A DNA stretch of 64,000 nt from Hydractinia symbiolongicarpus. Taxonomy: Eukaryota; Cnidaria; Hydrozoa; Anthoathecata; Hydractiniidae. Location: contig NC_079881.1 of NCBI RefSeq assembly GCF_029227915.1, positions 18,389,501-18,453,500 of the forward strand. The letters run 5' to 3'. A model generated the notes under the pieces. The model had not been told where the DNA came from, did no database searches, and saw nothing but the letters and a program-made list of their open reading frames with translations. Of this stretch, positions 1 to 64,000 are shown one piece after another; position 1 is the stretch's first letter, and each line of letters opens with the position of its first letter. Both the position numbers and the translations under genes were made by a program.

Positions 1-131
1 TGGATCGTTAACAGCCACAATTTTGAGTGCTGAATTGTTCGTGTAAGCGTGCAGGATAGCATTTGTTATGGTATTGACAGCAACAGCAGGTGTATGGTAA
101 GCTTCGTTGTTAAACCAAGCTGTTATAGATA
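1..131 (-). CDS. ABCA transporter exon 11, cut by the window edge
   Basis: After the acceptor tttag the minus strand reads [20 protein letters not shown], the conserved AWFNN..YHTP segment of the second extracellular domain of ABCA proteins. It is 43 codons with no stop and runs off the window. Its two-base starting phase matches the one-base ending phase of exon 10 (1951-1761), whose donor is gtaagg; a second gtaagg 12 bases further gives an in-frame alternative end at 1749. Confidence 0.85.
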
Positions 132-3100
132 CTAAATAAGAAGTAAAGTTATCTTCCAAACCAAAGTAAAGTTATCTTCCAAACATCCGATAACTTGAAC
201 TTTTATCATCATGAACATTTTCTTGGGTTTCTTTGAACTTTCCTTAGTATTTTCCTTAAAAAACCTTCAGTTAACTTAAACCTCAGATAACTAAAGCATT
301 TATTAACTGGACCCATTTTTTTTTTGGTTTTGAAAATGTCTGCAGATAACGAGACCTTTTTACTTGAGAAAAGAAAATGAAAGACTGGATAAATGTCAAG
401 TTGATATTTCTTTATTATTTCTAACTTTTGACAAAATATTGACGTACAAAATGTTGCCTTTTTGGACAAATGCAACTTACAAGGGACTTGAATGCTCTCT
501 CCATCGCCAAAATTGCACCTATTTCCAGAAACTGTTGTGTCTCAGCTCTTAAAAGATCGCTTTAACTCGAAGTATCACCTCAATTTTGACTTAATTCGAA
601 TTTCATGGAGGTTCGAATTACCAAGAGTTAACTGTACATATTAATGGTAATTTTATCACTTGGACTAACACAAGTCATTGGTGAAAAGGGTTTTACAACC
701 TAATGTGACACAAATATTTTTATTAAAGCTTCTGTAGTTTTTCAGTCTAGTTGTTTTTAAAAAATCTCACATCAGCTTAAGGGGTAGCTGATGTGAGATC
801 AACCCAATGTTGTCTCTTAAAAGGAAAGTCTAGGTCTTTTTGCGTTCACCAAAGTAAAATTTCACGTCAGGTGTTTTGGAATATGATTTTACAGTGTAAA
901 TTCATTTTATTTGGTGCAAAATCAACCAATAATATTAGTATAAAATAAGTCACAAATTATGCGAAGAACAAAATAAAATTCTGACAAATAATTTCATGTT
1001 AGCGTTGAAAAAACATATTGCATGATGGTAGAAACCTTATGTGTACAAAAACAAAAAATCATACAGACGAGAGTATTTACACATGTAAACTAACCCTAAC
1101 ATACAAATTTTCTATAATGCCGGATAAATGTATATACGTTATTGGAGGATAGCAACTTTCAAGCACTATTAAAAAATATTTTTAAGCAATTAGGGCATTA
1201 CATTGACGAATGTTTAAATAACCTTAGAAGCGATTCCAATTGTGTAAACAAATTGATCTTTTCTGATTAAAAAACCACCTTTTTCTAAACTCAACGTGCC
1301 TTAAGCTAAGACTAGTATTACACTTTAACTGAAAACAAACTATCAAATTTACTATTGATAACCCAAAGATATTATTATTCGCACTTAGTTTGTTTTGATT
1401 TAGGAACACAAGCACTATAAAACTTATTTGTTGCACTGTTGCAATCATATCAGAAAAAAGGGCTTTTTCCACAACAATAGTCTATTCCTATCGTAATTAG
1501 CAGACACAAAGACTTTGGCGTTTAAATTTTAGTCCCACAAAGCAAGGTACACAAGACATTGCTTGAACAAAGGTGACTTAGCAGGCACCTGAACTCAAAT
1601 AAAGATGGTGCAACTAGACTTCTTTGTCGATATAATTTGGAAAATATAAGGATAATAGGATAGGAGTTGCTCACGTAATTAGGCTATAAAAAATCTCACA
1701 ACTAAACCACTATGGTTTTTATGTTTTATGTGCAGAACTTCTCCTTACCGTTTTCCTTACCATTCCTCTTATCATTGCTATTTAGCTGTATCGCTATAGG
1801 ATGGTTTAGATTAAACACTGCCAAATCTTTGCTTGCCTGTTCTAGTAAATAATCTTGCAAATGCTTCGTGTCATCCACATGGACAGAATGTGAGTCAGTA
1901 CTTTTTAAAACATCTGGTATTGCCACCATCAAATTTTTCAATAAGATTGAACTATAAGGAAAACAAATTAAAACAAAACAAACAGAATACAATAATAATC
2001 AGCTTTTTATACAGTTCCATTTATCCTAAAGACTTCATCAAAATACGTTTTGAATATCAAATTAATGAAGATATAGGAAGAGATTTGGGAAAAAATTTAA
2101 AATATGATGAAATATCTCAAACAATTAATAGACCAGTGCCCATGCAACAACAGAGAGCACATGGTACTGGTAATGAAACATGTTTACAGAATTTGTGACA
2201 AAGAGAAACATAAGAATACAAACTTTAGTAAAAATTGCAACATCTAAATTTTATCAGCAATGTGTTTTGCTGATGCATTGTCAGTAAAAGTTATAATTCC
2301 ATAATATTGTACTCATGAAGATTTCTTCTGTCCAACTGACAGGTCTTAAAATTGGAAAAATTTAATTTTCTTGAGGCCTTCAAATTAGAAAAATTTATCA
2401 GCCATATTAATCATGTCACAAAACACTAAAGTCCTGAAAATTTAAACCAGCGTATATACTAACCTCCCTTTCCCATTATATGCAACGTAGTTTTCACCAA
2501 ACATATTAACATCAAGTGTCAAAGCTGGAGACTCCGATTCTTTTGGCATCGTCTTAACAACAATAAGTGCGATAAGAACAAACAAACATGGCATCATTAG
2601 TTGTGATATGATTGAAGCTTTGTGTCGTTTTGAGTGCAACATCTTTTTGACAAACATTGCATACCAGCGTTGAAATTTCAAGCGGTACCCAGCATTCTTC
2701 ATGTACGTATCGATTACCAATTCATCGTCATTATCAAAAGTCCGAGATGACGGTTTAGGCAATGGAGATTCTAGATTGAACAACAAATATTTAAACCCAT
2801 TAGCAGTTAACACTAACTAAAAATAATGGTAAGTGAGAATTTAAGTAGTTTGATCTGATTTCTATATTTTCGCTGTTGACAAAAATCTTGATTCAAACTT
2901 TATTATCACTATTTTTTTCCCATTTCTTTATTTACATATAATATATGATTGTTTTAGCTATCTTTATGTTCTTGTCAAAAGAACTCGAAAATCTTACATA
3001 AAACAAAAAAGTAGAAATAGTACTGCGGGTGCAAATCTATCACCCTGGATGAGACCCCTCCAGGAAGTCCCAAAACATTGTTTTTTTAACAAATACTTCC

Positions 3101-6100
3101 TAAGTTGCTGAAAATGTCCATTTTTATAAAAATAAAACCACGGGTTTACTTTGTTTACGTCACTTGATAAAGATTACTCAATTAGATTTCCTAAAATGGT
3201 TTAAACAGGTCACTTTGGGACGGTGTTACCCTGTGACACAGAAAAAAATATGTGACAGTCCAGTCGTTTTGAAAAAAGGTGAAAAAATTAAAAACAAGAA
3301 AACATGAAAAAGTAAAGTTTAGTGTACCAGCATGCTCACCAGGAACAAATCTTGATGTCTCCTTTTGTCCACTCAGTTGTCGAAACAACTCCTTATGCGT
3401 GTTCTCTTCATGTTCAGATTCCTCTCCTACTTTAATGAACACTTCTTCCAATGTTGTGACAGATGCACCGTAACCGGATATGCCAAGTTCCTCTTGCCTG
3501 CTTTCAATTTCAGTAAAAAGTTTTTCAAATTGGTGTGAAAAGTCACTTGGTAATATAATAGATAACTCCAAACCTAAATAAAAGAATAATTACCTCATTA
3601 AAATTAATCATACTCAACACTTGAAATTTCCTTAACCCTGAATATAATAGGGCAGTATCCGCCCACCCCGGTGTCACCTTTTTTCGCTATGATACTTTTC
3701 AGAACTATTTATAAGACACCTGCCTGCCAAACTTTTAGGTTTCATACCCCCCAGAACCATAGATGTTGGCTATTACTCAAAACTACACCTGTTAAGATTG
3801 CGCTTTGAACTTAAAACTTACAACACAAGTTTATTTCATCAAGGGAAATCATTCCGCAAAGTTTGACAGATAATTATCATTCAGGTTTACTCAACAATCA
3901 TTAAAACGGTTTTTTAAGCAATTTTCAGGCATTTTACCATCTGGAATATGTAAAAACTAGATTACATTAGTAACATTTATTAAACTTTGCTTATGTCATT
4001 GGGTTTCATACAGACAATGGTATTTCTGAAGAATTTCTAGTGTCTAAAGAATTCTCAAACGTACTGACATAATCAAGAAATTATTGGCATCATTTTTTTC
4101 CTCTTATGATATACTGCAACCATGCCAATTTTTATTTCAATTGGGAAAGCCTATAACAATTATAGAAGGGAGAGGGGGTGGACGGATTTATAAGCCTGAA
4201 AAAAGCCCAGTATTTGCAGGATTAATGGTAATTTATAAGGAGATATCAATTTGCTTATGTATATCACCAACCTTTAAGGAAAAATTTAATAACCAAGGCA
4301 GCCATGTTTAGTTAGTTTACTCCATAGGAGTGGCGATATGACATTTAATGCATTCTTTCTAATTTATGTCAGCCTACAATATTTAAGACATTTAAAATTA
4401 ATTTTGAATTGTTGTTTCTGCTTATTTTATAAATGTAATAAAATGATTTTTAACATTTATTGTAAAATGATGGTGTTTTACCTTTTAAACTTAACTTTTT
4501 TTATTTTTATTCTTACAGGCACAATATTGTACATTGTTTTGATGACAATGTATAATAATGTATCTCTATTTAAATATCTCTTAACTTCCTGTCTACCTGT
4601 TAAGTGTTTTTCTTATTGTGCTGTAGGACTACATATGATTCTTAAAAAATCTTCATTCCAAGTGTATTATTTCTAAAAAATTCCCCAATCTTCTCAAACC
4701 AACAGGAAAGGAATAGTGATCAGTTGAACCCTTACCTACATTGCTCTCAACTATCGCAGATGGGACATAATATTTGACGAGATCTGTGATAACATTCACA
4801 TCGCAATTCTGTTTTTTTACCATCACCATATGGTATCCACAGCCATATTTGTTTTTCAAAAATAGCGACGAACCGCAACACTTTATTTTACCATTTGCCA
4901 TAATAGCAATTCTGTCCCCTAGTGGCAAAATAATATTAATTAAAAAACTGTTACTGATAAAATCTTCATTAAAGGAGTTTAAAATGTCACACCCAACACA
5001 TCAGCTTCATCCATGAAATGCGTTGTCAACAGTATTGTTCGTCCATGCCTTTCTCGTTGCAGTAAGTCCCAAGTAAATCTCCTAGCAGAAACATCCATAC
5101 CACTTGTAGGCTCGTCAAGCATAACAACCTTTAAAAACAAAGTATACACAACCATTCAGAAAAAATTATTGTCTAGACAGGTGATGGTGGAAGTGTTTTT
5201 AAAACATTTCTTTTTTATTCTCTTTTATGGGGGGTTTACAAGCACTTAATGGAGTATTCATCAATCTCGCATCAGGTATTTTTCAAACAACAACAAAACT
5301 TAAATGCTAAAAAACAAATCTTAAAAGCTATATTACATTACAAGGTTAATCATATATGGTTTATTATACTTACATGCTGCAAATAAAAAATCACAAAATT
5401 TATTTCGTATACACATGATTAATCATGTCTGACTTTTGTGAGGGAAAAAAATAATAAAAATGGTTAGTTTTGGGTATATAGGGAGAAAGCTTTGCATTTT
5501 GTAGATGATAAAAACAAATGCAATCTTTATTTGAGACAATTATTTCCAATATACAATTTGCTCATTAAAAATACGCTAAAAGTTTGCCGAACCTAGTTTT
5601 CAAAAGTTTGATTGGGTAAAAAGTTATGATTAATCATAGAAAGTTAAACATGTGATTTTGAATAGGCTTTAAAATAAAATTTTAAAATATACTGCATGAT
5701 TTGTACATATGATATATGATTAATCACATAGTGTAGTAAACCCTTTACAAAGCATTATACCTTTGAGTTACCCACCAAAGCAATTCCAACCGATAACTTT
5801 CTTTTCATACCTCCAGACAGCATTTTGCTGCGAACGTGTCTTTTATCAAGGAGGCCAATAGAGTCAATCATTCGGTCAACTTCTTCGTGTATCTTTCTCC
5901 TATCATCAATTCCTTTTAAGCTGGTAAAAAATATCAGGTGCTCCTCTACTGTCAAATTATCAAATAAGACATTGTGCTGTGGACATATTCCTGAAATAAA
6001 AATATGAGTCAACGATCTAAAATTTTCATGTTACAAAAGCATTATTGATGATCATGAAATTTCTAAACTTTTGTGTATGCCTTTAATCCACTCTACCTAA

Positions 6101-8857
6101 ACTTTGTCGAATTCCAGCCATATTATTTAAAACATCATATCCATTTATTATTGCATTTCCTGATGTTGGTGGAATTAAACCAGTCAACATGGATATTGTT
6201 GTTGTTTTTCCTGCTCCATTATGACCAAGAAGTGCTGTGATTTCTCCTTCATACAAATTTAAATTGAGACTATCTACAGCAACTTTGGTCTCTAAAGAGT
6301 AATGACTTAAAACATTTTTATCTAGTAGAATTAAAAATACATATATATAAACACATCAATAGAAAAATTGAAAATCAGACCACAGATTATAAATGGATTA
6401 ATAGTAGCAATACATAAATTGGTTTCATTTTGAATACCTGAGTTAACTTTAAATCTCTTTGACAAGTTATTTATTCGAATTCCAGCCTTCAGTCCTTCCG
6501 GCTCTTTTTCAATCAAAGTTGAATCAATATAGTGAATTTCTCTTTCGTTGTCATCTCCAAAATCATTATTTACTAATGGGATAACCTCTTCATCCTTTTA
6601 GAAAAATAATAAGATATAAAAATCTTCACTAAGCACAACTTAAAAGAGAGAGAAATAAAACAAAAAAACAGACACTGCAATTTTAATTTAGAACTTTGCA
6701 TGTGCTTTTAGTAGCATGATTCACTTATTTTATTTACCATATGCTGCTACAAGAGTATTCGAAAAAAACTGCAGTTGAATTTAGTTTCTATGTTTTTTAA
6801 TACTTGATTGGCAATTCTGTGTAAAAAGAAGCTTAACTTTGTATCCAATTAGAAAAATAAAAAGTGAAGCACCAAAATTTTCTATGAGAATAGCCCCTCA
6901 ACTCCTTGAAAAAAAAACTTACTGTTTCTTGAATGTTACACCAATACTTCCTTGAAAATGGAAAATACCACTTCTTGGGGATGCCATATTCTCCAGGAAA
7001 TATCCCTTCAATATACCATGCCAACAAGCCATAAATTAGAGAGTCAATAAAAAACATAAATAAAACATGACCAAATGTGAAACTTTGATCCACTGTTACG
7101 CCCTTGTTTATGTTCGACCACTGCACTCCACTTCCTTCCCCCTCAAATCTTCCAATCAGATTAGAACCAAAAGACATCGCTATTTGAAAATCAAGACATG
7201 CTAGAGTCTTCGACATAGTTGACATTCGGTCATAGTAATTTGTCAAGAAAAAATATGGAGTGTACAATAAAAACCATAATATTCCACCACCTGCAGCAGC
7301 TAAATTTGCTTTATAGAACAGCGTTGAAACAAAGAAGCAGAACATTATACTTGTGATTGAATACATCAGAAAAAACACGAATATAAGCAAGCCATCAGAT
7401 TGTAACAACATTTTACCATAACCACCAAACTTTACACACATCATTATCGTGATAACAGACATTGGGATTAACAAAAATACAAAGCATTTCGTAAAACATG
7501 CTGCCCAATGAAGCCAACCACTTAGGCCCATCATTTTCATCGATTCCTTAAAAAATGATTTTTATAATTTATAGAGCATTTTCATACAGTAATCTTATAC
7601 CAAAATAGTAGGATATTTAATCTGCAAACCTTGTTTACAACACGCACTTTGCAAAAAAAACATGTTTTTTTCATTACAATAATTTTTCTTGCTTATTTCA
7701 ATGGTTAACATGATCACAGGACAAAAGATACAGTACACAAGGATAGACAGAGTTGTTTAATTTATTTGTAATTTGAACTGCACTGTTATTTGTTTACTCA
7801 TCTATAATGCTAAAAACAAAAACACTCATAAAACACTAGTACGGCGAGAAAAAAATCCTGAATTATTCTCAAATTCTCAATTTTGTGAATAGATTCTTTA
7901 TTATTTCTTTTCAAGTAAGCAATGCATTACTTTCTAGACAGTTTGAATTAAGTAAGCCTTGAAAACTACTACTATTGTTTCAATCTTTAGGTAAAAAAAA
8001 TTGAGGAAATTATGCATTACCTTTAGTTTCTTCTGCTTTTCATAAACAATATCTCTCACTATGACCAACGATGTATAAACCAGAGATAACATAATAAGCC
8101 ACGGTAAACTATTTTGTATAACTACAATAAATGGATCTTTAATTCTGGATGGATACGGGAATCGTCTCATTGTGATCCCAATATCAGAGGCCTTAAAAGA
8201 TTTGTTATGGTGACGTACTATAGCAAAATCCACTGCTCTTTGTATTGACAAAAAACTATTGTTATAGTATGGAGGAGGTCCACCTGAATCTGAATATCTA
8301 TTTCTCGGCCCCATTCCTTCGAAGGTAAGGGGGAAAACAAACTGTGTGTACCATTTTTTTGGTATAAAGCTAAAGGAACTATGACTTTCCTTCCCATTGA
8401 GGGTCCTAGGTGTGGATGGAAATCTTAGGCGGTATGTGATTTCAGAATCTTTGATATCTGAATCAAACAAAACCCCACACAAATATGACTGATTCGAATT
8501 CTCCTCATCTGTCACCAGTGTATCTACAAGAATCGATTCATTTTCAAAGGATTGAATGTCCACATGCAAAAAATCTGGAACATAACTCATAAGCTCAAAG
8601 TAGGAAGAGTTTTTTGTATATGCAATCTTCCATTTTCTCTTTGGCGAGTTTGTGAAGGGTGGAGTATTGTCTAGTGGTAATCCCTTCCAATTGATTACAG
8701 GTTTCTTTTGTGACTTTATATCTGTGATTCGAAGAATAAGAAGAATGAAAACAAAGAGTATAGGCATCATAATTTCGAATATACTTGATATGGGTCTTCG
8801 CCTTTGCAAAGTAAAATTCTTCCAAAGTAGCAACTTGTACTTCTTAAACCAAAACAT
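1..8857 (-). CDS. ABCA-subfamily ABC transporter, 5' and central part (gene continues past the left edge)
   Basis: Full-length ABCA proteins are membrane lipid transporters with two repeats of transmembrane domain plus ATPase. Eleven exons read on the minus strand: 8857-8021, 7546-6923, 6594-6438, 6321-6097, 5990-5761, 5128-4993, 4918-4736, 3573-3340, 2770-2464, 1951-1761 (or 1749) and 131-1. Each junction has a GT donor and AG acceptor and phases agree throughout, giving 1085 codons of open frame. Order: N-terminal [13 protein letters not shown], first helix, extracellular loop, five-helix block ending in PGEYGIP, first nucleotide-binding domain, linker, first helix of the second half, second extracellular loop. 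The short first extracellular loop resembles the ABCA3 type more than ABCA1; that is an inference. The second ATPase domain lies outside the window. The start is the first Met before the family N-terminus; an AG acceptor 10 bases upstream suggests a non-coding leader or trans-spliced leader. Confidence 0.93.
560..634 (-). repeat. End fragment of a TTCGAATTA-type inverted-repeat transposon
   Basis: On the minus strand this reads CAGTTAACTCTTGG followed by repeated aattcgaa words. That is the same terminal sequence as the complete element at 29883-30393. Only one end is clear. It lies in the ABCA intron between 131 and 1761. The rest of that intron (about 635-1700) shows nothing I can identify. 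Confidence 0.5.
4736..6594 (-). CDS. ABCA transporter exons 3-7: nucleotide-binding domain 1
   Basis: Five phased exons build a complete ATPase domain. Exon 4 (6321-6097) carries the Walker A motif GHNGAGKTT. Exon 5 (5990-5761) carries the Q-loop CPQHN and the ABC signature [10 protein letters not shown]. Exon 6 (5128-4993) carries Walker B with the catalytic Glu ([12 protein letters not shown]) and the switch His ([10 protein letters not shown]). Exon 7 (4918-4736) has [18 protein letters not shown], the usual end of the domain. All catalytic residues are present, so this half-site should bind and hydrolyse ATP. Exons 3 and 4, with the N-terminal part and Walker A, have no long open frame of their own and were found by phase and motif. 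Confidence 0.93.
6923..8857 (-). CDS. ABCA transporter exons 1-2: transmembrane domain 1
   Basis: Exon 1 (8857-8021, 279 codons, phase 0) encodes the cytoplasmic start, a signal-anchor helix around residues 22-44 ([16 protein letters not shown]), the glycosylatable extracellular loop and the second helix, with donor gtaatg. Exon 2 (7546-6923, 208 codons) starts with [14 protein letters not shown], the conserved ABCA intracellular segment after helix 2. It then has at least four hydrophobic helices and the [14 protein letters not shown] element that precedes the first ATPase domain. The acceptor tttttaag and donor gtaagt fit consensus. Confidence 0.9.
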
Positions 8858-10150
8858 TTTTTTAAATCTAAAATAAGTAAAAACATTATTGATTTGGTGA
8901 ACATACCTTAACAAAGCATGTAGGGCTTAATAAACTTTTTCTAACACAGGGTATGGAATATAAATTCCTTGTACAATACCGCTTGAATTTAACAAGTTTT
9001 ATCACGTCGTGTAACAACCTCTGTATATCTTTTGTTTACACATAAATTTATTCCTTTCTATTGTTCATGAAACATCAAGTCTTTTGTTCTCACATGTAAC
9101 ATGCAAGCTTTTGTTTGAAAGCGCTAAATGATTACAAAAGCTATTGGAAGAATTTTTATGGTTGGAAGATTATGCATGCTTTTGGTACTTTTTTACCACA
9201 ATTAAAAATAGTTTCTGTTTCTCTATTTTATATTTAAATATGCAACTTTTAAGGTTTCAAGGGATGTTTTTTATTATTTTAGAAAGGAAAACAGCGATTT
9301 TTAGGCTTTACACGGTTGTCTTCTGGTTATACTACAATGGAATGCTGCAATTTTTAGGCTTCGTAGGGTGGTTTGTCATTATTTTATAACAAAAATATGG
9401 CAACTTTTAGGCTTCCTTTTTAACATAACACAGGGATTTTACAACTTTGTACAATGTTTTTTTTTTAAATATGGCTATTCATGTGTTAAATGGGAAAAAC
9501 GTAGCCTTGTTAATAAATAAAATGTATTTTTATTTCTATCATGCATACTACTAAGGAAAATTTAATCAGGTGAAATGACAAAGTAATTTGTTAGTGATGG
9601 AAGTTTTCCCCAACTAATATTCACCTTTTTCTTAACATTTTTTAGTCCTGAAAATGTTCTGGTCATATTATAAAAATCACAAAATATATTCCATGAAATT
9701 AACCATTCATCTTAACCACATCTTCTTTGAATATGGCTCCCACAAAAATCTCTACCTCTAGCTATAGTGTTTGAACTTTCTGTTCGATCAAATAATTCCA
9801 TGGAAATAACGCAGGGGGTAAGTGACAACAGTGTTAATTCCAAAAATATAAAGCATTCAATACTAATTTGAAAACATATTAATAAATAAATAAAAAAATA
9901 GAATTTACAAATAAGAATAACTTTTAACACAATGTTCAAGTTAACTTAAACATACACTATATATACAAGATTTTTAGTTTGTCCCTCGAGAATGACATAT
10001 TGATTTTATTTTTGGTTCTTAGCTTCCTGACTACTTAGTTAAAAATTTAGTTGTCAAAATTGTAACACATCGGCTCCCTTCGATCAAGACTCTTGTGATA
10101 TGCAGGCAGTTAGGATTTAACTTAACTCCTAATTGTTAATGCTCAGGTAG
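8858..10150. other. Intergenic stretch between ABCA and a retrotransposon relic
   Basis: No gene is recognised. Between about 9249 and 9425 the words 'caacttttagg' and 'tttttaggctt' recur four times at irregular spacing, a degenerate repeat. Short open frames here have no coherent composition or recognisable domain. Confidence 0.4.
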
Positions 10151-11620
10151 GTAAATACTAATATATTTTGGAAAAAAAGGCATTTGACACTGTGCCATCT
10201 CCCGATGTTTGTCAACCCATTTTGTCTGATATTTTAAACTGTGGAAAAAAGACAGCATGGACCACTTTTTGGCAATATGGGTAAACAGCTAACTTCGCTT
10301 ATTACAAGTCTTGCTAACCAGATTATAAAGGATAGTGTTATCCAGTGACTCGCAGTTGAGTGTAATAGTGAATTTTTTCAAGGGCAAGGGTGATGCATTA
10401 GAAAGAGGTAACTATAGAGGGTTGAAGTTGGTTGATCAAGTAATGAAAGTTATTGAAAAAGTGATAAGTTAATTACAGTAGGAATTGATATTGGTAAAAT
10501 GCAATTTGGTTTTGTTCCGGGGTATGTTGCACTACAGATGCAATATTTTTACTAAGGCGGCTTCAAAAAAAAAGTATTTAGAAAATAGAAAGAACCTCTA
10601 TTTTACCTTTGTAGATTTAGAGAAAGCTACGTAAAGTTATGTGGTGGGCTATGAGAAGATTAGGTGTGGATAAGTGGCTAGTGAAGGTGGCACAGTTTAT
10701 GTTATGGAGTTATATGTTGAACAATATTCGTGTATGGTTTTCGTCGCGTCGTAATGCTTTTTGTCGTGTCGTATATTTCTTCGTGGCATATTTTTCTTTG
10801 ACTCGTAATAGCTTTCATGGTGTCGTATCTTTCTTCGTGGTGTGGTTTTCTTCGTAGCGTAATGGTTTTCGTTGTGGCATATTACTCTTGTTGGCCTGAT
10901 CTCATGTTTCGTTGTGTCGAATGTCACTTCGTAGGGTATTTCACTTTGAGTTCAGAACAGGTTGTCCATGGGAGTTACTGTATGCGGATGATTTGGTTCT
11001 CATAGCAGAGTTGATGGAAGAATTAGTTGAAAAGTTTGAAAAGTGGAAGAAAGGACTGCAAGAGAAAGGGTTAAGAGTGAATGCAGCAAAGTCCAAAGTC
11101 ATGATTAGTAGCATTGAAGCCAAGTATGACCTTGTAGTGGGAAAGTGGCCTTGTGGAGTTTGCAGGAAAGGTGTTGCTACATAGTAACTCAAGTTTTTGT
11201 AAGTATTGGGTGTAAGAGGTGCAGTGGTATTGGAGGAATGTTAAGAGCTGACACTCAGTTTGTACTAGCCCTGCATACAAAGTGCTATGATGTACGGGTT
11301 CTGAGACATGGTCAATGAAGCATGAATGAATATTTTGACCGTTTAGAAGGGAATGACATGAGAATGGTTTGGTGGATGTGAAAGACCAGTCTGACAGACA
11401 GAAAGAGTTCAGATGAGCTAAGAAGCAGGCTAGATATCTGTAGCATTACAGATGTTATCCAGATAAAAACATTGAATTGGTTGGGACACTTGGAAAGAAT
11501 GTGTAGAGATATGATAGTTCGTGTGGCAAATCCCAGAAAGACTTTGCAGGAGGTAATAAGGACAGACTTGAGGTAGAGGAATTTGAGTTTGAAACACAGA
11601 CAGTATGGGTAAGTACATAT
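10150..11620 (+). pseudogene. Decayed non-LTR retrotransposon (reverse transcriptase and C-terminal region)
   Basis: Successive fragments in shifting frames match a LINE-type reverse transcriptase in the correct order. They are EKAFDTVPS near 10175, GNYRGLKLVDQVMKVIEKVI near 10408-10470, QFGFVPG near 10503, TDAIFLLRRL then FTFVDLEKA near 10530-10627, the catalytic YADDLVLIAE near 10979-11010, a Cys-rich WPCGVCRKG near 11150, and SITDVIQIKTLNWLGHLERM near 11441-11500. The last is the typical C-terminal segment of these elements. Stops, frameshifts and an internal repetitive insertion (10735-10945) show it is dead. Confidence 0.85.
10735..10945 (+). repeat. Degenerate tandem repeat inserted between retrotransposon motifs
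   Basis: About ten imperfect copies of a unit near 'ttcgtngtgtcgtatttt' (16-20 bases) interrupt the reverse transcriptase between the DKWLVKVAQF segment and the FRTGCPW...YADDL segment. The repeat does not belong to the usual reverse transcriptase sequence and looks like a later expansion or insertion. Confidence 0.6.
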
Positions 11621-11939
11621 ATATTATAAATGACATATGGGATTCAACATAAATATTATGCTCTTTCGGGCCAGTAAATGATGTACAGTACAGTCCAGAT
11701 GTAAGCGTACGCGTACGCTCAACTTGCAAAAATAATTGCTTTCATTAAAAAACACAATAGGATAGCGAGTTCCTTTCAAATTGCGTGAAAATAATTGCTT
11801 CGTGTTAAAAACAAAAGCATAGGAAGAAACATTGTTTATAAAACAATACTCTGCGCGAGAATAAATTAAACGCGAAGGCCATTGAATTTTTATTTTTTTT
11901 AACAACGATAGAGTTGATAACATTTTAAATACTTAAAAT

Positions 11940-12445
11940 ACTATCTAACGAAGCTTTCCTATCGCCGTTCTTCGTTCTTTAACTTTCTAAAAAATCATTT
12001 CTATTGCCGCTCTTCGTTCTTAAACTTTTAAAATGCGATCTAAAAAAAACATTTATATCGCCACTTTTCGTTTTTAAACTTTTAAAATGCAATCTAAAAA
12101 AAACATTTCTATTGCTGTTTTTTGTTTTTAAACTTTTAAAATGCGATCTAAAAAAAACATTTCTATCGCCGCTTTTTGTTTAATGCGATCTAAAAAAACA
12201 TTTCTATCGCTGTTTTTCGTTTTTAAACTTTTAAAATGCGATCTAAAAAAGCTTTTCTATAGCGGTTTTTCGTTTTTAAACTTTCAAAATGCAATCTAAA
12301 ACAACATTTCTATTGCCGCTTTTCGTTTTTAAACTTTCAAAATGCGATCTAAAAAACATTTCTATCGCCGTTTTTCGTTTATAAACTTTTAAAATGCGAT
12401 CTAAAAAAAACATTTCTATCGCCGTTTTCCGTTTTTAAACTTTTG
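11940..12445. repeat. Minisatellite, about 10 copies of a ~53-base unit
   Basis: The unit runs roughly gatctaaaaaaaacatttct, atcgccgtttttcg, tttttaaacttttaaaatgc. The 'cgccg' core recurs near 11961, 12005, 12058, 12112, 12166, 12207, 12260, 12313, 12365 and 12419. Units vary in A-run length and a few lose internal blocks (near 12178). A single reversed copy lies at about 24359-24405. Confidence 0.9.
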
Positions 12446-12760
12446 AGTTTCACAGTGAATATTCAAGAAACAGTGAACATTTGCGCATCAATTTTGTGCA
12501 TTTTCTGCAAAGCAACTTTTTTAACTAGACGATCAAGATTAATAGTGTTGTAAACTGAATTATACTTCAATATTGCACTTTCACAAAGATTTTAATAATA
12601 CCTAATTTTTATTTATTTATTCATGTCCGACAAGATTTTTAAGGCTTTTTGTGGAGAATTATGGATAGTCAAGGTTTTCAAAGTCACATGGTATGGTCAA
12701 TAGTTCACATTCTTTTAATATAGTGTGGTCTCCTGGTTATTTTAAATAGTGGTACAGATA

Positions 12761-13088
12761 TTACTAGATAGATAGATGTGCATATTTTACATAGCTAGCT
12801 TAAAAATAGACGTATATACCCTGTCTGATATTTTCAGGAGGGCCATGGCTTAGATGGGGAGTCTTAGAATATTTAAAGCTATCTTGAGCTATTTAGGAAC
12901 TGCACTTTACTAGACATCCAACGACCCACACAGTGTTCCATTTCCACAATTTCTCTCGCATAGCCTGAGTTAACCTGGGGCTACTGTATAGTAACATTTC
13001 CTCACCCATATTGATTCACCGGCATAGAGAATCGAAACCCAGTCTTCCACACACAGTTGGAGAGTTATAATCACTAAGCTACTGTGGC
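12761..13088 (-). mobile_element. tRNA-headed SINE, copy 1
   Basis: On the minus strand the element starts GTAGCTTAGTGATTATAACT (A-box-like). It continues to a B-box-like gggtttcgattct, then a body containing ctaagccatggccctcctg, and ends in an AGATAGATAG-type tail. Polymerase III style boxes at the head and a short-repeat tail are the classical SINE layout. Two further copies with the same body are at 24495-25135. Confidence 0.75.
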
Positions 13089-13281
13089 ATTACTACACTG
13101 TACTGTACATTATTTATCATTTCATTTAAATTGTGATTTTTTTGTCTTTACCAATAAAATAGTTTTGTAATTCCTGTTCACAAAATAAATAATTACTTAC
13201 TTACTTCAATATAGGCGGTTATATCCCTACCATGTTGTCAGAGAAGGTAGAAGGACAATATGGCTAGGAGATATATTTCTG

Positions 13282-13402
13282 CCCATGTTGTCCAAAAAGA
13301 TTTATAGGAGGATGTGACTTACTTTGTAAATTTAATTCACAGGTCTTATTGAGGGATGGGTTCAGACAATATGGGTTGTTGCTGTTTTTTTGGACAACAT
13401 GG
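13282..13402. mobile_element. Small inverted-repeat element (MITE-like)
   Basis: The left end ccatgttgtccaaaaa (from 13283) is matched in reverse by ttttttggacaacatgg ending at 13402. The unit is about 120 bases with roughly 16-base terminal inverted repeats and no coding capacity. A related half-match lies just before it (13230-13262). Confidence 0.6.
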
Positions 13403-15220
13403 ATCAGCACAGCACCTTTTTCTTTTACATTTACGCAGTAAGCTGTTTTAGCTTTGACATCTGTGTGGCAGGAATAGAGATACTGGAGCTTGCTGAAGAG
13501 AACACATTTTTAACTCTATATATATGGTTTGTCCAAAATGTTAAATATAACACCATCGCAGACATAGTCATTTGCAACGGCAATCCCTCTGCAATAATTT
13601 GCCGATGCAAGAGAGTGAAGCTTCGGCAATTTTGAAAGTTTTAATTTTTTAGTTAGTCTTACTTACACTTTAAATATCAGTCTTTTTCAGGAGAAGCGTG
13701 TGATTGCACGCACGCCTGAAATATAGAGTTTTCAAAATCAATCTATAAAATCCATTTTGTAGCGTGCGATGGCAGCCCTCAGAATAACTTTTGGAGACTC
13801 GTCAAACAAAATTTCTACCACATTTCGTCGGACAAAACGTCTGATAGATTTCCGTCTTGGTCGAAAACTTTTAGTCTCAGAATTATTAAATAGTCCTGGT
13901 CCTTTTAATCCACAAGCAAGCCTATTTATAGCCAACCTGACCATCCTAGCTAATTCACTTCAATAATTTTACAAAACAATTGGAAACCATAGCAGGTCCG
14001 AATTTAATGGATTTTCTTTAGGCCGCAAGTGTTATTCAAACAATTTTAAAAACAAAAACCTGTATAAATTTTGTTAAAATATAGAAGATTTTTTGTAATT
14101 TGAAAACGAAACATATTTTTGCCAATTTGCTAGTGATGACCTGAAAAATAAACAATAAATTTATAAAAGTGACACTATAGTCATGCATACTATTTTGGAA
14201 ATGTAGAAAAGGAAGTTAAGATTGAGAGAGTTTGGGGTTCACAATTCAAAACGTCCCCCACTTTTCTACCGCAAAATGAATGCGCAACAAAGATTAGCCT
14301 TGGCAGTTTTTTGCATTCATGAAATGAAACCACGCTAGCAATTGCGACGGCAATTGTCAATTGCCGACGCTAATTTTGAGGGCTGAATTAGTGAATCTTC
14401 TTAGTCCAAATTCTAAAAAACCAATCAAGGAATTTAAAAAAAAATATTTAAATTCCTAGACAACCCTTTAAGTGTTTTTATATGAAATTAACTTTATTTT
14501 TCGCAGAAGGTAACCTTTAATACTGGGGCCCAAATGTAAACAAAGACATGTCTTCTTGTATGCTTCCTTATCAAGAACAGAGGGCTCAAAGTCCAACTTG
14601 CACCACTTGCTGGAAAATTAAATATGGCTGTGCTAACTCAAAATTTGCTTGTGTCAAAAGATTGACTAAAAATTAAATAGCTTCACTAGTTTTTACACCC
14701 CCTTTCCTGTCTCCCAGGGCTGCCAGAACTAAAAGAGCTTACTACTGAAAATGTAAACAAAGAAATTTATCTATAGGATGAGCTTAAAAAAAACTATTTT
14801 ATATTGCTGGGTTGGAGCTAGTTTCCACAAATATTTCTTGCCTTGGCTAGTCAATACTATGATAAAAAAAAGTGCAAATGATTTCCTACCTTTTAATAAC
14901 ACCTCACTATATATGGTGGTTTTCAATTCAGTTTTTGAGGGGTAAGCAGGTTTAGTTTAGCCAAAGTAAGCGCAATAACCAAGGTCACGGCTTGCGTGTG
15001 TCACATGAATATGAACCTGACCGCTCAGTTTCACCATATTTATTGATAGTGCGCAAAAGTTTGTGATCTGTTTTTTTCCGAGAAATTTGTCGGAAGTTAA
15101 GGTACACTTTACACCTCGTCGGAGTCGGAAAAAAGAAAATCCTTCTAGTTTGCACACGATCAACTTAGTGCAGCCCTAAGTTACTTAATCTCGCCCATAT
15201 AGCTCTTTTATACTTTCTGG
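13403..15220. other. Gene-poor stretch with no recognised gene
   Basis: Short frames at 13390-13635 and on both strands over 13738-13966 are not recognised and lack splice or domain support. A small palindrome-rich patch (gcgacggcaattgtcaattgccg) lies near 14342. Nothing else is supported. Confidence 0.4.
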
Positions 15221-15322
15221 TGTCTGGCTAGTAATTAATTAATTAGGCGAGTGAAATTTTGTCAATATATATTAAATACAATAAATAATACAAGTAGCAT
15301 AAATGTATAAAATACAATAAAG

Positions 15323-15566
15323 AATCGTGAAATATTAAAATATAGCTATTCAAAACATACTTAAAAAGAAAAAAAAGAAAAATATAACACTTGAAAACTT
15401 CAAGAAGACAAAGTTAAAAACAAAAACAAACAAACAACAAATATAGAATCGTGAAATATTAAAATATTATAGCTATTTAAAACATACTTAGAAAGAAAAA
15501 AAGAAAAATATAACTCTTGAAAACTTCAAGAAGACAAAGTTAAAAACAAAAACAAACAAACAACAA
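15323..15566. repeat. Two-copy tandem duplication, ~122-base unit
   Basis: The block starting gaatcgtgaaatattaaaat at 15323 is repeated at about 15446 with few changes. Both copies include the same cttcaagaagacaaagtt and aaaacaaacaaacaacaa segments. The words attaggcgagtgaaat before (15239) and after (15632) suggest a larger dispersed element. Confidence 0.8.
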
Positions 15567-16614
15567 GGAAAACAGAATCAAATCATAAAGAAGTTAAAAA
15601 CAAAAAATCGAACAAGCCAAGACGATGAGAATTAGGCGAGTGAAATCATTCGCCTACAACATCAAAGAACAATAAAAGTCCTCGAACAAAAAAGGTCAGA
15701 ATTCTCACTGCGGAAAATTCGATTGGAGCTAAGCATATTTTTTGTACGCCTTGTTTTCCCGATTTCCAGGTGATAAGAAAGTTCACAATGGGTCTCACAA
15801 TTAAATTGCTGGGAGGTAAAAATATAAAAGCTTGATGAGAACTTATCAAGCAGTTGTTAAATTCGAAGAAGCTTACTGCTGAGAAAATGGAAAGGAAGAA
15901 ATCCGTCTGTAAAAGTAAATGGGTCAAAAAATTATAGTCTTGTGGATGGAACATGTTTACCCAGGGTCATCTTTCAGTAAAATATTCACAACTTTGAAAC
16001 AAAGCACAAGTTTGTAAGGTTAAGGTTTGATTGTTGTTTGCATGGTATTTTTATTATCTCGTGTCAGATGATCAATATCTATGCATCCTATTTTTATAAG
16101 AATAATAAAGTCTACCCAGTCTGGCTAATTATTCTTATTTCTTTTTTGTTCTAAACAAATCTCTCTGTCCATTTATCTGCCTGTTTTTGGGCAAAAATCC
16201 TAGCTAAAATTAGCGACAGTCGAAGTTTCCAACCTTGCCCCCAGGTCTTTTTGTCCCTTACCAACGCTGCGTTTTTTGACACATCTGACGAAAAATTCTC
16301 GCCGTCCGATACTTAAAAAGAGACTACTGGTCCTAAGATTGACGTTGCCGAATTCTCGTGAAATTTCCTACGGCCTAAAGTTAATCTCATCACCAGAGCT
16401 ATTTTTCGGTTTCAGATTTCACAGAGGAAGAAAGCGAAAAATAAGTCTATGGGGCGAGATTGGGTCTAAAGCTTAAGTCCATTAGTTAGATGAATGTTGG
16501 ACAAATGTTTAAATCCTTTGTACGTACCATCCACAATTTTTCCATGTTAAATGTGTCGGATTGGTTTCACTAGGCATAGAAAAGGCGTGTTTATATTTTT
16601 ACTAGTATATCGCT

Positions 16615-16703
16615 ACTTCATTCCCAGGGGATTTTGCCTTTTTAGTTGCCAAGTAAGCGCTAGTGGCTTTGCCATGAAAACAAACCCTGGAGACGAGGAT
16701 GTG
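16615..16703. mobile_element. MITE of the CCCTGG(G)GACGAGG terminal-repeat family, copy 1
   Basis: The left end acttcattcccaggg and right end ccctggagacgagg are inverted repeats about 90 bases apart. Flanks tatatcgc (16607-16614) and tatatcgg (16704-16711) agree at seven of eight bases, consistent with an 8-base target-site duplication. The same ends occur at 40759-40859 and 27018-27097. A further left-like end is at 16231. Confidence 0.6.
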
Positions 16704-16827
16704 ATATATCGGGCACCATTCAGCTGTGTTAGGTTAAAATTAAAGCGCTAAAAACAATAGTTTTTGCTTCATCTAAGAGAGACGTAATCCGCAAGTCTTT
16801 TCAGTTTTACATTGGGACAAAATTTGA

Positions 16828-17097
16828 ATTTATTTAAAAAGACTTCAAGTATATCGTTGTCACAATGCTGATAAAAACAAGATTTCAATTTATGGTAAAC
16901 CAACGGCAGTGATTCTGTCGCAGGAAGGCACTGGGCATGGTTACAACTTTCTGACGACTTTTATGCTCTCCGAGCGATTGCAAGAACATTTAAGGTCGTT
17001 GGTAAAAGACAAGCTTGATTTGCAGACGATGTTTCAGGTGGCCGAACTAGAGATAAACTTCTCCACTGATGTAACATTGTATTCGTTAAAGTAATAA
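16828..17097 (+). CDS. Unrecognised open frame, possibly transposon-derived
   Basis: A frame without a clear Met start reads YRCHNADKNKISIYGKPTAV, then VILSQEGTGHGYNFL and a charged helical tail, ending at a stop at 17092-17094. I do not recognise the family. The composition is more protein-like than neighbouring frames. A 38-codon frame follows at 17170-17292 with CPGC and CYWC pairs, but its WGRG portion lies on the dispersed ccctggggacgagg repeat word. This could be a degraded transposon gene or an exon; confidence is low. Confidence 0.25.
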
Positions 17098-17299
17098 CGG
17101 CTATATAATAAATAGAAATATTTGGATTTTTTGAGTGAGAAAACTCTAAAATCCCTTATTTCATTTAAAATGGAAACAGCATCTAACAACCTCAATACCA
17201 AGGTATCTTGTCCCGGATGTCAGAAAGATACAAGACGTCCCTGGGGACGAGGTAGAGCATCTAGATACTGCTATTGGTGCGTAATGCCATGATAAAAAT

Positions 17300-18692
17300 G
17301 AAAATTGTCTTTAGTTGCGATCACCATTGTTCTGCCTTGAACATAGATAAATAAGGTTTAAATAAAAAAGCAAATCCCGATGGCAATTTTACCTTTGTGT
17401 TTGATGAAACCAGGCTGTTAGTGTTTTGCTACCTGTCAATTTTCAACCTGTGTTTTTATATGTCATTTTGATATGTCTTTATATTTATTTATATTTTATA
17501 CATATTGCTATATATTCTTAAATAGGGTAATTTCTTATCATGGGCTGAGAAAATAGTCATATAAAAGTGTTTGCATTACCATCGAATGTATATCATTACC
17601 AATGAAACGGTCTTCAAAGTGAGGGGTCACAAAATGAATTTTAGACCCTAGAAAATGACCTTTAAACCTTTTATTGTTATATTTTAGGTGTTTTTTTAAT
17701 TTAAATTACAGAAATAGCATTTTTTTTAAAAAAAAATAACGATTTTTTGAATGTCAGCTACTTAATAGTAAGTTGTAGTGAAAAGTTGTTGTGAAGAGTT
17801 GTAGTGAAGAGAAATTATTAGCAAACTGAGCCAACCTAGTTTGGCAGGCTTTTTTTTTCTCATGTGATATGTACTTAAGCAAAAAATAATTTCAATTTTG
17901 ATAATATCAATAATTTTTTTTTACGCGTTAACAGCAGAAAAAATAACTAAAATAACCACCTTCCAAATGAAAAACATCAGAAGCGAAAAGGTGTCCTGGT
18001 GACAAATTGCAAATTTGTAAACCAGCAAACATGAATAACCAACTTCGTTTCCAGTTTATTTCAGGCACAGCACAACAACAAAAAAAAGAGGGTTGGTGAG
18101 GACGTTGCATGTAAATTTGTAATAAGTAAAACAAGAGCAAAACAAGAAATAACGAACACTGAAGTATTACAAAACAACTTCTATAAATATGCAATATTTT
18201 ACATCAGAATTAACTAGTCAATTAAGAAGTAATTCTTTCCATTGGTTCCCAAGATTTCTTAGGTTTTTCATGAAAAAAGAAACGGTTCTACGCGTTTTTT
18301 TAGTTAGCAACTTTGAAAAGAGAAATTAAGCATCAAATAAGTGTCACGTGTGAAAACATAAAAATCTTTTGTAAGAGTGATTTAGGATATTGATATAAAA
18401 AGCTCCCAAATACCTACGAAGATAGCTTCCACCAAACCTTTATGGCCCTTCAGGCCACTGTAATTATAGTAGTCAGGTATATAAAGCAAAACTATATGTA
18501 CGAGGTCAAAAAATAATTGAAAGGGCTGAAAAATTAAAAGATAAAGTAAGTCAAGAAAATAAAAAATTATTTCAAAAATAAAATCGTAGTATTCTGTCGT
18601 GAAAAAAAGCGAAACAAAAAAATAGGTATTTAGGATATGCAGTGAGAAACTTTTTCTAACAGCATAGAGTCTCATGTTGAAATAATTCCATT
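17300..18692. other. Intergenic stretch downstream of the Rac alternative exon
   Basis: AT-rich with homopolymer runs. No gene or clear repeat was seen. Open frames at 17928-18194 and 18382-18741 are low-complexity or overlap the Rac exon. Confidence 0.35.
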
Positions 18693-19046
18693 TTACAATA
18701 CGGTGCAAGCTTTCTTCTTTTTCTGTACTTTGGGCGGACATAAAACTGCGCGAATAGCTTCATCAAAGACCTGTTTTAAACCTTTTTGACTCAAAGCGGA
18801 ACATTCCAAATATTTGACAGCGTGTATTTCTTTCTGCATCTGTAATCCTTGAGCTATTGTGATCGGAGCTAGTTTTTTTTCTTTCAGTTTATCGACTGTC
18901 TCTTTATCATCCCGAAGATCTAGTTTTGTTCCAACTAATAAAATCGGGGTATTCGGACAATGATGGCTCACTTCAGGGTACCATTTTGCTCGGACGTTTT
19001 CGTATGATGCCGGACTTGTCAATGAAAAGCACATTAAGAACACGTC
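18693..19046 (-). CDS. Second Rac terminal exon: alternative last exon or exon duplicate
   Basis: An intact 118-codon last exon of a Rac GTPase, preceded by acceptor tattttgtag and starting in phase 0 at GAC, exactly like the terminal exon at 21701-21348. It contains TKLD (G4) and ECSAL (G5), the insert helix, a polybasic KKKK and a CTVL CAAX box that predicts geranylgeranylation. No first-to-fourth Rac exons were found between 19047 and 21347. The simplest reading is a 3' alternative terminal exon of the Rac gene at 21348-25500, joined to the exon 4 donor at 21972. It differs from the proximal exon mainly around the insert helix and the hypervariable tail. An orphan duplicate is the alternative. 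Confidence 0.75.
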
Positions 19047-19049
19047 CTA

Positions 19050-21347
19050 CAAAATAAATAATTATAATATTGAAATGAAATATGTCAGGTGAGAGATTTT
19101 CTTCTGCACTCCATTACCAGACCTTTTCAATTTCTATAATGATAAAACACAGGAGTTGCGGAAAAGTTATTTTGTCAAGTAATAAGTACTGAAGCGCAGA
19201 GAATTTCCACAACAAAACAGTTTCTCGCCCGGCCGGGAATTGCTGTAAAGTGTGATAAAGGGCGGTGGGCGGTAATCCCCTTAGTGTTTTGACGTTTAAT
19301 CATATGATTAATGATATGAACATATATTTGTGGCAAAACACAAAAGACGATACCGTCATCATAATAACAGAGGTCACTCACGTGGACGCATCGAAATTCC
19401 AACTGAAATGGAAAAAAGCCCGCTAAAAACAAGTTGCGTATGAATCTTTTTATTTTTATTAAAATTTTTATTAAAAAAATTAAAAAAAATCTTTATTGGT
19501 TTCTGATATATAAGTCTTGACGTTTAGCTAATTATGCCGAGTTATGATAATTTCGATTAGATGCTTAGAAACAATTGCTAGTATGAATGATATAATAAAT
19601 ATGTTCAGAATATCAACATGGATAGGTGAGAACATATTTACATCACCACATACCTTGATGAACTATTAAAACCGCACTTTATTTTGTCTAATACACGATG
19701 TCATGCATTAAGTCAAATAACTTGAGAGTCGATCAATATTTTTAAGAAAATATAAATTCTGGAAAACTTTTCAAACCCTTTGATATGAAGCCAACTTGTT
19801 TTTTTTTCGCAGGAGGTAAGCTGTAAATCCTAACGCTGAGAGTTCATAAGCATCTTAAAACGAAAGGGTGAAAGGGTAGGGTCGCAATTTTAATAAGCAG
19901 TACCTGATTGGCGAAAAATGAAGTGACGAATTTCTGGCAAGTGATTTTTACCGACAAAATTTTTTTCTGCGAAATTAATGAGCGACGAACATCTTTATTT
20001 TGTAAACTTTATCCCCAAAAACTTTATTTGTCAGTTTCGAAAATTGTTATTTTTTTTGCACAAAATACATCAAAAGAAAGACTTTTAATCATTCGATATC
20101 ACCAGGGTAATTATGACGATGTTAATTAGTCATCAGATAACATCGAAGTGGTCAACAACATAAAGAGAAGAATCCAGCATGTTGATGACGAGCCAACTCA
20201 AGTATAAATGCGAGTTGTATTGCATTTGATGACGAATATGAAGAGAATGAAACAAAAGATAATTAAGAAATATTTACTCTAAACTAGTTTCGTGGGTAAA
20301 AATAACAATTTTTTTTGCCGATTGACGAAAATTTTTACCGACGATATTAATGAACGACAGGTAACTTTTTTTTTAAACTTGTCCGACTGCAATGTGAATT
20401 TATCTATACCTTCAATGACATCAGAAAGTGAAATGGAAAAAGCAAAAACCTTGGCAAAAACAATTGTAAAATAAGTACTGCATATGAATGTAGTAACATC
20501 CTCTGGACATGAAGTGGATAAGAAAAGTACAAACTTAACGTATTGTCTGAAAGTAAACTGCACTAGCATGAATAATTAATGTTTTCGGACTGGGATGTCT
20601 TTGCCTGCTCCATACTATATCTTCGCTTTTCTTTTACCTCGCATTGTACGCAATAAAAAAAATTGAGTTTGACTCCCACGTTTTGACCGAACCTTAAAAT
20701 TTCCCGACTTTCCCAAGTTTTTTCAGTTCGGTGTACAACCAAAAGCTGCAATTTTTAGGCCAATTTCAACGCGTTTTTCCATTTTAGATAACATTACATC
20801 CTAAAGGTTTCCAGTGCTGATACTAAAAATATCAAAATAATAATCAAATAAAAATAGATGAACGCAAGTTAAAATTTTAATAAAAAAGTAAATGAAAAAA
20901 TTACTTTTTTTCTATAAAAATTATGCAACATTTACACGGCTGCACAGTTATAATTTGTATATTCACATGACTTGGTTGCAAAAACCAAACAAAAACCACA
21001 TAATTATCTAGGTGTAACAAAGGTTATTTCGTATAAACTAGAAATGACTTAAGATGAAAAGACTTTTGCTATCATCAAGAACAAGCTCCCAAACCAGAAT
21101 CTAAGTTATTTAGACTTTGAAAATCGTAAGGATTGAAAACCAACTTGAAGTAAAGTGACATTTTCAGATCAATAGAACATAACAGAATTATTTAATCATA
21201 ACATCACGTGAAAATATATATATCATCCATTGTCTGATATGTCCATTGTTGATTAAATTCGCAGACAGGGACGAATTTTATTTAAAGAATTGAAATCTTT
21301 CAATATTGAGTATTCTTTTTGTAACACTTGGTCGGACCATTCACAAT
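19050..21347. other. Spacer between the two Rac terminal exons
   Basis: No exon was recognised. An AATAAA signal on the minus strand at 21282-21277 lies about 66 bases past the proximal stop codon and would end the proximal transcript. Two copies of a dispersed repeat with 'accgacnaaattttt' and 'ttaatgancgac' lie near 19912-20000 and 20317-20370. Confidence 0.45.
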
Positions 21348-25500
<4,153 letters not shown>

Positions 25501-26956
25501 AATCGCTTTAAAACTTTTCTTTTACTATATTAAAATATCTGAATTTAATACGACACGATTCAAGTTATATCCAAAGTATTTTAATTAATTTTGTTTTCTT
25601 TTCAGGGCCGAGTGTTTTATACACTTTTGCCAACCCTTTCTACCGATTGTGCAGAATTTTTAATGAAATAGTAGAGTTGGACTTGATACTCCACCCTGTT
25701 ATATAGATGTCCCCCGCAAAGAGCCAAATTCGAGTACTATGCTATGCATATAAAATCAGGACCATTTACTTTTATTTAAACAAAGTTAATTGACAGAAAG
25801 CAAATTGAAATATTGTAAAAATGATAACCAAAACATTGTATTTTGAATTAAAAAATGTCTATACAAAGTTAGTTTGCATATTTTGACTAAAAGAGTACTT
25901 TTACATTCTCTCTTCTACATCGGTAAATTGTACCTATTCCGCTGACCAAATAAAGATGGTGAGATCAGCTTTTTTGTTCGCTTTAAACGGCCAGTATTGA
26001 CGGCCCTCGGATTTTAAGAAAAGTAGAAAAACCTCCGCAAAACATGCTTCAACTTGATTAACAAAATACCAAAATTAAGGTTAATCTAGGACTTACATAC
26101 AACTTCAGGGGAGTTTTATGGTAGAGGCCCTGTGAACGAGGTTGGATTAACATAATCTTTGTGTGTAATGTAAGTTCATAAGGCCGCATATACGGGTTTT
26201 TCCTTGTTGTAAACTGACTTTTATTTCAAAAAAAATACGTACCTGCCTAATAAATTTTTGTAGATGATGGTTAGAGACTTCTGTAAAGGATGTGTTTTCA
26301 CCCAGTCTAACAAGAAGTAAACAATTTAAAATTTCCTATAAAATGTGATCTATGGTAGCTACTCAAGCATTATTAGAGCTTTTTGGCATAGTCATAGCCC
26401 CTCAGTGGAAGGAGTATGTTAACGAGTGCCTAAAAAAGGTGTGAATCCAGAGGCTACAATGGCACAAGTTAAGTGGAATAAAAGAAGCATAAAGAGATAA
26501 TGGTGGATTATACCAACCACAAGTCTAAGAAAACGCGGAGTCAAAAATGCTCGTCAGTGACCCCTCCACTGAATGCAACCTAGTAAAAAACGACAGTGAA
26601 AAATAAAAAGGGAAAGTCTTCCTTCATTTAAGTAGCCTGTATTATCAATAACCTGGCTGTTAGTGGTCCTTGTCGAGGGAGAATAAGTGATTATTCTAAG
26701 AACATAAAAACCTAGTTAACATGCACCTTCTTGTTTGGGACAAATCAGTAGTAGCTAATAGGCAATATGTTGCGGTTGGGATTGACAAGGCGGAAAATGT
26801 TGAGACTTTAACACTTTCTTTCTTTCAGGGATACTACTTCCCTGGTAAATAGATTTAACAAAAGTTTATACGCGTAGGCACCTGAATGGACAATAGGGTA
26901 CTAAATAATGTCTGTAAATTATCCTTTTCAAAATGCTGACTAAGTAAATTGTAATA

Positions 26957-27010
26957 ATTAGATCAGCACTTTTGTTGTTTCGTCATAAACAATGACCAAA
27001 CTTTCACCGT
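26957..27010 (-). promoter_or_regulatory. Recurrent upstream box, copy upstream of Rac
   Basis: The plus strand reads attagatcagcacttttgtt, then cataaacaatgaccaaactt. This is the same box seen upstream of the divergent Rac genes, but here about 1.5 kb from the Rac start, so a role at this gene is doubtful. Confidence 0.35.
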
Positions 27011-27017
27011 CCTAACA

Positions 27018-27097
27018 ATTTACCCTCGTTCGCAGAGATTTTCGCCTTTTTGCAAGCAATAGCCACTCTGACATCAGTCAACAAATCCTGGGGACAA
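27018..27097. mobile_element. MITE of the CCCTGGGGACGAGG family, copy 2
   Basis: The left part ccctcgttcgcagagatttt, followed by cgcctttttg, matches the left end of copy 1. The right end is atcctggggacaaggatg. Length is about 80 bases. No convincing target-site duplication was seen. Confidence 0.45.
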
Positions 27098-27262
27098 GGA
27101 TGTCGAGTTAACTCTTTTTGGACTATAATAAAAAATTCCATTGTCAATTTTAAGCATTTACGTCCCCAAAGCTCATTGATAAACAAGAGCTCCAAGGCAA
27201 GAATAACTTTTAGGTTCTATATTATACATTTATAAATTTATGTGGTTTTCAGGTTTCCCCTA

Positions 27263-27320
27263 AAGACCAGGATATATGAAAGCCAACTTTATAAAGTTGG
27301 CTTTCATATATCCTGGTCTT
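27263..27320. repeat. Perfect 58-base palindrome
   Basis: The left arm begins aagaccaggatatatgaaag and the right arm is its exact reverse complement, ending in atatcctggtctt. The axis lies between 27291 and 27292 with no spacer. Confidence 0.9.
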
Positions 27321-27326
27321 ATCTAT

Positions 27327-27379
27327 CTTTTTGTTAAACAGGGAAGTATATATATATATACTCCCCTGTTCAACAAAAA
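27327..27379. repeat. Inverted repeat around a TA run
   Basis: Arms tttttgttaaacagggaagt and actcccctgttcaacaaaaa flank a (TA) tract, with a few mismatches. It sits directly beside the 58-base palindrome. Confidence 0.75.
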
Positions 27380-28104
27380 TTTCAAACGTCACTCTATAAA
27401 AAGTACGTATTCCGCTATATAGAGATCGAACACAGATAATGGTGATGTGAAATTTACTATTATTATTTGACTGTACTATACTAACAACAACCGAATAAAC
27501 CGAATAAAACTGCTGCTGGTGACATGTAAATTTTTAAAATAATCATGTTTAGCTTTCTTTTCGGTCTTATGATAAACGTTAGCCAAACATTTACCGACCC
27601 TTATTTAACTAGGTTAACTAACTAACAACAGTATTACCGTTGTATATCTAACAACTATACTCGGTCTAAAAAACGTCGGACTCATTGGTTGATTATTTTC
27701 TCAGGGAGAATAACTTTTTTTGGCAGGAAATAAATTAATTTTGTATTCTTGAGGAGATATTACAGATCAAGAACTTTGCTATTAGACTCACAAAGAGATC
27801 TTCAGCACATCTAGATTTATTTGCTCATTAAATATAAAAAATTTTTTATAACTTTTTTCCACAAAGTATATTTCCGTTTAGAAATGGCTTAAAACAAACT
27901 GACAATTAAGTTTACCAAGATCATCATCGGAGCAAACAATATCTCTTGAACAATGATTTTTCCTTCTATAATACCTTTCTTTTCATAACTTGGACGGACA
28001 GGAATTATTCTCTGAAAATGAACACAATGATTCTCATAATACGCCTTGTTGTTTCATTGTCAAGAAAATGATCCATGATCCATTTAAAGGAAAATTGTCT
28101 CAAA

Positions 28105-31100
28105 TTAGAACAACAAACAACATTGATTTTGTATTACTAGCAGCCCAACTCTGGCAACCGCCTCCAGTACTTCTTTGACACCTTGTTGCGTTAATGCCGA
28201 GCATTCTAAATATTTCACAGCTCCTATTTCTTTAGCTAACTGTATTCCCTCTTCTGTTGTAATTGCTTGATTTCGTTCGAAATATTCTTTGTCTGTTCTT
28301 GTGTCAAGTTTTGTACCAACTAAAATGATAGCTGCAGCAGGACTGTGTTGTTTTAATTCCGGATGCCATTTGGTCAACACTTGTGTATACGATTTTCGAT
28401 GCGATAATGAAAAACATACTAGAAACACGTCCTAAACAAATATAAATAAACGAAATGAAAGTATAAAAAGTATGCACCATAGCACTTGTTGAAGTAAATC
28501 TAGAGGTTGGAGCTCTGGGGATGAGAATGGTATAATAAAAGAGAGCTACACGCTTCAGCTAATTGCTACATGCTTTTATGTAGGTATAAACCTTATAAGA
28601 ATACGAGGCTGAGATTTATTCAAAATTTAAGATTCTTCTCCTGCTATTGAAGTGCTAAAATGTAAGAGATCTTCCGATATACAGGCAGCTTCTTTTTGGT
28701 ATGTTTTCACTTCTTTTTGTCATATTTTAAGCTTTATATTGTTAGAATATTGTTAGAATACAAAATTTCCCGAATTAGTTTTCTTTGATGTACCGCTGCT
28801 ATTTCTTAACTTTGTCAAATAAAATGAATGTGATTTTTGAAATCCTCACCTGAAATTGATAAAATGTTAAATCTTTAGATTCTTACAGCAAACAAAAAAA
28901 CTGTTACAACAGTTTTTTTTAATCTTGTACTAATTAACCTCTGCTTGAACTTTGCCAGAAAAAATCAAAAATTAAGAAGACTTTGGCGGTAACATTAACA
29001 CGACCAAAACACCATTTTCACATTCCGGATTAAGTTGAAAATTTATACACATACCAATTCAGTGATGCTGAATATGATCTTAAAGTCAAAACATCAAAAT
29101 TCTAAAATTTCAAAAAAACATGCAATTCGGGAAACGTGTATTATTATTGATTCTTCGCTACGAATTTTAGAAGATAGGTTAATCTGCCGTTATTAGTAAT
29201 TGGTTTGGAGTAAGGACAATTTAAATTTTGACTTTTCAACAAGCTCAGTTATTGTCCCATTCGTTGAATATTATATCAAGATTTATCCAGTCGAGATAAA
29301 GAAATATTTCTCGAGCGGCAGCCGATTTGACTTCATGCTAATTTACAATTGGTTTTGCGTTTATTAGTGATCAATTACATGTTGATTTCTAATCATTCAA
29401 GTATTATTGTCGTTTGTTTTGAACTTAATTACTACACTTGATTGGTTAAGCGTGTCATATAATATACCTGATTGGTTAAGCGTGTTCTAAAATAACTAAG
29501 GGTTACAATATGTTAACATCGACGTAAGCATTTTTCATTTCTAAAAACATACTGAATTCTTCTTGAATACTAGATTTGGCTCGAGTGGATAAATCTTGAT
29601 ATTACACGAATGCAATATCTCCTTTTACTCAATGCAAGGAAATTTAAGGGTTTGCTTAATGGTAGATTTTGCCTGTAGGTAAATCATATTATAGTTATTA
29701 AGAGTTTTGTCCTCTTTACCTACGAATAAAATAAAATAAAAAGCACAAAGAAATTGACTAAATTTAATATCACAAAATAAATCGGTACATAACCCTAGAA
29801 ATTATGCAGCCCCTATTTAATGATACTTAACTTGGTGAAGGCCTTATCGAATATCACAAGTACGACTGAATAATTTTTAATACAGTTGACTCTTCCCAAT
29901 TCGTATTCCTACAGGGAAAAATTTTTGTTCGAATTATAGAGAGATTCGAATTACAGAAAGTCTCTGTAATTCGAACTTTCAGTTTCAGAGATTGAAAATT
30001 CGAATTACAGAGAGAAATTACGTTATTTCAAAATTAGGAAAACATAGTTCAAGTTTTATTTAATCTTTATTTTCATAGTTTACATTGGAGAGACGATCTC
30101 TTTTGAGATACGAGTTGCATCAGCAAGTGCTTTTCTCGACAAATTGAATTTGTCAAAGCCCTGTTTACACTCTAAAATTCGAATAAGGGAGAGAATCGAT
30201 AATTCGAACAGTTTTTCAAACCCTTCAGGTTTGAAAAACTGTTCGAATTATAGAAAGTTTCGAATTAGAGAAATTCGAATTGTAGAAAGTTTTTTATATG
30301 AGTTTCTTTAAGGAAAATTGACGGTGACTGAGAACTCGTTCGAATTATAGAAATATTCGAATTATAGAGATTCGAATTAGAGGGAGTCACCTGTATTCGA
30401 TTCCACATCATTCAATACATGTTTAATTAACAAATGGATGCCTCCGGCAGAGATGTAGAACACTCACAGTTTTAGGATCACAGATGGGTCTACGTAATTC
30501 ATTGTCTTCAGATCCTAAATAATAAATATAATAATAGATAAAAAAAATCAAAAAATTCAGTTTAGGTAAAACAAGAGGTTGCTTCAAAAGCATACCATCG
30601 TCACCAAGTGCTTCCATCACATCAATACTAACAGATTCTTTAATGTCGTCCAATTTCACATCCAATGGATCAATATCACACCTTTAATGATTTCGTAATA
30701 AAAATGTTTAATTTGGGTTTGTAAGAAATAGAACAAAAGTTATGTTGATATTATTCAATTTTCTTAGCAAAATATACAATTTCTTTTGGTTGAAAACAGA
30801 CAAGACCTTATTAGCTTCTTCTGTTGTTATTCAAAGTGAATATATTTCAAACACACAGCTGATAAAAAAAGTTATTTTTTTGAGATTTTTACGCAGTTAC
30901 AGAAAAATGGGTTTAGCGTAATATTTCTCCTATTGGTACTTTTTTCTTTTATATATAATACAAAAAATTTAAAATAGACACTCAATTTTCGGATACTTAC
31001 ACGGCTGGAATGTATCTTGTTCGGAAAGTTTTAGTTACAAATGCGAATAACAACGACGTTTTTCCAACGCCTCTAAAAAAACAAATCCATATGAAAAATA

Positions 31101-31659
31101 AAAAAATATAAGATAACTGGTTTTATCATCAAATCACACAGAGCGATCCATGTTACCCAAATATTTTGTTTCCTAAATAGACACTTTCCGCGTGACGTAG
31201 TTCTTTTGATATCATTTTGAGAACAATTTTGTTTGCGCACTTTTGTGTAGGTTAAAAAACAACACTCTCACAGAGTAAAAATGGCTATTTATGAAAATTT
31301 AAGATTTTTTGGTTAACATAAGATCTAAAAGAAACTGAAAATAAATTTTAACTATATTCTTCTAATTTGTCTTAAAAAATTCACTCGTTGTAAGCGAAAG
31401 TTCTTTCTTTTTTTATGGATTTCTTTAATTACTGTGGTTTGTTGTTTATATTTTCTACCTACAGAAATGCTTGCGCATGTGCAAAAAAAAAAACCCAAAC
31501 TTTTTAACTTTTGTAAACATTGGTAATTTATCTATACCGATGACTATGTCTATACTAAACTTTTTTAGAGATCGATTTGTTTTTTTATCCAAAAAGGCTT
31601 TCGTGGAGTATAATCACTTACGTATCACCAACAGCCACACATGTTATTCGCCTAGGCAT
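28105..31659 (-). CDS. Divergent Rac-like GTPase, paralogue A (intact, P-loop Lys kept)
   Basis: Exons: 31659-31622, 31072-31001, 30681-30596, 30514-30468 and 28431-28105. Phases match the canonical Rac gene exactly; exon 3 is 86 rather than 71 bases. The predicted protein has 189 residues. The P-loop is GDTGVGKTS (residues 11-19) with the nucleotide-binding Lys. The switch II motif WDTAGQED is absent: the corresponding stretch reads VMEALGDDG, then SEDNELRRP. TKLD and ECSAL are kept. The last four residues are CLLF, a possible CAAX box, but the polybasic run is missing. It may bind nucleotide but is not expected to hydrolyse GTP in the usual way; that is an inference. Intron 4 is about 2 kb and contains a MITE. 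No stop or frameshift was found. Confidence 0.85.
28432..30467. other. Intron 4 of paralogue A
   Basis: A 2.0-kb intron holding the inverted-repeat element at 29883-30393. No other exon or gene was recognised. Confidence 0.55.
29883..30393. mobile_element. Non-autonomous DNA transposon, CAG...CTG ends, TA target site
   Basis: The left end CAGTTGACTCTTCC and right end gggagtcacctg are imperfect inverted repeats, flanked by TA on both sides (29881-29882, 30394-30395). The interior is built of repeated ttcgaatta and attcgaat words, with a central hairpin near 30206-30247 (gaacagtttttcaaaccc and its complement). CAG ends with a TA duplication fit a pogo/Tigger-like Tc1-mariner relative. No transposase is encoded. 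Confidence 0.65.
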
Positions 31660-31683
31660 CTTTTGAAAGTAAAACAGTGTTTA

Positions 31684-31732
31684 AAGAAAGTAAAAAGATT
31701 GGAGAAAGTTTCTCCAATCTTTTTACTTTCTT
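31684..31732 (-). repeat. Perfect hairpin in the leader of paralogue A
   Basis: Two 24-base arms, exact reverse complements with a single-base spacer at 31708, contain gtaaaaagattggagaaa and its complement. It lies 25-73 bases upstream of the start codon of paralogue A, so it may be in the 5' untranslated leader. Confidence 0.85.
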
Positions 31733-31804
31733 CAAACTTTACTCAACGTTGAACACATGTTTCTTTGCCTGCCTGAATTCTATAGTCGCGTCCAGCGCAA
31801 GCGC

Positions 31805-31849
31805 TTTTATTGTCCTTCTATAAACAACAACTTAACTTTTGCCGACCTA
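31805..31849 (-). promoter_or_regulatory. Recurrent upstream box of paralogue A
   Basis: The plus strand reads ttttattgtccttctataaa, then caacaacttaacttttgccgaccta, starting about 150 bases before the start codon. Similar boxes occur upstream of paralogues B, C and E. Confidence 0.5.
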
Positions 31850-33180
31850 TGCTTTTATGAGTTTTTTCCTATTGTAAACAATTGTTTATTTAATAGTCAT
31901 TTAATAATTCTTAACAAAACACTAGATAAAAAGTCGATTGCCTCGTTTATATCAATCTTTTTTATAAGGTTTATTACACCAGTTTGCGATTACTTAAATC
32001 TACTACTTAAATCTGTCGAATATCAGATGATTGAATAAAAGCAGTATCCCCTCATTCCGTTTCGTGTTCCGTTTTCTTTTTTATTTACAAATGCTTGCCA
32101 ATGTTTAGCTACAAAAGTTTACGGATTTTTGTACATGCGCAAACATTCTTGTAGGTAAAAAAAACAGGACCACATGAAGCAAAATAGCTATTATTAAGAT
32201 TCATACAGATTGTTGAAAGCACGAGATCCAAAAGGACCTGAAATTAATTTTTTGACCGTTTTCTCTATTTTAAAAAAATATTATTTCAGTAACTTTAGGC
32301 AACCATTTTGCTTTTAAAATGGATGTTACTTGGCTTCTGTTGTCTGTAGTTTATATTTTTTACTCACACAACAGGAATCAGTGTGCATCTTCATTGTTCT
32401 TAACGCACAATCCATAACATTAAGTCGCTCGGAAAGTCAACTTAAATCGCTTGACAAGTTTGACATTTTCTAAAATTCCCTAGTTAGAGATCTCAAGTCG
32501 AGTCTGTCAAAGAAAAAATCAAGCAACTGCTCATACGTTGACATGTTTCAATTAGTTTGGAGAAGATTTCCTAACTTATTATTTTCTTATAAGGATGCAC
32601 AAATTCTAATTCTAAATTAATCCTTCTATTGTTCTAAACAATAGACCTATTGCTATTAACCTGAAATCTCATATTGTTATCCAGCATGTTTTGTAAAAGA
32701 AAAAGCGCGTAGATTCTTCGTCGTAAGCTATGCTACCTTGATCTTTGACATCCGCAAAAATTAATTTCGTGGATGTTGTAAAGGTCTAGTCATCTGCAAA
32801 ATTATTCCTCAAACTGAAGCAAATAATTTGTTTAGCTAAAGTGGCTGATTGTCTGTTGTGTTGACTTAAAAACTAACTTAGAAATAGACTAACAACGACT
32901 TAAAATGCTTGAGTTAATAGACACTGGCCCAAGTTGCAAAATTTAATGTATTAGTTCGTTCAATTCATATAGTCCTGCTCGTCTAAATCTTGTAAAAGTT
33001 GGCAGCTAGCCGCATCTTTAAATCCGAGTATTTCTTTCAGCGTCACCAACACAAAAGAAAACTGATTTTGTTATTGATTCGTTTGTGTTAAGTACGAGAC
33101 ACATTTTAGCAGCATCAACAATTAACGGATGCTATTAGTCAGAGAAAAATTTCAAACGTCTTAATATAATATTACTAATA
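31850..33180. other. Spacer between paralogues A and B
   Basis: AT-rich with no gene recognised. The stretch from about 32560 to 32940 resembles the segment downstream of paralogue C (35210-35510), with shared words such as aagcaaatgatttgtttagc. This marks the duplication unit. Confidence 0.45.
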
Positions 33181-33182
33181 AA

Positions 33183-34795
33183 TTATAACAATGTACATTT
33201 TTTTCTTTGAGTTGGAGTATGAGTTGTTTTCAAAACATGTAACCCAGCTCTAGCCACTTCCTCAAATACTTCATTTACACCTTGTTGCGTCAATGCAGAA
33301 CATTCTAAATACTTCACAGCTCCTATTTTTTTCGCTAGTTCTATCCCTTCTTCTGTTGTAATTATTTTTCTCCCTTCTTTTTCATGTTTCTCAGCATACT
33401 CTTTATCGTCCCGTGTATCAAGTTTTGTACCAACTAACACGATAGCTGCAGTAGGACGATATCTTTTAAGTTCTGGATGCCATTTCGTACGCACGTGTTC
33501 ATATGATGTTTGATCTGATAGTGAAAAACATCAAAAACACATCCTAGATAAAAAAAATTGCTGAAAATATTATTAAAGTTTGAAAGCTATTGCCTTGCAA
33601 TGGTTCTTGTTAAGCTAAATCATAGAGATATATCTATGACTAAATCAAGACATGAAGTAATAACAAAGAATAAATAAGTATTACATTACTTACTGTTTCA
33701 GGATAAATTAGAGGTCTCAATCTTTCTTCGTCCTCTGGAAATTATCAAACATATAATTTTATATGAGGCTACATCTTGTGGTTACATGGCAATAAACTGC
33801 GAGGGTGTTTAACAAACAAATCATACCGAAATGATTAGCAGCTTCCATCAAACCAACACGTGCCGATTCTTCACTGTCTTTTAGTTCCACATCCACCGCG
33901 TAATTATCCATGCTTAAAGGTCGTTGGAAAATTTAGATTAGCTATAGAGTTATGGAATTTTTTAGACATGTTTGGATGAAAGTTTATGAAAAAAAAGTTA
34001 AAAAAATTGTTAAAAACACAACAAAAACAACAATGCTTAAGACTTTTTAATAAGTATCAAAAACTTATCTGTGATACTTAAGGTTATTACTAATTTTCTA
34101 AGATAAGATACTTACATGGAGGGAATATATTCGGTTGGAAACTTTTTATGTAAATATGTTATAAGCAAGGCCGTTCTTCCAACGCATCTAAAAAGACAAA
34201 TACATTTTTACATTTATTTCTGTATTGTGAAATATATAAGAAACAATAATACGAAGCTTTAAAAATAAACCACATGGCCAAAAGTTTAAAAACACTAAAT
34301 CATGCAGTTGTAAATTTTTAATCGCAATAATTTGTGAAGTAACAAATCTGAGTTAAATAAGTTTTTGGAAAGATTACATGGTCAACGCTTTTTTATAAGA
34401 ACGTCTTAAATTTCAGCTAAATGTGCTTATTTTTAACACTCAATTAGCCTCTATATTCTTATGTTCTTGAAAAAATTAGACACATATCCTCAGATTTACA
34501 AATAATGATGAATATTTTTAGGTTTGAAAGTAATATATGGCGATGAATTTCTGTTATTCGAAAAACATACATAATAGTACATAGAAAGATATAACTGTTT
34601 TAAAATTATTCTTCCTTATTCTACACTTTCTTATTATTAACATCCATAAAAAATTTTAGGTGCATACGTTACTAATAATTTCTCACACAAAATCTTAGCC
34701 ACAACGTTCTTATATACTAGGTTCTTATGAAGAAAGAACAGGAGGGTAATTACTTACAAATCCGCAACAACTACACATTTTATGTTGTTGCTCAT
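33183..34795 (-). pseudogene. Divergent Rac-like GTPase, paralogue B (Arg P-loop, one frameshift)
   Basis: Exons: 34795-34758, 34187-34116, 33912-33827, 33734-33694 and 33543-33183. The P-loop is ADLCVGRTA: Gly10 is Ala and the essential Lys is Arg. Switch I is EYIPSI followed by MDNY. Switch II is replaced by VGLMEAANHFGEDEERLRP, so both DTAG and the catalytic Gln are gone. The last exon keeps TKLD, ECSAL and a CTLL CAAX box, and has a KHEKEGRK insertion. Two bases are missing near 33530 compared with the sister copy, right after the DVFL codons, which breaks the frame. Without that lesion the gene would be intact. It is either a young pseudogene or a sequencing error. Confidence 0.75.
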
Positions 34796-34834
34796 CTTTT
34801 TAAGTTCTAACCATTACTTTTCTTTTACACTATA

Positions 34835-34866
34835 AATATAAATATAAATATAAATATAAATATAGT
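34835..34866. repeat. (ATAAAT)n microsatellite
   Basis: About five copies of ataaat/tataaa lie just upstream of paralogue B, next to the AG that precedes its tgtaaaagaaaag leader word. Confidence 0.8.
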
Positions 34867-35012
34867 TAAAACATGTGAATTAATTAATTAATTAGTTTAC
34901 GACTTTGCCCCAACTTGAAAAAGATAATTTTCTGTAAATTAAAGATATTCTAATAATTTTTAAATTATATATATTTTTTTATCACACAACACACGATAGA
35001 CTAATTTTTAAT

Positions 35013-35070
35013 GATTAGATCACCTTTGTTGTTGTCTTATTATTTACAATGGCTAAACTTTTGCTGACCT
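35013..35070 (-). promoter_or_regulatory. Recurrent upstream box of paralogue B
   Basis: The plus strand reads attagatcacctttgttgtt, then gtcttattatttacaatggc and taaacttttgctgacct, starting about 220 bases before the start codon. Confidence 0.5.
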
Positions 35071-35527
35071 TTATTTTCCATATGCTTGTCTAAGCGTAAT
35101 TTTAATAATTTGCAAAGGCTGGCAAAAAGTAACATAATATAACAATTCAAAAAATTCATATATAACTTTTTCTCCTTTTCCTTCCACTACAATGGCCAAT
35201 AGGCAAATTTTTTTTATGATTAGATCAGATTCTTCCTAAAATCCGATATCTATATTGTTATAAAGCATATTTTTACAAAATGAAAAGCGCGCAGGTTCTT
35301 CATCGAAACCTTTATTTCCATGATCTTTAACATCTGCATAAATTAATTCCGCAGATGTTGAAAAAATCTTGTCAATCGCGAAAATATTTTCCTTAAAGTG
35401 AAGCAAATGATTTGTTTAGCTAAAGTGGTTGATGGTCTACTGTGCCAACTTAAAACTAACTTAGAAATGGATTAACAATGACTTGAAATGGTTGAGTTAA
35501 TTGTCTTTTAGGTAATGTTGAGACAAA

Positions 35528-36912
35528 TTATAACAATGTACACTTCTTCTTTGGAGTATGAGTTGTTTTCAAAACAAGTAACCCAGTTCTAGCTACTTCC
35601 TCAAATACTTCATTTACACCTTGTTGCGTCAATGCAGAACATTCTAAATACTTCACAGCTCCTATTTTTTTTGCTAGTTCTATTCCTTCTTCTGTTGTAA
35701 TTATTTTTCTCCCTTCTTTTTCATGTTTCTCAGCATACTCCTTATCGTTTTGTGTATCAAGTTTTGTACCAACTAATATGATAGCTGCGGTAGGACGATA
35801 TCTTTTAAGTTCTGGATGCCATTTTGTACGCACGTGTTCATAAGATGTTCGATCTGATAGTGAAAAACATACCAAAAACACATCTTATATAAAAAAATTG
35901 CTGGAGGTAACAATAAAATTTGAAAGCTGATGCCTTGCCGTAGTTCATGTTAACATGAAATTATAACAAAATATTAATGTATCACATCACTCACTGTTTG
36001 AGGATAAATTAGAGGTCTCAGTCTCTCTTCCTCCTCTGAATATATGAAACATATAATTTTATATAAGGTTACATCTTGGTAGTTACATGGGCAATCGGTT
36101 GCGAGGGTGCTTAACAAGAAAATCATACCAAAATGATTAGCAGCTTCCATCAAACCAACACGTGCCGATTCTCCACTCTCTTTTAGTTCCACATCCACCA
36201 CATAATTATCGAAGCTGAAAGATTATTGTAAAATGGGAAATTTAGATTATAAAGTTATGGAATTTATTAGACATGTTTGGATTTTACCGAAAAAAAAGGT
36301 TAAAAAATTGTTAAAAATTGTTTTAAGATAAAATACCTACACAGTGGGAATATATTCGGTTGGAAACTGTTTAGTTACATACGTTATAAGCAAAGTAGTT
36401 CTTCCAACGTGTCTAGAAAGACAAATATCTTTTTACATTAATTTCTAATATGACACAAAAATACGAACCCTTTCTTTAAAGATTTTTTATAAGAACGCCC
36501 AAAATTGCAGCTAAATGTGCTTATGTGTTTTACACTACATTAGCCTATATATTCTTACCCCCCTATATTCTTATGTTCTTAAAAAAAATTGGAAAATATA
36601 TCGTCATGTTTACAAGTAATGATAAATATTTTTAGGTTTGGTAGTAATATATGGTGATGAAATTCTCTTATTTGAAAAACATACATGACAGTACATAGGA
36701 AGTTATAACTGCTATAAAATAATTTTTCGTTATTCTAGACTTTTTATTATTATTATCCATAAAAATAATTTCGGCAGAATACGTTTCTTATACCTCCTTA
36801 ATTAAGCAAAATCTCAACCCTAAATTTCTTATATACTAGGTTCTTATTATCAAAGGTATACTACTTATACTTACCTATCGGCAACAACTACACATTTTAT
36901 GTCATTGCTCAT
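35528..36912 (-). pseudogene. Divergent Rac-like GTPase, paralogue C (Arg P-loop, last acceptor altered)
   Basis: Exons: 36912-36875, 36412-36341, 36214-36129, 36035-35995 and 35884-35528. The P-loop is ADRHVGRTT (Lys to Arg). Switch I is EYIPTVFDNY with Thr35 kept. Switch II is replaced by VGLMEAANHFGEEEERLRP. TKLD, ECSAL and a CTLL CAAX box are intact, and no exon has a stop. The weak point is the last acceptor: the sister copy has ctag before GATGTG, here it is ataa. Splicing at the nearest AG, one base on, would shift the frame. It is paired with paralogue B as a recent tandem duplicate about 2.2 kb apart. Confidence 0.75.
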
Positions 36913-37128
36913 CTTTTTAAGTTCTAACCTTTACTTTTCATTTAGAATATAAATATAAAGATAATTAAAAGAAGTAAATTGATTAATTAATTAGTTTACA
37001 ACTTTGTCCTAACTTAAAAAAGATGATATCCCGGAAACTAAAAGTATTCTAATATTTTTTAAATCTTATATATATATATACACAACATTTTTATCACACA
37101 ACACACGATAGGCTAATTTTTTAAGGAT

Positions 37129-37183
37129 TAGATCAGCTTTTTTGTTGTCTTATTATTTACAATGGCTAAAACCTTGCTGACCT
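37129..37183 (-). promoter_or_regulatory. Recurrent upstream box of paralogue C
   Basis: The plus strand reads gatcagcttttttgttgtct, then tattatttacaatggctaaa and accttgctgacct, starting about 217 bases before the start codon. Confidence 0.5.
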
Positions 37184-37539
37184 TTATTTTCCAAATGCTT
37201 GTCTAAGCGTAATTTTAAAAATTTGCAAAGACTGGCAAAAAATAACATAATATGGCAATTCAAAAAAGGTGCATATAACTTTTTCTCCTTTTCTACTACT
37301 CTACAGTGACCAATAGGCAAATTTTAATGGTTAAATCAGCTTTTTCCTGTTTTTTCCTTGTTCATTAAGCAAAAAAACATCGTTTTTTATAGTAATTTCT
37401 AAATATTTTGACAGTAAAGAGAATTTCTAAGAGATAAGGACTCACCTTGACAAAAGCTCGGGGTTGAGTATAATACTTATTTCAGAGAAAAAGTATAACC
37501 TTAACAATTTTAATAATAGTCTAAGACCCCACTAAAATA

Positions 37540-37870
37540 GCAAAAGGTCTGAACTTCCTTCTGTCACCTTTAAAAGTTGATTATGCTGATTACATAGTAT
37601 CGTTTAAAAAAAATCATTGTAATGTTAAGAGTATGGAAATGATATCGAAGACGAGGAATTTGCGCCATAACATCATTTTAGAATTATAATACCTCAAGAA
37701 ACCGAAGAATTTGAGCGATGAAGAACTAGAAGCGGTGGTTTCGTTCCATAACCTCGATATTGTCATTTAAAAGTCTCACAAAAGAAATTCGGTTGTACTT
37801 GTAGATAAAGTAGTTTATGTCAACAAAACTGTTGGTAATCTAAGTAACACTCCTAAATAGATTAGAGTTA
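37540..37870 (+). pseudogene. Reverse transcriptase relic, probably Penelope-like
   Basis: Fragments in different frames read GLNFLLSPLKVDYADYIVSF near 37546, then KKPKNLSDEELEAVVSFHN near 37696, DIVI and KRNSVVLVDKVVYVNK. The order (GLNF.P.KVDYADY, then L..EEL.A, then DKGN.VV..DK.Y) resembles the N-terminal region of Penelope-type elements as I recall it. Stops and shifts show decay. The exact family is uncertain. Confidence 0.5.
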
Positions 37871-38259
37871 AAATATGTTTGCCCTTCAACTGCAATTTCA
37901 TATATTAAGTTTTATTCACGTTCCATGCTTCGGTCCACAGCCCGGGAATGTTTAGCAAGTGTCTTTATGACTACTATTTATGTTATATGTACTTATGTAT
38001 GCATTCAAAACACAGGACCGATATTGACAACACTGTATCCAGCACAAAAGTGATTGACCTGCAGGAGCTCAGGAATTTATTCTGAACTTGTTGCTTTATT
38101 TTTATACAGGGACGTCAGCACAAAAAAAAGTACGAAAAAACAATAACACTAATTGATTTTTTGTAACAACACACCACAATGCGTTCATGCTGTAGCATAT
38201 TTGGATAAGTGATAAAATGGTGTAAAAATCAGAGAAGAATTTCACACTTTCAGATTACA

Positions 38260-38590
38260 TTAATGTACACGTTTTGTTTATCGTAGTTGTAGTCAAAACA
38301 CATATTTCAGTTTAAGCAACTTCTTTTATTACTTCTTCGACATCTTGTTGATTTTTAGAAGAACACTACACATATTTTACTGCTTCTATCTCCTTTGCTA
38401 GCTGTATCCCTTTCTTAGTTGTAATTAGTTGATTGCCTTCCTCATATTGCTTATGTATTCTTTATCGTTCCATTTATCACGTTTTGTAACAACTAAAATT
38501 AGTAGATAATTGTATTATATGCGGTGTTTTACAACAATATCGTGAATCCAAGTATCATTTAGGGATAATCTCTTTAACATTGTCGGATAA
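38260..38590 (-). pseudogene. Relic of a Rac-like last exon (paralogue copy)
   Basis: The plus-strand text parallels the last exons of neighbouring copies: atgtacacgttttg at the 3' end, cttcttcgacatcttgttga, tatctcctttgctagctgta, tttatcgttccatttatcac and caactaaaat in the right order. Many indels and stops. No other exons of this copy were found. Confidence 0.75.
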
Positions 38591-39209
38591 CTTATTTAGC
38601 TGAAAATATTACGAGCAGACAGGCGTGTCACGGATTGTTTCGAATTTTGTCATGCATTAAATATTCAAATTAAGTTGAATACACGCTTCTCTAATAAGCA
38701 ACATAAAGTTCTCCAGAAAACGAACAAAATGAGCATGATTATGCGTTCAGATATTTTTGCCCCTTGCATTAAAACAATAATAAATAGTTATTATGTTCTG
38801 ATTTTTTTTAGTTATAAAACAGGGAACTATTTGTTACTGCGAAATTTTAAGAAAAGTACTAATCCAAGGAGGCTTGGAAAGATATTTCTAGGCAATCTCC
38901 ATGCTTTAAAACGCAAATTTTCTACGTTGTCGCGTCACGGAGAATATAATATAAACACGCAACTTTTCAACATAAGTAATTGTTACCCACCTTCCACAGT
39001 TCAAAAACGTGTCGAGACACAAAATATCCAAGAAAAGCCTAAAGGTAAGTAACAGGGCTGAAGAAAGATAGTATTATCATACCCCCCTCCTTCCGAGCAA
39101 AGTGGCATCATTTAGTTTCAACAATACGTTGAACTAACGCTTCAGTATAAATATATAAGACACAAGTAATAGTATATGTCCACAAGTATCAGCTACTTCG
39201 GCTATCATT

Positions 39210-40602
39210 TCAAAACAACACACATCTTTTGATTCTTAGAGTTTTCCTAAAATGCGATGCCACCAGGGCTAGTTCTTCAAATAATTCTTTTACACCTTGT
39301 TGCGTTAATGCCGAACATTCTAAATCTTTCACAGCTTCTATTTCTTTAGCTAATTGTATTCCTTCTTCTACTGTGACCAGCTTATTTTGTTCAATGTATT
39401 CTTTATCGTTTCGTGTATCAAGTTTTGTACCAACTAAAATGATGCTGCATTAGGACGATACGATTTTATTTCTGGCCGCCATTTTGTACGCACGTATTCA
39501 TATGATGTTCGATCTGATAGTGAAAAACATACCAGAACCACATCCTAAATAAAGTTTGACATAGCTGTATATATTCTGCTTAGGCAACTCTCAGAATTTT
39601 AGACCCCATTCTTACTTCACCAGTGGAGAAAAAACAAAACAAAAAATCAGTTGAAGATTTAACAAGGTTATGACACCAAAACAGATGTTACTTCCATATT
39701 TTAACTGTTAGGCTCAATGTTACATTAGCCAGATACTTAAATTTTTATAAGAATATGGTTTATAACAGTAAAGCTGGAATTTAGGATTAAAAACATTAGA
39801 TCTATTGTTTAGAACAATAGAGAAATAAAAATAATAACTAGCATGGTTAGAATTTTGGCATTTTTATAAAAGAAAAGCGTGCACTAACGTCGAGAGGGAA
39901 TTAGTGATTATAACTGTATAACATTCAATGTTGACAAACCGAAAACTTACTAACCATTTAAAACAGCTAAAAATTAAAACACTCATATATAAATGTACTA
40001 AGATAAACAAACAAGGTAACAAGCGACTTGCATGCAAAACCGATCGCCATCTTGAATAAGAGGACTCGTGTAAAGCGCAGACAGGGTAATTTTGACGTTA
40101 TTAAGTTGATTGTCAATAAAATGATCGACATTTTAACAGGGCACTTTTAGAAAAATGAAATGAAAACGGGTGGTAAGCTTTGAAAAACAACAACAAGAAA
40201 TTAATGTTAAAATTAACAATAAAAATTATAGTACTTACTGTTTCGGGGTAAATAAGGTCTTAATCGATCGCGTTCTTCTGTGCCTGAATGATAAATAAAA
40301 AAATAAATCCTGCACAGATTATAAAATAAAAATCTTATGCAGAGTAATAACATACCATTGCCACTAAGCGCATCCATCAAAGCAACAGCAACTGACTTTC
40401 CATCACCTTCATACTTCAAATCCATGGGATGCATATCGAAACTTTGATAATAAAGAAAGGCTATACCTATAATACCTGTTAAAACCATGCATTTATGAAA
40501 TTGAAAAAAGAGCCGATCCAGCATACTTACATGGTAGGGACATATTGAGTTAGAAATTTCTCAGTTACAAACGTCATAAGCAAGGAAGTTCTTCCAACAC
40601 CT
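39210..40602 (-). pseudogene. Divergent Rac-like GTPase, paralogue D (several frameshifts, exon 1 missing)
   Basis: Recognisable exons: 40602-40531 (GVGRTSLLMTF, Lys-to-Arg P-loop), 40441-40356 (FDMHPMDLKYEGDG and MDALSGNG), 40283-40239 (TEERDRLRP, two bases short) and 39544-39210 ([21 protein letters not shown], ends in CVLF). Exon 5 lacks one base at about 39445, just before the TKLD segment. No first exon was found upstream, up to 41.8 kb. The frameshifts and missing start make this a pseudogene. The tail still ends in a CAAX-like CVLF. Confidence 0.8.
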
Positions 40603-40758
40603 CTAGAAATAAAGCGCCGTAATATATACAATTATTTGAATCTTTTTTACGCTACAAAATGTTGGTAGAAACAGTGAGAGATGAATTAAACGGTACGATA
40701 ATAAATCTCGTAGATTATAAAGTATATCTTATTTCAAACAGAATTGTCAGTGACAGTC

Positions 40759-40859
40759 CCCAACTTCGTTCCCAGGGCAATTTTGCCTTGTTGATGAAGT
40801 TGATAACGGTCAAAACGTCATAACGGAAAAGAAGTCACAAGACCCTGGGGACGAGATTT
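40759..40859. mobile_element. MITE of the CCCTGGGGACGAGG family with 8-base target-site duplication
   Basis: The left end caacttcgttcccaggg and right end ccctggggacgagatt are inverted repeats. The element of about 100 bases is flanked by identical TGACAGTC (40751-40758 and 40860-40867). An 8-base duplication fits hAT or P superfamilies. There is no coding capacity. Confidence 0.8.
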
Positions 40860-40911
40860 TGACAGTCTTTATTTTTAAATGGTCATATGTTACAACAAAC
40901 ACACAATCATT

Positions 40912-40958
40912 GCTTATTGTCCTCTTTGAAACAATGACTTAATATTTGCCGACCTAAG
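40912..40958 (-). promoter_or_regulatory. Recurrent upstream box near paralogue D
   Basis: The plus strand reads ctttgaaacaatgacttaat, then atttgccgacctaag. It is a variant of the box before the other paralogues. A second copy lies at 41110-41150 (cattgtcctcctcgaaacaa, tgacttatttttgccgac). Confidence 0.4.
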
Positions 40959-41410
40959 TTGAAACAAGCTTTGCGTAATATTTTTAACTTTTAACAATAC
41001 TTTGGGGTCAATAGATCCTCAAAAATTTAATAAAAGCAAACGTATATATATTCGCATGCCAACATAAATATTGGGTATGACAATAAACTCTGTACATCAT
41101 AAACGCTCAATCATTGTCCTCCTCGAAACAATGACTTATTTTTGCCGACGACTGTTATATTTGCATTTTTAATATAAATTTCCTACACTTGCTGAAGCAC
41201 TCAAGCTGCTTACTGCATGCATATCACCTAATCAAGATTCTGGCGCCTAAGTATAGCTCAGTTGTAATTATATCTAATGGTAATTAACACTCCCCGAAGA
41301 AGAGTGATTTAATAAAGGAGGCTCCTGTGGTCGTTATAAGATCGTTTTTTCCGGCCTCACTTTCAAACATGTCTCATTTGTAGCAACCCTTTTTTATTTA
41401 TATCAGTTTT

Positions 41411-41459
41411 AGTTTAGTTCAGTAACTCCAGAAAGCTTCCGGAGTTACTGAAATAAACT
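41411..41459. repeat. Hairpin, 19-base arms, 11-base loop
   Basis: The arms agttt-agttcagtaactcc (41411-41429) and ggagttactgaaataaact (41441-41459) pair at 18 of 19 positions. It lies about 340 bases downstream of paralogue E. Confidence 0.75.
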
Positions 41460-41802
41460 TTTTTTCGTTTTCAACAAAGTTTTAAATAGTAAACGTGATG
41501 GGAAGCTAAAATCTTTTGTATAACCTTCACATTGTATTATATTGTTTTAGGTCAAAATTTACAAAATTTTAGGTCAAAAGTTACAAAATTAGAAAAACGG
41601 TGTTATTTACAAACAAAGAACGCTGCAAATGATGATAATGGGCAACAGAAACCGTGTTTTGGGCATAGAAAGAATGTTTATTCTGTTTATTATTTTCGCA
41701 TTGTTTAAATTTTGACAACCACTCCTATGGCTAGTATTGTCAATGGAGAACGGAACTAGTAAAGTTAAGGAAGGATCAAATTCGATATTGAATAGCAGAT
41801 GC

Positions 41803-43871
41803 TTATAACAATATACACTGCTTCTTTTTCTTAGCTGTCTCTTTATACCAGGCTCTTGCTACTTCTTTAAATACTTCTTTCACGCATCCTTGCGTTTGAG
41901 ATAAACATTCTAAATATTTCACAGCTCCTATTTCTTTTGCTAATTGTAATCCATCTTCTGTTGTAAAAAGCTGATCCCTGATTAAGTACTCTTTATCAAG
42001 TTTTGTACCAACTAAAATGATAGCTGCAGTAGGACGATGCAATTTAACTTCTGGATGCCATTTTGTACGCACGTGTTCATAGGATTCTCGATTTGATAAC
42101 GAGAAACATATCAAAAACACATCCTAAAAATAATTAATTATACAACAGAGATTGAAAGGACTGAGCAAACATCCAGCTGATCCGTGGTGGTTATGTCAGC
42201 GCTGCAGCAATTTGTAGATGAAATTCACATTTCGAAACGAGTTGAAAACTACCATGTAAATTGACATAAAAGAAAGTGGGCCAATCATAAAAAATGCTTA
42301 CTGTGTTAGGGTAACACATACGCTTTTTTCTATCGTGCTCTTCCGTGCCTAAATTATGATGAAAAAGTTAAGTTAAAAGTTTTAAAGGAATGCATAGATG
42401 AATAAAAACGTATTGTAGTGTTCATACCAGTTCCTCTAAGAGGTTCCATCACATTTATGGTAGCTGTTTGTCCACTCAGCTCCAGCAACACATCGATTGT
42501 ATACTTATCAGAGCTAAAATAAGGAGCTTGTACATGAAAGTCATATTAAAGTGAATTTGTACTCGAAAAAGATATAGACCGGATTGGAAAGGTCCATTGT
42601 GATTTCTACTATCTTTTTCGTTAATAAATATTTTTCAGTTTCGAACCAACCGGAAAGTTAAAATCATTTGTGGCACAGGAAGAGAAAAAAATATAAAAAA
42701 CAAAAATTTTAGCCAATTTAATTAAAGTATTTTTCTTTTTCACTTCCGATTCATTTGGTTCTTAAGTGTAAATTATGCTTTAAAATACCAAAGCATTGCT
42801 GGTGCTACTTCAGACAAATTTCACTAGTTCATGCATACATGGCAACCTATTACAAGTTAATCGAGCCCTCTTACAGCACAGCTTAATAGCGAAAAACAAC
42901 TACATTCTTAGGGAAAAATGATTTGAAACATAAATTATAGTCGTTAGCCCGTGGAAAAATCCACGGGTCCACCCGTCCTTTTTACACCGCATTGCGTGCA
43001 TCTCGCTACTTGCGCAGCTAAGCTACCATTTTGCGTAACAGACAGACAGACGGACAGACGTATACGGGTCATTTAACTGAAACTTTGCTCCTGATTGGTC
43101 TTATTTTAGTGGCAACTCGTCCCTGCAATAGCAGGGCCCGGACGCGTTCTTCGTACATGGGCTAGAGGGCTGTTATTTTATGTGCAGTCAACACGGTTGT
43201 AATTAAACAGACGACGATAGAGAGTTTCTTAGTTATGCGGCATGGTATTGTCAAATCACGAACGAAAATGTATGGGAAACGCGTTGATTTTTTTCTATAA
43301 CAGCGACATTTTTTCAAAATTAGAAAAAAAAAATTTTGGAACTAAATTTGGACCGTAAACATTTTTTTTCGTCACGCCTTTTCTTTATTTGTTTCTAATA
43401 AATTGCACTAACGATTTCTAAAAATACTTACACAGTAGGAATATATCCAATTGAATATTCTGTTGCTGCACATGTCACAAGAAAGGAAAATCTTCCAACA
43501 TATCTGAAACACAGACATTGTTACATAACTATTACTATGCTGTAAAAAACAGTGGAACAGTCATCACCAAACAATAACAAAAAAAATCAACATCAGAGAA
43601 TAAAATATTTTACAACAAGTGACTTGAACTATAGTCGAAATATTAGAAACTACAAAAATTTTGTTTTATTTATGATCTGGCTAACGTGATTTAAATATAA
43701 TTAACTTATTCAGACTGTCTTTTTTACTTTTTCTATTTAAATCGTCATATGGCTCAAAAAGAGTTAAGTAATTATGAACTTTAAAAGGGCATGCCCCTAT
43801 AGGCAATTAAAATAACAACAGAAAACTTACAAATCACCAAGTACGATGCATTTTATTGCGTTTACTACCAT
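41803..43871 (-). CDS. Divergent Rac-like GTPase, paralogue E (intact, Arg P-loop)
   Basis: Exons: 43871-43831, 43503-43432, 42513-42428, 42348-42302 and 42123-41803. All splice sites and phases are good, giving 188 residues without interruption. The P-loop is GDLYVGRFS (residues 12-20): Lys is Arg and the Mg-binding Thr17 is Phe. Switch I keeps GYIPTV. Switch II reads [11 protein letters not shown], then TEEHDRKK, so there is no DTAGQ. TKLD is kept, but a four-residue deletion follows. G5 is rewritten from CSALTQQG to CLSQTQGC. The C-terminus is KKKKQCILL, a strong polybasic CAAX box. Nucleotide cycling is unlikely, while membrane targeting looks intact. This is the best case for a functional pseudo-GTPase. 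Confidence 0.85.
42945..43160. repeat. Dispersed-repeat-like segment with (CAGA)n run
   Basis: In intron 2 of paralogue E: a small hairpin cccgtggaaaaatccacggg near 42958, then a cagacagacagacggacaga run near 43040, then a GC-richer stretch. The contrast with the AT-rich neighbourhood suggests an inserted repeat. The family is not identified. Confidence 0.4.
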
Positions 43872-44148
43872 GGTTGTGAAGCGAAAAGTCGAGTATTCGC
43901 ATTAAAATGGTGTATCTTTAAATACATGCATGATGCATATTAAAAACGTTGAGTTGTCATAAAGAAAACCACTGTTCAGTTTTTATCTTCCCTAAAATAG
44001 GTATTATACGTTTAAATACAAGAAAAGTCATAAAATCAGATTGTAAAAATTTAATGATACTTTAAAATTCACCTACGATTGTGTCTATCCGTTTGTATCT
44101 ATTAAACAATTATTTCTAAAAATTGTTTGTTATCAATCAATAAAACTT

Positions 44149-44202
44149 GCTGATCGTCTTTTTGTTGTCTTCTTATAAACAACGACTAAACTTTTGCTGA
44201 CT
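44149..44202 (-). promoter_or_regulatory. Recurrent upstream box of paralogue E
   Basis: The plus strand reads ctgatcgtctttttgttgtc, then ttcttataaacaacgactaa and acttttgctgac, starting about 280 bases before the start codon. Confidence 0.5.
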
Positions 44203-44298
44203 CATGTTGTTAATATTTTCCAGGAGATATTCACATAATTTCTAAAGTACAATTTAGTTATTAAAGATATTATTTCGGTTTGTCTGCTCAGTATTCAT

Positions 44299-44365
44299 AT
44301 TACTGTGAAAAGTTTATCATTCCTTTAACACCGTGCGCAAGAAATGATAAACTTTCCGCAGTAAT
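44299..44365. repeat. Hairpin with 23-base arms and 21-base loop
   Basis: The arms attactgtgaaaagtttatc..tt and its near complement (44343-44365) pair at 21 of 23 positions. The corresponding duplicated flank near 57.0 kb lacks this segment, so it was inserted here or lost there. The shape resembles a microRNA precursor or a tiny inverted-repeat transposon. Confidence 0.6.
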
Positions 44366-44399
44366 ACAACTTGTTGTTTGAGGGCAATAAAAGTTGAGG

Positions 44400-44872
44400 C
44401 AAAATATTGGTGGTAATGCTGTTTCCCGGGAGCCAATTTCTTCACAGTCAATTTTTAAGGTTTTTTTAGGGGCCACTCGAAAGTGAAAAAGTATACTCTT
44501 AACTCAACAGACAGTAGAGAGGAAGGGGATTGATTCTTTTGTCGCTTAAATATAGCACGCTCTTCCGTGTGAAAGTTTTTGATTCTGATGTCAGAGCTGC
44601 TTACTGATAAGTCTCAATGTCATAAAAAGACATTTGGAGAACTTGACTTGGCATTTCCACCGTAGAAGAAAGGATATCCAAATCTCAAAGTCTAGAAATT
44701 TTAAACATGGCTGAAAAATTAGATAATCCTACGAATATAGTGCATTAAATACTTTGGTAATATATAGCGTGAATGACGTAATAAGAGAGAAACATTCCTG
44801 ATTTGACAACTTTTAGTATTGTAGGTTACATGACATAAAACAGTTAAAAAATTCTTGATTTAGTACTTTAGG
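44400..44872. repeat. Duplicated receptor 3' flank, copy 1
   Basis: It shares gagccaatttcttc, tgtcagagctgcttactg, ctcaatgtcataaaaaga and tgacgtaataagagagaa with blocks near 47884-49090 (inverted), 57060-58160, 60360-61130 (inverted, partial) and 62370-63400. All but one abut a receptor gene. Confidence 0.7.
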
Positions 44873-45106
44873 TTAAACTGTGCCAGAAACTGTAGATTGA
44901 TTTAAAGAATCACTTTTAACAACGGCGATGTTCCGTAATACTGTTGAATTATCTGAAGCCATTAAAGGAAAACGTTTGCAACGAAGGTAATGAAGCGCTA
45001 CATCTCTTAGTGGTTTGTTGAAGAAGACGTAAATTAGAGGATCAACAATGAAACCACAGACCAACAAAATTTGAGTAAGAATGCTAAAGTTTTCAGTTTC
45101 TATTAT
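44873..45106 (-). pseudogene. Seven-helix receptor, C-terminal remnant
   Basis: Matches the last ~80 codons of the receptors at 46978 and 58163: FSILTQILLVCGFIVDPLIY, the FFNKPLRD helix 8 and the Ser/Asn-rich tail. Homology stops abruptly at about 45106 within helix 7's lead-in. The following bases (ggggggacacaa) match the far upstream flank of the 58163 copy (near 59375). An internal deletion has therefore removed helices 1-6 and the promoter-proximal region. Confidence 0.85.
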
Positions 45107-45754
45107 GACAACGAAGAAAAGGGGGGACACAATTGGAAAATGAAAAACTGTAAATAAAATAAAAAGCTAAACGCTTAAGATTACATATCCGAAATAAAAT
45201 ATAATTAAGCCTGTAAATATGCATCAAAACTCCTAAAAGCCGCAATATTTATCATTCAATCCCCATTCTTATTGTTAAGAAAGATGAATTAGCAAAAGTA
45301 AACCTTGACATATTTTTAGAATAGAATATTCTTGGTGGAAATTTTATCAGCGAATATTAACTTAAATTTATTCAATTATTCAGAGTTGGTTTACATGTAT
45401 AGTAAAAAAAACTAATTTACGCTAACTATTAAAAAGCAAAAAAAAACTAAAATTATAAAATATTTATAACACATTGTTACTTGTAAATCGAACACTGACA
45501 ATATATTCTTGTGTCTCGTATCAGTGCTTCAATGTTCGTAGAGAACGCAATTTTTTGGACACCGGCAAATGATTCCAAAGATTTTATTGTGAAACATTCC
45601 TGGCACATTTCTTTCACATGCAAGTTAAAACGTTACTTTGAGCATAGTCATAAGAAAAAAAAGATAGTCTAGAGGCAACGACCACCGACATTGTTTGCGC
45701 AACCTATCCTTAAGTTGTGTCGGACGAACCTCCGATACTGCACGGAAGTTAGTA

Positions 45755-46300
45755 ATGGCGGCTCAAATAGGAGAGGATTACTTGGCTGGAGATGATCTTG
45801 ATGATCTATTTGAGTTAATTGATGGTGGTTTTTTGGAAGATAATTTATTTTAACACAGAATTAGATGCTCTTATAACAGAAGTTAAAAGCTGCAAGAAAG
45901 ATTTACCGAGGTACCGAGGTTTACCGTTGCCAAAATTGCGATAAAGTTTGCAAATCACAACGTGGTCTAACCAGACATTGCAATGTTAAGCATGCCTTGT
46001 CAGAAATGCCAGATGCTAGCCCTTTTCTGTCCGTGCAAAAATTGTCAAAAGAAGAAAAAATTCTAAAGAAGCTACATCCATTAACATTAAAATTAATGGT
46101 GAAAAAAAGTGCTGAGATATGTTTTGGTGACAGATGTTTACCTGAATCAGCAAGATTTATGTTTTCAGAGGATAAATTTTTATTTTCAACTAATAAAGCT
46201 GTTGAACTTTGGAACAAAATAAAGCCCCTGATTGAAAGTTTTTATGGTAATGCTGAGGATTTTTATGGCTTACTAGGGGATAATCTTCTACCCTTAACCC
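45755..46300 (+). pseudogene. C2H2 zinc-finger protein relic, probably transposon-related
   Basis: A start at 45755 gives MAAQIGEDYLAGDDLDDLFE and stops near 45853. After a frame change a classical finger follows near 45925: CQNCDKVCKSQRGLTRH, then CNVKH. The same frame continues with LSKEEKILKKLHPL, FGDRCLPESARF and NKAVELWNKIKPLIE up to a G tract. Frames are inconsistent, so the copy is broken. I do not recognise a defined family; a transposon or multicopy nuclear protein is likely. Confidence 0.6.
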
Positions 46301-46335
46301 TATTCGGTCCGGGGTTTTTCGAACATACTATGACC

Positions 46336-46353
46336 GGGGGGGGGGGGGGGGGG
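46336..46353 (+). repeat. 18-base G homopolymer
   Basis: A run of 18 G flanked by tgacc and cggattcccc. It is striking in an AT-rich region. The length is likely unstable and prone to assembly error. Confidence 0.9.
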
Positions 46354-46599
46354 CGGATTCCCCTCAATAACTTTTCATAAGATTGTTCAAAATGAATCAA
46401 ACTTGGCACACTTTTAGTACGTCATAAAAGGAACAAAATGGCACCAATAAACCTTTGCTTGCGTCCACACATTTTCTGTGACGTCATCAGAAGCTTGAAA
46501 ATTGTTAGAAATGCCACTATCTGCTTAAAATATAATTACTTTTGTTCTAGAGTGAATTTTTACATTCTGTTTGAAGTTTCTGAAAGCTAAATAAAAGTT

Positions 46600-46720
46600 A
46601 TTTAACATATCTTCCGGTTTTTACATGGATCGGATAAAAAATTGCCAAAAATTGTCCGAAAATCCGTTTTTTCCGATTTTCGGGTAAATCCGACAAAATC
46701 GGGAAATCGGATTAGTCACG
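46600..46720. repeat. Low-complexity cluster of ccgatttt/tcggat words
   Basis: Repeats of 'ttccgattttcgg', 'aaatccg' and 'atcggat' in both orientations, able to fold on themselves. Probably the end of a dispersed element following the G tract. Confidence 0.45.
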
Positions 46721-46977
46721 TGTTCAAATTATTCTTTTAATGAGCACTTTCAAAGAAAATTTTGTGTTAACATTGATAATTGCATTTAAAAGTATTGAAT
46801 GATTTAAATACATCGATAGTTATATTGAATCAATTGTTGAGTTCTCTATAGTAATAAATAGTAATGAACACATAAATATTATAACAAGTAAATTAGAATG
46901 TTGATAGATATGTTGTTTTTATTTTAGACGATCACGCAAGATAATTAAATTGATATCTTATAAAAAACACACTCGCA

Positions 46978-47883
46978 ATGTATCTAGTGTTTGTTTTGAC
47001 ATTCGTTGCACTGTGTATACACGGGTTGGCAATATTCTGTTTGTGCAAGCACAAGAAACAAAATGTAAACCAGAAAGTATTATTGATAAATGTGAGCGCA
47101 ACAGAAATTTTTATTCTCCTGCTCAAAGCTTGTTACCTTGCCATGCTGATGGCAAAAGACGAAATGCAAACAATAACCGTTCGTTTCGAACATTTATTTA
47201 GCATGATTTCGTTTTACCTGTACACACTTGCAAACTTTTTGTTGCTCTTCGCCATGTTTTTTATCATAGCAGATCGTTTTCTCTGCATTTATTTGCATGT
47301 TAGATATAATTACGTTGTCACGAAAATTCGATTGGTGAAAGTCATAATTGCGGCTTGGATTGTTAGCACGATAATAGGATTACCCTTACTTTTCTTGGAA
47401 GACTTGGAAGGAGAGTATTACGTAATTTTATTAGTTCTAAATGTAGTTTATATTATCATGGCTACAGTGGTTTATGGTATAATTTGTCTCTATTTAAAAA
47501 GACGAAGAAAAACATTCCAAGCAAAATCCAAGATGGAGAAAGTTACAAATTCTAAACAATTTGTCGTACCATTTTTGATCGTGATTACTTTCATCATTTT
47601 TTCATCTCTGCCGAAATGTATCAACGTATGGCTGTTAATAATGAATGGTAAAATAGAAACTATAAACTTTAGCATTCTTACTGAAATTTTGTTAGTCTGT
47701 GGTTTCATTGTTGATCCTCTAATTTACGTCTTCTTCAACAAACCACTAAGAGATATAGCGCTCCATTACCTCCGTTGCAAACGTTTTCCTTTAACGGCAT
47801 CAGATAATTCAATAGTATTACGGAACATCGCCGTTGTTAAAAGTGATTCTTTAAATCAATCTACAACTTTTAGCACGGTGTAA
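46978..47883 (+). CDS. Orphan class A (rhodopsin-like) seven-helix receptor, complete
   Basis: Intronless, 301 residues. Predicted helices: about 1-24, 33-58, 70-100, 119-141, 147-172, 196-220 and 232-254. The DRF at 99-101 stands for the class A DRY motif. DPLIY at 246-250 matches D/NPxxY in helix 7, followed by FFNKPLRD helix 8 and a tail ending SLNQSTTFSTV. Helix 2 has Glu where Asp2.50 is usual (NVSATE). There is almost no extracellular N-terminus and no obvious helix 3-loop 2 disulfide. The start is the first Met, 40 bases after an AG (tttattttag) that may accept a 5' exon or spliced leader. Close paralogues lie at 58163 and 63402. The ligand is unknown. Confidence 0.88.
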   Translation: MYLVFVLTFVALCIHGLAIFCLCKHKKQNVNQKVLLINVSATEIFILLLKACYLAMLMAKDEMQTITVRFEHLFSMISFYLYTLANFLLLFAMFFIIADRFLCIYLHVRYNYVVTKIRLVKVIIAAWIVSTIIGLPLLFLEDLEGEYYVILLVLNVVYIIMATVVYGIICLYLKRRRKTFQAKSKMEKVTNSKQFVVPFLIVITFIIFSSLPKCINVWLLIMNGKIETINFSILTEILLVCGFIVDPLIYVFFNKPLRDIALHYLRCKRFPLTASDNSIVLRNIAVVKSDSLNQSTTFSTV

Positions 47884-49090
47884 CTTACAATACAAAATCA
47901 AGAACTTTTTCTCTCTTATTACTACATTATTTTCCAAAGAGTGTTAAAAGTACCATTGCTTTCGTGTTGCTGCAATGTTGGAACACTAGATCAATCTAGT
48001 CAATTTTAACAACAAATCTTGAGTGGAAAATGTAAGCCGGGTTTGAAGCAACCACAAAACGCATGTGGAGAACAATCAACACTGGCTTTTTTATTAGGAT
48101 TATTTAATTTTGAAGCCAGATTTAATATTTCTGTACTTCGAGATTACGATATCCCTTTTTCGACAGTGGAAATGCAAAGACAAATGTTTTTTTATGACAT
48201 TGATACTGTGCAGTAAGCAGCTCTGACACCAGAATTAAAAACCTACAGACGAGCACACTTTGCCTACTTGCTTGCTTGCTTGCAACTGCTAAATGAATTT
48301 GCACTTATTAGCCCATCATTTAGAAATTATTCATCAAATCCTAAATAATACAACCAAATAGATTTGATAGTTTTGTTCTTAAAGGCAAGATCATTGTAGC
48401 ATTATCGGAATGAATTAATCAACAAACATTTTTATCTTCTGAATATATTTAAGATATATAATCCATCTTCAGGACCAAATGGAGTCATTAAAAAAGGGTT
48501 AAAATACCATACTTTGCTACTCACACAATTAGTGTATGTACTAGCAGGCTCTTCTATGTTTTCAACCTATATAATGCTATATAGAAGTTTAGTCAAAAGT
48601 CTAATACAAGTTTTTTCAAAACCTCGTAAAATTCTTTTAAATTAGACATTGTAAAAAAAATCCACGCCACATTTTACTGCCCTAAACTAAACACATAGAC
48701 ATTTTAATTGAAAAGACAGTAACGGTAAAAGCTACTTAAAAAATGTCCAGATACAAATGAAAAAGTGTACGATCAACGTCAAATCAGACGATTAAGTTTA
48801 ACACACTTCCCTCCCTCCGTGAAAATAAAAAAAATATAATTTTTGGGCACCATCAATCCTTGAAATTACAAGCACTCAGATATAAGTTTCAAAGAAGCGT
48901 GTAGATGACAGATTAGTTACAACAATTTTTTAACATGGATGTTTTACGGTATAAAATATTTGAACGACACAAGAATTAATCCCCGTCCTCGCTAATGTCT
49001 GTTTAGTTTAGCATATACTTTTCCATTTGCGAGTCTTCCCTAAAATCACCTCAAAAATGAATGTGAAGAAATTGGCTCCCGAGAAACACT
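47884..49090. repeat. Duplicated receptor 3' flank, copy 2 (inverted)
   Basis: This is the reverse orientation of the blocks at 57060-58160 and 62370-63400. Shared words include aaccacaaaacgcatgtgga, gacattgatactgtgcagta, cagacgagcacactttgc and gtgaagaaattggctcccga. A ttgcttgcttgcttgc microsatellite lies near 48263. Confidence 0.75.
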
Positions 49091-49469
49091 TTGCTCTTAA
49101 ACAACTAAATTGTAATTTCAAAATTATGTAAATATCTCCCTGAAAATAATAACAACTTGATTCAGCAAAATTTAGTCATTGTGATATTATTGGCAGCTAA
49201 AAGTTGGGAGGTGTTACTAGCATTCATCTTGGAAGAAATACAAAATTGGTTTAAATACAAAATACTTCGACAATTTAAGAAAAATTTGAATTTAGATTCT
49301 CTAATGCTATTATACTTTTGTAAGTTTAATTTCAATAAGCTAGGAAGATGAATTACATATTCAAAGTACTGTGGTTTTAAAATGTAATTTCTATTTTCTG
49401 TAAATGATTGTGCAAAAAAAATAAAACATGTCGGTCGGCTAGCATTTATTATTATTGAAATTATTTACC

Positions 49470-49735
49470 CAGGGTAGCCTCTTTAGCTCCTATTGGTACT
49501 GCTATCAACGAGGGTCCTGCGAAGGCTCTAGTGCGTTTAAAGCTCCAATTTGAGCAAAAGTCGTGCAAAGAAAGCAATCGCTCAACTAGACAACCGCCTA
49601 AGATATTAATCCTGTTCTCATGAAAAGATAGATTCACACTTTTATAGTCTCTGGCATGAATCGGCCAGGGCTTGAACCCAAGACCTCCCGCACTGGAAGC
49701 GAACGCTCTATCATGAGGCTACCAGTTAGTATTAG
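49470..49735 (-). mobile_element. tRNA-headed SINE, second family
   Basis: On the minus strand the head reads tggtagcctcatgatagagc, then gggaggtcttgggttcaagc, with A-box-like and B-box (ggttcaagccc) elements. It then has the atgccagagactataaaagt segment I recall from SINEs in other cnidarians. The body extends leftwards to tacccagggtagcctc. It is not a functional tRNA: the acceptor stem and variable regions do not fold properly. Confidence 0.65.
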
Positions 49736-49795
49736 TCATTGTTTAGTCATTGTTTGTTATAAGGCAACAAAAAAGAAAAGCTAATCTAATCTAAT

Positions 49796-52260
49796 TGAGT
49801 TTGGTACCAATTATATTGCTACTATGGCTTTCTCTACATTATTTCCATATGGCCAAGGAGACCCAACAAGTGATACAAAATCATTTGCACTTAAGTTGAA
49901 ACATTTGCTTAAATTTGCTGAGATGGTTGAGGGAAAATGGTACTTTCGGTTTGCTGCACATCTAAGATTTGCTTATTGGGCATTTAATATGCTGTACAGG
50001 AAACGTCTATTGAGTAAAGGTAATTTGTATAAGAAACGGAATCCTGGTGATTTTGACTTCACTTTAGAAGAATTCCAGGAAATGGCTAATAATGCATCCA
50101 GTACCAGTTTAATGTCAAAAGTGTTATATTATACCAAGGAACTAACCGGATCGAAATTATATTGGAATAGGGTTCGGCAGCAACTTCGTGCTGCGCTACG
50201 GTTGGTTGGAGTACCTATATTTTTTTTTACAATTTCAATGGCAGAATATCATTGGCTAGAACTGTTAAAATTGCTCGGCCTTTCGGGCACCAATACTAGT
50301 GAAGAACTTAGAACTGCAATCATTGACAATCCTCACTTTATTGATTGTTTTTTTACTGAAACAACAGAGTCTTTCGTGAAATCATGGCTGTGTGATTATC
50401 TAGGTGCTTCTTGGCATTGGTTTAGACATGAATTCACCGTACTTCGAGGATCTATCCATTGTCACGGCCTTGCAAAATTGAGAAATGATGCAGGTCTAGT
50501 AGCTATGTAGCTCTCGAGTTCTTAACAAAAAATAATGTGTCAGATCTACCAGATGAAGATCGTCTTCTTCTAGATTGTGACATTGAGGTAGGTCGATATG
50601 CAGAAGAAATAGTTTGCAACTATGTTGATTGTTTACTGACTACTATTAATCCAGAGGACCCCTCTGTTCGGTCCAAACCTCAAACCCATCCCTGTAAAAC
50701 GTGTTTTGTTGATGTACTAGGAAATGAATTACTTGACTCGGATTATTCCAACTTGCCCAATTCTGTATAGAAACATGTATGTAATTGACTTTATTGTCTC
50801 AAAGGTAAGGATGGTATCAGTAGGTTCCAGTTCCATTCTGATTTATGCTGAAAAACGAAGTTAGACTTCAAAAAAGTGAACACTAAGGATGGATCTTTAA
50901 AGTACAAGGCAGAGGTAATAACTTAGCGTAATGACTCCCGACTTAAAAGGCATCAAAGAGTTTAACTACAAGGTTGGAGGGCGAATTGTAATATTAGTGT
51001 TATCATAGATTATCATTCATATTGAACAAGGTATGCTTCTAAACCAGAAAAAAATTCATCTGTTGCGAAAGACGCTTTCATTCATGTTGGTAAAATGTTA
51101 CAGTCGATTCTTTTGACTCAGCGAAAGTGGTCAAAAAGCTTATGTGCTGTAGGTTTTAGAGACATGAGCATACAAGAGTTTTGTCATCAGTTGTTGCGGC
51201 GTAAGTTACACAGTTCATCATTCCAAGTTATAACAGTATCCTTAGAAGGGTCAAAGTTGCAAAATTTACATGGCGAACTTGTGTCGAAATGGTCGATGTT
51301 GGACTTGTATGCTCGTCGAGAGGATTTCAGTTCAGATTTAGATGTAAAAAATTAAATTTTGGTAAATTTTCATGCAACTTTCGTTCTCAAGGGAGGCAAG
51401 TTAGAAAGACGTCCAAAAGTAGTAGCTGTTAGAACTGCTCCGAATTATTTATCATATTATAAAGGCGCTAAATATGGAAAATATTGTAAATATAAAGTGA
51501 AGTGCAAAAATTGGAGGTGTGCTTTATCTTCATTGTGGAACAACGAAGAGGAATGTGATATGAGATGAGGGTCCTATTGTAGTTCCTGAACATTGAACTG
51601 GAAAACATAAACTTAATTGAAGATGACTCTGATAACTTTCACGGAGATCGTGTGCTAGAGGAGAGAGAGATGAATGGATGTTTCTAGCAAATACTGTCAA
51701 TAGTCATAGTCAAACTGATGTTGTCTATGATCATAATGAAGAAATAAAAGTTGATAATACTCAACATTGGGAAACACAAGAGATAGAGATATGCCAGCCT
51801 GGATTAATTTTCAAAAAAATAGTTTTGTAGACAACAGCCTAGGAATACCTATGAATGACCATTTGAACGTATTAAAGTTGAATGTCCAACAACAGAAAGC
51901 TTTTAATTTGGTTTTAAATCATATGTCAACTCAAACCCAGTCTTCAGAGCCAGAACAACTATTATTACTTGTTATTGGAAAGGTGGGTTGTGGGAAGAGC
52001 TTTTTTGATTGACAGGTTAAGGTATGCGCTGGATCAAACTTTAAAAGAAGACAGTTCAGTTAGCTTGGGCTATCACTATTCATAAATCACAAGGGCTAAC
52101 ATTACCGAAGGCATGGATTGATTAAGGGACAAGTGAAAGCTACCCAGGGTTAACTTATGTTGCCCTGGTAAGAGTTCAAACGCTTGATGATCTTATTGTT
52201 GAACCTATGACCTTTCAGCCTTTACACAATATCAATATTTTCAAGCCAGGATAGCGGAGG
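49796..52260 (+). pseudogene. Helitron transposase (Rep/helicase), decayed and internally deleted
   Basis: Helitrons transpose by rolling-circle replication using a HUH endonuclease fused to a Pif1-like helicase. The frame at 49796-50510 reads ATMAFSTLFPYGQGDPT, then the Rep domain with RGSIHCHGLAKL, the two-His metal site of HUH enzymes. Later fragments include RDMSIQEFCHQLL (51170), LNVQQQKAFNLVL with Walker A GKVGCGKS (51880-52000), and LAWAITIHKSQGLTLPKAW with GLTYVALVRVQTLDDL, the helicase C-terminal motifs (52060-52200). Helicase motifs between Walker A and the final block are missing, and several stops and shifts break the rest. The element is dead. Confidence 0.88.
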
Positions 52261-52884
52261 AAGCTAGACTGTATGGTCTAGCATCATGTTGATTTTTTCT
52301 ATATATTTTTTTTTACATTTAATTCACAAACCAAACTCATTTCATAAGATTCCTCTCATGATATTGTTGCATATTATTCTATCATATTTCAAGCCTTGTA
52401 GATATGCTGTGTTTAGGTTTATGTTCTATTTTGTATATATAATCCTTTTTCCCTTAGTGTTCTCAAAAGATAAGAAAAAATTGCAAGTTAATGGTAAGAT
52501 ATTTTCATTTTCATAGTTTCATTAAATAATTGTTAGAGTTGTTTTATCAACAGAGAATATTCCGTTATTATGAAGCTATAGCAGCCCTGGGACTTTTTTT
52601 CGAATTTCGTGATTTTTACATTTTGAAATTTTCGCATGTATTCAAATTTTGCGAATTATCAATTTTCAAATAATTCAACAGTATATACATAATTTCTGAA
52701 TTTTTTGCAAAAAATCTTCCTTTAAAAAAAAAAAAAGAAAATTTGTCTTGATTTTTTTTTAGTTTCTTCTAATGATAAAAAGTCAAAGATGAGAAATGGT
52801 AAGCTAGATTAATTTCTGTTTTTTTCTAAAAAAATGCTGCGTGACAAGTTTAATTTTAAGTATTTTACATAATACTATTTTATA

Positions 52885-54760
52885 GCAAATCCTATGAAAA
52901 AGTCAATGAATGATGCCGAAAATGAACAGTTACCATCTACCCCAACTAAAGAAGTGCTATGAGTAGCTCATCAACGTATTGCGAAAATTCACAGTGACAA
53001 ATATGGTTGAAATTTAGTGAAGACATATTTGTGAAATTGGAATTTTCTTTTTTTGTAGATAAAGATGCAGAGAATATTAGCCCTGACTTGAAAAGAACTT
53101 TGTCACCACCTTCTGCACCAAAACCTGCAAAGCAACTTTTTGCATCTTCTCCAGAAAAACCTTATTCTCCAAAAGCACCATCATCCTTAGTTAGCAAGTC
53201 TTGCATTACAGCGAAAAAATGATTTATGAATATTGTTGAGATGTATAATTAATCCATTATTAGAAGATCATTGATATAAAAAAGCTACTTTTACTTTTTT
53301 ATATTGCTACTTTATGAATACAACTTCAAAATAACTTGTACTTTAATATGATTAAATTTCGCTGCAGGCCGTCTGCAAATTTTGTTGAAAAGGGGGCTTA
53401 CCTGCAACATTTTCAATTGATATGTAATCAGTAGTATAATGGGTTCGGATGTGATTACTATCCCAGTGAACCAGATTTGAAGCCCTGTAGAATTCAAAGT
53501 TTTGATCACAAAGTGCATATAAAAGGATTTACTATCATTATGTTGTTATTTCCCTACCTCAACTAAAAATGCAGAAAAGGGAACATGCCCATCCGCAGAA
53601 TGTTTGAGATGAAGCCTTCTGCGAAATCTAATCACATTAAAGTTACTTCAATTTGAGAAAAAAAAATAGTTGTGATCTCATAGACTGTAATAACAATTTT
53701 CTAAATGTTAAAGGATTCGTTGCACCAGTATCCTCTATCAAAACAACCAAAACCAATATAAAGCGAAAGTATTTCTTTGCATTTATCAAGTGTGCACCAA
53801 CTCAATTCACTAAAGTTTTAGTATCCAACCATGGCCAGATACAGTCTATTCGCCAATCATATATGGATGCTTTTTACAATGGCACACTGGTGGGTGTTAG
53901 CAGAGTTGCTAAGGGACGCGATGTGGTATACTTCAATGTGTATTCTGCTGTATAAGCACTGTAAACAGAACTTCCATTTCAAATCAATGATGCTGACGCG
54001 TTCCAAATATGTGACATTCCCGAACCTGGTGTTGTGGATTCCATGGTAGTGAAAGTGAAGTTTGTTGGAGCTGAAATCATGCGAGAAATCATACAACAGA
54101 GATGGCAGAATGAGGAGTGATCGCCTTAGAGAAGGTGCAATATCGGATGGAACTAGAACGATGACACTGTCTATATGGGGCGATTTAATTGATCTGGTTA
54201 AAGAAGGTACGCTAATTCAGTTTGCGGAAATATCTGCCAGAATTTACCACGATAACTTAGTGCTGTTCACCAGTTTTTCAACCAACATCTGCTATTTAAC
54301 TGAAGAGCTAGATGTAATATTCGATATGTCGCAGTAGATCCACCAGTTGTAAAAATACTTCTTTGTTGTCCAGAAATTCAAAGCACAATTTTGGACACGT
54401 TTTCTTCGTGTCAATTAGTTATTAGTTGTACAATCTGGCACAGGTTGTTGTCTATGCAACACTTGCCGCAGAGAGTATACTGTTGAATTCATTGCGAAAA
54501 ATGATTCATCCTGGCAAAAGGTTCTCACATTTGATGCGTCTACTAGTGAAACAGCACAGACCGTGAAGATATTCAAAGAAGTCTTGTTTGAACAATTTGG
54601 TAAAGAAGTTGTACAGAATGATGTGCAACTTAAATCCGAGATTCGCAAGATGCAGAAATCAATTTTATTTTACACGAAAACAAAGTCATAAAATTTGTTC
54701 CACACGGAGGTGAAGAGTCTAACAAAGATGATGTTGAGCTCAAGGTTACGCTAACTCAGT
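52885..54760 (+). pseudogene. RPA-like single-strand DNA-binding protein carried by the Helitron
   Basis: Broken frames in order: a Ser/Pro-rich linker (53007-53219), FAFIKCAPTQFTKVLVSNHG with DAFYNGTLVGVSRVAKGRDV (53770-53935), an OB-fold segment DGTRTMTLSIWGDLIDLVKE with GTLIQFAEISARIY (54146-54250), and a CLCNTCRREYTVEF zinc-like piece (near 54450). The OB-fold pattern resembles RPA70 domains. Animal Helitrons often carry RPA-like genes next to the helicase, which fits the position. Stops and shifts show it is not functional. The exact boundaries are uncertain. Confidence 0.65.
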
Positions 54761-54769
54761 TTTGTCAAC

Positions 54770-56285
54770 TACTAACAGAGACTTATGAGACTATTTGTTG
54801 TGTTGTATTAAAATTTGATCACTGAAAGAATCTTTTGTATCATAAAAGTAGAGTGCCTTTGACCAACTCAACGACCACTCTCGTAAGTTCCGCAACGATA
54901 CTTTAAATTTTGCGGTTCCAGCCTAGATGGAAATTTCACAGGTATAATTTCCATAAGTAAAAATAAGCAGTGTCATCATGGCCTTTTTGGGATGAAATAC
55001 CAAACACTATTCAAGAAAAAAACATTTTTCCGAACCCGTGAAATGTAAAATAAGGCATTATTCGCGAAAATTTATAACTGTGAAAGTTAAAACTTGTCAG
55101 GTAGACAATTCTTACGCAGTTCTGGGGTTTGAATATTTCGCACTGGAAAAATCTCGCGTATGATAAACGCATATACATTCAGAATTTCTTGTACTGCCAG
55201 CTGGTGGTCGCCTACCCACGTGTTTTACACTGCACTAGTATATATAATATAACTTGTGCATCACATGGCATTGATTTATCATTTATTTTTTTAATAAATT
55301 TCCTTTTCAAATCAAAGAGGCGAAGAAAAGTGGGGACAATAATTAAACAACCTGGTTCTCATGCAGTTTATGGTAAATTTGTGTATTCTTGTTTCTTATT
55401 TTTAAAACGTACTTTCTTTTTCAGATCAGCTGTTATCAAACCATGCGCCATTAGCATTTTCAAAAAATGTTCAACAAGAAAGTAAATTTTGAAGGCCTAA
55501 ATACTGAGAAATACTGAGAATGCTAATATGTATTTATTGCAGAATTAATTAAGAATGAACTACTTCATCATTCAAATTTAGCTCGTTCAGAAATTTGATA
55601 TTGGAATCGTCAAGTTTAGTTTTCAGAATTTTCCTGATCAGTTTTAAAAGTATCCAGTTAAAGTTTTAACTGTTATTTTAGAATACTTCATATAGCTACG
55701 TAAAAATTATTTATTTATTTATTGAGTTGTATTTTAACATTGCAGATTAGTTACAATAATAATTGAGAATACTCAATGATTTTTGTTTGCCCCATAATTC
55801 TCCATTTTCAAGGTCTACTTCAAATTTTAAGATCTTTTAGGCTAATGGCGGAAATCTTCAAGCCGCAGAGCTTCTTGTTTATATTCACAAATCTTCTGAC
55901 ATTTGACATCGAGCGACTTGCGACCAGCAACTGGATTAAAAACTTTTTCAGTCTCCACAGCCAAATGTGGATTGCATCTTTTGCGCGTATTTTCCAAGAA
56001 AAAAAACCGTGAAGCTGGTCACTTTACAGTTGTCGATTCCTGTCTGTTATTCCCCACGTTAACATAACCGAGAAAGTTACGTGTTATATTGTAGTGCAGA
56101 ATCCGAAAAGAAACTTATCGCAGAACGTCGGAAACAGCGCTTAGATCAGCTTTTTCCTGTATTTTTTTGCTCATTAAGCGAAAAAAACACATTTATTTAT
56201 AGAACATTCTAAATTTTGACCGTAAATAGAATTTCTAAAAAATAAGGACTCGCCTTGAAATAACCCCTCTAAAGTTAAGTGATAC
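54770..56285. other. Stretch after the Helitron, nothing recognised
   Basis: Open frames at 55129-55485 and 55776-56012 have no recognisable domain. From about 56145 the sequence matches 37340-37450 (ctttttcctgt, gctcattaagcgaaaaaaac, aataaggactcgcc), a segment duplicated within the Rac-like array. Confidence 0.45.
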
Positions 56286-56326
56286 AAATCACCAAGTATC
56301 ATGCATTTCATTGCTTTTGCTACCAT
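56286..56326 (-). pseudogene. Isolated first exon of a Rac-like gene
   Basis: The minus strand reads MVAKAMKCMILGDF, matching exon 1 of paralogue E (43871-43831) in length (41 bases) and flanks. The donor is gtatca rather than gtaagt and no exon 2 follows. The similarity continues upstream to about 57.1 kb, so this is the edge of a segmental duplication. Confidence 0.8.
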
Positions 56327-56949
56327 AGTTGTGAAGCTAAAAGTCTTCACATTAAAATGATAATATCATTAAATACATGCATGATAAATTTTACAAATGT
56401 TAAGTTGTCATAAAAAAACCTCTGATCAATTTTTGTATTCTCTTTAATAGGTATTATACGTTTACAATTGTAAAAAAATTAACGATACTACAAAATCTGC
56501 TCGCGATTGTATTTATCTGTTTGTGCTTGTCTATTATAAAATTATTCACGGTTGCAACGCAGTGTAATCGTGTTTGAAATCATCAGGCAACTACTACGAC
56601 GCGCGAAATGGGAATGTAGCCTGTGTTTTAGCCTTTAACGGGGTCGAGGATACATGCTGAATCATTGGTCGAACTTACGCATTTACGTTTTCTATGTGTA
56701 TTATGGAATTTAAAGTGCGTGAGACAGATCACAAAATAAACACACAAAAAAAACACAGTGCAGTTGTTTGTAGGTCTTTCACCTTTTTGTCTTCTATAAC
56801 CTAACTTTTTAAAAAATTTTTAACTTTTTTTTTTGACGTGTGAGGACGAGGACACTCGATCCGCCATCTTTGTTTGGCAAATTGCAACCGTGTTCGCGCC
56901 ATAAGGCTCTTGTTTCTAAAGAAGTTTATTATTAACAAAAACACTCGAT

Positions 56950-57000
56950 TATCTTTTGGTTGTGTTGTTATAAACAATGACTAAACTTTTGCTGACCTAA
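56950..57000 (-). promoter_or_regulatory. Recurrent upstream box at the orphan exon 1
   Basis: The plus strand reads cttttggttgtgttgttata, then aacaatgactaaacttttgc and tgacctaag. It is the clearest copy of the box shared with paralogues A-E, here about 620 bases before an orphan exon 1. Confidence 0.45.
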
Positions 57001-57059
57001 GTTTTTAATATTTTCAAGCAGATATCCATGTAACTGCTAAAGTGCAATTTAGTTGGTTG

Positions 57060-58160
57060 AGGGAGCCAATTTCTTCGTAGTCATTTTTGGATGATGTTAG
57101 GAACGACTCGCAAATGGAAAAAGTATGGCTTACCTTAACAGACGTTAGCAAGGACGGGGGTTAAATTTTTGTTGTTTAAATATTTGAAACCGTGAAACAT
57201 CCACGTTTTAAAAAGCTTATGCCTGAGTGCATGTGATTTAAAGTATTGATAAGACCAAAAAATTATATGTTTTAATTTCTATTTACAATTTATTTACAAT
57301 TTCTAATTTTAAAGCATTTTACGAGGTTTTAAAAAAAACTTATATAGCTTGTATACAGTGTTGTAAATAAACTTATGTATATTATTATATAGGTTGAAAA
57401 CGAACAAGAACCTCTTAGGCTTATTAAAACTCATGTACATCGCTATCTCTGTGCGTAGTAAACTATTTGTATAGAATTTTACCTTTTCTAATGACCGCTT
57501 ATAGACCTAAGGAAAGATTCATATATCCAAAATATATTGTTAGAAAATAAAAATCATTTTTGCTTAATTCATTCTGATGTAATGTCACAATGATCTTGGC
57601 TTCAAGAACAAAAACCATCAAATCTATTCGGTTGTATTATTTAGGAGTTGATGAATAATTTCTAATGACGGGAAAATAAGTGCATATTTATTTATCAGTT
57701 GCAAGTAAGCAAATCATACTTGTGCATAGGATTTTAATTCTGACGTCAGAGCCGCCTACTGGACAGTCTCAATGTCATAAAAAGAAACTTGGAGAACTTG
57801 CCTCGGCATTTTCACTGTCGAAGAAAGGATATCGTAATCTCGGAGCATAAAAATTTTGAATACGGCTTAAAAATTAGATAATCCTACGAATACAAAAACA
57901 CACAAATAGGTAAAAAACAAAACAGTTGTAACAGTTCTCCATATGCGTTTTGTGGTTGCCACCTATTCGGATGACATTTTCCATTCTAAGATTTTTTGTT
58001 GGAATTAACTAGATTGAACTAGTGTTCCAATATTGTAGGACCAAGAAAGCATTGGTACTCTGTTCACTCGTTGGAAGATGATGTAGTGCATTAAATACTT
58101 TGGTAAAATATAGCGTGCATGACGTAATAAGAGTGAAAAAGTTCTTCATTTTGTATTGTA
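57060..58160. repeat. Duplicated receptor 3' flank, copy 3
   Basis: It aligns by eye with 62370-63400 in the same orientation. Shared words include tccatatgcgttttgtggtt, cggatgacattttccattct, gtgttccaatattg and gtgcattaaatactttggta. It sits directly after the stop codon of the receptor at 58163-59068. Confidence 0.8.
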
Positions 58161-58162
58161 AG

Positions 58163-59068
58163 TTACGCCATACTAGAAGGTGTAGATTGATTTAAAGAAT
58201 CACTTTTAACAACGGCGATGTTCCGTAATACTATTGAATTATCTGATGCCGTTAAAGGAAAACGTTTGCAACGGAGGTAATAAAGCGCTACATCTCTTAG
58301 CGGCTTGTTGAAAAAAACGTAAATTAGAGGATCAACAATGAAACCACAGACCAACAAAATTTGAGTAAGAATGCTAAAGTTTATAGTTTCTATTTTACCA
58401 TTCATTATTGACAGCCATACGTTGATACATTTCGGCAGAGATGAAAAAATGATGAAAGTGATCACGATCAAAAATGGTACAACAAATTGTTTAGAATTTG
58501 TAACTTTCTCCATCTTGGATTTTGCTTGGAATCTTTTTCTTTGTCTTTTTAAATAGAGACAAATTATACCATAAACCACTGTAGCCATGATAATATAAAC
58601 AACATTTAGAACTAATAAAGTTACGTAATACTCTCCTTCCAAGTCTTCCAAGAAAAGTAAGGGTAATCCTATTATCGTGCTAACAATCCAAGCCGCAATT
58701 ATGACTTTCATCAATCGAATTTTTGTTACAACGTAACTATATCTGACGTGCAAATGAATGCAAAGAAAACGATCTACTATAATTAGAAACATGGCAAAAA
58801 GCAACAAAAAGTTTGCGAGTATGTACAGGTAAAACGAAATCATGCTAAATAAATGTGCGAAACGAACGGTTATTGTTTGCATTTCATACATTGCCATCGC
58901 CATAGCAAGGTTACAAGCTTTGAGCAGGAGAATAAAAATTTCTGTTGCGCTCACATTTATCAATAATACTTTCTGGGTTTTATTTTGTTTCTTGTGCTTG
59001 CACAAACAGAATATTGCCAACCCATGTAAACACAGTGCAACGAATGTCAAACCAAACACTAGATACAT
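58163..59068 (-). CDS. Orphan class A seven-helix receptor, complete, close paralogue
   Basis: Intronless, 301 residues, and nearly identical to the receptor at 46978 over all seven helices. It keeps the DRF at helix 3, DPLIYVFFNKPLRD at helix 7-8, Glu in helix 2 and the same tail up to SLNQST. Changes cluster in loop 1, helix 3 and the extreme C-terminus (PSSMA). The 5' flank is also shared, but the AG before the start in the plus-strand copy (tttattttagacgatc) is aa here (tttttaacgatc). Any leader splicing at that site would be lost. The frame is open throughout. Confidence 0.88.
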   Translation of the reverse strand: MYLVFGLTFVALCLHGLAIFCLCKHKKQNKTQKVLLINVSATEIFILLLKACNLAMAMAMYEMQTITVRFAHLFSMISFYLYILANFLLLFAMFLIIVDRFLCIHLHVRYSYVVTKIRLMKVIIAAWIVSTIIGLPLLFLEDLEGEYYVTLLVLNVVYIIMATVVYGIICLYLKRQRKRFQAKSKMEKVTNSKQFVVPFLIVITFIIFSSLPKCINVWLSIMNGKIETINFSILTQILLVCGFIVDPLIYVFFNKPLRDVALYYLRCKRFPLTASDNSIVLRNIAVVKSDSLNQSTPSSMA

Positions 59069-59289
59069 TGCGATACATTGTGTGTGTTTTATAAGATATC
59101 AGTTTAGTTATCTTGCGTGATCGTTAAAAATAAAAACAACATATCTATCAACATTTTAATACATCTGTTATAAATATTTATGTGTTTGTTACTCTTTATT
59201 ACTATGGGGAACTGAACAATTGATTCAATATAACTATCGATCTACTTAAATCATTCAATATTTTAAAATACAATTATCAATGTTGACAC

Positions 59290-60360
59290 AAAATTTGAAT
59301 ATTTCCCTGATGAAATTCAATAACACCTTTAATAAATACAATTATAACATTCATCCATCTGTGACAACATAAAAAACGGGGGACACACAATTTGACAAAT
59401 AAAGTTTTGAAATAAAGTAAAAACCTAACAGATACATATCCGAAATAATATTATGTCATTTTCTATTTTCTTCTTCTTATTATTTCACAAATGGTACACA
59501 GCATTCAGAATGCATTCTCGCACCAATGATATCTTGCATCTTTTCGACATCAAATAATAACTATATGGATTGTTTGTTGCTCATCTTATTTCCTCATTTC
59601 GAGTCTACAAGTGTTTTTTCTACCTACCATACCAAAGTAAAGCAGCCTAACATTAATACATTATGCGAACAGGAGCGTAAGACAACATACAGGGTAAGAA
59701 CTAATACGTATTTGTTAAGGAATCTTCTTGTAAACGGCTTTGACATCATATTTATATTTATAGTAAAAATAGTGCCTGTGGGTAAACGAGTTATTGCGTT
59801 TCTTCTTGTCCAGTAACCCGTTTGTTTAAAAAAAGCAAATTATCAACGATCAAAAATTAATAAAAATTAGTGCGCCTTAACGCGACGCAATTTAAGAGAG
59901 AGTATTTTAACACAAAATGAGATGAAACAGAGCAAAAGAAAGAAAAACAAAAGGTGTAGACTGTCAAAACAACGGAAATGATCGATGTGCCAAAACGGCC
60001 GTTGTAAGGAGCAGGTACCGTTTCTTTCCTGTTTCTGTGAAACATGTTTTACATGCTCCACATGGAAACCTCCGATCAAACACGTTGCAAACGAGCAAAC
60101 AAGTGTGTAATAGAACGAAAGTGACACTCAACTTGTGAAGGGAAAAAGCCCGGAATGCCTGTAATATTTGTGTCGCTGTCAGCATCTGGATAATTTTCGA
60201 ATACAAAAGAAAGCATAAAGACGAAAATTTTGGATCCCTAATTCTTTAGTCGAATTTCACCTGCCCGACAGGGAAGTATCCGAGCAAACTCCTTGCAATT
60301 ACAAAACACCTCGTTCGTTCCTCTTAGAAAATATGAAGTGTGTAAGAGAACGAAAGTGAC
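59290..60360. other. Spacer downstream of duplicated blocks, no gene recognised
   Basis: A short word, gtgtgtaa(t/g)agaacgaaagtgac, occurs twice (near 60103 and 60338), marking a local duplication. Open frames at 59526-59816 and 59857-60206 are not recognised. Confidence 0.4.
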
Positions 60361-61130
60361 AAGTCAAGTTCTCCGAACATCTTTTTATGACATTGACACT
60401 GTTCAGTAAGCAGCTCTGGCAACATCATTAAAAACCTACAGACGAGCACACTTTGCTTGCTTGTTTGCAACTGCTAAATAATTTTTTTACTTATTTGCCC
60501 AGCATTTAGAAATTATTCATTAAATCCTAGATAATGCAACCAAATAAGTTTGATAGTTTTTGTTCTTGAAGCAAAGATCATTGTGGCATTATATAAGAAT
60601 AAATTAAATAACAATGATTTTTTTTTCTAAACAATTTATTTCGGATATATGATCTATCTTCAGGTCCAAACACAATCATTAAAAAGCAGTTAAAATGCTT
60701 TACAAAGAGATTACCACGCACACAGCGTATTGGTATAAAAGTTTTGGTAAGCTAGCAGGATTTCGTTTGTTTTCTAGCTCTATAAAAATGAATTCGTAAA
60801 ATGCTCTGGAACTAGGAATTGTAAAAAAATCGCCACACTTTACTTTTCTATACCAAACATTATAATTGAATAAACAGAAATGGTAATAGCTAATTATAAA
60901 ATGTTCTGACTACTACGGGATGACTCACATATTAAGAATTTTCGCGTTTAACGTCAAATCGATGCTTAGGTTAACGCTCCTTTATCCCCTAAACGTCAAA
61001 ATCAAAAAATGTAATATTAAAGCAACATCAATCCCTGAAATCACAACACTTGGACATAAGATTCTAAGAAGCGTGTAGATGAATCAGTTAACAATAATTA
61101 CTAAACATGGTATGAAATGTTTAATAGACA
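60360..61130. repeat. Orphan receptor 3' flank, copy 4 (inverted, no receptor)
   Basis: It matches 48195-48960: gacattgacactgttcagta, acctacagacgagcacactt, attcattaaatcctagataa and aagattctaagaagcgtgta. No receptor coding sequence adjoins it, so the gene was lost or never copied. Confidence 0.7.
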
Positions 61131-61494
61131 AGATAATTATGTTTAAGCTAGACTTGAAAGACGGTGAGCAAGTCACTCTTGTCCTGTCGAAGCTCTTTAA
61201 GACATTGGTATGTTTTCTAATGGAGAATGCTTCTCAATAAGTTGTCAAATGTAACCTATTTAAGATTTCGTATTTTTGTTCGACTAATTTAGGCGCAGAA
61301 GATGATATTAAAAAATAATAAGGCTAAAAAATATACGGTGCTGTATAGAGTCCATTGCGAAGGCTTTTTAGCCAATAAGCACAGCATATTTTCTGCATAA
61401 ACCGGTTAAAAAAAACCTGTCAGTTAATAACAGACAATAGAATCAAGTATGGTGGTGACGCTTTTTCATTTTTGGAGACGATCCTCATAGCTTG

Positions 61495-62281
61495 TTCTAT
61501 GATTTTTGATCTGACAGTGAAAAACACACCAAAACAACGTCCTAAATAATAATGGTAATGAAATGAAGATACATTAAGAAAACAATGTAAGGAGAGCAAC
61601 ATTACATACCATAAATACATCCACAGTAACCAATCCATATAAACTGGTTCTTCTTACCTAGAAGGTTAGGCTGACACCCACGTAGCAGCCTTTACAATAC
61701 AATATTAACATCCCAAATAATAATGGGTATGAAATGAAGATACATTACCTAAAAGGCTGAGATAATAAACGCAAGCTATACAATATAATACTAATGGTCT
61801 ATTCAATGCTCTGACATTCTCGTACTTCTTGTTACAGGGATTCCTACGCATACCTCGCCAACATTAAAACCTTTGTTAATTCAAAAATTATTCATACTGC
61901 GAATTATTAAACTAATAGACTCTAAGAAGTTATCCACATGCATACTAATAGACTCTAAGAAGTTATCCACATGCATACTTGCCCTTTCATAGTTGTGGCA
62001 AATCTAAGAGGTTCAGGTAACCCATCTTAATCCAGGAAGGTAATGCGACAGTTACTTAATTGTGGTAGAAAACATAATACTTACTGTTTAGGATGACACA
62101 GCGGTCTCAAACTATTATGTTCTTCTGTGCCTAAATTAGTTAAAATAGGTTAAATTTGACAGCTTAATGGCGAGCATCTTCCATTAGAAACATACCATTG
62201 TCTCGAAGAGTTATTGATAAGACAATAGTGACTGCTTGCTCGTCGTCTTCCATGTCTACATCTTAATAGTACATATCAAAG
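61495..62281 (-). pseudogene. Rac-like GTPase relic, paralogue F (exons 3, 4 and start of 5)
   Basis: Exon 3 (62281-62196, 86 bases) reads FDMYY, then a stop, then DVDMEDDEQAVTI. Exon 4 (62130-62085) reads TEEHNSLRPLCHPK and is one base short of the 47 in functional copies. Exon 5 begins at 61541 with DVVLVCFSLSDQKS and ends within about 50 bases. Exons 1 and 2 were not found. It is clearly dead and most like paralogues D and E. Confidence 0.8.
61900..61980. repeat. Short tandem duplication, ~36 bases x2
   Basis: The word actaatagactctaagaagt followed by tatccacatgcat occurs twice in succession at 61912-61978. Confidence 0.85.
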
Positions 62282-62369
62282 CTTAAACATAATTATCTTG
62301 TTCATTAAATACCTCATACCATGTTTAGATATCATTGTTGCTTGATTTGTCATCTACAATGTTCTTAGA

Positions 62370-63400
62370 AGCTTCTGTACGAGTGCTGTGATTTCAGGGA
62401 TTGATGTTCTTTATTAATTACATTTTTGATTTTGATGTTTAGGGGAGGGAAGGTCGTTAAACTTAGACGTCGGATTTGACGGTAATTGTACACTTTCTTA
62501 TTTGCGAGTCATCTCTTAAAAGTCTGGACACTTTTTAAGTAGCTATTACACTTTCTGTTTAGTCAATTACAATGTTTGGTATAAGAAAGTAAAGTGCGTT
62601 GCGATTTTTTTTTAGAATTTCAAATCTCAGAGTATTTTACGAACATATTTTTATATTGCTTGGAAACAAACGAAAGACTGTTACGCTTACCAAAGATAAA
62701 TACTAATACGCTGTAATGTAGTAAATTATTTGTATAGCATTTTAACCCTTTTTTGATGATTGTTTTTAGACTTGAAGATGGATTCATATATCCGAAATAT
62801 AATGTTCAAAAAGTAAAAATCATTGCCGGTTAATTCATTCTGATATAATGCCACATTGGTTTTGACTTCAAAAACAGAGTGTATTTGGTTGTATTATTTA
62901 GGATTTGATGAATAACTTCTAAATGATGGGCTAATAAGTGCAAATTCATTTAGCAGTTGCAAGCAAACAAGCAAAGCGTGCTCGTCTGTAGGACTTTGAC
63001 TCTGATGTCAGAGCCACGTATTTGACAGTCCAAATGTCATAAAAAGGCACTTAGAGGATTTGACTTGGTATTTCCACTGTCAGTATAAGTATAGAAATTT
63101 CGAATAAAGCAAAAATTAAATAATCCTACAAATACAAACACACAGAAATAGGTAAACAAAACAGTTTTGACTGTTCTCCATATGCGTTTTGTGGTTGCCT
63201 CCTACCCGGATGACATTTTCCATTCTAAGATTTGTTGTTGGAATCGAAAATATTTAGCTAGTGTTCCAATATTGCAGCACCAAGAAAGCATTAGTATTCT
63301 GTTCACTCGTTGAAAGATGATGTAGTGCATTAAATACTTTGGTAAAATATAGCGTGCATGACGTAATAAGAGTGAAAAAGTTCTTCATTTTGTATTGTAG
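62370..63400. repeat. Duplicated receptor 3' flank, copy 5
   Basis: It parallels copy 3 (57060-58160) over most of its length, including ttctaaatgatgggctaata, gcaaagcgtgctcgtctgta and cactcgttgaaagatgatgt. It adjoins the receptor at 63402. Confidence 0.75.
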
Positions 63401-63401
63401 G

Positions 63402-64000
63402 TTACGCCACACTAGAAGGTGTAGATTGATTTAAAGAATCACTTTTAACAACAGCGATGTTCCGTAATACTGTTAAATTATCCGAAGCCATTAAAGGAAA
63501 ACGTTTGCAACGGAGGTAATGGAGCGCTACATCTCTTAGTGGTTTATTGAAGAAAACGTAAATCAGAGGATCAACAATGAAACCACAGATCAACAAAATT
63601 TCAATAAGAATGCCAAACGTGACAGTTTCTGTTTGACCATCCATCACTAACAGCCATAGGTTAATAGATCTCGGCAGAGATGAAAAAATGATGAAAGTAA
63701 TCACGATCAAAAATGGTACGACAAATTGTTTAGAATTTGTAACTTTCTCCATCTTGGATTTTGCTTGGAATGTTTTTCTTCGTCTTTTTAAATAGAGACA
63801 AATTATACCATAAACCACTGTAGCCATGATAATATAAACTACATTTAGAACTATCAAAATTATGAAATACTCTATATGAAAGTCCAAAAAAAGTAAGGGT
63901 AATCCTATTATCGTGCTAACAATCCAAGCTGCAATTATGACTTTCATCAATCGAATTTTCGTGACAACGTAATTATATCTGACGTGCAAAGGAATGCAAA
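63402..64000 (-). CDS. Orphan class A seven-helix receptor, cut by the right edge
   Basis: Open from the window edge (end of helix 3) to the stop at 63402. It has CIPLHVRYNYVVTKIRL after the DRF position, helices 4-7, DPLIYVFFNKPLRD and a tail ending SLNQSTPSSVA. It differs from the two complete copies in loop 2 (LDFHIEYFIIL instead of EDLEGEYYV, shortened) and around helix 6-7 (MDGQTETVTFGI), the parts expected to face a ligand. The first ~105 residues lie outside the window. Confidence 0.85.
   Translation of the reverse strand, partial: CIPLHVRYNYVVTKIRLMKVIIAAWIVSTIIGLPLLFLDFHIEYFIILIVLNVVYIIMATVVYGIICLYLKRRRKTFQAKSKMEKVTNSKQFVVPFLIVITFIIFSSLPRSINLWLLVMDGQTETVTFGILIEILLICGFIVDPLIYVFFNKPLRDVALHYLRCKRFPLMASDNLTVLRNIAVVKSDSLNQSTPSSVA

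Follow-up and report, generated by a model that had tools for sequence, protein, structure and literature searches.

Relatively few pseudo-GTPases have been described so far (PMC5593906). The pG1 and pG2 domains of p190RhoGAP, assigned there to class i, combine a Ras-like fold with five degraded G motifs, are predicted not to bind nucleotide and form part of a large protein. Within the Rho family, Rnd and RhoH are described as having no Gly at position 12 and a degraded switch II, and the Rnd proteins as holding GTP (PMC13236570). Among invertebrate Racs, oyster CgRac-2 has diverged and lost nucleotide loops, and is reported to be without G1–G3 altogether (PMC4669188). In human Rac1, the K16R change is reported to inhibit GTP binding (a loss deduced there from pull-down and modelling, the nucleotide itself being unmeasured), and the mutant protein to be inactive even in combination with Q61L (PMC8274835).

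A row of Rac-derived tandem copies is found on chromosome C7 of the hydrozoan Hydractinia symbiolongicarpus, where it adjoins a normal five-exon Rac gene, all on the minus strand. The window analysed is a stretch of 64,000 nt (NC_079881.1, positions 18,389,501 to 18,453,500), and coordinates are those of the window, also for features beyond its end. The copies resemble Rac1 in descent, five-exon layout, Rho insert region, CAAX tail and fold, and copy I shares 55% identity with Hydra Rac. Unlike Rac1, they replace Gly12, Trp56, Gln61 and (except in copy A) Lys16, carry an insertion in exon 3 and, in A, D, E and H, have a shorter insert region. Rnd and RhoH keep the P-loop Lys, whereas most array copies do not, and unlike the p190RhoGAP domains the array proteins are free-standing, CAAX-tailed and mostly retain TKLD. 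Neither an array nor a common Arg is described in the report on the oyster protein.

The canonical Rac gene lies at 21348..25500 (minus strand; exons 25500-25466, 23133-23062, 22418-22348, 22019-21973 and 21701-21348) and has the P-loop VGK. A second possible last exon of this gene, at 19046-18693 (minus strand), is carried by a database protein named isoform X1 (P0199), so that alternative terminal exons look likely. The copies sit upstream of the canonical gene, at higher coordinates, and the array ends at about 85.6 kb, about 21 kb beyond the window. They were located by adding flanks to the window and applying tblastn with exon peptides together with a scan for exon 1. The P-loop exon is kept in nine copies (A, B, C, D, E, G, H, I and J), and at least five fragments from further copies were found at about 38.3, 56.3, 61.5–62.3, 71.6 and 83.7 kb. 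These include an exon 5 remnant with in-frame stops (38258..38502), a lone E-like exon 1 (56285..56326) and a remnant of exons 3–5, designated F (61500..62280), all on the minus strand. An earlier note on this DNA had placed copies A to E at 28105..43871, and these limits are exact: on the minus strand, the stop codon of A is at 28105 and the ATG of E at 43871. Past that span lie G, H, I and J, four more copies in which the P-loop exon is kept, all reading VGR.

Receptor-like multi-pass open frames, judged by eye, also occur among the Rac copies, at 46978-47883 (plus strand) and at 58163-59068, 63402-63989 and 44873-45130 (minus strand). Two are 301 aa long, one is 195 aa long at the window edge and one is a short piece. 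Two of these frames form a 266-nt inverted repeat (91% complementary), which suggests block duplication.

Four copies (A, E, H and I) are open across five exons, with GT and AG at every junction; two of the splice sites look weak, namely the acceptor of exon 3 in A and the donor of exon 1 in H. Copy A occupies 28105..31659 (minus strand; exons 31659-31622, 31072-31001, 30681-30596, 30514-30468 and 28431-28105) and has the P-loop GDTGVGKT. Copy E occupies 41803..43871 (minus strand; exons 43871-43831, 43503-43432, 42513-42428, 42348-42302 and 42123-41803), with the P-loop GDLYVGRF and the CAAX tail CILL. It is fully open, as had been proposed, and its 188 residues are identical to RefSeq protein P0121. 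Copies H (75624-71907, L009-L010) and I (81524-78357, L010) lie outside the window on the minus strand, as do the broken copies G (70665-68271, within L009) and J (about 85627-84377, L011). The spliced model of I is identical across 199 residues to RefSeq protein P0001. Copy H matches a RefSeq protein whose end differs from the genomic reading frame and drops the CAAX; that protein is named isoform X2, implying more than one annotated splice form. For copy A, no RefSeq protein was seen among the matches listed (the best 120 of 7913, 1455 and 5307).

The remaining five of the nine that keep a P-loop exon are broken. Copy B (33183..34795, minus strand, VGR) has a 2-nt deletion in exon 5. Copy C (35528..36912, minus strand, VGR) has AA for AG before exon 5, and the nearest AG is one base further on, which shifts the frame; C was considered as an intact VGR gene and rejected because of this lost acceptor. 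In copy D (39210..40602, minus strand, VGR), exon 5 carries a 1-nt deletion, exon 4 is two bases short, and exon 1 was not found by the exon 1 scan or exon-by-exon reading. In copy G, CT stands in place of GT behind exon 3 and exon 5 contains a stop; copy J is decayed. The five-exon layout seen in the earlier note is confirmed and is common with Rac, while the broken state of five copies is not mentioned there. The array thus holds both dead and intact copies.

A rival view of the locus is a cluster of relaxed Rac duplicates that is decaying, in which the open copies have merely not been hit so far. The five broken copies, the fragments lying among them and the missing RefSeq match for A agree with it, while the existence of RefSeq models for E, H and I speaks against it. 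It is taken up again below with the substitution rates.

The canonical G1 motif GxxxxGK[ST] is present in A only; the remaining eight copies (B–E and G–J) read VGR at the same place. The Arg codon is AGA, as the earlier note had seen in B, C, D and E, except for AGG in H; Lys is encoded by AAG in the local Rac and by AAA in copy A. Across the seven VGR copies that were aligned, 12 of 79 scored columns in exons 1–4 and 44 of 108 in exon 5 are invariant, and Arg16 is the sole one of those 12 columns that differs from Rac. Three protein searches gave 212 listed homologues (from the best 120 of 7913, 1455 and 5307 matches), among which residue 16 is Lys in 205, Arg in three, Leu in one and Asp in one (a misaligned row), with a gap in two. 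All three Arg sequences (P0001, P0017 and P0121) belong to the array, and no Arg16 relative from outside it occurs among the 212; since the lists hold the best 120 of thousands of matches, rarer cases are possible further down.

Protein I matches 51 places in the genome, and the array-like ones are on C7; none was found in seven fetched regions with matches on other chromosomes. These regions hold Rac/Cdc42-like and Rho-like genes, which have the P-loop Lys wherever the P-loop exon aligned, save one divergent Rho-like gene with Val. This open frame (GDKNSGVSS; 1025-465, minus strand, in L020, C6:10784501-10786500) is possibly another pseudo-GTPase of the H. symbiolongicarpus genome, judging from its P-loop. 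A Rac/Cdc42-like gene in L014-L015 (C4:13550001-13570000) has TQVD for TKLD, and about 12 kb from it lies a partial second copy that is more diverged. Among the listed homologues, the Rac-like protein P0004 of the mussel Dreissena polymorpha has Leu for the P-loop Lys (GDGAVGLT) and an intact WDTAGQ, possibly an independent loss. A literature search of titles and abstract openings found no mention of the array, and the words 'GTPase' and 'Rac1' are absent from the main text of the Hydractinia genome paper (PMC11067881) and the cell atlas (PMC11876637).

The Rac ancestry of the copies is clear. The Ras-family profile PF00071 (cut-off 21.6 bits) gives 123.6 bits for I, 91.5 for E and 108.3 for A, the closest listed sequences to the array copies are Racs, and in a tree with 11 Racs the eight alignable copies group as a single clade with support of 100/100. 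The proposal of a lineage-specific, Rac-derived, CAAX-tailed set is supported. Within the array clade only B, C and I are resolved. It had also been argued that the Lys-to-Arg change was one ancestral event. When residue 16 is masked, two changes are required on the free tree, but forcing the seven Arg copies together costs 3.22 log-likelihood units (AU p 0.367) and is not rejected, so a single change behind these seven copies is allowed though not favoured by the free tree.

Eight copies (A, B, C, D, E, G, H and I) were aligned and scored in Rac numbering, J being omitted as incomplete. At position 12, copies A, B, C, E, G, H and I have T, L, R, L, T, R and I, respectively, so that Gly is found in none of the seven with exon 1. 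Trp56 and Gln61 are lost in all eight copies, and Asp57, the Mg2+ residue, is Glu in seven. The canonical G3 (DxxG with Gln61) is therefore absent, in an alignment that is uncertain near the exon 3 insertion; exon 3 is 86 nt in all eight models and 71 nt in Rac, a common 15-nt insertion. Thr17 is replaced only in E, by Phe. Canonical G4 (TKxD) and G5 (SA) are present: TKLD is kept in seven of the eight (G reads TKRN), including A to E as had been noted, where in E it adjoins a 4-residue deletion, and CSAL in six (not E and G). The CAAX Cys, also claimed before, is kept in all eight. Copies A, D, E and H have an insert region shortened by five residues. Copy I keeps all of switch I (ITVFDY) and, with residues read from the alignment, five of six positions that we take to be GEF contacts, while A, E and H have lost many of the positions that are presumably Rac partner contacts.

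These losses could be read in another way, as those of an atypical Rac resembling Rnd or RhoH that is bound to GTP and always on. Loss of Gly12 and Gln61 would stop hydrolysis, Arg16 would hold the phosphate, and the proteins would stay on. The uniform loss of both residues fits this scheme, as does the retention of TKLD and CSAL in H and I, and an escape from cycling is described for Rho proteins that have no Gly at 12 (PMC13236570). We nevertheless consider it improbable, given that K16R is reported to deprive human Rac1 of activity even with Q61L (PMC8274835), and that Glu replaces the Mg2+ residue Asp57 in seven of the eight copies and Phe replaces Thr17 in E.

Selection was estimated under a GY+F3X4 codon model, with kappa held in the comparisons with an omega of 1. 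For A, E, H and I, omega was 0.235 (2dlnL 109.8 against omega 1), with 0.222 in exons 1–4 and 0.177 in exon 5; for all eight copies the values were 0.244, 0.271 and 0.177. Every subset tested gave an omega of 0.18–0.31, and an omega of 1 was rejected in nine of nine tests (2dlnL 41.3–194.6), these being whole-tree averages that include branches before the loss of Lys, with small numbers on recent branches. Neutral change, with dN/dS near 1, had been named in advance as one of the outcomes that would refute the proposal, and it was not observed. Pairwise NG86 dN/dS between copies was 0.13–0.49 in exon 5 and 0.24–0.78 in exons 1–4, figures that are rough because several dS values are large; by the codon-model omegas the two halves differ less than in the pairwise counts. 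In the young group of B, C and I, private synonymous and nonsynonymous changes number 8 and 3 in I, 7 and 13 in B and 7 and 7 in C (small numbers).

A pseudogene cluster would combine broken frames with a dN/dS near 1, whereas here five of nine copies are broken and the four open ones have an omega of 0.235. Pairwise values of up to 0.78 in exons 1–4 agree with a decaying cluster, but the low omega in all subsets tested, and the excess of synonymous over nonsynonymous private changes in the open copy I, make that account less probable. The most economical account is a lineage-restricted family of pseudo-GTPases undergoing birth and death, in which selection has maintained the open members over most of the time they have existed. 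On a further reading, the copies would be rapidly evolving baits for Rac-modifying bacterial toxins or effectors. Tandem birth and death agrees with it, as do the variable switch positions next to an exon 5 half with a larger share of invariant columns, but omega is well below 1 in both halves and we regard this reading as highly improbable.

AlphaFold2 predicts a Rac-like fold for copy I (pLDDT 89.1) and for copy E (pLDDT 78.9), the latter with block means of 53–61 at residues 21–40 and 55–56 at residues 61–80. The best Foldseek matches of both are Rac structures. The top two for copy I are Rac–RhoGDI complexes, a weak hint because nearly all listed matches are Rac. The NCBIfam small_GTP cut-off is passed by I and H and failed by E.

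The earlier note held that loss of the P-loop Lys normally abolishes nucleotide binding. The report on human Rac1 K16R speaks of inhibition (PMC8274835), and to that extent the VGR P-loop likely cannot hold GTP. Taking this one mutant as the single point of reference, the VGR proteins would be without nucleotide and would fall into class i of the pseudo-GTPases (PMC5593906). We tentatively favour a reading of the array as a lineage-restricted birth-and-death family of prenylated Rac-fold pseudo-GTPases, in which the VGR members bind GTP poorly or not at all and have the role of an inert Rac. A Rac copy would have been duplicated beside its parent in the Hydractinia lineage, gained the 15-nt insertion in exon 3 and lost Gly12 and the switch II signature WDTAGQ; most copies would then have changed Lys16 to Arg, and birth and death would have multiplied them into the four open and five broken copies now present. 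The VGR proteins, presumably expressed, would keep the Rac fold, the prenylation tail and mostly the guanine-base motif TKLD, and would not cycle. Anchored at the membrane, such an inert Rac could occupy RhoGDI, GEFs or Rac membrane sites, and would thus act as a built-in dominant negative.

The members are probably inert Rac mimics, and the role fits copy I best. The loss of many partner contacts in E and H fits a decoy poorly, and the switches of both have drifted so far that a different role, perhaps one that depends on the tail and the part encoded by exon 5, is equally likely. Counting against the favoured explanation are copy A, which keeps Lys and has no RefSeq protein among the matches listed, and the decay of half of the array. 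A bolder version, which we think unlikely, is that Arg16 is a newly fixed functional residue and the array a novel class of Rac-fold proteins, prenylated and independent of nucleotide, which would be natural dominant-negative Racs that arose and radiated in a single hydrozoan lineage. Among the derived positions of exons 1–4, Arg16 alone is common to all aligned VGR copies, with residues 12 and 13 and switch II drifting, and on that version it would not be mere damage.

A P-loop change that cripples human Rac is found in most of the copies, several of which remain intact under selection, so these may be dead switches kept for another job. The array would be a natural counterpart of the laboratory loss-of-function change in Rac1. 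It is a young tandem family whose living parent lies next to it, and dead, open and Lys-keeping members occur together in it. In a laboratory animal, the step from switch to non-switch can therefore be dated and examined one residue at a time.
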